In this document: positions 1-40,554 of the stretch, piece by piece
Layout of the letters: each line of letters starts with the position of its first letter
How positions within the stretch are numbered: position 1 is the first letter of the stretch
IMG/VR virus record: IMGVR_UViG_3300020473_002208
Coordinates: 1-40,554 of that record
DNA length: 40,554 bases
Direction: 5' to 3' (one strand)
Source of the DNA: a virus
Made by a program: the position numbers and the translations under genes
Notes under the pieces: generated by a model
Told to the model about the DNA's origin: nothing
Database searches by the model: none
The model's input: only the letters and a program-made list of their open reading frames with translations

Positions 1-258
1 ATAGAGTACCACCAACAGGCAGTTGATCTCTTCTCACCGTTCAACCATGAGTGGTGCACTTATTATCTGAATTCGGGCTTTGAGAGGGGTTACACGCAAA
101 AATTGAAGCGCATGCCAGCACAAGCATTCACTAGCGAATCAGGCCCAATAGGTGGTGACCCGGACAGACCAGAAAGAGATAGTTTAAAAGGGAGCAGATT
201 TATTGATGAAAAGTCTAAGCCTCACACCAACTCTTATGCAGAAGCTCGTAAAAAATAA
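1..258 (+). CDS. C-terminal part of an unrecognised protein
   Basis: The reading frame is open from the first base and ends at TAA 256-258, giving the last 85 residues of a longer protein. The visible part begins IEYHQQAVDLF and ends in a charged, probably disordered tail rich in Asp, Arg, Ser and Lys (GGDPDRPERD). I do not recognise a family. It lies on the opposite strand from the methyltransferase gene and converges on it across a hairpin. Whether it belongs to the same mobile unit cannot be judged without upstream sequence. Confidence 0.5.
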   Translation: MEYHQQAVDLFSPFNHEWCTYYLNSGFERGYTQKLKRMPAQAFTSESGPIGGDPDRPERDSLKGSRFIDEKSKPHTNSYAEARKK

Positions 259-376
259 ATACAGAAGCCCAAGGGGTTTTGCCAGATTAACAGTCGGGGC
301 TCAAATCTTATTTTACAGCAGAAGTGAATGGGTTTAGACCTCATTTGTCTTCGAGCGAGAAGCGGGCTTATAACTC

Positions 377-407
377 AAAAAGCCCTATAATTTGAACTTA
401 TAGGGCT
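377..407 (-). terminator. Rho-independent terminator of the methyltransferase gene
   Basis: A perfect 10-bp inverted repeat (AGCCCTATAA / TTATAGGGCT, 7-base loop) lies just past the stop codon of the minus-strand methyltransferase. Read on minus it is followed by a run of T. On plus no T run follows, so it mainly serves the minus-strand gene, though the stem could also stop transcripts from the left. Confidence 0.7.
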
Positions 408-416
408 ATTCGGTCG

Positions 417-1994
417 TTACAACAAATGCGATAAGCACCGCCCGAGCGAAGCGCCAAGAATTGGAGGCACGGCATTACCAACTTGTGTGTACTGAGGTAC
501 TTCGAACTTCCTCATTTGTCCACCTGTCGTAACCTTTGAGCGAAAAACAAAATCATCAGGAAATGACTGTATACGCGCCATTTCACGTACAGTTAACACC
601 CTCAGTTCATGATCATCATAGTGACAAGCATCATCAGGTATAGATAGGGCAGCAGGAGCTGGAGAATCAGCAATTAAAGCTTTCTGAGTTTGCTTTTTGG
701 TAGGGTGAGCCTTTAAATAATTTTCAAACTCTGTCTTACAATTAAACTGATATAGCTCACCATTCTCATGTAAATATCTATAGCTAGAAAGAGTACTCCA
801 GACATTTTCCTCTAATCTGTTTGATTCATTCTTAAGGATTTTAAATACAGCCTGAGTAATAGATCTTTCACCAATTTGCTGAAGCACTTGATATAACCTG
901 AACCTTCTTTTGACTACTGCACTATTATTTCTAAGTTCGTGGTTTAAAAGTTCAGTTCTGGCATTTAATGCAGTAAACCTTTGATTAAGGTGCTGCACGA
1001 ATGCTGATGGCTTTGATGGGTTATTGACCTTCAAATCATCAATGGCTTCCCGAACAGAAACTTCTGGAGAATTCACTAGCTCGGCTAAAAATGATCTCTC
1101 AAAGAAAGGCAAGTCACAACTCTTATTCGAATCATAATAATTTAAATGTCCAAACTCTAATTCCTCACCATGACTTTTAACTTTGGAGAAAAACTCAAGA
1201 GAGTGAGAGAACATATCTTTTTCGGTAGTGTTTAGTCTATCGGATAGTTGTTGAAGGTAATCTTCTCGAACTCCAATTAGTATGAAACGAGGCCTATTCT
1301 GGGCAACACCAGCTTTTCTAGCATTGACGTGGAGACAAACAGGTACATAACCAATTGATGCGAAAACTTTCGATACTTCGTACCACGCGTGAAAGCTCTT
1401 ACCTTCATCATCTTTAAAGGGGCGAAGAATACCTGTCACATTCTCCAATAAAACCAACTTGGGCAGAGTGAACTCCACAAAGCGAGCGAACTCCCATGGC
1501 AAAGTGTTTTTATCGCTATTTTTGTCTCTCTTTCCAGCCATGCTAAACGACTGACAGGGAGGGCCGCCTGAGACAAGATCTAATCCCCCATCTCTCCCAA
1601 AAGCAGACCTAAGTTGATGGACAAGTTTCGGAGAAGACGCAAGTAACCTGTTGAGCTCAATAATACTGCCAACAATTAGCTTACCGTCCAGAGTGTCTAT
1701 ATTTTGAGGAATATCTGAAAACCCATTCTGACCCACTTGAGGAAACTCAAAAGGATTCTCTCTCAAACGAGATTTCAAATTAGAGTGTCTACTACTGAGC
1801 CAAAATGCATTTTCAGATCGCTGATTTTGATTAGCTTTCTCTTCTAAGTCTTCGTTAAAAAAGTTATAAGCAAAAGTTTCCGCAGCCATTGGAGATAGCT
1901 CATTAGCAAGAACTAACTCAAAGCCTGCACTTTCTAACCCGAGCGATAAACCACCACAACCGGAAAACAACTCAATATGATTCAAATTACACAC
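417..1994 (-). CDS. DNA (cytosine-5-)-methyltransferase of a type II R-M system
   Basis: This enzyme transfers methyl from S-adenosylmethionine to C5 of cytosine in its target site and protects host DNA from the neighbouring endonuclease. The classical motifs appear in order: AdoMet loop FSGCGGLSLG (residues 10-19), catalytic PPCQS (145-149, Cys147), ENV (184-186), QNRPRF (232-237) and the C-terminal QVGNAVPP (504-511). At 525 residues it is longer than typical members. Extra length lies between motifs I and IV (about 45-140) and in the target-recognition region (about 250-460). It is divergent from the MvaI/BcnI-type endonuclease across a 409-bp spacer. That family cuts CCWGG or CCSGG, so a related target is a fair guess but is not shown by sequence. 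Confidence 0.93.
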   Translation of the reverse strand: MCNLNHIELFSGCGGLSLGLESAGFELVLANELSPMAAETFAYNFFNEDLEEKANQNQRSENAFWLSSRHSNLKSRLRENPFEFPQVGQNGFSDIPQNIDTLDGKLIVGSIIELNRLLASSPKLVHQLRSAFGRDGGLDLVSGGPPCQSFSMAGKRDKNSDKNTLPWEFARFVEFTLPKLVLLENVTGILRPFKDDEGKSFHAWYEVSKVFASIGYVPVCLHVNARKAGVAQNRPRFILIGVREDYLQQLSDRLNTTEKDMFSHSLEFFSKVKSHGEELEFGHLNYYDSNKSCDLPFFERSFLAELVNSPEVSVREAIDDLKVNNPSKPSAFVQHLNQRFTALNARTELLNHELRNNSAVVKRRFRLYQVLQQIGERSITQAVFKILKNESNRLEENVWSTLSSYRYLHENGELYQFNCKTEFENYLKAHPTKKQTQKALIADSPAPAALSIPDDACHYDDHELRVLTVREMARIQSFPDDFVFRSKVTTGGQMRKFEVPQYTQVGNAVPPILGASLGRCLSHLL

Positions 1995-2403
1995 TTTTAG
2001 ATCAATAAATATCTAGGGCGTATTCTAATTCTAGTAGTAGGAAAAGTCCAGGAGTTTTGAATTTTTATTTTACATATTTCATTCAATCACTTAGGATAAT
2101 TATTGCTGTTTGAGAGCAGCGATTGAATCATTTCTTAAAGACCCCTCTGTGGTCCTCTCTGTAGATACTCGAAGCATATTATTGATGCTTTTGGATGTTT
2201 ACGGTGAGTGCCACATAAAATCACATCGTAAATGTATCTACACACTCGGTTAGAGCCTGAGGGTGTACTGCTTCTATTTTCACCTTTATCTATCTGACCG
2301 GTGGCTTGGGATATTAAGCCGTCCTTTTTAGGTAAAGCAGTTGGTGCAGATCCTTTAACTCAGATAGTGCCGCTAGTGCACTAAGTTAATAGGAACAGTA
2401 GTT
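1995..2403. promoter_or_regulatory. Divergent R-M intergenic region
   Basis: This 409-bp stretch separates the start codons of the methyltransferase and the endonuclease and must hold both promoters. I see no open frame for a C-protein regulator. It contains an inverted repeat TTCAATC...GATTGAA around 2080-2127 and a small hairpin AAGCAT/ATGCTT at 2172-2190 followed by TT. Long spacing with structured DNA suggests the two genes are timed transcriptionally, but I could not pick promoter hexamers with confidence. Confidence 0.45.
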
Positions 2404-3852
2404 ATGTCTGAAACAAACTACCCTAGTGAAAAAAGACTAAAGCAGTTAGTTAAACAAGTAAAAAAAGAACAGAGAGTCAAGATACATCAAGCGTATGACC
2501 TTATAAGTCAATCACTTGGTCACTCAAGCTGGCGAGAGCTAAAACCAATAATCGAACTCCACTGGAAAACTCAAATTCCATCCCCTCAGGCATCTTTGAA
2601 TTTTATTAATGATGAAGATGTAACTTTATCAGATGATGAGATTAATGATATCGACAAAGAGCGAAGTGTCGAGTTTGATAAATCAGTAAAAGAACTAGTT
2701 GAAAAAAACAAAATACAACTAGCTCGGTTGGGGGTTGAATACTCTATATTTGAACCGACTTTGACGGGCCTAAAAAAATCAATTCTCGATGCAACACAGC
2801 CGGTTCGAACTCATTTTGAATTAGAGAATTTTCATTATTATTATTCTCAAAGCCAAGGCTCAGAAAATAAAGTCGTTAAGACTGCATATTTGCTAACGGC
2901 TGATCACACTATCCCCTCTAGAGCTAGCTTTTATCGCCCTAAGACCAAGAAAGGTGATCCACGTATGTGGTTTCGTAACTTAGGGCAACTAGCGAATGCA
3001 GGGGATCTGGTAGCGATAATCATTTTTGACGAAGAGCCATATTTAATAAACATCTCTGATTGTGTCATTAGCGAGGAATTAGAAAACTTACGTAGTCCTA
3101 TTGGTAAGTTACTCAAGGCCTATGTTGATTCTGACAGTTCAATTGCTGATGAGTTATTGGGCAAGTTAAAAGCCTTAGCAATTAAGCCCTTCAAGGCTCT
3201 AAGAAAGGGTGATACTGCAATAGGCTATACGTTGGAGACGCTTTTAGGTATTGAAGCTAACTCTAGTAAGCTACCAGATTACAAAGGTATTGAACTTAAA
3301 GCGGGTAGAGGTGGTAAGAACCGTTCAAACTTATTCGCCCAAGTTGCAAAGTGGGATATAAGTCCTTGTCAAAAAAGTGCGGAAATTCTTGATAAATATG
3401 GTTACCAACGAGAGGATGACTTTAAGCTTTATTGTACGGTTAGTACACAGAAATCGAACTCTCAAGGTTTGTACTTCAAATATGACAAGTCAAATGATCA
3501 ACTTCAGGAATGGCATGACAACGGAGAATTAGTAGCCGTCTGGCCTGGTCATATTCTCCGAGAACGGCTGCTTGAGAAGCATGCAGAAACATTTTGGATT
3601 GAAGCTGATAGCTATGTCAAAGACGGTATAGAGCACTTTCAATTAAAGAGTGTTATCCATACTAAAAAGCCCTTGGCGTCTCAATTATTACCACTTCTTG
3701 AAAATGGTGTAATTACTATGGACCACCTAATAAAAAGGGATGGTAAAAATAATCGCGTTAGCGAAAAAGGACCACTATTTAAGATTGATAAAAAGAACTT
3801 AAATCTATTGTTTCCAGAACCGGTTAAATACTCACTCAACGATAATGTATAA
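2404..3852 (+). CDS. MvaI/BcnI-family type II restriction endonuclease
   Basis: This is likely the cutting half of the R-M pair. The region around residues 274-313 (GYTLETLLGIEANSS, then LPDYKGIELKAGRGG) matches the conserved core of the MvaI/BcnI endonuclease family. The PD-ExK-type site would be Asp292, Glu297 and Lys299, with Glu278 nearby. Family members are compact monomers cutting CCWGG (MvaI) or CCSGG (BcnI). At 482 residues this one is about twice their size. The N-terminal 50 residues (KRLKQLVKQVK, then LGHSSWRELK) resemble a small helical domain seen in other accessory proteins, and residues 100-260 are unassigned. ATG at 2404 follows a weak ribosome site (AGGAACAGT). Confidence 0.85.
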   Translation: MSETNYPSEKRLKQLVKQVKKEQRVKIHQAYDLISQSLGHSSWRELKPIIELHWKTQIPSPQASLNFINDEDVTLSDDEINDIDKERSVEFDKSVKELVEKNKIQLARLGVEYSIFEPTLTGLKKSILDATQPVRTHFELENFHYYYSQSQGSENKVVKTAYLLTADHTIPSRASFYRPKTKKGDPRMWFRNLGQLANAGDLVAIIIFDEEPYLINISDCVISEELENLRSPIGKLLKAYVDSDSSIADELLGKLKALAIKPFKALRKGDTAIGYTLETLLGIEANSSKLPDYKGIELKAGRGGKNRSNLFAQVAKWDISPCQKSAEILDKYGYQREDDFKLYCTVSTQKSNSQGLYFKYDKSNDQLQEWHDNGELVAVWPGHILRERLLEKHAETFWIEADSYVKDGIEHFQLKSVIHTKKPLASQLLPLLENGVITMDHLIKRDGKNNRVSEKGPLFKIDKKNLNLLFPEPVKYSLNDNV

Positions 3853-3909
3853 ATTAATTTTTAATATACAGCTAAGAGTAAAATAGGAATTCGTTAGTTG
3901 GTTCTGAGA

Positions 3910-4028
3910 TAACTATCAGCAAAATTTCTCCACTTCACCTGACAGACAGCTATGAGCAGCGCTTCGCTGTACTTGAGCGAAGCGAAGTCGGCAAGCGTTG
4001 CGAATCACCATTAAATGCTTTGTTATGT
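3910..4028 (-). other. Candidate integron attC site (second cassette)
   Basis: Directly after the HEPN-like gene, the minus strand reads TAACAAAGCA and, about 105 bases on, TGCTGATAGTTA. These complementary ends match the layout of integron attC sites. Between them lies a strong hairpin (GCTTCGCT / AGCGAAGC) and the stretch ATTCGCAACGCTTGCC, typical of longer attC sites. The match is less perfect than for the site at 4993, so this copy may be decayed. Confidence 0.5.
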
Positions 4029-4031
4029 ATA

Positions 4032-4832
4032 TCAGAGGGTTGCGATGATCTCTTTTATTCGGCTTTCCCCCAAAAATGCAAAGTGCATCTCCAGCCAATT
4101 TTTTATTTTTCTTGCCTTTTTATGTTCATCAGCAAGCTTCATAAATTGAATGAATTGTTCATCCTTAGACAAACAAGCAATTAACTCGTTAGCTGACAGA
4201 GATGAAGCCTGTTCAACATAAATTTTATCAACAGCACGGACGCTCTTGATTACCATAGTGATCAACGTAGACACATCCTTAAGAGTAAACTTTCCAGTGC
4301 CGTAATTGGATAGAGCTTCATTAACATCAAAGTGATGGTAACTATCGAATATTGCTTGAGAATCGTCTTTTAAGTGTTGTATCGACGCTTTCGACAACTT
4401 CGCATTAGATGTTTTAGCATGAACGACTTTGTTTCTCCAGTGGCATAGAAGCTCAACTAAAATGATCCATTCAGGCTTTACTTCTGGTGTAGCTTCAAGA
4501 AATCGAACGACTCTGTCCGCTTTAGAGTCGGTAGGATTTTTTTTAATATTAAAGTTCATGTCTTCGTTTAGCCATAAATCGGAATTGCTAACCTTAGACA
4601 AGTATTCAAACAAACTTTCAACAGAGTAGACAATTGCAGACTTTACAGCAAAGCGCCTAGAGTTCATTGATGACTGTTTTGCATTTCCGGGTTTCCAAGA
4701 AATATTTAAAGTTGAAGGTGCTGTCGTTTCTTCTGTCATTGTCGACAACGCAACTGCTATTGTATTCATACAATGAACACTATGACCTACATCGTCTAAG
4801 AACTCTTTTAAATGATTGCTTTCAATTGACAT
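4032..4832 (-). CDS. HEPN-like protein in an integron cassette
   Basis: This 266-residue, mostly helical protein has no signal peptide or membrane segment. The pattern ELLCHWRNKVVHAK (residues 127-140) contains R133-x4-H138, the R-x4-6-H signature of HEPN domains, many of which are RNases in toxin-antitoxin and abortive-infection systems. Family assignment is by motif only. The gene ends 3 bases from the attC-like site and begins 16 bases after the CCA end of a tRNA-like gene on the same strand, so both sit in one cassette. No strong ribosome site precedes ATG 4832. It may be a stand-alone HEPN toxin or a harmless HEPN scaffold protein. Confidence 0.6.
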   Translation of the reverse strand: MSIESNHLKEFLDDVGHSVHCMNTIAVALSTMTEETTAPSTLNISWKPGNAKQSSMNSRRFAVKSAIVYSVESLFEYLSKVSNSDLWLNEDMNFNIKKNPTDSKADRVVRFLEATPEVKPEWIILVELLCHWRNKVVHAKTSNAKLSKASIQHLKDDSQAIFDSYHHFDVNEALSNYGTGKFTLKDVSTLITMVIKSVRAVDKIYVEQASSLSANELIACLSKDEQFIQFMKLADEHKKARKIKNWLEMHFAFLGESRIKEIIATL

Positions 4833-4848
4833 GGGGTATCTTGAAGTG

Positions 4849-4937
4849 TGGTGGCACCAGCAGGAATCGAACCTACGTCGTCGGGTTTAACTAGAAATTT
4901 TAGTAGCCGCCGTCTTTCCGCATTAGACCATAGTGCC
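4849..4937 (-). tRNA. tRNA-like gene with an anomalous anticodon arm
   Basis: Read on minus, the ends form a 7-bp acceptor stem (GGCACTA / TGGTGCC, one G-U pair) followed by A and an encoded CCA. The T arm is canonical (GTAGG, loop TTCGATT, CCTGC) and the D arm pairs GTCT with AGAC. The 34 bases between D stem and T arm do not form a standard anticodon stem. If class II spacing (5-7-5 plus a 17-base variable arm) is imposed, the loop is TACTAAA with CTA (4901-4903) as anticodon. The stem would then have two mismatches, and position 33 is A instead of U. It is therefore a degenerate tRNA, an odd suppressor-type tRNA or a tRNA mimic. It lies between an attC site and the HEPN-like gene. Confidence 0.55.
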
Positions 4938-4992
4938 GAAGTGAACAATATGCAATCTTACACTGTTGTCAATGATTTACGCAATCGATATA

Positions 4993-5049
4993 CATAACGT
5001 CCGCATAAACCAGCCAACGAAAATTTGCCGCTTTAATGCGTTTGTTATG
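4993..5049 (-). other. Integron attC recombination site (first cassette)
   Basis: This 57-bp imperfect palindrome has arms CATAAC/GTTATG and CGCAT/ATGCG, with AAA/TTA between them. The minus strand begins TAACAAACGCATTAAAG and ends ATGCGGACGTTATG. Those are the layout and core (GTTATG) of short attC sites recognised by integron integrases as folded single strands. It overlaps the end of the MtlR-like gene, as expected for a cassette. Confidence 0.8.
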
Positions 5050-5551
5050 TTTTTTTACTCAATGGCCTAAGAGGTGTAACTCGGTTGTAAGATTGTCTCT
5101 TATGCATAATTATCATAGAAAAGAATAAAATGAACGCCTCACGCCAACCTAATTCTTGAATGAAGTCTTCTAGCTCTTTACCTTGAGCTAGTGCCTTCCA
5201 TATTTCTGGCGAATATTTCATTATGTTTTTTATTCGGTGCTGGAATTTAACGGTTTTAAAGCTTTGCTCAGAAACATCATGTGCACATTTATTTCGAAGT
5301 TGACGTAATTGATTATATATTTTTAATTCTCCTTCGGTAATCACACCAGTGCGGTAAGCTAAAATTATTTTTGTTTCAAAATCGGCTCGGTGTAATAGTT
5401 CATCTTTCTTATCAAGCTTTGGTAATAATCTATGCTCTAAATGTTTATAAAGCTCATTTTCAACGTGTGCTGCTGTTATTAAAACCAAAGCTCTATCACT
5501 TTCTAATTTTAGCTCTTGAATAATTGGTTTTGCCTTTTCCGGGTCGAACAT
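5045..5551 (-). CDS. MtlR-like (HEPN-related) cassette protein
   Basis: This 168-residue helical protein resembles the MtlR/MltR family: LESDRALVLITAAHVENEL (16-34), then ILAYRTGVITEGELK (63-77), then LRQLRNKCAHD (82-92). The last contains R86-x4-H91, like the HEPN signature. MtlR was named as a repressor of mannitol use, but distant members occur in mobile DNA and their role is unclear. I do not infer mannitol control here. The gene is the first cassette next to the broken integrase gene and overlaps its attC by a few bases. The C-terminus ends in a basic stretch (RVTPLRPLSKKT). Confidence 0.65.
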   Translation of the reverse strand: MFDPEKAKPIIQELKLESDRALVLITAAHVENELYKHLEHRLLPKLDKKDELLHRADFETKIILAYRTGVITEGELKIYNQLRQLRNKCAHDVSEQSFKTVKFQHRIKNIMKYSPEIWKALAQGKELEDFIQELGWREAFILFFSMIIMHKRQSYNRVTPLRPLSKKT

Positions 5552-5784
5552 ATGTTAATTACTACCTTAAAACATACCATGTTTATAGCAAGCGAATCGC
5601 GTGTTGTTCTACTACGCTACCGCTCACTTTTCTGAGTGATACCTTTCTAACAGATTAGTTAACTCATTGCCATTATTATTAAAAATAGCTATTGCTCATT
5701 TTTATCTTGCGACAAAAGCACGCGATTGGGTCGTTTGCTTGGCTATGTGAGCTATTGCGCTGAAACTATTTTAATATACAGTAT
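5552..5784. other. Probable attI / cassette promoter region
   Basis: This 233-bp AT-rich gap lies between the 5' end of the integrase remnant and the first cassette gene, where attI and the cassette promoter are expected. The minus strand contains CTGTTAGAAAGG (about 5647-5658), a possible recombination point resembling the GTTRRRY core. I find no open frame. Assignment rests on position and one core-like motif. Confidence 0.4.
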
Positions 5785-6539
5785 TTGCATGTCTTCAAAG
5801 GAATGATAACTCGCTTTTCTTATTTTAATTGCAACGCACACTACATGTTGACTCGACAGTATTCACTGAGGACGGTTAACCCTTACCTTAGTTTGATATC
5901 TAACTTCATACATTCTCATAATAAAAGACATCCCACTACTAAGGGCGATAACGCAGTGATTGTGTTTTTAGACTACTTAATTTTAAAAAGAAATATGTCG
6001 CCTAGAACGCAGGTGGCCGCATTAAATGCATTAGCGTTTTTGTAAAAACACATAGTAAAAGAAGAATTGTCGTTGGACTTAAATTTTTTCAAAAGCAATA
6101 GACATCCCAAATTGCCAGTCGCTATAGCTCCAGAAGAAGTTAAAGAAAAATGTCGTTTATGAAAAAACCTCTATTAATTAATTGCGGGATTAATGTACAG
6201 AAGCGGTTTAAGGGTAGTTGAGGCGGTGCAGCTCAGAGTGAAAGATACTGATTTTGACTATAGATGTATTCAAGTCTGGAATGGAAAAGGCAATTAACAT
6301 CGAATTGTAACACTTGCAAAAGCGTTGAAGGCTGCTTTAAAACAGTCGGGAATTACAAAGTTAGTTACACCACATATGTTCAAACACTCGTTCGCGACTC
6401 ATCTCTTGCCATCAGAAGCAGACATTCGCACAGTCCGAAGTCACTGGGTCATTCAGACGTTAAAACCAATCAGATTTATACTCATGCTTTACAGCAAGGC
6501 GAAAACAGTATTGTGAGCCCTTTGAGCAATATTTTCTAG
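5785..6539 (+). pseudogene. intI: Broken integron integrase gene (intI remnant)
   Basis: Fragments in consecutive frames together resemble an integron tyrosine recombinase. The N-terminal part reads YLSLISNFIHSHNKRHP, then MSPRTQVAALNALAFL. A TAA at 6043-6045 replaces the usual Tyr, and the same frame continues KHIVKEELSLDLNFF to LPVAIAPEEV. A middle part (YRSGLRVVEAVQLRVKDTD) carries the first catalytic Arg and stops at a second TAA after NGKGN. The catalytic box PHMFKHSFATHLL keeps the His but has Lys in place of the conserved Arg. A frameshift then leads to SLGHSDVKTNQIYTHALQQG with the Tyr. About 60-80 codons before the HSFATH box are missing, including where the IntI-specific insert should be. 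It cannot encode an active enzyme. Confidence 0.85.
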
Positions 6540-6726
6540 CTTGTTTTGGGGCAAAAATGAGTTACGGTTGAAGATCCGCTCCTGGCAAATATGCCACTGT
6601 CAGATTTAATGAAGTTCGGTTAATCGAATCTGACCGAATGAGTCGTAGAGTGTTAACACCAAGTTATAGGTATTGTTACGACTATCTTTGGTAGCCTCAT
6701 CATTTTTAGAGTTTAGGCCTAAAAAA
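6540..6726. other. Prophage left boundary region (probable attL)
   Basis: This gap lies between the integron integrase remnant and the 3' end of the phage integrase gene, where the left attachment site of a lambda-like prophage normally lies. It contains an 8-bp inverted repeat GTCAGATT...AATCTGAC (about 6599-6634) and an AT-rich TTTTTAG...CTAAAAAA repeat (6705-6727) that may end the integrase transcript. The core cannot be defined because the right end is outside the window. Confidence 0.4.
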
Positions 6727-7893
6727 TTACACAACTATATTTGGTACTTGTGTCCAGCTTAGACTTTTTCCGTGTTTGGTATAAACCTTAGTCGACTTAC
6801 TATCTGAATGCCCCATACGTTTCTGAGGGTCTACTCCTTGAGCTTCAATTAGCCTTGCAGAAAGGCCGCGTATTTCGTGATAGGTCGGTCTTTCTGCCAA
6901 GGGTAGTGTGGAGTACAATCCTAACTTATCTCGAACTTTTGAAAACTCTCGACTGATATTTCGGCTTACAACCTGAGTCACATGCCTAACCTCTTTACTG
7001 ATAGGGTTTGAGTTGGTTTTTGGTAGCCGATGGACCACGAAAGGTGATGCGATATTGTCTCTGCTATCGTCCACTATTTTTTTGATAGTTTCATTGATGG
7101 GAATGATCACATGAGATGCTTCGCTTTTATGTGTTTTTTGACGATGTATCGCTAGTTCACCGTATATCAGCCCAGTATCATCCTGCTTAGGTGTGTCATA
7201 CCAAATGCAGCCACAACGACCACTTTCGGGCTTTCTAAGCTTGTACTCAATTCGGGAGATTTCCAGCACTGCGTGGGTTGTTTGCATTGTTAAATCCATA
7301 GCAGTTTTTAACCAGATAGGCGCCGCAGCTCTTATCTTTTCGAAGTGGGCTATATCTAGAGCCTTGCGCATTTTCGCTTCTTTTGGCTTTTTAATTTTAA
7401 GTGCGGCTGGGTTTGAATCCATCTCACCGATATCCTTGGCATAATCAAACACCAACTCTAAGAAGCTCAACTTTCTGTTGTACACATTATTACTGGCGCC
7501 ACTATGATAAGCGTCCATATATTCCGTTACATCAGCGAGTGAGATATCACTCCCTGACATTGTGAAAAAGGCCTTAATTCGCTGCGCATCATTTAGCCAA
7601 GTCGATCTTAGATTTTTACCCGGGTTCTTATCTTCTAACATTCGCTCAACAATTTGGTCTACTACGTCAGAAAAGCTGGTGGACGAATACCCCTCATCTA
7701 AGAGCTTGTCGAGTACCGTAGTACTGCGTTTGAGACGGTTGTACTCATTGGCGATAATAATTGCTTCAGCACGTACTTTGCTAATTACTTTACGCTTGCC
7801 ATTTACCAGCGAGAGGACATAGCCCTTTTTCTTATTGTGGTACAAAAAAGGGGGAAGATCCCGGTTCCTATGAATGCGTTTTCTTGGGGCCAT
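6727..7893 (-). CDS. int: Prophage integrase (tyrosine recombinase)
   Basis: This enzyme catalyses site-specific integration and excision of the prophage. The 388 residues comprise a basic N-terminal arm-binding region (1-60), a core-binding SAM-like domain (about 70-165) and a C-terminal catalytic domain. Catalytic residues visible are Arg214 (EISRIEYK), HEIR (His339, Arg342), His362 (RMGHSDSKST) and nucleophile Tyr371 (KVYTKHG). It is the last gene of the leftward early operon, one base after the excisionase stop, in the lambda xis-int arrangement. It lies at the prophage edge beside the putative attL. Confidence 0.93.
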   Translation of the reverse strand: MAPRKRIHRNRDLPPFLYHNKKKGYVLSLVNGKRKVISKVRAEAIIIANEYNRLKRSTTVLDKLLDEGYSSTSFSDVVDQIVERMLEDKNPGKNLRSTWLNDAQRIKAFFTMSGSDISLADVTEYMDAYHSGASNNVYNRKLSFLELVFDYAKDIGEMDSNPAALKIKKPKEAKMRKALDIAHFEKIRAAAPIWLKTAMDLTMQTTHAVLEISRIEYKLRKPESGRCGCIWYDTPKQDDTGLIYGELAIHRQKTHKSEASHVIIPINETIKKIVDDSRDNIASPFVVHRLPKTNSNPISKEVRHVTQVVSRNISREFSKVRDKLGLYSTLPLAERPTYHEIRGLSARLIEAQGVDPQKRMGHSDSKSTKVYTKHGKSLSWTQVPNIVV

Positions 7894-7894
7894 A

Positions 7895-8122
7895 CTAACT
7901 ATTCACTGCTAATTGAAGTGCAATATCCTTTGCTTTGGCTCTGGTACCAGGCTTTTGATCTTCATAGATGTAAACCTGCTGCCCTGGGCCTACTAATTCA
8001 CCGTCGATGTAATTACAGGTTACCCAATCCCTGATCGCTTGATAACTTGGTTCAGACCCCTCAGCGAAGTATAACTTTGCCCAGGCTCTGGCTTTTATTA
8101 GCTTTCTATTTTCCTTTTTCAT
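7895..8122 (-). CDS. xis: Excisionase (Xis-like)
   Basis: This small basic 75-residue protein likely bends attachment-site DNA and steers integrase toward excision. The stretch SYQAIRDWVTCNYIDGELV followed by QQVYIYED resembles the winged-helix core of phage excisionases (recognition helix, then a wing with the hydrophobic VYIYE strand). I chose ATG 8122 because AGGA lies 8 bases upstream. A longer frame from TTG 8176 would overlap the preceding gene and lacks a ribosome site. It is translated just ahead of integrase in the same operon. Confidence 0.8.
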   Translation of the reverse strand: MKKENRKLIKARAWAKLYFAEGSEPSYQAIRDWVTCNYIDGELVGPGQQVYIYEDQKPGTRAKAKDIALQLAVNS

Positions 8123-8136
8123 CTTTCTTATCCTAG

Positions 8137-8283
8137 TCAGAACATCAAGTAGGCCACGATCAGGACTAAAAGCCAAAATGGTAGGCTGATTGTCAGGGCT
8201 GTTTTTGGTTGCCTGTTTGCAAGAAAAAAAGCACCTATATATATGGCCGCAATTACGAACATAGTAAGTGGAAAACTAATCAA
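8137..8283 (-). CDS. Tiny membrane protein (48 aa)
   Basis: A TTG-initiated frame overlaps the stop of the upstream tiny gene (TTGA) and follows GAGGTGG at good spacing, so the two are translationally coupled. The product is mostly hydrophobic, with two likely membrane segments (MFVIAAIYIGAFFLA and LPFWLLVLIVAYLMF). It ends 14 bases before the excisionase start. Function unknown. Confidence 0.6.
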   Translation of the reverse strand: MISFPLTMFVIAAIYIGAFFLANRQPKTALTISLPFWLLVLIVAYLMF

Positions 8284-8453
8284 TGTTTGCCACCTCGCTT
8301 TAAATAGATGTCTCTTTGGCGGAGACTAAAGAACTTATCTAGGACAACCGCAACCAGTAATGCCACTGCGAGATTTAGTCCCAGCATGTAATGGCCAGTG
8401 AATACATTCACTAACCCCCAAACAATAAGTATTAAAAAGATACGCGCTTTCAT
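8280..8453 (-). CDS. Tiny membrane protein (57 aa)
   Basis: ATG 8453 follows CAGGAG with ideal spacing and overlaps the methyltransferase stop by four bases. The 57-residue product starts MKARIFLILIVWGL, has two hydrophobic stretches (5-20 and 27-40) and a basic C-terminal tail (LRQRDIYLKRGGKH), so it is probably an inner-membrane protein. Function unknown. Its place in the early operon suggests a role soon after infection or induction. Confidence 0.65.
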   Translation of the reverse strand: MKARIFLILIVWGLVNVFTGHYMLGLNLAVALLVAVVLDKFFSLRQRDIYLKRGGKH

Positions 8454-9025
8454 GTGGTCTCCTGTTTATTGAACTTGGCCGTTTCGTTTCCCCAGGCATC
8501 CCAATGAGTCGCGGTAGTCCTAGCGAAGAGCTCAATGCGTGGTACATCTCCCGCTAACGTAACGCATTTATCCCTGAATTCATCAGGCTTTCGACTGTGC
8601 TCACGTATAGGGTAGGAACCCACAGCTCTCACACTTCGACTGGCCACTTTAGGCTTTCCCTTTATAGCGATAAGAGCAGATTCACTTCCGGCTCGAGTCC
8701 AGAATCCCATTCCAAAATGAGGCAAGTGATTTTTGGTAAGCTTATTCCATACAAAGCCATTCATGTTCTTTAAGGTAAACCCCCAAGCACTTACAACATC
8801 GAGTGCTTCTTGGGGCATAGAGCTAACCCACCACATTACTAAAATGCAGTTATCATCGGCTACCTGATCGACTGGCAGTTGTTTCAGCTCTCTCATATCC
8901 AAAACGCCCTTATAATGCTGGGTCGCTCCAGATGTGAAACTACCCCCTGTTTTAGCATTTCTAAACTTCCAAGGTGGATCAGCGTAAATAAGCTGGTACT
9001 TTTTACCTTCTGTTTTATCTAACAC
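8450..9025 (-). CDS. MT-A70-family DNA adenine methyltransferase
   Basis: A likely N6-adenine methyltransferase. The catalytic DPPW motif lies in YQLIYADPPWKFR (residues 11-23), followed by the family's LKQLPVDQVADDNCILVMW and the C-terminal HSRKPDEFRD. At 191 residues it has the usual length for phage members. No matching endonuclease is nearby, so it is probably a solitary enzyme that modifies phage DNA against restriction or affects regulation. Start GTG 9025 has AGGAGG upstream and overlaps the preceding gene by seven bases. Confidence 0.88.
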   Translation of the reverse strand: MLDKTEGKKYQLIYADPPWKFRNAKTGGSFTSGATQHYKGVLDMRELKQLPVDQVADDNCILVMWWVSSMPQEALDVVSAWGFTLKNMNGFVWNKLTKNHLPHFGMGFWTRAGSESALIAIKGKPKVASRSVRAVGSYPIREHSRKPDEFRDKCVTLAGDVPRIELFARTTATHWDAWGNETAKFNKQETT

Positions 9026-9426
9026 TTTTGGGGACCTCCTATATCGCCGACAAGGGAGCAGGGCCCGGACATTTCATTCAAATACCGCAGGTCTACAGGC
9101 ACATACTCATATCGATGCCGACCAGACTTTGTTTTCACAGGGTTACCTTGAGCATCCTCCGCTGGTCGTTTGCGCATAGGTTTGAGGCCTTTGTATTGCC
9201 CAGAACGTTCTGCTAACTCAATAAACTGATCAACAGAACTAGGTGTACTTAGCTCACCACTAACGCATACAGCTTTGGCTTTTTTGAAGACTTCCTCGGT
9301 GATCTCTGCAACAGCGAGTTCATACTCTTGCTGTGTCGAGGGAGCATCTTTGCCTCTCAAGGAAGAAACTTTTTTCTCCGCTTGCGTCCGGCACTTCTTT
9401 CTACAAACTCCGTATACGTAAAACAT
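9019..9426 (-). CDS. Unrecognised early phage protein (135 aa)
   Basis: A basic cytoplasmic protein that begins FYVYGVCRKKCRTQAEKKV and has many Lys and Arg residues through its length. It contains a central helix (EYELAVAEITEEVFKKAKAV). I do not recognise a family. The N-terminal VCRKKC resembles half of a metal-binding site without an obvious partner pair. It starts 10 bases after the SSB stop with a GGGAG ribosome site. Its place between SSB and the methyltransferase suggests a role in replication or recombination. Confidence 0.7.
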   Translation of the reverse strand: MFYVYGVCRKKCRTQAEKKVSSLRGKDAPSTQQEYELAVAEITEEVFKKAKAVCVSGELSTPSSVDQFIELAERSGQYKGLKPMRKRPAEDAQGNPVKTKSGRHRYEYVPVDLRYLNEMSGPCSLVGDIGGPQKC

Positions 9427-9436
9427 GACTAGCTCC

Positions 9437-9964
9437 CTAGATGCAGTTGCATAATGTTTTGTATTGAAGGCCTATAGGCGCAAAAGGGATATCATCATCA
9501 AAGTCGATAGGTGCCCCTGTTGAGGATGCGTCACCCGTTTTGTTTGTATTACTATGATCGACTTCAGGCAGTTTATTAGTGGAGTTTAAATGGCTCTGAG
9601 CTCCTTGTTGGCTCTGAGGCATGCCGCCTAAAGCCTGCAATGTACCGCGATAATCTACTACTACCTCGGTGGTATATTTATCTTGTCCACTTTGGTCTAT
9701 CCATTTGCGAGTTTGTAAACGACCTTCAATATAGACCTGAGAACCTTTTGCTAGATGGTTTCCAACGAACTCAGCCACTTTTCCAAACAGGACGACTCGG
9801 TGCCATTCTGTCCGTTCTTTGGTTTGCCCAGTATTTTTATCTTTCCAGATATCGCTGGTGGCAATACTTATTCTGGTAACTGCATCTCCATTTGAGTGAT
9901 AACGCGTCTCAGGGGACTGCCCTAGATTGCCTATTAGAATCACCTTATTGATACCTCTAGTCAT
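9437..9964 (-). CDS. ssb: Single-stranded DNA-binding protein
   Basis: It coats single-stranded DNA during phage replication and recombination. The OB fold is clear from [15 protein letters not shown] through [17 protein letters not shown] to [10 protein letters not shown] (residues 1-85). A linker then leads to the acidic tip DFDDDIPF. In nearly all SSBs that tip is the exact C-terminus and docks partner proteins. Here 14 more residues ([14 protein letters not shown]) follow before the stop. ATG 9964 has AAGGAG nine bases upstream. A longer frame from TTG 9985 would run through that ribosome site. Confidence 0.92.
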
Positions 9965-9977
9965 AGCTATCCACTCC

Positions 9978-10109
9978 TTAAACAAACGCGGTGGCGCCTA
10001 ACAGTACCCCAATAGAGATCAGAAAAATCAGGATCTCAATCAGCTCCTTACGCTTTTGTTTGCGTTTAGCCCGGGTGGTGTTGCCAACTTTTGCCATGTA
10101 ATCGTTCAT
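9978..10109 (-). CDS. Small single-span membrane protein (43 aa)
   Basis: ATG 10109 follows GGGGATCCC. The product has a basic cytoplasmic N-terminal half ([13 protein letters not shown]) and one hydrophobic segment ([20 protein letters not shown]) to the end. It ends 13 bases before the SSB start. The charge pattern suggests an N-in membrane anchor. Function unknown. Confidence 0.55.
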
Positions 10110-10118
10110 GGGATCCCC

Positions 10119-10367
10119 TTAACAAGCTCTGGTTAGACTGGGAAGGTTTTTTATTTCGTTCACCAACTTAGTAAGTTGCTCTTCTGCATTCTTACTTTTT
10201 AAGGACACATGAAGGTGTCGAGGAGAGCGCCCCGGGGTATTGATTGCAACATCAACAGTCTTTGATGTCGGAAAGGTGTTGAAAAAGATCTGGTGCCGCT
10301 CATCTTGCTCTATACAAGCAACAGTGATTTGTCCGACTAATGATTTAGTGATTTCTGATAAGTCCAT
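10119..10367 (-). CDS. First gene of the leftward early operon (82 aa, unknown)
   Basis: A soluble protein with alternating strand and helix (MDLSEITKSLVGQITVAC to RHLHVSLKSKNAEEQLTKL). I do not recognise a family. Its position, first after the left early promoter, is that of N or other early regulators in lambdoid phages, but it lacks the Arg-rich motif of N proteins. ATG 10367 is chosen because GGAGG lies five bases upstream. An in-frame upstream start lacks one. Confidence 0.7.
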   Translation of the reverse strand: MDLSEITKSLVGQITVACIEQDERHQIFFNTFPTSKTVDVAINTPGRSPRHLHVSLKSKNAEEQLTKLVNEIKNLPSLTRAC

Positions 10368-10448
10368 ATATCCTCCAAGACAATTGTTTTCCAGAATTTG
10401 ATGATGCATTATCAATCCGTACCCAATAGATGGGTGTACATTTCAGTG

Positions 10449-10470
10449 TTAAAGTTCACACTATGTATAC
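10449..10470. promoter_or_regulatory. Left operator (OL-like)
   Basis: On minus the sequence just downstream of the left -10 reads GTATACAT, then GTGTGAACTTTAA. The rightward promoter has nearly the same block in the same place (GTATACAT, then GGTGAACTTTTAA). Shared sequence at the start points of two divergent early promoters is what a common repressor operator would look like. Confidence 0.6.
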
Positions 10471-10498
10471 TTTATATATTAATATTCGCATTTGTCAA
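10471..10498 (-). promoter_or_regulatory. Left early promoter (PL-like)
   Basis: Read on minus: a perfect -35 TTGACA (10498-10493), a 16-base spacer and -10 TATAAA (10476-10471). It drives the operon from the 82-aa gene to integrase. The operator-like block lies at the expected transcription start, so repressor binding would block initiation. Confidence 0.75.
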
Positions 10499-10584
10499 CA
10501 AAATGGCGCTTGGAATGTGTTTGTTCTCAGTTTGTATACCTTTTTAAATTAGTTTACTATATGTGTCTATATGAGGAGCTATGT

Positions 10585-10806
10585 ATGAAAGTCGATGCTA
10601 CAAGTACTGTAATAAAGCCTCAGCTGTCGCCAATAGAGACTGCGGACAAGTATTCGTCCGCAACAGAAAAGAAGCTAAGCGATGATAGAGTGGACATTGG
10701 CTCTAAGCCTAAAGAGCAGTCCGTCACCTATTCTATTAACCGAAATGCACAAACAAAGTATTTTGAAGTACAGATTGGATCGGGCAGTAAAGAGCCTCCA
10801 AAATAA
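10585..10806 (+). CDS. Small hydrophilic protein, cargo trio gene 1 (73 aa)
   Basis: A polar, probably disordered protein (MKVDATSTVIKPQLSP) rich in Ser, Lys and Asp. I do not recognise it. ATG 10585 has GAGGAG six bases upstream. The longer frame from 10492 would cross the left promoter and is unlikely. It starts a rightward group of three genes between the left promoter and the repressor, the place of lysogenic-conversion genes in lambdoid prophages. Confidence 0.55.
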   Translation: MKVDATSTVIKPQLSPIETADKYSSATEKKLSDDRVDIGSKPKEQSVTYSINRNAQTKYFEVQIGSGSKEPPK

Positions 10807-10827
10807 TTGACGAAAGTATGAAGTATT

Positions 10828-11439
10828 ATGGAACTGTTCGGATTTCTAACAGACTTGGTCTTAGATGATTTGATGCGCTATTTGACCATGGCATCAATCT
10901 TTTTTGGTTTGTGTATGGTTCAACTTCAAAGCGGCTTGTCATTTGACTCTATGTTTAGTTACGCTTGCAGGCAGCAGCGATACAGGGAAGTTAGTGCAAC
11001 AATTACTTATCTTTGTGTTTTATCATTTTTTATAGCTTCTTATTTTCTGGAGGAGAAGCTTTTATGGTCATTGTTTAGTGAAGAGGCATTAGCGGATGAA
11101 AGGTTTGCAGGTCAATTATCTAAACCCGAAAGGCTCATAATCTTTTACTCGATTAAGTCTTTTAGTGAAGTTGTTTTTGCTTTCACATTGGCATTGTTTC
11201 ATAGACTAACAAGCGTGAGGCTTAGCTTTATTGCTATTCTGGTTTGCTGTTTTTCACTAGTGGTCGCTCTAGTACACTTTGCAAGAGCAATAGATAGGGC
11301 TGTTCTGGCGACAAACTTAATGGATAGCCTCTATAGCCCTTCAATCATGGCAATTAACTTGACTAGTGTCGTAGCTATGGCATTTTATGTACCTAGTTTG
11401 AGACTCGCAGAGAAAAGGAGGTCTACGCGTGAGTTTTAG
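10828..11439 (+). CDS. Multispan membrane protein, cargo trio gene 2 (203 aa)
   Basis: A hydrophobic protein with about four to five membrane segments (roughly residues 17-36, 58-76, 105-150 as one or two, and 172-192) and a charged C-terminal tail (LRLAEKRRSTREF). A loop around 78-104 is acidic. No family recognised. It overlaps the next gene by 11 bases, so the two are coupled. Membrane proteins here often block entry of other phages, but that is inference from position only. Confidence 0.65.
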   Translation: MELFGFLTDLVLDDLMRYLTMASIFFGLCMVQLQSGLSFDSMFSYACRQQRYREVSATITYLCVLSFFIASYFLEEKLLWSLFSEEALADERFAGQLSKPERLIIFYSIKSFSEVVFAFTLALFHRLTSVRLSFIAILVCCFSLVVALVHFARAIDRAVLATNLMDSLYSPSIMAINLTSVVAMAFYVPSLRLAEKRRSTREF

Positions 11440-11752
11440 CTTTCTATTCCTAACGTTAGCAGGCTTAGGGATTGTCGCAGCCGCTTACTATGTAGGACTG
11501 ATCTATAGTAAAACTGATTCTGCGAGGTCAAAACGAGGGATTACAGCCCATGAACTTTTGGTTAGGTACTTCAAAATAGAAAGTGTCGGCAAAAAATCAC
11601 CCGATAAAGCTATTCAGCTATTTAACGAGTGGCGAACAGACTGTATTGAGTATCTTCAAGAGGCAGAGCTTGAATCTCAAGATCTGGATGAACTAATTAA
11701 AGCTAGTGATGGGAAGGTTGCACAACTGACACGCGCAAGACAACAGTTTTGA
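11429..11752 (+). CDS. Membrane-anchored protein, cargo trio gene 3 (107 aa)
   Basis: One N-terminal membrane segment (about 2-25, FSFLFLTLAGLGIVAAAYYVG) is followed by a soluble helical domain, probably cytoplasmic. GTG 11429 is preceded by AGGAGG inside the end of the upstream gene. It ends 12 bases from the convergent repressor gene. Function unknown. With the 203-aa protein it could form a two-part membrane complex. Confidence 0.65.
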   Translation: MSFSFLFLTLAGLGIVAAAYYVGLIYSKTDSARSKRGITAHELLVRYFKIESVGKKSPDKAIQLFNEWRTDCIEYLQEAELESQDLDELIKASDGKVAQLTRARQQF

Positions 11753-11763
11753 GAATAGATTAG

Positions 11764-12177
11764 TTATTCACTGCTGGCCTTGTCGAAATCTATCAGGTCA
11801 TTAACAGGTTGGTCACCAATTTCTTTTAACAGTTCGTTGCTTAATATGTCCACTAGAACATCTGCACTTTGCTTATATTCGACCCAATCCATTTGGGCGA
11901 ACCTGGTTACCCAAGAACTAATGGTATGTTTTAAAACGGTTTCAAGTTGAGTTGTATTTACTGATGTATTAACTCCCAAAAGGGTATTAGGATCAGTATC
12001 AAGAAACTCACAGAGTTGTAGGAATTGTTCAAGATTAATAGATCGTTGCCCATTTAAATAGTGACTAACAGTACTTTTACTACTGACGCCCAACGTTTCC
12101 ATCAAGTCTTCTTGCTTAAGCCCCTTTTCGGAGAGAAGGCTTTTTGCATTTAAGCCCCAAGTCGGCTTTCCACTCAT
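11764..12177 (-). CDS. Prophage repressor, Cro/CI-type HTH
   Basis: The likely lysogeny repressor. Residues 10-70 form a helix-turn-helix of the Cro/CI type: LLSEKGLKQEDLMETLGVS, then STVSHYLNGQRSINLEQF. The remaining 70 residues are helical and acidic and do not show the S24 peptidase Ser/Lys motifs of lambda CI, so RecA-dependent self-cleavage is not expected. ATG 12177 is used. A TTG one codon earlier is an alternative. It faces the Cro-like gene. A GTGAACTTT block 15 bases upstream of its start may serve autoregulation. Confidence 0.85.
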   Translation of the reverse strand: MSGKPTWGLNAKSLLSEKGLKQEDLMETLGVSSKSTVSHYLNGQRSINLEQFLQLCEFLDTDPNTLLGVNTSVNTTQLETVLKHTISSWVTRFAQMDWVEYKQSADVLVDILSNELLKEIGDQPVNDLIDFDKASSE

Positions 12178-12191
12178 CAAGTTATCCGGTA

Positions 12192-12200
12192 GTGAACTTT
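12192..12200. promoter_or_regulatory. Third operator half-site near the repressor start
   Basis: GTGAACTTT here matches the operator blocks at both early promoters and lies 15 bases before the repressor start codon, overlapping its expected leader. It is a single half-site, so the support is weaker than for the other two. Confidence 0.4.
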
Positions 12201-12262
12201 ACTGTCGTAAGAATACAAGATGTATGCTTTTGCAACAACAGTTTCCAAAAATAATTTCAAAG

Positions 12263-12290
12263 TTGACATACTACAGAATTGAAGTATACA
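12263..12290 (+). promoter_or_regulatory. Right early promoter (PR-like)
   Basis: Perfect -35 TTGACA (12263-12268), 16-base spacer, -10 TATACA (12285-12290). Transcription would start around 12297, inside the operator, giving a leader of about 25 bases before the TTG start of the Cro-like gene. It serves the cro-O-P-rusA-Q operon. Confidence 0.8.
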
Positions 12291-12294
12291 TTAG

Positions 12295-12319
12295 GTGAAC
12301 TTTTAAGTTTGGAGTTCAC
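12295..12319. promoter_or_regulatory. Right operator (OR-like) palindrome
   Basis: Perfect 7-bp inverted half-sites GTGAACT (12295-12301) and AGTTCAC (12313-12319) are separated by 11 bases. The site overlaps the predicted transcription start and the leader, including the GGAG ribosome site of the Cro-like gene. The same half-sites recur at the left promoter and near the repressor gene. Confidence 0.65.
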
Positions 12320-12320
12320 A

Positions 12321-12566
12321 TTGAGATACAATCAACATCTATCTTCATTTTACTCGAGTCTTCGCAGATCTGAGAAAGGACAGTTCAAAGCTTTGCTCTC
12401 TGAAAGGCTAGGAGTCTCTTTGTATACCGCAAGATCATATGTTTTGGGTCATCGTCGGCTTCGGCTAATGCAGTTGAAGCGTGTCGAACAAGTAACCAAA
12501 GGAGCGCTTAAATATTCCGAACTTTTAGCTGAACTAGAAGTATCTATGAAGAAGAAAGGAAAGTAG
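12321..12566 (+). CDS. Cro-like DNA-binding protein
   Basis: An 81-residue basic protein (MRYNQHLSSFYSSLRRSEKG) with a probable helix-turn-helix around LLSERLGVSLYTARSYVLGH and a Lys-rich end. It occupies the Cro position, first gene from the right promoter and divergent from the repressor. TTG 12321 is the supported start: GGAG lies six bases upstream, and the alternative TTG 12279 lies between the promoter hexamers. It probably represses the early promoters through the shared operators. Confidence 0.7.
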   Translation: MRYNQHLSSFYSSLRRSEKGQFKALLSERLGVSLYTARSYVLGHRRLRLMQLKRVEQVTKGALKYSELLAELEVSMKKKGK

Positions 12567-12567
12567 C

Positions 12568-12635
12568 GCGGCTTACTGGGTAAGCCGCATGTAAAAGAAA
12601 ACCCGCATCAGCTTTGGTCGGCAGGATAGCGGGTT
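12568..12635 (+). promoter_or_regulatory. Tandem hairpins between cro and O
   Basis: First hairpin: a perfect 9-bp stem GCGGCTTAC / GTAAGCCGC with a TGG loop (12568-12588). Second: AACCCGC / GCGGGTT (12600-12606 and 12629-12635). Neither is followed by a T run, so they are poor terminators. In lambdoid phages this spot holds antitermination sites (nutR, or the two-hairpin put RNA of HK022). No N gene is recognisable here, so an RNA-based antiterminator is possible. Confidence 0.4.
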
Positions 12636-12654
12636 AACAATCACGGAGTTAATT

Positions 12655-13554
12655 ATGAGTAACACGGCAGAAGTTGTCAATTTTCCTTCAATTGGGCAGG
12701 GGGCAGCAACTTATGAGTCAGGTGAGTATGTGAAAGCGGATTTAGAGAAAGGTTATGACCGACTTGCACAAAAGCTTACTGACACCCTAGCGAGGCCTCC
12801 AGTGAAGTTATGTGCAAGAGAGTATCAGATCATTTTTGCAGTGATCGGCAAGACCTACCGCTGGCACAAAAAGACAGATTGGATATCCAACTCACAATTA
12901 AGTGATCTAACTGGAATAGGGGTCTCTAATATTGGAAAGTTGATCAAGGGGCTGGTGGCTAAAAAGATACTAGTCCGCGTCGGAAAGGAGACTGGGATAA
13001 ACCCTGTTGTGTCAGACTGGACTGAGCCAACGATTAGTCGAAAAGAACCAGAAGCTAGTCAAAAACGACTAGTCGAAAATAACGACAAAACTAGTCAAAA
13101 CCGACTAGAAGAGTCGTCAAAAACGACTAAAAAATTAGTCAAAACTGACCCCCACAAAAGAAAAGAAACTAATACAAAAGATAATAATAAAAAACAAAGC
13201 AAAAAAACCTTGTCGGATACCTTGGATTTTTCCTGTTGGCCAGCAATGCCTAACGATCAAACTCTGAATGATTGGCTAGCAATGCGCAAACGACTCAAAG
13301 CCAATGTAACACAGACTGTGGTTAACCGATTTGCCAAGCAGCTGCATCTAGCGGTCCAGAATGGGTTAACAGTGGATGATTGTCTGGGCGAGTGCGTTGT
13401 TCGAAACTGGCGAGGTTTCGAATATGCCTGGGTAGCTAAACATTCAAATATAGCGCCCGGGTATCACAATCCACAGAATACGATGCAGGAGCTTCAGCAG
13501 CTCAATGAACAGCTAGGCGATGTGCCAATGCTTGGCGACGATCAGGAGGTGTAA
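12655..13554 (+). CDS. O: Replication initiator, lambda O-like
   Basis: It likely binds the phage origin and starts DNA replication. The N-terminal domain (residues 20-125, LARPPVKLCAREYQIIFAVI, then WISNSQLSDLTGIGVSNIGK) is the winged-helix of the phage replication protein O family. The middle (130-185) is low-complexity Lys/Ser/Thr because the DNA there carries origin iterons. The C-terminal part (WPAMPNDQTLNDWLAMRKRL onward) is helical and probably contacts the P-like partner, whose gene starts two bases after its stop. The start has GGAG upstream. Confidence 0.88.
   Translation: MSNTAEVVNFPSIGQGAATYESGEYVKADLEKGYDRLAQKLTDTLARPPVKLCAREYQIIFAVIGKTYRWHKKTDWISNSQLSDLTGIGVSNIGKLIKGLVAKKILVRVGKETGINPVVSDWTEPTISRKEPEASQKRLVENNDKTSQNRLEESSKTTKKLVKTDPHKRKETNTKDNNKKQSKKTLSDTLDFSCWPAMPNDQTLNDWLAMRKRLKANVTQTVVNRFAKQLHLAVQNGLTVDDCLGECVVRNWRGFEYAWVAKHSNIAPGYHNPQNTMQELQQLNEQLGDVPMLGDDQEV
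13034..13210. other. Phage replication origin: iterons plus AT-rich stretch
   Basis: Repeats of the type YTAGTCAAAAMCGACTAR occur inside the O gene. Near-perfect 18-bp copies start at 13055 and 13091, variants at 13113 and 13135, and half copies at about 13034 and 13069. Four of the starts are 21-22 bp apart, about two helical turns. Each full copy is itself an inverted repeat (CTAGTC/GACTAG). An A-rich, purine-skewed stretch (13155-13210) follows, suitable as the unwinding region. This copies the lambda ori layout. Confidence 0.8.
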
Positions 13555-13556
13555 CC

Positions 13557-14129
13557 ATGGAACGTTTAACGAATTACTCAAGTGATACGCTCAAGGCTCT
13601 CGCTGGTACTTTCATATCCAGTGTTTTGCCAGCTATGGCTGCTGCACACCCATCAGCCGACTTTAATTGGCGTGGTAACACACAGGCCTTCGCCCAAGAA
13701 TATGCGAAAGCATTGATAGGTACTGGTTGTACTGGGCGCCATATCCGAGAAGCTGTCGATGCAATGAAGGTTCGCTCAGCATATGAAAGACAGCCACCGA
13801 ATGCTCAAGAGTTCAAGATACTCTGCTTACAAGCCAAAGGGATGCCGACCATCGATGAGTGCATTGATGAAATAGATCGTCAACGTAGAGAGCACTACGG
13901 CAAACGTCACAAAGAATGGTCTTCACCTTTTGTTTATTGGTTAAACGTAAGTGTTGCGGCGCCACGGCGAATTATGAGTGAGGCCCAATGGCGGAAATTA
14001 GCTCGCAGGAAGTATTCCGAACTTGCTGAAGTCTATGCTCGCAACGAAATAAGAGATATTCCGGTACCGGTAGAGTGCAAACTTGAACCTCCTTACATGC
14101 GTTATCTAACACAGGGTTCAGCGTCATGA
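13557..14129 (+). CDS. P: Replication protein, lambda P-like helicase loader
   Basis: The 190-residue product resembles the replication protein P family: helical, with FNWRGNTQAFAQEYAKAL (residues 34-51) and the basic REAVDAMKVRSAYERQPPN (61-79). P proteins bring the host DnaB helicase to the origin-bound O protein. No helicase gene is present, which fits use of the host helicase. It is directly coupled to O (two-base gap, AGGAGGTG upstream). Confidence 0.78.
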   Translation: MERLTNYSSDTLKALAGTFISSVLPAMAAAHPSADFNWRGNTQAFAQEYAKALIGTGCTGRHIREAVDAMKVRSAYERQPPNAQEFKILCLQAKGMPTIDECIDEIDRQRREHYGKRHKEWSSPFVYWLNVSVAAPRRIMSEAQWRKLARRKYSELAEVYARNEIRDIPVPVECKLEPPYMRYLTQGSAS

Positions 14130-14177
14130 ACATTAGTAATCTTAAACACCACCAGCAGGTTCCGTAGGGAAGTCATT

Positions 14178-14531
14178 TTGAAAATTTACAATATAACTCC
14201 AATGGGGAAGCCCAGAATGAGCCAGCGAGACAAGTGGAAGAAACGACCTGTAGTTCTGCGTTACTTTGCTTATAAGGACCAATGCCGCTTACAGGGCGTC
14301 GCATTACCCACGCATGGGTATCACATCACCTTCGTGCTTCCTATGCCTAAATCTTGGAGTAAGAAGAAACGTATGAGCATGCTTGGCCAGCCTCATTTAA
14401 ACAAGCCAGACAAGGACAATCTGGAAAAGGCGTTGCTTGATGCTATCTTCGAGGAGGACTCAGTCGTATGGGATGGGCGCGTTACGAAGCTTTGGGGTGA
14501 AGAAGGGCAAATTATTGTAGGGGAATGTTAA
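14178..14531 (+). CDS. rusA: RusA-type Holliday junction resolvase
   Basis: It resolves four-way DNA junctions formed during phage recombination and replication. The family signature KPDKDNLEKALLDAI (residues 76-90) carries the acidic metal ligands, followed by EEDSVVWDG, with the N-terminal GKPRMSQRDKWKKRP contacting DNA. At 117 residues it has family length. The start is TTG 14178 with AGGGAAG upstream. A 13-codon frame overlaps the end of the P-like gene just before it and may provide coupling. Confidence 0.9.
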   Translation: MKIYNITPMGKPRMSQRDKWKKRPVVLRYFAYKDQCRLQGVALPTHGYHITFVLPMPKSWSKKKRMSMLGQPHLNKPDKDNLEKALLDAIFEEDSVVWDGRVTKLWGEEGQIIVGEC

Positions 14532-14596
14532 TGAGAAAGGTGACGATACAAGCGGAAATGCTCACCCTGTTGTGTGAACTGGAGATAATCTTATGA
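14531..14596 (+). CDS. Possible 21-residue coupling peptide
   Basis: ATG 14531 overlaps the RusA stop (TAATG), and its own TGA (14594-14596) overlaps the next start (ATGATG). The peptide (MRKVTIQAEMLTLLCELEI) is short and unrecognised. The tight overlaps on both sides argue for translation, possibly only to couple RusA to the Q-like gene. Confidence 0.35.
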   Translation: MRKVTIQAEMLTLLCELEIIL

Positions 14597-15161
14597 TGTC
14601 AGTACAAGCGCTATATACTCGGCAAACCCCTAAGTGTATTAATGGTGAGCCATTGTCTTCTGGACCGAGCCTGATTGGTTATGACGAAGTTTTAGCGATC
14701 ATTGGTCAGGTCCAGTCAAAATACCACGTTGGCTCAACGGTGCTTGATGCACAGATCACTCAAAATAAACAAGCCGCAGACTCCCTTCGTCAGGCAATAA
14801 CCGCCTCGTTGAGCCAGCAAATAGACCCAGTAAAGCCACAGCTATAGCAAACGCAGCTGTTGTTGAAGTCTGCGAATCCCCCGTTTGTTCTCGGTGTAAG
14901 GGAACAGGTCAGTTAGAAAAGAAAGGCGAGGGTATTGTCCAATGTACTAAGTGCCATGGTGTGGGTAACCATATACCAAGTCAAAGAGCGTTGCATGCGT
15001 TGGTTATGGGCCAATTGCCCAAAGACAAGCGAATGGGGCGCCAGAAGTTCTTAAAAGATTATTATGACCAATACATGCTGGTGGTTGATACATTGCATTT
15101 ACAAGCGGGCTATGCAGCGAGCCTAGCCAAAGCTATTTTAAAAAAGGTTCAAGAGGCATAG
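14593..15161 (+). pseudogene. Q: Late antiterminator Q-like gene, frameshifted
   Basis: The first frame encodes MMSVQALYTRQTPKCINGEP through SLSQQIDPVKPQL and stops at 14845-14847. The rest continues in the -1 frame with SKATAIANAAVVEV, then the zinc-finger pairs CSRCKGTG and CTKCHGVG and a C-terminal helical domain ending at 15161. Adding one C to the CCC at 14826-14828 would join both into one protein of about 188 residues. The order of N-terminal region, DnaJ-like zinc finger and helical tail fits Q-like late antiterminators, as does its place after rusA. It is either a true mutation or a sequencing error in a short homopolymer. Confidence 0.75.
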
Positions 15162-15248
15162 ACATTTACCATAAACACCAAAGGTAAGACATTTAGCTTA
15201 CGCGTGTAGTAGGATTTAGATTAAGTTAAATTTTTCAAAGGAAAATAC

Positions 15249-16331
15249 GTGATTGATTTTTTACTAGTGCTCGGGTCAGTATGTTTAGGGTTGATGATTG
15301 GAATTTTTATTGGACTATTTTTTCGCTGGCAAAAAATTGAGAATGGTTACAAAGGATTAGGAGAACTCAGAGTCGGGTTAGTAATCTTTGTATTACTAAC
15401 GCTTATGATTTTAGCAACTTTCTGTTTCTTTGTCTTCCGGTTTGGCCTTGCTTTAAACCGTTCATTGGAGGTGTGGGAAAGTACGGCCGTTTATTTTAAT
15501 AATATGCTGAGTCCAGCTTTGATGCTGATTTCGGTCATTTTGCTTTATATAACTTGGAAGACAAGTAAAATTGAGTTAGAGGAAACCAGACGTCAAATTG
15601 GCCAACAGGAAAGAAATAGGAAATCAGAGTTTCTATACGATAAATTCTTAGAAAAACTATCGTTTGTATCAGAGATTAGCTTAAGAAAATCACCCGCTTA
15701 TGTTGAGGAGGTTTGTCTGAGCAAAGTCTTAAAAAAGTGGCATAACCTCGATGAAATACAAAGAAAGGCTCTCTATAAGTACTGTAAAACTGCATTCGAG
15801 CAGGATAAGGCCGAGCAGGATAAGGCAGTGGAGTTTGACTCCTTGCGAAGAGAGGTTGAGCAGATAGATGAATTTGAAGCCTTTAAAGGGGTTGAAGACA
15901 AAGAATCTAAAGATTCAATAGTTTATATTTGGGGGATAGTGAAAGAAGAAAACAGTCACTCACTTATGGAGTTGTACCAATATAGAAAATACACCGGAGA
16001 TTTTTCTCATGCACTAAAGCAACGTGGGGGTCATATCATATATAAGCTGATAAGGAGTTTTATCGGTGACATAGCTTTTGAAAGCATTGATTATCAAGGA
16101 CGGAACTATATCTTCATTGCTCAGATAAAGAAATTGCTAACTGCTGTAGTGACTTCAGATAACCCATTCAAAGAAGAGATGAAATTAGAATTTGATAGTT
16201 ACTTCCCTAAGGTATATTTGCCCCATTTCTTAAAGCGAGTGAGGGAACAATTTGGTGACGACTTTGTTGAAAAAGTAGCAGAGGAGTTTGCCGTCTTGGA
16301 CGAATTTAAAAAATTAAAAGAAGAAAATTAG
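15249..16331 (+). CDS. AbiC-like membrane protein, putative phage abortive infection
   Basis: A 360-residue inner-membrane protein. Three hydrophobic segments (about 4-25, 40-66 and 87-108) precede a helical linker (SKIELEETRRQIGQQERNRK) and a large cytoplasmic domain. Membrane segments followed by an EETRRQ-type helix and a helical domain with HSLMELYQYRKYTGDFSHAL are typical of the putative phage abortive infection (putAbiC) family, so I assign it there with moderate trust. GTG 15249 follows AAAGGAAAA. It is the first of five accessory genes between Q and the late promoter. The DNA is AT-richer than the head genes, suggesting separate acquisition. Confidence 0.6.
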   Translation: MIDFLLVLGSVCLGLMIGIFIGLFFRWQKIENGYKGLGELRVGLVIFVLLTLMILATFCFFVFRFGLALNRSLEVWESTAVYFNNMLSPALMLISVILLYITWKTSKIELEETRRQIGQQERNRKSEFLYDKFLEKLSFVSEISLRKSPAYVEEVCLSKVLKKWHNLDEIQRKALYKYCKTAFEQDKAEQDKAVEFDSLRREVEQIDEFEAFKGVEDKESKDSIVYIWGIVKEENSHSLMELYQYRKYTGDFSHALKQRGGHIIYKLIRSFIGDIAFESIDYQGRNYIFIAQIKKLLTAVVTSDNPFKEEMKLEFDSYFPKVYLPHFLKRVREQFGDDFVEKVAEEFAVLDEFKKLKEEN

Positions 16332-16513
16332 ATCTTAAGTTTGGCCCCAAAACTTGCTTTGGCAATGAGTAAAACAGTATTGTTAATACGATGTTTTTAA
16401 ATGTCAGATGAATACAGCTGAGTTTTTGTAAACTGTATTTTCAAAACGCTTTGCAGTTCACAGTTAGAACTAAAAAATTATCGAATAAAGCTGGTTAGGG
16501 AAAAGGAAAGCAG

Positions 16514-17545
16514 ATGGAAATTGAAAATATTATCGTGCATGAGGTGCGAAAAGAAGAAGGTCAAAGTGTTGCAACAATCCATCCTCGAGGGGAGGAAAAC
16601 AGCGTTGATGAGCATGCTCGAAAATTAAGCACGCAGCTATCGGGACTGTTTAGGAAGACAGGGTTGTTAACTGGAAGGTTTTTAGTTCCTGAGGGGCCTG
16701 ATGATCCCCAACCACATTTTGTTGACCTACTTGAGAATCACTTTGTTAGCGGTAGTTTTAATAATTTTGTTTCTTTTTCGGAGGCAGCATCCCGTGAGTT
16801 TAAGAGGAAGCTAGATGAGTCAGGTACTTCTAGAGGCGGCTATTTATGGTTTAACCACTATAAGTTCAACGAAGAGCACTTTTTATCAGTTGTCCTTTTG
16901 AGAAAAAAAAGTGGGTTGGCATTGTCAGATGAGTTAACACTTGATCAAATCGAGCAACTCGATCTTGATAAATTACACATGGCAGCGCGCATCAATTTAA
17001 CAGCTTGGTTGTCAGGAACGTCTTCTCGATTCATAGCGTTTAGGGTTGGACGGGGTGCAAAGGATGTAACAGAGTACTTCTCTAGATTTATCGGCTGTGA
17101 GGAGTACACACGAGCCAAAATTGATACGCAGAATTTAGTTCAAGTAACCAAGAGGTATTGTGCCTTAAATGATTTCACTGATGAGAAAACTGAGGTTGTT
17201 AAACAGTTCGTTTTTCAGCGATGTTCCAGTTGGCTAGACGACAGTGAGCCGGTGTTACTGGATAATATATCATCGTTGCTCGATACAAGTTTTAATCCGC
17301 CAAATGCAGGACGATTCTTGGAGATCGCACAAGGCGACCCTTTTAACTTAAGTAATGAAATACCAATTGAGAAAAGAGCTCTTCGTGGCTTAACACGCTA
17401 CTATGGGAAGACTAAAAAGCTCTCATTGAGCTTTGATAGTGATTTAGTAAATACGACGGTTTTCTACAATGAAGTTGATGAAGAAATCAGGATAACAGAT
17501 GTTCCTGCTAATCTTAAACAACAGCTTACATCAAGTGAGATGTAG
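16514..17545 (+). CDS. NdpA/YejK-like nucleoid-associated protein
   Basis: The 343 residues resemble the nucleoid-associated protein NdpA (YejK) family along most of their length: N-terminal IENIIVHEV, central RGGYLWFNHYKFNEEHFLSV (95-114), LDLDKLHMAARINLTAW, FIAFRVGRGAKDVTEYFSRFIG, and the C-terminal ITDVPANLKQQL, which matches the family's usual end. YejK is a DNA-associated protein of proteobacteria, and relatives appear in phage defence loci. Here it is two bases upstream of a membrane protein gene, so they probably work together, perhaps with the NdpA-like part sensing foreign DNA. That role is inference. Confidence 0.82.
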   Translation: MEIENIIVHEVRKEEGQSVATIHPRGEENSVDEHARKLSTQLSGLFRKTGLLTGRFLVPEGPDDPQPHFVDLLENHFVSGSFNNFVSFSEAASREFKRKLDESGTSRGGYLWFNHYKFNEEHFLSVVLLRKKSGLALSDELTLDQIEQLDLDKLHMAARINLTAWLSGTSSRFIAFRVGRGAKDVTEYFSRFIGCEEYTRAKIDTQNLVQVTKRYCALNDFTDEKTEVVKQFVFQRCSSWLDDSEPVLLDNISSLLDTSFNPPNAGRFLEIAQGDPFNLSNEIPIEKRALRGLTRYYGKTKKLSLSFDSDLVNTTVFYNEVDEEIRITDVPANLKQQLTSSEM

Positions 17546-17547
17546 AA

Positions 17548-18756
17548 ATGTCACATAAAGCTGTACTAGCTAAACTCGCTAAGCTCCAACAAAAGTACCC
17601 ATTTAGAAAGTGTGACGAAGGCTACTTTTTTTCACTCCAAATATCCAGTGATACCATTTCTCTTCTAGCTGATTATCAACGTGATGGAATACCCTTTTCT
17701 TCTTTCTTAGTTGATGACGTATTCGTAGAACAAACTGATTTGATTTGTCATGTAAATAAAGTAGTGGATGTTCATTTATCGCTTGAGAATCTGAAAAAGG
17801 AAGGGATTAACCTTTATAAGGATTGGGAAGATTTTTTATCCTATAAACCCAATATATTATTTCCGCCTGATAGTTTCTTACTTTTCGAAGAAGGAATTAC
17901 ATACCCTTCGGATAGAATAAATAATAAAATCAAGCACTTTTTTGATATTAGTAATTTTTTAAATCTACTAGTGAAAAAGGCAGACCACTCAACTAAAAAG
18001 ACACACAAGATCATTGATGATTTGGTTTTCTTACATAAATCGCGCTTAGAATTAAAGTTACATTTAGAGGCAGATACATTATCCGAAGGATTAGACGGAT
18101 TTAGTGTAGTGGAGTCACTTTTTAACGATAAATCACATACAGAACAAAAGGTAAGCATTCTCAAAGAAGTCTTGTATGGGCTTTTGATAAACACTCCAAA
18201 AGAAGAGAGGTTAAATTATTTATTAGATAATTTTGGAGAGTTCTCGAAAAGATTTAACGAGAATTATCAGTTGTTTGTGAGTGACTTTTCTTTTGAGAGT
18301 GTTAGACAGGAATACGAAGAAAGTAAGAGAGACTACTTAACAAAATTAAATGATATCTTCTCTTCAGTACAAACGAAGATGCTTGGAATACCTATATCTT
18401 TGGCTTTGGCGTCAATTAAAATAAGTTCAATTGTTGACGGTATCACTTTCTGGACTAACTTTCTTTTGGCTGTGGCTGTAGTTATATATGGCATTATGAT
18501 GTTTTTCTTAATTTCGAACCAGAAACACTCGCTTAAAGCTATTCAGTCTGAATATGTTAGTCAGATGTCCCGGTTAAAGCATCAATACAGTGAGCAGTAT
18601 GAAGCCATCATAGTTACACAAAATGAACTTGATAATAGATACAGGTTTCAAAATAGATGTCTAAATACTTTCTTCGTTATGACTTCATTCTTAATTTTGA
18701 TAGTGATTTCTCTATTTCTGTCGAACTTACCTTGGAAGGTGATTCTGGGCATATGA
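17548..18756 (+). CDS. Membrane protein coupled to the NdpA-like gene (402 aa)
   Basis: I do not recognise a family. The first 270 residues are soluble, rich in Lys, Asp and Phe, and helical. Two clear membrane segments follow (about 303-327, FWTNFLLAVAVVIYGIMMFF, and 372-396, FFVMTSFLILIVISLFL), with a charged coiled-coil-like stretch (about 330-365) between them. A third hydrophobic patch (LGIPISLALASI) precedes the first. The base composition is markedly AT-rich. The gene starts two bases after the NdpA-like stop, so both come from one transcript. The architecture would suit a membrane-acting effector triggered by a cytoplasmic sensor. Confidence 0.65.
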   Translation: MSHKAVLAKLAKLQQKYPFRKCDEGYFFSLQISSDTISLLADYQRDGIPFSSFLVDDVFVEQTDLICHVNKVVDVHLSLENLKKEGINLYKDWEDFLSYKPNILFPPDSFLLFEEGITYPSDRINNKIKHFFDISNFLNLLVKKADHSTKKTHKIIDDLVFLHKSRLELKLHLEADTLSEGLDGFSVVESLFNDKSHTEQKVSILKEVLYGLLINTPKEERLNYLLDNFGEFSKRFNENYQLFVSDFSFESVRQEYEESKRDYLTKLNDIFSSVQTKMLGIPISLALASIKISSIVDGITFWTNFLLAVAVVIYGIMMFFLISNQKHSLKAIQSEYVSQMSRLKHQYSEQYEAIIVTQNELDNRYRFQNRCLNTFFVMTSFLILIVISLFLSNLPWKVILGI

Positions 18757-18814
18757 GTAGCCTGACTTTTCAAAATCAATAAAGTATGATTTTAAATATT
18801 TGTGGGCGGAACAC

Positions 18815-19708
18815 ATGGCATGGATTGAGACTAGTGATGGTCGCAAAATAGGGCTGCAAAAAAGTGGCCTGATTGCAAAACTTACTTCACTCTGTAAACA
18901 GCTAACTCCTGATTATATCGAGAGGGCTATTTTAAAGTTTGAGGGCAAGGACGCTAATTCATTTGGCTATGGAGAATCAACAACTTATGATTTATTTTAT
19001 GAGGGGATGAGGTACCCACCCAAGGCTATCTTCGGGTTAGCTCTAGAAGAATACCTTTCCGCTGAGATAATACCTAGTTACTTTCAAGGAGGCGAGCACA
19101 GCACTTGCTTCAAGGTTTTGAGGCGCAATGGGTTTCAAATAATAAAGAAAGAGGCAGCTGGGCGGGATGAGCACAACGACGAGCTACTAGATCAAGATAA
19201 TTTCGATTTTTCAGGTTTTACCAATGAGGATAGCCTACCTCCAACTGATAATAAGAAGCAAGCAACTCCCCCTCATCAAAAGAAATCAAAAGAGCCTGAT
19301 TGGGATGCTACGGCTAAAAGAAATCGGGCAGTTGGTACAGCAGGTGAGATTTGGGTCTTAGAAGAAGAAAAGAAAGTGTTGGAAGAGCAAGGCAAACGAG
19401 AGTTAGCGGCTAACGTAAAGCACGTCGCTCTTACAGACCCTAGCGCAGGTTATGATATTAAGTCCTTTGAAAACGATGGAACTGAGAAGTATATCGAAGT
19501 AAAAACTACGTTTGGAGATAAAAATAGACCCTTTCCAATAACAGCAAACGAAGTAGAAGTATCAAAAAAATTGAAAGACAAATACTGGATCTATCGTATT
19601 CACAGTGTGAAACTAAAAAAGGGTCAAGTATCCATGTATAAGCTTCAAGGCCCTGTAGACGAACAGTTCGAACTGACACCGATATTATACGGCGCAAGTA
19701 AAAAGTAA
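18815..19708 (+). CDS. McrA-head plus DUF3883 nuclease-like protein
   Basis: A 297-residue two-domain protein. The N-terminal 110 residues (YDLFYEGMRYPPKAIFGLAL, then HSTCFKVLRRNGF) match the ScoMcrA-like head domain found in type IV restriction and related enzymes. A charged linker (115-165) leads to a DUF3883-type domain with NRAVGTAGEIWVLEEE, GYDIKSF and KYIEVKTT. Asp214, Glu228 and Lys230 form a D-ExK pattern, so nuclease activity is plausible. It probably recognises and cuts modified or foreign DNA. ATG 18815 with GGCGGA upstream is preferred over TTG 18800. Confidence 0.75.
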   Translation: MAWIETSDGRKIGLQKSGLIAKLTSLCKQLTPDYIERAILKFEGKDANSFGYGESTTYDLFYEGMRYPPKAIFGLALEEYLSAEIIPSYFQGGEHSTCFKVLRRNGFQIIKKEAAGRDEHNDELLDQDNFDFSGFTNEDSLPPTDNKKQATPPHQKKSKEPDWDATAKRNRAVGTAGEIWVLEEEKKVLEEQGKRELAANVKHVALTDPSAGYDIKSFENDGTEKYIEVKTTFGDKNRPFPITANEVEVSKKLKDKYWIYRIHSVKLKKGQVSMYKLQGPVDEQFELTPILYGASKK

Positions 19709-19733
19709 AAATCATAGAAGGTTATGGTGTGAT

Positions 19734-20351
19734 ATGGATTTGATGAAAGAAATCCCTAAAGAGGTGTGGGGGACGGCTGTTGATATAATAAATAAGCTCC
19801 TTTATCCGGTTACAGCAACTACAGTAGGTGTTGGCAAGCTTATCGAACAAAAGTTTACTTCCCTTAGTGAAATTCAAAAGGTTATAGCAGAGAAAACACT
19901 CAAGGAGGCTATCGAAAAGGCTAAGTCAACTTCGCAGAATAAATTTGATAGGGTGATCGTAAAGCCTCAGGTTATATGGACAGTACTAGATAACACAGAT
20001 GGGCAAGTTAATGACGACTTGAGGGGCCTATGGTCTAATTTGGCTGCCAGAGAGTTGACAGAGGGGAGTATCCATCCAGAAATCATTGGAACATTTGCAA
20101 AGCTAACCGCTCCAGATTTAATTACACTGTCCAGCGTGTATGAGCAAAATCAATCAAAGGGGCAATTTTTACTGAAAGTCCTCTTATCGAGTTATAGTCT
20201 AGGTATCAACAAAGGTGAGACGACATTTAACCATATTCACCTGCAAAACCTGGGTCTCATTGAAAGTTTGTCTGGGCATTGGGCTATGACAATCAAGGGT
20301 CGGGAACTAATGAAAAGTATCTCTGAGCTTGAGGACAATTCACCTTCTTGA
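19734..20351 (+). CDS. Abi-alpha (DUF4393) family protein
   Basis: The 205 residues fit the Abi-alpha/DUF4393 family: an amphipathic N-terminal region (WGTAVDIINKLLYPVTATTV), helices around VIAEKTLKEAIEKAK, the conserved LRGLWSNLAARELTEGSIHP (112-131) and IIGTFAKLTAPDLITL, and a C-terminal winged-helix-like part (LQNLGLIESLSGHWAMTIKG). The family is tied to abortive infection in some bacteria, but its biochemistry is poorly known. It is the last gene of the accessory island. Its stop codon overlaps the -35 of the late promoter. Confidence 0.72.
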   Translation: MDLMKEIPKEVWGTAVDIINKLLYPVTATTVGVGKLIEQKFTSLSEIQKVIAEKTLKEAIEKAKSTSQNKFDRVIVKPQVIWTVLDNTDGQVNDDLRGLWSNLAARELTEGSIHPEIIGTFAKLTAPDLITLSSVYEQNQSKGQFLLKVLLSSYSLGINKGETTFNHIHLQNLGLIESLSGHWAMTIKGRELMKSISELEDNSPS

Positions 20352-20375
20352 CAACGCGCCAGATTTTCCTATTAT
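20348..20375 (+). promoter_or_regulatory. Late promoter (pR'-like)
   Basis: Perfect -35 TTGACA (20348-20353), 16-base spacer, -10 TATTAT (20370-20375). Its start would be near 20382, about 30 bases before the first of two strong terminators. This is the pR'-tR' layout of lambdoid phages, where Q loads at the promoter and lets polymerase pass into the lysis and head genes. The -35 begins one base before the stop codon of the Abi-alpha gene. Confidence 0.8.
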
Positions 20376-20410
20376 AAAGCCACGCTCGGACAAGTCCCGG
20401 GAGCGCACAG

Positions 20411-20436
20411 AAACCGTCTTCGTGGACGGTTTTTTT
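20411..20436 (+). terminator. Terminator 1 after the late promoter
   Basis: Stem AAACCGTC / GACGGTTT with loop TTCGTG, followed by a T run. It would end late transcripts about 50 bases from their start unless antiterminated, and also stops read-through from the accessory genes. Confidence 0.85.
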
Positions 20437-20457
20437 GTGTCAAAAATTAAGAGTATC

Positions 20458-20488
20458 GCCCAGTTTGCAATCGCTGCTGGGCTTTTTT
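20458..20488 (+). terminator. Terminator 2 before the lysis genes
   Basis: Stem GCCCAG / CTGGGC with a 13-base loop, then TTTTTT. It follows the first terminator by about 20 bases and ends 15 bases before the endolysin start, so the ribosome site of endolysin lies just past the hairpin. Confidence 0.75.
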
Positions 20489-20503
20489 GTGTCTGGAGGA
20501 AAA

Positions 20504-20989
20504 ATGAACAAGGCTCGGCTTGTAGCTTTAGGCTTATCGGGTGTTGTTGCGGCTACAGGTATAACAATAGCTCGATATGAGGGAAAGGAGCTTGTTGGGT
20601 ATATTGACCCAGTTGGTGTTGTTACTTCGTGTTATGGGCATACCCGTCTGGCTGAAGTTGGTAAAGTGTATACTGATGCCGAATGCCTAGAATTACTTGC
20701 CGAGGACTTGGAAGAGCATAATCAGCAATTGATGCAAGTAGTTTCTGTACCACTCTCTCGAGGTGAACACATCGCCTATCTATCATTCCACTATAACGTT
20801 GGTGCTGGGAATTTCCGTCGAAGTAGTTTGTTGAAGTTGCTTAATTCAGGTCACCGTGTGCGAGCTTGTAACGAGCTTCAGCGTTGGATTTACGCTGGTG
20901 GTCGTAAGCTTAACGGGCTGATTGACCGCAGAGACCATGAAAGGCAGCTCTGCTTAAAGGGAGTGAATGGTGTTTCAAACAATCTTTAG
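20504..20989 (+). CDS. Endolysin, T4-lysozyme-like (GH24), SAR type
   Basis: It cleaves peptidoglycan at lysis. The catalytic pattern of phage lysozymes is visible as Glu26-x8-Asp35-x5-Thr41 (YEGKELVGYIDPVGVVTSCYGHT read in parts), followed by LSFHYNVGAGNFRRSSLL and the C-terminal LIDRRDHERQLCLKG. Residues 5-23 form a weakly hydrophobic Gly/Ala-rich helix directly before the active site, which is the signal-anchor-release design: export by Sec, then activation on release from the membrane. The 161-residue length is typical. ATG 20504 has GGAGG upstream. Confidence 0.9.
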   Translation: MNKARLVALGLSGVVAATGITIARYEGKELVGYIDPVGVVTSCYGHTRLAEVGKVYTDAECLELLAEDLEEHNQQLMQVVSVPLSRGEHIAYLSFHYNVGAGNFRRSSLLKLLNSGHRVRACNELQRWIYAGGRKLNGLIDRRDHERQLCLKGVNGVSNNL

Positions 20990-21485
20990 TAGTTTCGACA
21001 GGATAATAATCGCGGTACTTTTATTTGCGATGCTAGGGCAATTTTACTTGCATGGACTGACAGAAGAGGAGTTGGAAAGTGAGAAATACCGCATTCAACA
21101 GATGAAGAAGAACTTTGAGCAAAAACAGCTGGAAGTAACCTATTTGGAAGCGAGCTTACATGAGGCCAGCAGCAGTAATGATCGGTTGATTGATGAGCGT
21201 GAGAAGTTAAGTAATATTCAGCACAGGCAAAAGCAGCGCATAAAAAGCATTGAAGCTGAGCTAGCTGAAGCTAAGACTGAGTTAGGCGACATGAGGCAAT
21301 CTAATGACAAAGCTATTAATGATTGGGCTAATAATTGTGTTCCTGCATCTGTTGTCAGCATGTACGACCACGCAGAACTTGGAGCCTGCAATAAAAACGG
21401 TCACGAAAACCAAATACGTCTTCGTGAGAATTCCGAAGCAGTTGCTGAGTCCATGCACGATGGAGAAACACGTGATTACAGATAA
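20967..21485 (+). CDS. Rz: Inner-membrane spanin (Rz-like)
   Basis: A type II membrane protein with one N-terminal segment (about 12-30, IIIAVLLFAMLGQFYLHG) and a long periplasmic coiled coil (35-120, rich in Glu, Gln and Lys). It pairs with the outer-membrane lipoprotein encoded in the +1 frame within its 3' half to fuse the two membranes in the last step of lysis. It overlaps the endolysin end by 23 bases. Recognition is by architecture and overlap rather than sequence. Confidence 0.82.
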   Translation: MVFQTIFSSFDRIIIAVLLFAMLGQFYLHGLTEEELESEKYRIQQMKKNFEQKQLEVTYLEASLHEASSSNDRLIDEREKLSNIQHRQKQRIKSIEAELAEAKTELGDMRQSNDKAINDWANNCVPASVVSMYDHAELGACNKNGHENQIRLRENSEAVAESMHDGETRDYR

Positions 21486-21591
21486 CGCATCTCAGTCCCA
21501 ATATGTTGTTGCCCTGGAGGCATCGCTGAGCGCATGCAACCAGCAGTTATCGGATGCCAGACAATGGAATCTAAAAGCAGGTGAAAACTAA
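21304..21591 (+). CDS. Rz1: Outer-membrane spanin lipoprotein (Rz1-like)
   Basis: Starts inside the Rz-like gene in another frame and extends 106 bases beyond it. Residues 1-20 form a lipoprotein signal with lipobox LLSAC (Cys20), so the mature protein is lipidated and sorted to the outer membrane. At 95 residues it is larger than lambda Rz1. Its stop overlaps the holin start (TAATGG). Confidence 0.85.
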   Translation: MTKLLMIGLIIVFLHLLSACTTTQNLEPAIKTVTKTKYVFVRIPKQLLSPCTMEKHVITDNASQSQYVVALEASLSACNQQLSDARQWNLKAGEN

Positions 21592-21851
21592 TGGCTATGG
21601 ATAGAACTTCAGCTGCCAGCTATTCGGCTAGTGCGGTTACTGCAGCGGGAGGTGCGTTAAGTTTGAACGAAGTAGTTTTGGTGCTCAGTATCGTATTTGC
21701 CGCTCTAACATTCCTAGTCAACGCCTATTACCAAAGACGCAAGGACCTAAGAGATCAAAAAAGGTCCACACAAGACAGTGAATATCATGCTCACAGAATG
21801 GAAGCATTGAAAAAGGATCGTGTTTTTACTAAGTCAGAAGGTGATAAGTAG
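21591..21851 (+). CDS. Holin-like protein, single membrane segment
   Basis: An 86-residue protein with one central membrane segment (about 24-45, LNEVVLVLSIVFAALTFLV) and a charged C-terminal tail (YYQRRKDLRDQKR), the form of small phage holins that time endolysin or pinholin release. It follows the spanins, whereas lambda places its holin first. With a SAR endolysin, a pinholin-type role is likely. Confidence 0.75.
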   Translation: MAMDRTSAASYSASAVTAAGGALSLNEVVLVLSIVFAALTFLVNAYYQRRKDLRDQKRSTQDSEYHAHRMEALKKDRVFTKSEGDK

Positions 21852-21879
21852 AAATTTTTCTGGCTGGTTGTGGTGAACC

Positions 21880-22037
21880 CGTTTGGGTCCTTTCTGAGAG
21901 GGGGCCATGTAATGTGGGTAGAAAACACACGGGCCTTCGCGCGTTCTTAAAGATCATCTTTTGATCGTATTTTCCGCTTCCGATCTTTTTAAACTCAAAA
22001 AGAAGGGATTTTTCGATGTTGAATTGAGTGATTTTTC
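21880..22037. other. Probable cos / packaging start region
   Basis: This non-coding stretch lies directly before the Nu1-like terminase gene, where lambda-type phages keep cos. GGGCCTTCGCGCGTTC at 21931-21946 resembles a cohesive-end cutting site by its GC-rich partial symmetry in AT-rich surroundings. Downstream repeats of GATC-containing blocks (AAAGATCATC, TTTGATCG, CCGATCTTTT) could be terminase binding sites. Placement is by position and pattern only. Confidence 0.5.
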
Positions 22038-22607
22038 ATGGCCACGCAGAAACAAGTTGCTGAATATTTCAACGTGTCAGATCGGACAATTCGAAGTTGG
22101 TCTAAAACCCCTGGTTTCCCAAAATCAAAGGGCGCGGGTGGTTATGACATTCGCCAAGTTGTGCTGTGGCGCATCGAATATTTAGACAGTAAATGCAGAG
22201 CCAGGCCTGATCCCGCATTTGAAGAACCAGCGGACGACGAAAAAGAGCTAAAACTAGCGGAAATGAGGGGCAAAATCCGGAAAGCTGAAATTGATATCCA
22301 GCACAAAGAATTCGACCTAGAAGTTAAGCAAGGTCGCTTTGCTCCGATTGAAGTGATCACCCGAACACTTGAGCAAGTCAGCGTGGCCATCGCTAACAAT
22401 CTTGATTCTCTATTGCCTCGTCTAAAAAAGGCGCGTCCCGACATATCGCAAGAAGAACTCGACGAAGTTAAAAACATTATCGCTGTAAGTCGAAATGAGG
22501 TGGCCAGCATTGAACCAGATCTCTCAAGCTTCAATGCAAGCGATTATGCAGGCGGTTACGAGGGGGCTGAGTCCACTCAAGACGCAGATCCCTCAAACAG
22601 CTGTTGA
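22038..22607 (+). CDS. Terminase small subunit, Nu1-like
   Basis: It recognises the packaging site and hands DNA to the large subunit. The N-terminal 50 residues form a winged helix-turn-helix (QKQVAEYFNVSDRTIRSWSK) as in lambda Nu1. A charged helical middle (DEKELKLAEMRGKIRKAEID) probably mediates assembly, and the C-terminal part contacts the large subunit. The 189 residues match lambda Nu1 (181). The gene overlaps the large-subunit gene by about 100 bases. Confidence 0.88.
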   Translation: MATQKQVAEYFNVSDRTIRSWSKTPGFPKSKGAGGYDIRQVVLWRIEYLDSKCRARPDPAFEEPADDEKELKLAEMRGKIRKAEIDIQHKEFDLEVKQGRFAPIEVITRTLEQVSVAIANNLDSLLPRLKKARPDISQEELDEVKNIIAVSRNEVASIEPDLSSFNASDYAGGYEGAESTQDADPSNSC

Positions 22608-24453
22608 ATGGGCGGACAGTAACTTTTATCTGCCCGAGGGCTCGAGCCAGATACCAGGGCGCTGGACAACTCAACCTGTGCAAAAAGCATTGCTCAACAT
22701 GATGGGCAATGACGCTATAGGCACGTTTACGCTGCAAAAACCCACGCGCTTTGGTTATACCAAAATGCTCTGTGCTGCTATGTGGTATTTAGGAGTCCAC
22801 AAAAAACGCAGCGCGGCAATATATCAACCCACTGACCCTCTGGCCAAAAAGTTTACGCTCGACGAGGTAAACCCTCTTTTGCCTGTTGTGCCTGCTATCC
22901 AAGAGGTTTTCCCTGATTGGAGCATTAACAACGAAAATAACACCGTAAAAAAGAAAGTATGCACGGGCTTTTCGTTCGACATACTTGGCGCTGAGTCCCC
23001 GAATAACTTTCGAGCCATGACCAAGCAGGTGGTGATCGGCGATGAAATGTCATCGTGGAAAATTAACAGTGGCGAAGGTGACAATGTTAAAGCGCTATTA
23101 AAACGTATCCAGGGTGCAAGCTTTGGTAAAGCGCTTTTTGGCTCGACCGTTACGTTCACCGGTGATGTGATCGAGCGCCTAATTAACGAAGCAGACTGTG
23201 TTTTTAGCTTCCACATTCCCTGTCCACACTGTGGCCATCGACAAATCCTAGAGTGGGGCGATAAAGACTCTGCATACGGGATGAAGTGGGACACGTCACA
23301 GAACAGTGATGAAGATAAGGCGCAAACAGCGCACTACCTATGCCGCAATGCTGAGTGTCAGCAAAGCGATGAGAAAGGAAAGATTTACTATCGCTCTCTC
23401 ACAAAAATGGAGGAAGCGGGGCGCTGGATATGTGAAAAAACAGGCATTTGGACAGAGGATGGGCTTTCGTTTTTTAACGAGGCTAATACTCGAGTTAAAG
23501 CCCCTCGCCGAGTCGGTATAAAGGTATCAGCGCTTTACTCACTCAACCTGACTGAGGGGTGGATAGAGTTAGTTCGTGAGTGGCTTGATATCAAAGGCGA
23601 TGCTGACAAGCTCCAAGCATTTTGGAACTTAACATTAGGCTTGCACTGGCAACCACAAAACACCAAACGTAAACCTTACAAAGATTTACTCGATAGGCGT
23701 GAGACATACAAGGCCCGAGTGCCTAAAGATGTGGTGTATATCACGGTGGGTGGCGATACCCAAGACAATCGAATGGAAGCTTATGCCTGGGGATACACAG
23801 CAGACCGCCGAAAATACCTAATAGACCGTTTTATATGTATGGGCGACCCCCGCGACCAAGAAGTGCAAGATGCAGTTGCGGAGTTCTGTCGTAAAACATA
23901 CACACATGAAAACGGCTCCCAAATGGGTATTAGTCGGATTCTATGGGACTTAGCCGGCCACCGCGCCGATGTGGTCTACAAACTCTCAAAACGTATTGGC
24001 CTACTGCGGTTTATCCCATGTCGCGGTTCAAGTAGTTATGACCAACCATTGATGACTATGCCGACGGGGATAAATAAAAAGCACGGCACATACATCATTC
24101 AAATTGGCACCGACACAGGAAAAGACCAATTTTATGCTGATTTAGAAGTGCCACTGAATGAACCCCGAGCAATCCATTTACCGCTGGACGATGAGATTTG
24201 CTCGAAGGACGTATGTAAGCAGTTGGTTTCAGAGGTTCGCAAACCTAAAAAGACCGCCCAGGGAACGCGATTTGTTTATGACAATGAAGGGCGCAGAAAC
24301 GAGGCTCTGGACTGCTCAAACTACGCCGATGGGGCTTTGCAAGTTTCAATCGAAAAATTCGGCCTGAATTTATCCAAACACAACAGCCAAACAGAATTTA
24401 AACAAACCTCGTCGAGTTTCGCGGAGCTCGGCAAGAAATTAGGTGCCCGATGA
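22510..24453 (+). CDS. Terminase large subunit, lambda GpA family
   Basis: The ATP-driven motor and nuclease that cuts cos and fills the head. The N-terminal region QTAVEWADSNFYLPEG, RWTTQPVQKALLNMMG and the ATPase region RFGYTKMLCAAMWYLG follow lambda gpA closely. VVIGDEMSSW is the probable Walker B, and IPCPHCGHRQ with a second Cys pair may bind zinc. The C-terminal half (YITVGGDTQDNRMEAYAWGY) carries the nuclease domain. I prefer TTG 22510 because GAGGTGG precedes it. ATG 22495 is in frame but has no ribosome site. Confidence 0.93.
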   Translation: MNQISQASMQAIMQAVTRGLSPLKTQIPQTAVEWADSNFYLPEGSSQIPGRWTTQPVQKALLNMMGNDAIGTFTLQKPTRFGYTKMLCAAMWYLGVHKKRSAAIYQPTDPLAKKFTLDEVNPLLPVVPAIQEVFPDWSINNENNTVKKKVCTGFSFDILGAESPNNFRAMTKQVVIGDEMSSWKINSGEGDNVKALLKRIQGASFGKALFGSTVTFTGDVIERLINEADCVFSFHIPCPHCGHRQILEWGDKDSAYGMKWDTSQNSDEDKAQTAHYLCRNAECQQSDEKGKIYYRSLTKMEEAGRWICEKTGIWTEDGLSFFNEANTRVKAPRRVGIKVSALYSLNLTEGWIELVREWLDIKGDADKLQAFWNLTLGLHWQPQNTKRKPYKDLLDRRETYKARVPKDVVYITVGGDTQDNRMEAYAWGYTADRRKYLIDRFICMGDPRDQEVQDAVAEFCRKTYTHENGSQMGISRILWDLAGHRADVVYKLSKRIGLLRFIPCRGSSSYDQPLMTMPTGINKKHGTYIIQIGTDTGKDQFYADLEVPLNEPRAIHLPLDDEICSKDVCKQLVSEVRKPKKTAQGTRFVYDNEGRRNEALDCSNYADGALQVSIEKFGLNLSKHNSQTEFKQTSSSFAELGKKLGAR

Positions 24454-24674
24454 GTAAAGAGATATTAGCGATTCAACTTCAAGAAGCGAAAGATGCCTAT
24501 CATGCGCTCATGACTGGACAGCAAGTGGTGTCGTTTGCCCGAAATGGTCGACAGACTCAGTTTTCTCAAACGAATAAGCAAGAGCTAAAAAGCTACATCG
24601 TGGAGCTAGAGCGCGAAATTCACGGCACCACCTCTCGCCGCCGAGGCCCAATGGGGGTGATTCTTGAACGATAG
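24450..24674 (+). CDS. Head-tail joining protein, lambda W-like
   Basis: A small 74-residue protein resembling gpW: LQEAKDAYHALMTGQQVVSF, then FSQTNKQELKSYIVELEREI. gpW closes the filled head below the portal so a tail can attach. It overlaps the terminase stop (ATGA) and sits between terminase and portal, as W does in lambda. Confidence 0.88.
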   Translation: MSKEILAIQLQEAKDAYHALMTGQQVVSFARNGRQTQFSQTNKQELKSYIVELEREIHGTTSRRRGPMGVILER

Positions 24675-26259
24675 TGGATTAGTAGCACTGAATGGCGATC
24701 CGTTACGAGAGTATTGTGGCTATCGCGGCGGTTCAAGCGGTTTCGGGGGGCAAATGCGAGCCTGGACGCCACCGGTGCAGTCAGCGGATGCCGCGCTGTT
24801 ACCTAATATTGATATGGGCAACGCCCGCGCTGATGACTTGGTGCGAAATAATGCGATAGCTCATGGCGGCGTGCAAATGCACATCGATAACGTTGTAGGT
24901 AGCTTATTTCGACCAAGCTATAAGCTTAATTACAAAGCGCTTGGTATGGAAGAAAAGGCCGCGCGAGAGTTTATGAAAGAAGCCGAGCAGGCTTTTATAG
25001 AATACGCCGAATCGCCTTATTGTTACATCGATGCTGAACGAAAGCGCACTTTTACAATGCTCGTGCGCGCGGTGGCTGGCGGTCATTGCCATCATGGTGA
25101 GGCTATGGGTATCAGTGATTGGATATCTCGCCCAGGCGCTATGTTCAAAACAGCAATTCAGCTGATATCCCCTAAGCGCGTTAGCAATCCGCAAGGTGTC
25201 ATTAATAGCGCTCGTTTACGACAAGGTATAAAGCGTGATCGCTATGGTGCAGCTGTTGGCGCTTACATCAAAGAAGATAGTTATTCGGACTACGGCGAGC
25301 TAGACCGGTTCAGCGGCAAATGGCGTTACGTTAACAGAGAGACACGCTGGGGCCGACCTAAGTTTATTCATGTTTTTGAACCGCTAGAGCCAGGGCAAAC
25401 TCGCGGCGCTAATCTGTTGATGAGCATGATGGAGCAGATGCAAAGCTTATCATCGTTGCAAAATCACAAGCTCCAAAACGCGATTGTCAATGCCATGTAT
25501 GCCGCAGTTATTGAAAGTGAGCTTGATTCAGAGCAGGCCTTTCAGTTGATTTCGGGTGAGGGCGGTGCAGAGCAAATGCAAAAGTGGATGACCTATATGG
25601 GTGAATACCACTCTGCCGCGAACATACGAATGGGTGGCACTAGAATCCCGCACTTAATCCCGGGTGAGTCGCTTAAGTTGTTGCATTCCGGCAATGCCGA
25701 TAACGGATTTACGCATCTAGAATCATCCATTTTACGCTTTTTAGCAGCCGGCTTTGGCTTGAGCTACGAGCAAATCGCACGCGATTGGTCAAAGGTCAAT
25801 TACAGCTCAGGGCGCGCCAGTGTCAATGAGTCATTCCGTTACACCATGGGCAAACGCAAGGTTATTGCGTCACGTTTCGCTAGTTTGGTGTTCGCCAATT
25901 GGCTAGAAGAAGCTTTGCACCGTGGCTACCTGGTAGCACCGAAGTCCCGTTATTCATTTTATGAACGCCGTGAAGCATGGACACGTTGCGAGTGGATTGG
26001 TGCCGGTCGACTGAGCATTGACGGACTCAAGGAAGTAAAAGAAGCCATTTTGCGCATTGAAGGCGGCTTATCCACTTATGAGAAAGAAGCCGCCTTAATG
26101 GGTGAGGACTACATAGAGCTCTTTGAGCAGCAGCAACGAGAAATACAAGAACGTAAAGCGCGCGGCTTGCCGCCGCCAAGTTGGGTGCTTGCTGCAGGGT
26201 TTACCGATGAAAACAATGAAGAGGCTAACAACAATGCAAAATCCGCCCCAAACCAATAA
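24664..26259 (+). CDS. Portal protein, lambda B family
   Basis: It forms the dodecameric ring through which DNA enters and leaves the head. The 531 residues include family stretches such as DLVRNNAIAHGGVQMHIDNV, LISPKRVSNPQGV, FEPLEPGQTRGANLLMSMME and FGLSYEQIARDWSKVNYSSG, which place it with lambda gpB. The start is TTG 24664, overlapping W, with GGGGGTG upstream. Its 3' end overlaps the protease gene by 26 bases. Confidence 0.93.
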   Translation: MNDSGLVALNGDPLREYCGYRGGSSGFGGQMRAWTPPVQSADAALLPNIDMGNARADDLVRNNAIAHGGVQMHIDNVVGSLFRPSYKLNYKALGMEEKAAREFMKEAEQAFIEYAESPYCYIDAERKRTFTMLVRAVAGGHCHHGEAMGISDWISRPGAMFKTAIQLISPKRVSNPQGVINSARLRQGIKRDRYGAAVGAYIKEDSYSDYGELDRFSGKWRYVNRETRWGRPKFIHVFEPLEPGQTRGANLLMSMMEQMQSLSSLQNHKLQNAIVNAMYAAVIESELDSEQAFQLISGEGGAEQMQKWMTYMGEYHSAANIRMGGTRIPHLIPGESLKLLHSGNADNGFTHLESSILRFLAAGFGLSYEQIARDWSKVNYSSGRASVNESFRYTMGKRKVIASRFASLVFANWLEEALHRGYLVAPKSRYSFYERREAWTRCEWIGAGRLSIDGLKEVKEAILRIEGGLSTYEKEAALMGEDYIELFEQQQREIQERKARGLPPPSWVLAAGFTDENNEEANNNAKSAPNQ

Positions 26260-27586
26260 TCGAATGCACATTTTAAGTCGTGTCTGTAACGAGGCGCAGC
26301 TAGTCGAACCAGGCTACGCTCGCACGTTCTTTTCTGCGTTGGGGTTACGGGCCAATGTGGGCCGCTTAGTCGACACTGATGGCACGGTGCTAAACACCGA
26401 TGAAATGAAAGAAACAGTATCGAGCTTTGAGGGGCCAAGCTCTGAGCGCCGTCGACCTTATCAAGTCGTTGATGGAATCGCCTTGATACCGGTTAGCGGC
26501 ACGCTAGTGCATAAGTTTGGCCATTTAAAACCATTCAGCGGCTCGACTGGCTATGACGGCATTTTGGCGTGTTTGAAAGGGGCTATGGCTGACGAATCGG
26601 TCAAAGCCGTCATGCTCGATATTGATTCGCCTGGCGGCGAAGCAGCGGGCTGCTTTGATTGCGCTGCAGCCATTCGCAAGATGCGTGATATCAAACCCAT
26701 CTATGGGCTGTGTTATGACAGCATGAACAGCGCCGCGATGGCGATAGGCTCTGCCTGCTCGGAGCGCTGGATCACACAAAGTGGTCGTGCCGGCAGTGTT
26801 GGTGTCGTGATTGCCCACACATCATTTGAAGGGCATTTAGAGAATGAGGGCATTGAAATTACGTTGCTGCACTCTGGCAAGCACAAAGTGGATGGCAACC
26901 CATACGAAAAGTTAGGCGAGCAAGTGCGCACTGACATTCAAAGTCGACTTGATGAAAGTCGCGACAAATTTGCGGCCCTGGTCGCTGATCATATTGGTAT
27001 CAGTAAACAAGCAGTGCTTGATACCGAAGCCCGAGTATTCACTGGCCAAGAGGCCATCGATGTTGGCTTTGCCAACAAACTTGTCAATGGTGCAGAAGCC
27101 GTACCGCTTTTGCGTGACGTTATCAATAGCAACTCAATCAAAGGAGCGTCTATGGCGACCTCAGAAACAACCTCAAAACCGGCGGCGAGTGCTGCCAATA
27201 AAGCTGACAAACAACAATCAGCCACAACCTCGTTTAGTCAGGCGGACATTGATCAGGCTCGAGCAGAAGGGGCAAAGCAGGAGCGGGTTCGTTGCAAAGA
27301 TATCCTGGGGTGTGAAGAGTCAGCAGGCCGCAAGCAGCTGGCTACTCACTTGGCCTTTAGCACTGAAATGTCAGTAGATGAAGCTAAAGGGATGCTATCT
27401 GCCTCGCCTGTCGAAGCAACCACTTTAAGCGCTGACAGCAACAAAATTGGTGAACAGCTAGAAGTGGCCATGAAAGGCGAAAATGTGGGCCTGCAGGCAT
27501 CAGGTGATGCAGGCGAACTTTCAGACGATGAGCTGCAAGAACAAGCGCTTTTAAATGACTACGATGCTGTAACCGGCACCAAGTAA
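26234..27586 (+). CDS. Head maturation protease fused to scaffold (lambda C-like)
   Basis: A S49/SppA-type protease followed by scaffold in one chain. The catalytic Ser is probably Ser166 in MNSAAMAIGS, with the Lys partner in the HSGKHKVDG stretch (about 216-218). DIDSPGGEAAG (130-140) is the conserved Gly-rich loop. The C-terminal 145 residues are a charged, Ala/Gln-rich scaffold that can also be made separately from an internal start. I chose ATG 26234, with GAGG ten bases upstream. Earlier in-frame ATGs lie deeper in the portal gene. Confidence 0.9.
   Translation: MQNPPQTNNRMHILSRVCNEAQLVEPGYARTFFSALGLRANVGRLVDTDGTVLNTDEMKETVSSFEGPSSERRRPYQVVDGIALIPVSGTLVHKFGHLKPFSGSTGYDGILACLKGAMADESVKAVMLDIDSPGGEAAGCFDCAAAIRKMRDIKPIYGLCYDSMNSAAMAIGSACSERWITQSGRAGSVGVVIAHTSFEGHLENEGIEITLLHSGKHKVDGNPYEKLGEQVRTDIQSRLDESRDKFAALVADHIGISKQAVLDTEARVFTGQEAIDVGFANKLVNGAEAVPLLRDVINSNSIKGASMATSETTSKPAASAANKADKQQSATTSFSQADIDQARAEGAKQERVRCKDILGCEESAGRKQLATHLAFSTEMSVDEAKGMLSASPVEATTLSADSNKIGEQLEVAMKGENVGLQASGDAGELSDDELQEQALLNDYDAVTGTK
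27152..27586 (+). CDS. Nested scaffold protein (Nu3-like)
   Basis: An in-frame internal start at 27152 follows AAGGAG (27141-27146) with five-base spacing, exactly where the protease domain ends. It would make a 144-residue scaffold (MATSETTSKPAASAAN, helical FSQADIDQARAEGAKQ, acidic tail DAGELSDDELQEQ), as lambda makes Nu3 from within C. Many copies of the free scaffold would be needed per head. Confidence 0.75.
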   Translation: MATSETTSKPAASAANKADKQQSATTSFSQADIDQARAEGAKQERVRCKDILGCEESAGRKQLATHLAFSTEMSVDEAKGMLSASPVEATTLSADSNKIGEQLEVAMKGENVGLQASGDAGELSDDELQEQALLNDYDAVTGTK

Positions 27587-27614
27587 TTAGCCCATTCTCA
27601 TAAGGAGTTTACCT

Positions 27615-27956
27615 ATGAATAAACATAAACAACCAATTACCGGCTCAGGTGCAACCCCGACAGCAGTAGGCGTGTTCGTTGCTGCTATCACAGCAATGGC
27701 GCTTACCCCGATTGCTCGCATTAAAGACTCGGGCAAACTAACCAAATGGAACCCCGCTGGCACCGATGGCAGCCAAGTTGCTATTGGTCTAACGGTTGGG
27801 CCGCTAGATACCACCTCGGGCGAGCAGAGCCGACCTTACTATATTGGCGGGACTTTTAACCCTGACGAAATCGCTTGGCCACAAGCGGCCACCGCCGCTC
27901 AAAAGCTTGGTGCTTTTGATGGCACAGATATCCACCTGAAAGCGGCCCTCGACTAA
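27615..27956 (+). CDS. Head decoration protein, lambda D-like
   Basis: A 113-residue capsid-stabilising protein. KWNPAGTDGSQVAIGLTV and PYYIGGTFNPDEIAWPQA match the lambda gpD fold (Gly-rich strands and the conserved W-P near the end). It binds the three-fold sites of the expanded head. AAGGAG lies just upstream, and it precedes the capsid gene, as in lambda. Confidence 0.9.
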   Translation: MNKHKQPITGSGATPTAVGVFVAAITAMALTPIARIKDSGKLTKWNPAGTDGSQVAIGLTVGPLDTTSGEQSRPYYIGGTFNPDEIAWPQAATAAQKLGAFDGTDIHLKAALD

Positions 27957-27997
27957 CCAAAAATGCTCCACACCCCATTTTTAACTAAGGTAAGACT

Positions 27998-29041
27998 ATG
28001 ACAGAACAAGTGAATATTAATAGCCCTCGCGCGCTACTTGGTGTAAGCCGCAAACGTGCTCGTATCTCAACTTTCTTTTTAGATTTCTTCTTTAAGAACA
28101 TGTATACCTTTGATACAGAAGAAGTCGATCTAGACCAAGTAGATGAAAGCGTTAATGCTGCGATGTTCATTGCCCCAGAGGTTGATGGCAAGGTCATCAA
28201 GACGCGCGGCCACACCACCACCTCATTTAAACCGGCCTCTTTAAAGCCAAAGCACGATGTTGACCCTAAAAAAGTAGTGAAGCGCCGACCAGGTGAGGGC
28301 ATGTGCGGCGAGATGAGCTTGCAGCAACGCCGCAACGCCATCATTGTGCAGAATATTCAGGATGAAGAAAAAGCCATCAAACAAACCGAGGAATGGATGG
28401 CAGTAAAAGCGCTCGTTGACGGTAATTACACCTGCGATGGTGAGGAAATGCCAGAGCCTTTAAATGTTGATTTTGGGCGCTCTCCTGAAAACAACATTGT
28501 GTTAGCTGGTGCAGCGTCCTGGAAGAATCAAGATAAGGCAACTTTCGACCCTTGCGAAAAAATTGAAGAATATGCAGAACGCTCAAACGGGGCCATCGAT
28601 GTCATCGTATTAGATGGCAAAATGTGGGCCTTGCTGAATAGCTTTGAAAAGTTTAAAGAAAAGTTAGACACTCGCCGTGGCTCCAACTCGCAGTTAGAAA
28701 CAGCGTTGAAAGACTTAGGCAAAGATGTGTCTATCAAAGGCTATCTTGGCGATGTGATGATCGTTGTCTACAAGGGTTATCGCAAGGTGAATGGTACGCG
28801 AGATTATTACCTTGATGATTACACATTATTCATGACCCATACAGGGGTTGAGCATGCGCGTTTGTATGGTGCAATTATGGATGATGATGCTATCGAGCAA
28901 GGTATGTCAGAAACTGACCGTTTCCCGAAACTGTATAAAACGACCGGCGATGTGGCGCGAACTTATACAGTCACTAAATCAGCCCCTCTTATGGCGAATA
29001 TTAGCCCCGATGATAGCGTGACTATCAAACTAGAACCCTAA
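27998..29041 (+). CDS. Major capsid protein, lambda E family
   Basis: The main shell protein, 347 residues (lambda E: 341). Family features include the N-terminal FFKNMYTFDTEEVDLDQV, VKRRPGEGMCGEMSLQQRR (E-loop region), DFGRSPENNIVLAGAASW and the C-terminal PLMANISPDDSVTIKLEP. It is followed by a strong terminator, which probably separates head-shell from head-completion expression levels. Confidence 0.95.
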   Translation: MTEQVNINSPRALLGVSRKRARISTFFLDFFFKNMYTFDTEEVDLDQVDESVNAAMFIAPEVDGKVIKTRGHTTTSFKPASLKPKHDVDPKKVVKRRPGEGMCGEMSLQQRRNAIIVQNIQDEEKAIKQTEEWMAVKALVDGNYTCDGEEMPEPLNVDFGRSPENNIVLAGAASWKNQDKATFDPCEKIEEYAERSNGAIDVIVLDGKMWALLNSFEKFKEKLDTRRGSNSQLETALKDLGKDVSIKGYLGDVMIVVYKGYRKVNGTRDYYLDDYTLFMTHTGVEHARLYGAIMDDDAIEQGMSETDRFPKLYKTTGDVARTYTVTKSAPLMANISPDDSVTIKLEP

Positions 29042-29059
29042 CCAACCACACACCTAAAT

Positions 29060-29082
29060 AGGCCGCTATCGCGGCCTTTTTT
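29060..29082 (+). terminator. Terminator after the capsid gene
   Basis: Stem AGGCCGC / GCGGCCT with loop TATC and six T. It sits 19 bases after the capsid stop inside the late operon, so it probably tunes the ratio between capsid and downstream proteins under partial antitermination. Confidence 0.85.
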
Positions 29083-29105
29083 ATTTCACTCAAAAGGAAT
29101 CAATT

Positions 29106-29444
29106 ATGAGTCAAGATATTGCAGATCTAAAAGCGAAAGTCGCTGAATTAGCCTTGGCACTCGGTCAAGATATCGAACCAGAGAGCACGAAAGCCAAACT
29201 CAGCAAGCAGATCAAAGAGCTTGAAAAAGCCTTGAGCGAGCAGGGTACTGGTGACGGTGAAGGTACTGGTGGCAGTGGCGGTGCGGCTAAAGCGGTGGCT
29301 GTCTACAACAAGCGCAACGCTGTTGTTATTACGACTGTGAATGGCAGCGATGTTGAATTGAAGCCAGGCAAAAATACTGTGCCGGCTGATTTGGCGAAAA
29401 AGCTTGCCGAGATCAAAGGTATCAGCCTTTATGAGTCTGCTTAA
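29106..29444 (+). CDS. DNA packaging accessory protein, FI-like
   Basis: This 112-residue protein sits in the FI position, right after the capsid gene. The N-terminal part is helical and charged (IADLKAKVAELALALGQDIE), then comes a Gly-rich linker (TGDGEGTGGSGGAAK), then a small C-terminal domain (NAVVITTVNGSDVELKPG). FI of lambda helps terminase dock on the prohead. Assignment is mainly by gene order. Confidence 0.65.
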   Translation: MSQDIADLKAKVAELALALGQDIEPESTKAKLSKQIKELEKALSEQGTGDGEGTGGSGGAAKAVAVYNKRNAVVITTVNGSDVELKPGKNTVPADLAKKLAEIKGISLYESA

Positions 29445-29730
29445 AAAGCAACTGGCTCAAAGCCTCGCTGTTGAGCAGCAGTGCATACTCAACAGCGGTG
29501 AAGCTGGCCTGTATCAGGGCCAGCCTATCACTGTCGAACTAGATAAGCGTTTTCGCACCAAACAAGATCCATACTCGGGTGAACAGCGAGAGCAGATAAC
29601 AGTCATTCGATTTTTAAATGCTCAATGCTCACCCAATGTGCATAGCTGGTGCGAGGTTGAAGGTAAATCATATCAGCTTACCGAGCTTTATGAGCGCGAC
29701 GAAATATCAACAACGTTTATAGTGATATGA
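29431..29730 (+). CDS. Head-tail connector, FII position
   Basis: A 99-residue beta-rich protein (QPITVELDKRFRTKQDPYSG, then VIRFLNAQCSPNVHSWCEVE). It overlaps FI by 14 bases and Z by four. Gene order places it at FII, whose product forms the head-side surface for tail docking. Sequence support is weak. ATG 29431 is preferred over an upstream TTG-type start at 29404, which lies fully inside FI. Confidence 0.6.
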   Translation: MSLLKKQLAQSLAVEQQCILNSGEAGLYQGQPITVELDKRFRTKQDPYSGEQREQITVIRFLNAQCSPNVHSWCEVEGKSYQLTELYERDEISTTFIVI

Positions 29731-30257
29731 AACTAAGCCCTACTATTGGCAAGCTGAAAAAAGCCCAGCAAGCCGCGCTGGCCAGTGCGGTCACAGGCTC
29801 AGGTGAGCATGCGAAAAGCGTATTGGTCAACGCAATTTATGATCGTTACGCTTTTAAGATGCGAGACTATATTTCGCAGCGGCTTGCATTGAGCGTGGAT
29901 CATCGCTTCGCAGAGCTGCGCGTGTCTGCCCGCCATCGCATTACCAATGCAATTAACTTTGTTGAAGAGCCCGTATATAGACAATCAAAGAACCCTCGCA
30001 CCCCGAGTAAGATGGTTTTAGACGGATATATGGGCGCGTTCTTGCGCGGTAAAACGAGCCATTGGGGCGGTGCTTTCACGTTTGTTGGAAAAAATAACAA
30101 TCTCTTATTGGCCTACCGTGAAAAAGGCGACTTATCGCGTGAAATACCTGATGTGTCGTATGGGCCAAGCGTGGCTGGCGCGCTGGTTAACGTTCGCGAG
30201 CAAGCCTACCCCCAAGTAATGAAACATATTCAAAAACATTATCAGAGAGAACTATGA
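29727..30257 (+). CDS. Minor tail protein, lambda Z-like
   Basis: The 176 residues resemble the minor tail Z family: helical, basic N-terminal half (IGKLKKAQQAALASAVTGSG) and the conserved middle ISQRLALSVDHRFAELRVSA, followed by a small C-terminal domain. Z is needed for tails to connect to heads. It is joined to both neighbours by four-base overlaps. Confidence 0.75.
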   Translation: MKLSPTIGKLKKAQQAALASAVTGSGEHAKSVLVNAIYDRYAFKMRDYISQRLALSVDHRFAELRVSARHRITNAINFVEEPVYRQSKNPRTPSKMVLDGYMGAFLRGKTSHWGGAFTFVGKNNNLLLAYREKGDLSREIPDVSYGPSVAGALVNVREQAYPQVMKHIQKHYQREL

Positions 30258-30670
30258 GCGCGAATAAAATACTCGATGAAGTCACGGCCTTTTTTGGAGG
30301 ATTTGCCCCCGCACAACGCGGGTTTTATGTGCCTCAGCAATTGGCGCCAGGTGAAACAAAAAAGGTGATCATTCAACCGGCTACACTCGGGCGAGATAAA
30401 AAAGCTAAAAGCATCGAAGTAATCGCCATTTTGATTACGCCAGGAGCTTCACCGCAAGGAACCGACACCACTCCCGATGAAATGCTCGTGAGCCTAGTTG
30501 AGGCCATTGATGAAAGTATAGATGGCTCCCAATCGGGTGTGAATAAAGCGCTCAATGGTCATGCTTTGGAATTTAAGCATGCCGAGACTATCAAGTTTGT
30601 GCCGCCTGAGTCACATGACCCATGTGCTAAGGCAATTTTTACCCTAACAGTAACTTACAGGAATCATTAA
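30254..30670 (+). CDS. Tail terminator, lambda U position
   Basis: A 138-residue protein with alternating strands and helices (KKVIIQPATLGRDKKAKSIE, then AIFTLTVTYRN at the end) in the U position between Z and the tail tube gene. U rings cap the finished tail and bind the head. Family match by sequence is only moderate, and gene order is the stronger argument. Confidence 0.65.
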   Translation: MSANKILDEVTAFFGGFAPAQRGFYVPQQLAPGETKKVIIQPATLGRDKKAKSIEVIAILITPGASPQGTDTTPDEMLVSLVEAIDESIDGSQSGVNKALNGHALEFKHAETIKFVPPESHDPCAKAIFTLTVTYRNH

Positions 30671-30672
30671 TT

Positions 30673-31428
30673 ATGAGTGGATTTATTTTGCGCGGCGAGG
30701 TGTTTCTAACCCGAGTCAATAAAAAAGGTGTGCCCTTAGGTGGCGCGGTCGGCCCTGTTAACGCCGAAGAACTCTCCCTCGAGCCTGATGTGTCAGAGAT
30801 TTTGAGAACTTCAAATAATAAGCCGACTTATGGCAAGTCACTTGGCAAAGTACAAGATGCCCAACCGACCAAGGTTAAGCTTAAATTCGATGAAATCGAG
30901 GCTAAAGTTTTGGCGGAAACCTTGGGCGCTGAGCTATCAGAGCTTAATGCTGCGCCGGTCAATGCAGTTGCCAAAGCGATCACCTTACATGGCGATGGTT
31001 CTTGGACTCCCCTGGGTGCAAAGCAGATCACTGAAACCGGTTTTGCAGTGAATAACGGCGGTGCAGAGCCGTTAACACTGAATACTGATTACGAAGTTCA
31101 TTGGGCCGGCGGGTTGATTCGCCCACTTAAGGGCGGTGCGTTAGAGGCCGGCGGTGATGTGACTGTCGATTTTCAATCCTTGGCTCGGGCTGGATCATCT
31201 ATTACAGGTGGGGAAGTCCAGGAAGTAAACTGGCATATCTCTTTGGTTGGCGAGAATGTTGATACCAATGAGGCTATTGCACTGGACATTCCACTGGCTC
31301 AGATGAGCTCAAGCGGAGCCATTAACTTGCTACAAAATGAGTTTATGTCACCAGAGTTCGAAGGGGTGGCCTCAGTGGCCAGTGGTAAAACATACGACTA
31401 CAAAATGGACGTCGTAGACCCCGCTTAA
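30673..31428 (+). CDS. Major tail tube protein, lambda V position
   Basis: A 251-residue beta-rich protein. Repeated strand patterns (GEVFLTRVNKKGVPLGGAVG, NWHISLVGENVDTNEAIALD) and short spacing to the terminator gene fit a siphovirus tail tube subunit. It ends with FEGVASVASGKTYDYKMDVV. It is followed by a strong terminator and then the tape measure gene. Confidence 0.78.
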   Translation: MSGFILRGEVFLTRVNKKGVPLGGAVGPVNAEELSLEPDVSEILRTSNNKPTYGKSLGKVQDAQPTKVKLKFDEIEAKVLAETLGAELSELNAAPVNAVAKAITLHGDGSWTPLGAKQITETGFAVNNGGAEPLTLNTDYEVHWAGGLIRPLKGGALEAGGDVTVDFQSLARAGSSITGGEVQEVNWHISLVGENVDTNEAIALDIPLAQMSSSGAINLLQNEFMSPEFEGVASVASGKTYDYKMDVVDPA

Positions 31429-31449
31429 TTACTCATGCTGTCCCAACCA

Positions 31450-31474
31450 AAGCCCCGTCTGTCGGGGCTTTTTT
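31450..31474 (+). terminator. Terminator between tail tube and tape measure genes
   Basis: Stem AAGCCCCG / CGGGGCTT, five-base loop, then further T. It occupies the place where lambda has the G/GT frameshift genes. It probably keeps tape measure levels well below tube levels. Confidence 0.85.
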
Positions 31475-31487
31475 GTAGGTAAATTAT

Positions 31488-34400
31488 ATGTCGTTCAAAA
31501 ATACCGTTGTTGAGTTCATCATCAAAGGGCGTGATCTATTCACCCCTAGCGCAGACAAGGCCCAGCGTACTGCACAGGAGCTAGAACGCACGGTTGATAT
31601 AATGAATGAGCGCCTTTCAGACATTGAAGGGCAGCAGGCAGCGTTAAAGCGTTTTGATGAGCTCAATAATACGCTGGGGCAAACAGAAGAAGCGTATAAG
31701 CAGGCTAGTGTAGAGCTTGAGCAATATAAAGAAGAACAAAAGCTCGCTCGCTCAGAAGTCAAAGAGCTCAATAGTGAGCTACGCAATGCAGAAAAGACCC
31801 TCGCTGACTTAGAACGCCTTGAGCGCAACAGCACCACAACAAACAACCAGTTGCAGCGTGACATTGAGCAGCAGCGTCAAGCTGTTGAGCGTCTGCGACA
31901 GTCCCGTGATAAGTCGTCGCGTTCTTTAGCTGATCACAATCTCAAAGTTAAACAGGCCCGAAGCGAAACGGGCAAACTTGGCACAACGCTCAATAAAAAT
32001 AAAGCCGAGTTTGAAAAGCTCAATAAAACACTGGGCAAAACTGAGGCGGACTTAAGCGATGTTAGCAATGAGCTGCAGGAGCTAGAGCGCCAACAAAATG
32101 CTGCAAAAGTCTCAATTGCGAGTGCCACCGCTAAGCTTGAAAAGCAACGCGACCAAATGGAACGCGCTAGCAAATCCGCTGGTGACTACGGTGGCAGCAT
32201 TCGCGATGCGACCCGCGACCTGGTAGCGTTTGCCGCTGCATACGTAGGCCTTGATAAGTTCAAAGAGAGTTTGCTTGGTGTCCTCAATGCCGGCGATAGG
32301 GCCGAGGCATTTGCAACCCAAATGGCCTCTATCATGGGGAGCATTGAAGCTGGTGAGCAGGCTACGCAGTGGATCAATGAGTTCGCAAACAAGACAGGCA
32401 CAAACCTCGAACAAGCCCGAGACTCGTTTGTAAGATTAAAAGCCTTTGGTCTTGATCCTATGGCCGGCTCAATGCAATCGCTCATTGACTACAACGCCTT
32501 GCTAGGGGGGAGCCAGGAAAAGCTAAACGGTATCATCATTGCTGTAGGCCAAGCCTGGGCCAAACAAAAATTGCAGGGTGAGGAAATACTGCAGCTCGTT
32601 GAAAGGGGCGTGCCGGTATGGGATATGCTGGCCGAGGTCACGGGTAAAAACACAATTGAGCTACAAAAGCTTTCCTCACAAGGTCAGCTTGGCCGTGATG
32701 TGATCCGCGAGTTGTTCGAGGAAATGGGCCGTCAATCAGAAGGGCAGGCCGCTCGCAGCCTTGAACGCCTGTCTGGTCAAGTAACATTGCTTTCAAATAA
32801 ATGGGAGCAGTTCAAAATGCGCATCGCTGATAGTGGTGTGTACCGTGTCGCTATCCAGTTTATGACTGAGCTTAACGCGCAGTTTGATCGCATGGTTAAC
32901 GACGGCACGATAGACCGCGCAGCACAAAAAATCAGTGACTTTTTCACGGCTATCATACGCGATGGCGGCGCATCCATTAAATCGCTCATTGAGAACGTTG
33001 ATGCGCTTTTGACGGGAGCGGAGCGCGTAGTTGGAGCCATGCGCATTGTGTGGAATGGCTTTACTGCCGGCATTAAGACCGCAGCAATGGTGAGCACCGA
33101 ATACGCTGGGCGCATGACTGATGCCTTTGCAAGTGCCCTTGATTTTGTGGGAGCCGATGAGTGGGCGCAAAAAGCTCAGCACCAGGCGAATGCGCTCAAG
33201 GCGGTCAGTGATGGTTTTCACCAAGGTATTTTGCAAGATGGCCGCGACCTTGATGCGGCGTGGCAGCAGTTTACTCAAACGGGGCAAACTCGCACCCGCC
33301 AGCAGTATCAGCAAACGACTCAAACAGTCAAAACAGAGCTAAATAAACAGACTCAGGCAGCAAAGCAAACGACTGACGAGGTAAAAAAAGCGACTACGAC
33401 CGCTGCCACCGATATCAGTGTACTTTTAAGCAAAGCCGGCATTACAAGCACTGAATCGCTGTTAGAGCAGCAAGAGCAAGCGAAGTTGGTATATGAGCAA
33501 GTTAAAGAGCTACATGCACAGGGGGCCGTGGGTGTCTATGAACTTGAGCAGGCTTATACGAAATGGGCTGAGGCTGCTATCAATACTTCAACCGCCACTC
33601 GACAGGGTATACCGCCCACGGTTGAAGCCGCTGCCGCCGCTTTGGGGCTCTCCAATGAACTGAGGAACCTCATTGCTCAGGCGGAAAAATTAGCCCCAGT
33701 GGCCGACAATAACAGCGCCGCTGTGACGCGATTTAAAACGGATATCGCCAGCACGACCGAAGCCATTGAACAAAACCGCTTAGTGCTAGCGAGTAACACC
33801 GCAACAACGTTAGAAAAAGCCCAGGCACAGGAGTATTTAACAGAGCAAGAGCAGCGCTTAGAGCTGCAGACACAGGCACTCAACGAAGTGATGCGCGCCG
33901 AGGAATCGACGCTGTTTGATCTTGAGCTGCAAAAAGAGCGTCTGCAGGAGCGCATGGACATGCTCAACGGTCGCTATGAAGCCGGCACAATCCGAGCTGA
34001 CGAATACCGCTTTGAAAAAGATCAGATTGGGCGAGTTTTGCGAGTGGTGAATGAGCTGTTAGGTGATTTCTCAAATCGCCAAGAGCGCGCTACGGATGCC
34101 ACAAAGCAAGGAACGAGAGCAACAAAGGAGCAGGCCAAGGCGGCGAGAGAGAGTGCCCGCGAACTTGATAAACAAAGCCGCGCTTTAGACAAAGTGGCGA
34201 GCAGCGCGCAAAGTGCATCAAACAATAGCTATTACCCCACCTCGGGCGGTGGGGGAACTTCGGCGATGCAATCAGGGGCCACCCCGAATCAATCACGCGC
34301 GACACGTTCATTTACTACCTACGATGTAAAAGCCGAGCGTTCAAAGCGCCTTTATGAAGAAGCTATTGCCCGGGAGTATCAAAAGTTTGCAAGCGATATA

Positions 34401-34817
34401 GCCGGCGCGACTTCGCTTAATGAGCTGTCGAAGCTTTATAACCGCATCAACAATATGCTGACTTATGTGTCACGCGAGCAAAAGCGCCAGCTGACAACGG
34501 AAATTAACAATAAGCGGCAACAAATCAAAGCGCAACAGGAGGCCGCGCGTCAGGCTCGTATTCTCGAGCAACAACAGCAGCGCCAAGCCAAACAAGCCGC
34601 CACACAACCGACCCCACCACTTAGGTATAGCGAGCCCGCAGCAACGGGTTCGCCGACTGAGCTTGTCGAAGCATTAAATGGGTTCAGCGATGCAGTACGG
34701 GGGCGAGGTGAGATTGTGCGCTTACAAGTCGTATTCGGTGATGAGCTGCAGGAGCTATTAGCTCTAGCCGATGATGGCTTTATTTCAAAACTTGAGCAAA
34801 TCCAGGAGACAACATGA
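31488..34817 (+). CDS. Tape measure protein
   Basis: It sets tail length and is packed in the tube lumen. The 1109 residues are mainly helical: coiled coil at about 20-230, then the conserved tape measure domain (about 235-470, with SIRDATRDLVAFAAAYVGLD, FANKTGTNLEQARDSFVRLK and LQGEEILQLVERGVPVWDML), then long Gln/Ala/Glu-rich helices. A Ser/Gly/Tyr-rich break (SNNSYYPTSGGGGTSAM) lies near residue 915. At about 1.5 Angstrom per residue the tail would be roughly 165 nm, which fits a siphovirus. Confidence 0.93.
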   Translation: MSFKNTVVEFIIKGRDLFTPSADKAQRTAQELERTVDIMNERLSDIEGQQAALKRFDELNNTLGQTEEAYKQASVELEQYKEEQKLARSEVKELNSELRNAEKTLADLERLERNSTTTNNQLQRDIEQQRQAVERLRQSRDKSSRSLADHNLKVKQARSETGKLGTTLNKNKAEFEKLNKTLGKTEADLSDVSNELQELERQQNAAKVSIASATAKLEKQRDQMERASKSAGDYGGSIRDATRDLVAFAAAYVGLDKFKESLLGVLNAGDRAEAFATQMASIMGSIEAGEQATQWINEFANKTGTNLEQARDSFVRLKAFGLDPMAGSMQSLIDYNALLGGSQEKLNGIIIAVGQAWAKQKLQGEEILQLVERGVPVWDMLAEVTGKNTIELQKLSSQGQLGRDVIRELFEEMGRQSEGQAARSLERLSGQVTLLSNKWEQFKMRIADSGVYRVAIQFMTELNAQFDRMVNDGTIDRAAQKISDFFTAIIRDGGASIKSLIENVDALLTGAERVVGAMRIVWNGFTAGIKTAAMVSTEYAGRMTDAFASALDFVGADEWAQKAQHQANALKAVSDGFHQGILQDGRDLDAAWQQFTQTGQTRTRQQYQQTTQTVKTELNKQTQAAKQTTDEVKKATTTAATDISVLLSKAGITSTESLLEQQEQAKLVYEQVKELHAQGAVGVYELEQAYTKWAEAAINTSTATRQGIPPTVEAAAAALGLSNELRNLIAQAEKLAPVADNNSAAVTRFKTDIASTTEAIEQNRLVLASNTATTLEKAQAQEYLTEQEQRLELQTQALNEVMRAEESTLFDLELQKERLQERMDMLNGRYEAGTIRADEYRFEKDQIGRVLRVVNELLGDFSNRQERATDATKQGTRATKEQAKAARESARELDKQSRALDKVASSAQSASNNSYYPTSGGGGTSAMQSGATPNQSRATRSFTTYDVKAERSKRLYEEAIAREYQKFASDIAGATSLNELSKLYNRINNMLTYVSREQKRQLTTEINNKRQQIKAQQEAARQARILEQQQQRQAKQAATQPTPPLRYSEPAATGSPTELVEALNGFSDAVRGRGEIVRLQVVFGDELQELLALADDGFISKLEQIQETT

Positions 34818-35176
34818 TCGCCTTTGCAGGGTTTTCTTTTAGCAATATGATCTGGGCTAACCGGTTTGCATGGTCGGGAGTGGTTCAGCAATACGAGCGA
34901 GGCTGTAATGGCGCTCAGCATATCGAATCAACTCTCGTCGATGTGGGCCGGCCCATTACCTTTGTCGGTGAGGTTGAGCCCGCTGGGCCTATTTTAAATG
35001 TGATCGAACATTCTCGGACCACCCTTGGCCCTTTTACGCTGACCATTAACGGGGTTAATTATCAAGTTAAATGGCACCACAACCCCGTTGCTGTCAATGC
35101 TACTCCCTTAAAAAACTACTCTGATGCAGATCCAGATCACTTCGAGAAAGTTGAGCTGCACTTTATTACTGTTTAA
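34814..35176 (+). CDS. Small tail protein after the tape measure (120 aa)
   Basis: ATGA overlap with the tape measure stop. The pattern NMIWANRFAWSGV, then VDVGRPITFVGE and YQVKWHHNPVAVNATPL, resembles small tail proteins that follow tape measure genes in various siphoviruses and may form the distal tail ring. It does not resemble lambda M closely. Structural role likely, exact place uncertain. Confidence 0.65.
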   Translation: MIAFAGFSFSNMIWANRFAWSGVVQQYERGCNGAQHIESTLVDVGRPITFVGEVEPAGPILNVIEHSRTTLGPFTLTINGVNYQVKWHHNPVAVNATPLKNYSDADPDHFEKVELHFITV

Positions 35177-35187
35177 ACGAGGTTTAA

Positions 35188-37314
35188 ATGCGCAACGCAC
35201 TTAAAATATTCAAACCTGAACTGTTGGGCAATGCGCCTTTCGCCGGTGGCCATCGCACCCCCGTTGAAGTGGTGAACGGCAAGCTTAACGATATATTTAG
35301 CTCGATTTCCGATGTTGACCATGCGCGCGGCTCTTTCGACTTAGTGAAGCTTTACCCCGCCGTGGCCACCGCTGACCAAGCGCGCTTTCAAGATGCCCAC
35401 ATCTTTGTATCAGATGAGCCAGATGATGAGCTGGTCAGTACGCTTGTGATAGAAGCGCCGGCACTCAATGACACCACCGAAATGGCCGAAATGCGCCAGC
35501 TGCTAGCGGCCCCTGATACACGATACCATGGTGTTGCGCTGACCACAGCTGACGCCTCTGGCCAATCGGCTTTAGTTGAAAAAACGCAGACCCCGCTTTT
35601 GCCGGTGACGCAGCGCGTGGTGCCAAAAATTAAAAACATAGTGTATCGCCACAGTGCGAGCACCAACGGCACCGAGTTCTTACGTCAGATCATCTTTGAA
35701 GCGCCGACAACGAATGATATTGCATTCTTTAGTTTTGAAGTGCCCGACCTGTTCACGTTAAAACCGTATTATCGCGCTGAATATTACGGTCGCTTTGGCG
35801 GTATGAAGCGGTTAGAGCCTATAGACAATAGTCAAGATGCGGAGCAGCTGGCAGTCAACGATGGTGTCGCGAGTGCAACGCTACAAGTGGCGCTGGGCGC
35901 GGGTAATTCATTTTACTTTTATTACTACTCAAGCGATGACTATCGCTATCATCAATATGCGCTTGATAACACAATGACACTCAGTGCTGATGAGGCGGTG
36001 GTGCCAGGAACGTGGCGCATTAAAAAAGCCGGAGATACAACGGTATACACTGATAACGGCTTTGGCGTTTTTTACGATAGCGATGGTGCGCCATTCGCTC
36101 AAGGCAATTATGAAACAGGCGAGCTTTCGCCAGCGGCCAATGTCGACACTGTTGGGACACAAGCGGATGATTTGGGCGCAGTCATTTTTATGCGCAACGC
36201 AACGAATCAGGGCTACCGGCGCGAGTTTTCATTCAATGTCGGCACAGAATCGTTTGTGATGAACTCGTTTTACTTGCGGTGCACACTCGCAAACGGCTCT
36301 CAGTTTAGCGTCAGCGCTACAGACACGGGGGAAATCACGCACGCGAACATCAACGGCACCATCAACGCCAATGGCGATGTAAGTTTATCAGCGGCCACAG
36401 GTGTCGATATCACGCACCTCGAGTACGACATTGATTGGCTAGAAGAGCATGTGATGGACGCAGACTGGCTGCACATTGACCCGAACAGCCTACCGAATAA
36501 CGGGCGCGTATCAATTTTTCATGTGAACAATATCGTGCGTATCCAACATCATGACGCAGTTGAGCGCCCGTCACTCGGTCAAGGTGACACCGTGCAAGTG
36601 CTCACAGAGGCGGCACACGTTGAGCTCTACGATAAAGACTGGCAGCGACTTTACACGCCCGATGACGCCAACTTTAGCTATGACAAGACTTCGGGCCTTG
36701 TCACAATCAATGCGGGGATTAGTTCATTTACTGGCCCGTTCACAATAACCAGTGTGCAATCTGAGCTTGTGACCGTCGACCACATCAATGATAAAGAACT
36801 GCGCTTTTTAACGCCGCTTACGCGCACATACCCAGCTGGTTCACGCATTTCTAGCGCAAACGTCCTCGGTGATTTACAGGCGCTCCCAAAAGATGAGCGC
36901 ACCATTGCCGCCTGGCAAAACGATTTTGGGGCCAGTACACCGCCTGGCAGTGCCTCACTCAATACCACGCAGTACCCAATTGAAACCACCAACCTTGGTG
37001 CTATCAATCAGCGCTGGGCGGTGGTATTTGAAAGCGAAACCGCTTATCGCGTAATCGGTGAGCACTTAGGTGTGGTTTACTCGGGCGATATTCTCAATGA
37101 TTGCATTGTGATGAACCCCTTTGTGCAAGCGCCGTACTTCATCATTCGCAAAGGCGCGTTCGGGGCGGGCTTGCTACCTGGTGAGGCGTTCTTATTTGAA
37201 ACGCTTTCTGCAGCACCGCCCATCATGGTCAGTCGCGCGGTGAACCCAGGGCACAGCTCCATCGAATACGATAAATCAACTCTATCACTACGAGGCAATA
37301 GGGACTCACTATGA
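35188..37314 (+). CDS. Large tail structural protein (708 aa), unrecognised
   Basis: A large beta-rich, acidic protein without membrane segments. It contains several immunoglobulin-like or sandwich-type stretches (KIKNIVYRHSASTNGTEFLR, GEITHANINGTINANGDVSL, TSGLVTINAGISSFTGPFTI). No catalytic motif was seen. Its place between the distal tail protein and the hub, and the four-base overlap with the next gene, suggest a tail-tip or side-fibre component. Confidence 0.65.
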   Translation: MRNALKIFKPELLGNAPFAGGHRTPVEVVNGKLNDIFSSISDVDHARGSFDLVKLYPAVATADQARFQDAHIFVSDEPDDELVSTLVIEAPALNDTTEMAEMRQLLAAPDTRYHGVALTTADASGQSALVEKTQTPLLPVTQRVVPKIKNIVYRHSASTNGTEFLRQIIFEAPTTNDIAFFSFEVPDLFTLKPYYRAEYYGRFGGMKRLEPIDNSQDAEQLAVNDGVASATLQVALGAGNSFYFYYYSSDDYRYHQYALDNTMTLSADEAVVPGTWRIKKAGDTTVYTDNGFGVFYDSDGAPFAQGNYETGELSPAANVDTVGTQADDLGAVIFMRNATNQGYRREFSFNVGTESFVMNSFYLRCTLANGSQFSVSATDTGEITHANINGTINANGDVSLSAATGVDITHLEYDIDWLEEHVMDADWLHIDPNSLPNNGRVSIFHVNNIVRIQHHDAVERPSLGQGDTVQVLTEAAHVELYDKDWQRLYTPDDANFSYDKTSGLVTINAGISSFTGPFTITSVQSELVTVDHINDKELRFLTPLTRTYPAGSRISSANVLGDLQALPKDERTIAAWQNDFGASTPPGSASLNTTQYPIETTNLGAINQRWAVVFESETAYRVIGEHLGVVYSGDILNDCIVMNPFVQAPYFIIRKGAFGAGLLPGEAFLFETLSAAPPIMVSRAVNPGHSSIEYDKSTLSLRGNRDSL

Positions 37315-38276
37315 CGCAACCAGTAACCGTTTACCGTTGGGATGATGTAGGCGCACCACAAGTGGTTGATGGCCGCCCCAGCGAATATATTGAGATATTC
37401 AAAAAGTGCCTGGTCGAGGGCTATGGCACTAAGCAGCCGCTAGGCTGGACGATAGCGGAAGAAGTGGCCAACCCGCCTTTCATTGCTTTTCAAAATAACG
37501 TTGCAAGCGGCGGAAGTGGTGGCACGGTTATGATGGAAGCGCCAGGCAATGCCATTCGCGAAACTATAAGAGTGCAAAGCGCTTTGGATTTTGCAGGGCA
37601 AGGCAGCTTTTCTCGCGCTGGCTACTTCTTTGGTTTTAATGCCGCCAGTACAAATCCCACTTATCAGCCACGTAACTGGATACTAATTGGTACTGCTACA
37701 GCATTTTACTTTTTTGCTTTTTCGCCCATTAGAGCTACTTACAATTATCAAGGAACAACGACCTGCGTGGCGTTCTTTGTGGGTGATATAAACTCTATCT
37801 ACCCTAACGATACAGGGCGGTTTACAGCTATGTCAGGGGTTAAAAATGCAACATCTTTTAGTTGGTCGTACAATTTGAATTATAAAATTGTGGACACCAC
37901 ACCGAATAATGTTGCTCAGTTATACCCAATGGACGGCTCAGGAACCCCAAGTGAAGTGAGCTTAGTACACATATTTGGTGGCCAGGCTGGCAGTACGCTT
38001 GATGACACGTTTGCAGCAGAGCCAGAAATAAAAATGCTCAGCCCCCTCTATCTTGTGAGTAGCTCAAGCTTTTATAACTCCCCTTATCTCAATGACACAA
38101 CTTCACCTCATTGCAGGGGGATGTTGCCAGGCTTTTTCGCTTCACAGGAAGCCGGTTATAGAGATGTGGGGTATCAGCCTTTCATCAAGGCCATTGGTAG
38201 CCAGCAATATATGCAATTGCCATCTTCTCACTCTAACAGGTGTAGTTGCCTCTGGCTCAACCTAGAGGAATGGTAA
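37311..38276 (+). CDS. Tail-tip structural protein (321 aa)
   Basis: The N-terminal 60 residues (VYRWDDVGAPQVVDGRPSEY, then KKCLVEGYGTKQPLGWTIAE) match a pattern common in virion proteins of marine phages: a W-D-D start, a GAP turn and CLVEGYG-K-GWT. The rest is beta-rich with many aromatic residues (YFFGFNAASTNPTYQPRNWI). Role at the tail tip is inferred from context and pattern. Confidence 0.65.
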   Translation: MTQPVTVYRWDDVGAPQVVDGRPSEYIEIFKKCLVEGYGTKQPLGWTIAEEVANPPFIAFQNNVASGGSGGTVMMEAPGNAIRETIRVQSALDFAGQGSFSRAGYFFGFNAASTNPTYQPRNWILIGTATAFYFFAFSPIRATYNYQGTTTCVAFFVGDINSIYPNDTGRFTAMSGVKNATSFSWSYNLNYKIVDTTPNNVAQLYPMDGSGTPSEVSLVHIFGGQAGSTLDDTFAAEPEIKMLSPLYLVSSSSFYNSPYLNDTTSPHCRGMLPGFFASQEAGYRDVGYQPFIKAIGSQQYMQLPSSHSNRCSCLWLNLEEW

Positions 38277-38597
38277 ATGCACGTTTTTACTGCAAAGCAC
38301 TTTACCCCTGAAAATGTGTTTATGACTGGCTTCGTGCGTGTTGATGCACAGCAAGAAGCTGAGCGCTTAATGTTCTTAGATAGAAACACCGGCGGGCTTT
38401 TATTTCATTGCGGCACTGGCACCGGCATTGTTGACCGCTTCGTGCCGCTGAGCTATACGGTTGACCCTGTACTAATGGTGGTCATGCTCGATGACGATGC
38501 GCAATACAGCGGCAAAATTTTCGACTTAGTACAGGCGACCCCAGTGGACTTGGCCACTTTTAATCCTGCCGATCCGTTTCCCGAACCAGGTGCTTAA
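38277..38597 (+). CDS. Small tail-tip protein (106 aa)
   Basis: Starts directly after the upstream stop and ends directly before the hub gene. Compact beta protein (FMTGFVRVDAQQEAERLMFL, then PVLMVVMLDDDAQYSGKIFD) with a Pro-rich end. No family recognised. A structural or assembly role is likely from its place. Confidence 0.6.
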   Translation: MHVFTAKHFTPENVFMTGFVRVDAQQEAERLMFLDRNTGGLLFHCGTGTGIVDRFVPLSYTVDPVLMVVMLDDDAQYSGKIFDLVQATPVDLATFNPADPFPEPGA

Positions 38598-40337
38598 ATG
38601 TTCGTTAAACTGCGTTTTTCTGCCGGCTATGAGGTTAAAACTAGCCCCCTTATTATGCGCTTCGGCGATGATGGTGGGCCGGTTGACCCGCCTGAGCCGG
38701 TACTTGTTGAAACGGGCCAAGAGTGGCATGTGCTGTGGCGAAATGGGCAGGCGATTGAGTCTGCAACAACGCAGCGGTGGACAAGCTTAGCTGAGCAGCG
38801 CGACTTCACACACGCTTGGCAGACTACCGAGGCTGTGGGCCAGCAAGTACAGTGCGCCTGGCTTAATGGAGAGTCTATTAGCCAGCGCTATCAATTAGCG
38901 TTTTCAAGCTCCCACCCGCTCACCGGCACAGACTTTACCTGGCGCTACGCTTCACTACTACCGAGCGAGCAAACAGCATGGCACATGCGCTGGCGAACCA
39001 AATCACCACTCACGGGCACAGACTTTACATGGCGTTGGAAAGCAGGCCCACTCACCGGCATCGATGCAACGATGGAGTGGTGGAAAAGCCCTCCTGAAGT
39101 TGGCCAAGCAACGCTGATGCATTGGGGGCCGTATCCGTGGCAGTGGATTTGTTATTGGGTAGCGCACCCGTTCCCAGGAGCCGTTAAGTTGCGCTTTGAC
39201 GAGCAAAGCCAGACGCATACGGGCGCAATCTCGATGCGTTTCGATGAACCACACAAAGTGTGCTACTGGGGCTTGCCTGGTGGCAACCAGCGAGGCTGGG
39301 ACGATGTACCAACAAACGAAATTAAGGTGCCTATTATCGCGCCTGTTGCAAGGAGCTATTTGATGCAACCAACTTTTACGTGCGTGAGGGTGCGTGATGA
39401 AATGCAGATCATGCTTAGTGCATTCACTCACCAGCAAAGTCGCGGTCAATTTGCCGCTGTGGTTAATTTAAAGTTTATGTCACGCATTGACCAAGAACGT
39501 GCCATCAACGAGTTGCTGCGTATCGAGCTCAACGGCTATGAATTTTACGCCTGGGCCGAAAGCCCCTCTAAGCAGATTTCATTTAATAACTATCAATATT
39601 CAGCAAGTGGGCGTAGTCGAGTTGCTGAGTTAGCCTCACCTAACAAGGCACCGGCCAATTACTCAAACCAGACAGTGCAAACAATTGCAGGGATAATGAG
39701 CGGCCTACTTTCTGATGGTTGGACTCTTGATAGTCAGATAATTGATTTTCCAGTGCCGGCCCGAGCTTTCAACATTATGAATAAAGCGCCAGCAGAAGCG
39801 CTAAATGAAGCAGCAGAACGCATTGGAGCTATGGTGCTTTGCGATGACTCTCTAAAAAAAGCCCGCGTCGTACCTCGGTGGCCTGTTATGCCCTGGGATA
39901 CAGCTAGTGCGACCTGTGATGTAGTTCTTAATGAAGGTGTGATCACGAGTCACAGCGCTAGAGAAATAAGACAGCCTGATTTTAACGTTGCCTTTGTTAG
40001 AGGTGAGCAGGAGGGGGTGAGCTGTCGCGTTAAACGTAGAGAAACGCTGGGCGATAGGTATGCCCCTGAAATCGTTGATAGCCTCATTACAGATATACAA
40101 GCTGCTAGGCAGAGGGGGAGCGCGGTGCTAGCCGATAGCGGTAAAAAAGAGGAGAGCACTATAAAGACGAAAGTTATGCCGCAGTTGCCGCCCTTACAAC
40201 CTGGCCAGTTAATTGGTATTCAGTATGCCCAGCATCTATATAAGGCAACATGCGACACGGTTACAGTAAGCGCTGCAGTAGACAAGCAGGGCCGAATCAC
40301 AATCAATCAAACTGCGGGGCTAACTAAAAATGTCTAA
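38598..40337 (+). CDS. Tail hub-like protein with Trp-rich N-terminal repeats
   Basis: Two parts. Residues 40-240 are rich in Trp and contain repeats of PLTGTDFTWR (107-116 and 137-146) and PLTGIDATMEW (151-161). Residues 250-579 look like a baseplate or tail hub of the gpD/gp27 type: FTCVRVRDEMQIMLSAFTHQ, ELLRIELNGYEFYAWAESPS, YSNQTVQTIAGIMSGLLSDG (domain typical of hubs), and the C-terminal LQPGQLIGIQYAQHLYKA. The hub trimer would sit at the tail tip. The N-terminal Trp repeats may be receptor-facing or stack on neighbouring tip proteins. Confidence 0.75.
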   Translation: MFVKLRFSAGYEVKTSPLIMRFGDDGGPVDPPEPVLVETGQEWHVLWRNGQAIESATTQRWTSLAEQRDFTHAWQTTEAVGQQVQCAWLNGESISQRYQLAFSSSHPLTGTDFTWRYASLLPSEQTAWHMRWRTKSPLTGTDFTWRWKAGPLTGIDATMEWWKSPPEVGQATLMHWGPYPWQWICYWVAHPFPGAVKLRFDEQSQTHTGAISMRFDEPHKVCYWGLPGGNQRGWDDVPTNEIKVPIIAPVARSYLMQPTFTCVRVRDEMQIMLSAFTHQQSRGQFAAVVNLKFMSRIDQERAINELLRIELNGYEFYAWAESPSKQISFNNYQYSASGRSRVAELASPNKAPANYSNQTVQTIAGIMSGLLSDGWTLDSQIIDFPVPARAFNIMNKAPAEALNEAAERIGAMVLCDDSLKKARVVPRWPVMPWDTASATCDVVLNEGVITSHSAREIRQPDFNVAFVRGEQEGVSCRVKRRETLGDRYAPEIVDSLITDIQAARQRGSAVLADSGKKEESTIKTKVMPQLPPLQPGQLIGIQYAQHLYKATCDTVTVSAAVDKQGRITINQTAGLTKNV

Positions 40338-40554
40338 TGCTCTAAGCCGGCTAAGCGCGATACTGGCGAACCCAAGGCGTATAATTGTGGAAGTGGTGCA
40401 AGTTCACTCAAATGGCACCACCACAGTTAGGCACGCCGATGGCAGTGAAACAACCGTTTTAGGGTCTGATGTGGTCGCCAGCCATGCGTATATGGAAAAT
40501 GGTAAAATTATCGGTGAAGCACCGGATTTACCTTATTATGAAATAGAAGTGTAG
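40330..40554 (+). CDS. Small tail-tip protein with OB-like fold (74 aa)
   Basis: Overlaps the hub stop by eight bases and ends with TAG at the last base of the window, so it is complete. RRIIVEVVQVHSNGTTTVRH and DGSETTVLGSDVV form the strand pattern of small OB-like domains that cap tail hubs. More tail genes probably follow outside the window. Confidence 0.6.
   Translation: MSNALSRLSAILANPRRIIVEVVQVHSNGTTTVRHADGSETTVLGSDVVASHAYMENGKIIGEAPDLPYYEIEV

Follow-up and report, generated by a model that had tools for sequence, protein, structure and literature searches.

The window analysed here is a 40.5-kb virus record (40,554 nt), the left part of which is bacterial. This part carries, in order, a restriction-modification gene pair, two minus-strand integron cassettes and the remains of an integron integrase, followed by a prophage with an integrase at 6727. 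Beside the cassette array are a C5 cytosine methyltransferase gene (417-1994, minus strand) and a gene for an MvaI/BcnI-type restriction enzyme (2404-3852, plus strand), which are a probable type II restriction-modification pair. The integron integrase is decayed and survives in fragments (5785-6539, plus strand) immediately left of the prophage, as an N-terminal SAM-like part at 5785-6042 (PF13495, E = 3e-13) and a C-terminal remnant at 6325-6513 (PF00589, E = 5e-7), both on the plus strand. The tyrosine integrase of the prophage is encoded at 6727-7893 (minus strand).

The second cassette is home to a tRNA-like RNA (4849-4937) and a gene for a 266-aa HEPN-fold protein, a putative RNase (4032-4832), both on the minus strand. 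A preliminary description of this DNA had placed attC-like sites on both sides of the pair. The site shared with the preceding cassette (4992-5050, minus strand) is clear, with inverted arms of 18 nt each (4992-5009 and 5033-5050) that are 78% complementary, while the putative attC at the 3' end of the cassette (about 3860-4031, minus strand; TAACAAAGC... right after the stop codon) is less certain, because the inverted repeats there are weak or short. The attC sites, of which the 3' one is weak, and the integron integrase nearby are those of an integron gene cassette. The first cassette (5045-5551, minus strand) specifies a different HEPN-like protein of 168 aa, with the motif R-N-K-C-A-H and weak matches to DUF4145 and Csx1/Csm6. 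It has no tRNA-like element, and so provides an internal contrast.

The tRNA-like RNA

The Rfam tRNA model matched the element (4852-4937, minus strand) at 42 bits (E = 1e-5 for the window), well above its gathering score of 29, and a covariance model of the family, R1, scored it at 82.4 bits, its sole match in the window. As first described, the acceptor and T arms are complete: the former (4937-4931 with 4859-4853) has 7 bp including one G-U, and the latter (4876-4860) has 5 bp including one U-G. The D arm lies at 4928-4912, and A73 (4852) is followed by the encoded CCA that had been reported (4851-4849). In its acceptor, D and T arms the RNA has the cloverleaf of a functional tRNA, and it departs from one in the combination of 5-bp anticodon stem, 7-nt loop and U33, as its loop is 20 nt long (4905-4886, minus strand; UACUAAAAUUUCUAGUUAAA). 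The view that a normal anticodon stem is missing was correct in sensing an abnormality, but misplaced it: a stem is present (4910-4906, GCGGC, with 4885-4881, CCCGA), with three Watson-Crick pairs in the window copy and five covarying pairs across the family, and the abnormal part is the loop.

With 20 nt instead of 7 between the halves of the anticodon stem, the RNA cannot be a decoding tRNA, and for the same reason ARAGORN called no tRNA over the window. The triplet CTA, which had been tentatively read at the anticodon place, is not an anticodon. The folding energy of the window copy was not unusual (z = 0.06), and the RNA is judged to be real because of conservation and covariation, not stability.

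The HEPN protein

The start codon of the HEPN gene (ATG at 4832) follows the CCA after exactly 16 nt on the same strand, in agreement with the preliminary description, and this spacer (4833-4848, minus strand) is too short for a promoter or terminator. The R-x4-H signature noted earlier in the protein is the catalytic-type HEPN motif WRNKVVH (4419-4439, minus strand; R133/H138), which has the R-(polar)-x3-H pattern of the RNase type of the HEPN superfamily. The W, R, N and H of the W-R-N-x3-H motif are invariant in all of the related loci described below, including one with a frameshift.

An AlphaFold2 model of the protein (pLDDT 77.7) points to a HEPN helical bundle: the top 14 rows of a VIA-align search with it were all HEPN-type folds (Z 7.8-10.6), most of them annotated as HEPN or HEPN-MNT toxins, mainly MntA-HepT and HEPN-MNT, and the best unrelated row, among helical bundles, reached Z 6.5. 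Foldseek alone, run with the same model against the PDB, gave no significant match. At the sequence level, the best indication was a match to HEPN_RiboL-PSP (PF18735) of 16.6 bits, below the Pfam gathering cut-off of 28.4; the protein belongs to no Pfam, NCBIfam, PADLOC or PHROG family above cut-off, and no sequence match was found among PDB chains. Motif and predicted fold together suggest that it is likely an RNA-cutting HEPN enzyme.

Linkage of the RNA to the HEPN protein

Relatives were gathered by protein similarity alone, and the RNA was not used as a query. Searches of plasmids with tblastn yielded L001 (Pseudoalteromonas piscicida, frameshifted) and L043 (a plasmid of Sinorhizobium americanum), and one genome scan yielded L002 (Methylophaga), L003 (Pseudoalteromonas haloplanktis ATCC 14393), L004 (an Oceanospirillaceae MAG) and L005 (Thalassolituus). 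Profiles run against about 1,500 genomes, a part of them repeatedly, added L012, L014, L015, L016, L040, L041 and L045. The tRNA-like element was present on the same strand in all 14 HEPN loci (the window and 13 others), a count in which the closely related L002-L005 weigh less, and it lies 3-26 nt upstream of the HEPN start. Its anticodon loop is enlarged in every case, to 20-27 nt and in one locus to 37 nt. Since the RNA played no part in finding the loci, this constancy is not a selection effect. The proteins range down to about 17% identity (17-19%) with that of the window, and the hosts are Gamma- and Alphaproteobacteria, with the pair residing in integrons, plasmids and chromosomes.

HEPN loci without the tRNA-like leader were sought as evidence against a functional link between RNA and protein, and none of the 13 homologous loci lacked the element. 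Distances between the RNAs also followed those between the proteins, with a Mantel r of 0.91, or 0.75 when the near-identical L003-L005 were removed, a value reached by none of 10,000 permutations. The two sets of distances indicate that RNA and HEPN protein co-evolved and, as far as sequence comparison can tell, a functional tie between them is strongly supported. A full encoded CCA is found in nine of the 14 elements, and five are without it.

Several loci have features of their own. In L040 (1471-2921, minus strand) a single RNA precedes two tandem, overlapping and different HEPN genes of the same family, the first of them shorter (209 aa), and their products possibly form a heterodimer. 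In L001 (2883-3780) both RNA and motif are kept and the HEPN frame is split in two, through either decay or a sequencing error. On the Sinorhizobium plasmid, an ApeA-type HEPN gene (ApeA_NTD1 and HEPN_Apea; L043, 3926-5320) lies about 500 bp downstream of the RNA-HEPN pair, which suggests a defence neighbourhood.

The pair was also considered as an integron-specific feature, and this was rejected because it also occurs outside integrons: L016 is flanked by purL and a transposase-like ORF, while L043 is on its plasmid. Integrons are thus a common vehicle for the RNA-HEPN pair and not a requirement. No relatives turned up when viral contigs were scanned with the HEPN protein, with each of two protein alignments or with a loop pattern; in plasmids, blastn and tblastn matched solely P. 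piscicida and Sinorhizobium; tblastn in phages with L012 as query, and distant blastn in E. coli genomes with L014, gave no match.

Covariation and specificity

When the 14 sequences were aligned to the model, which biases the alignment towards it, base pairing was found in 92.4% of cells compared with 72.7% in shuffles, changes on both sides of a pair occurred in 18 of the 21 cloverleaf pairs, and the covariation score was 0.659, against 0.250 for shuffles (reached by 0 of 500) and at most 0.149 for slid controls. A plain MAFFT alignment of the first ten sequences gave the same covariation picture. The anticodon stem varies in step, one of its pairs appearing as G-C, U-A, C-G or A-U, and the elbow-forming bases of the T-loop and the GG of the D-loop are retained in nearly all loci.

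The RNA is also specific to this protein family, at least among its closer members. In sets of 294 and 162 genomes (456 together), R1 produced three matches above 60 bits, all at known HEPN loci (G003, G369 and G002), with ordinary tRNAs (74-77 nt) reaching at most 59.4 bits. The divergent members L043, L045 and L041 score 42.7, 37.8 and 21.3 bits and would hide among ordinary tRNAs, so that this RNA-first test covers the closer group only. The nearest ordinary tRNAs are a mixture of Arg-CCT, Gly-TCC, Glu and Gln, and for this reason no clear parent tRNA can be named.

That a tRNA gene, whether functional, suppressor-type or decaying, came to lie before a HEPN gene by chance is most improbable. 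The Rfam tRNA score above gathering would suit such an origin, as would the behaviour of ARAGORN, which forces two of the homologs into tRNAs, but a loop of 20-37 nt in all 14 loci, covarying stems and strict linkage to one protein family speak against it, and no ordinary tRNA in the genomes searched exceeded 59.4 bits with the model. The decaying suppressor-type tRNA that had been offered as an alternative is contradicted in particular by the conservation of the enlarged loop and the covariation of the stems. A tRNA with a small anticodon-loop intron was rejected as well: the loops have anywhere between 13 and 30 additional nt, the element has no splicing partner, and in the CGAUUA subfamily no simple excision would leave a U at position 33.

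The two force-fitted calls of ARAGORN are a tRNA-Asn(att) at 1396-1485 of L012 and a tRNA-Ser(act) at 1398-1487 of L014, and similar odd tRNA calls in public annotations may be members of the RNA-HEPN family.

The loop is the most distinctive part of the RNA. It is rich in A+U (58-90%, versus 28-54% for the remainder of the RNA), and at some loci contains a small hairpin. In most gammaproteobacterial loci it starts with UACUAA or CGAUUA and ends with AAA; the loop ends are conserved within subfamilies, and the middle is variable. Two explanations take the loop as their starting point. An intact tRNA body exposing a large, AU-rich loop could be a sensor or bait, a sacrificial target of phage or other tRNA-attacking enzymes whose cleavage or modification activates the HEPN effector, as in a guard system, and the mobile-element settings and the ApeA-type defence gene downstream in L043 would be in keeping with this; the loop sequence is, however, just loosely conserved between subfamilies, and such a role is considered quite unlikely. 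Alternatively, the variable centre of the loop might pair with a target RNA and so guide HEPN cleavage. The conserved ends and varying middle would fit, and AbiF/Cas13 is an example of how a HEPN-RNA pair can turn into a guided one (PMC12373285), but the loops are short and AU-rich, and a guide function appears very unlikely.

Predicted promoter and transcript

A sigma-70-like promoter (TTGACA-16-TATTGT; 4945-4972, minus strand) with 10 of 12 matches precedes the element in the window, its -10 box ending 7 nt before the first base of the RNA. The count of promoter-like sites in the surrounding region was not above chance. When all 14 loci were scored for a promoter at the placement that would start the transcript on the first base of the element, the result was above all 500 shuffles, which were single-base shuffles, L012, L040 and L045 scoring poorly. 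No terminator was found between the RNA and the HEPN gene in a search of 4700-5150. Given the promoter placement, the absence of a terminator there and a gap of 3-26 nt without room for a promoter, the RNA would form the extreme 5' end of the HEPN transcript, and the sequences make it likely that the RNA and the HEPN gene are co-transcribed from the first base of the mimic.

The start codon follows the element after 3 nt in L015 and 5 nt in L041, a gap so short that ribosome binding and an intact tRNA fold would be mutually exclusive, unless the RNA is cut off. These findings bear on the possibility of a purely cis-acting leader, in which the mimic, when bound or cut by the HEPN protein or by a tRNA-binding factor of the host, affects only the translation or stability of the mRNA that carries it, with no antitoxin role. 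The action of ThrRS on the thrS operator is a model for such control. A leader of this kind would account for the constant position of the element, within 3-26 nt of the start codon and with neither terminator nor promoter between, and for the two loci in which the intact fold leaves no room for a ribosome site. Against this, the conserved elbow, acceptor stem and CCA (nine of 14) exceed the needs of a local operator, and a free RNA could serve both roles. A leader acting solely in cis is on balance unlikely.

Discussion

The explanation favoured here, and regarded as somewhat probable, is that the HEPN RNase is held in check through binding to the tRNA mimic in its own leader, the RNA acting as antitoxin or decoy and also in translational autoregulation. 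The two-part module would consist of a HEPN ribonuclease and its cognate tRNA-mimic RNA, encoded in the 5' leader. As the promoter placement suggests, transcription would begin on the first base of the mimic and continue into the HEPN gene. By alignment, the mimic has kept the acceptor, D and T arms and elbow bases of a tRNA, with a mostly AU-rich loop of 20-37 nt replacing the anticodon loop. The HEPN protein, which has relatives that often cleave tRNA in the anticodon loop, would recognise tRNA and bind this counterfeit of it. A bound mimic in the leader would hide the start codon 3-26 nt downstream and limit HEPN synthesis, and a mimic cut out of the leader could serve as an RNA antitoxin or decoy that keeps the RNase inactive. 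If transcription stopped, or the mimic were destroyed, for example by phage attack, the HEPN protein would be released to cut cellular RNA, most likely tRNA, and growth would halt. RNA excess is typical of type III antitoxins, and as there is no terminator between RNA and gene, a similar excess would here need processing. Also weighing against the proposal are the anticodon stem of the window copy, with its three Watson-Crick pairs, the ordinary folding energy of that copy, and the five elements in which the encoded CCA is incomplete.

The proposal has precedents. The HEPN RNase AbiF is bound and neutralised by an ncRNA encoded upstream of its gene (PMC12373285), PrrC and RloC are HEPN anticodon nucleases (PMC3710099), and it has been suggested that the tRNA-like domain of YrlA inhibits an anticodon nuclease by competition (PMC7790460). 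The choice of tRNA as the probable target is made by analogy with other HEPN families.

Among known systems, AbiF/AbiD (Abi_2; RCd22; RF03085) shares a HEPN RNase, a structured cognate ncRNA directly upstream, as found in all 14 loci here, and a small two-part module in mobile DNA. The RNA described here differs in being a tRNA cloverleaf with a giant anticodon loop, and its function is inferred; no Abi_2 domain was matched by Pfam in the HEPN protein at the thresholds used, and the abiF RNA motif (RF03085) was absent from cmscan matches at E<=5 for 4780-5060. The module works most like AbiF with its ncRNA, yet cannot be classed there. Type III toxin-antitoxin systems (ToxIN, CptIN, TenpIN) likewise have an RNA ahead of, co-transcribed with and on the same strand as the toxin gene. 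However, the protein here has a HEPN and not a ToxN fold (no ToxN/CptN/TenpN-type toxin was matched by Pfam or PADLOC), the RNA is a single tRNA-like unit and not a tandem repeat, and there is no terminator between RNA and gene. HEPN-MNT systems (HepT/MntA) share the HEPN fold and R-x4-H motif and include the nearest solved structures (Z about 10), but no MNT gene is present in the cassette, where an RNA takes the place of the protein antitoxin; the ORFs adjoining the HEPN gene, which encode the HEPN-like protein and the MvaI/BcnI-type restriction enzyme, include no MNT nucleotidyltransferase.

PrrC, RloC and Cas13a are HEPN nucleases that cut tRNA anticodon loops. They share the HEPN catalytic motif, and by analogy a tRNA-directed activity is plausible here, but the present module has no ABC ATPase, restriction partner or CRISPR, and carries its own tRNA mimic. 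In the YrlA Y-RNA with Rsr, and in the thrS operator, a tRNA-like RNA also lies beside or leads the gene of a linked protein; these proteins are not HEPN, and neither RNA combines a giant anticodon loop with a complete cloverleaf. A HEPN family from an integron cassette is represented by PDB 3jrt (Anantharaman et al. 2013), but its similarity by VIA-align was just Z 5.3, there was no sequence match to PDB chains, and no RNA partner for that family was found in the part of the source consulted. Translation-inactive tRNA-like RNAs of Edaphobacter, guessed to be parts of transposons or toxin-antitoxin systems (review of non-canonical tRNAs, PMC7609411), differ in architecture.

No description of a tRNA-like RNA paired with a HEPN protein was found in the open literature searched, most subscription papers lying outside it. 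There is a fair chance that the module is a new class rather than a variant of HEPN RNases with cognate RNAs. The fuller claim is put forward tentatively, as an idea a little short of probable: HEPN toxins or defence systems of this type would form a new class, in which control lies with a complete tRNA mimic whose giant anticodon loop might, in addition, detect attacks by phages on tRNA. Many copies may have gone unnoticed, since standard annotation either overlooks the RNA or labels it a tRNA or pseudo-tRNA.

It has been proposed that Cas13 descends from HEPN RNases which, like AbiF, have an RNA dedicated to them (PMC12373285). If the favoured explanation is true, a second, unrelated HEPN family with its own tRNA mimic would mean that HEPN nucleases came under the control of RNA on more than one occasion, and the cell's own nuclease would be restrained by a counterfeit of its substrate. 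The RNA-HEPN pair is small and self-contained; it would be a compact module spread by integrons and plasmids, and would give direct access to the question of how anticodon nucleases select their tRNAs.
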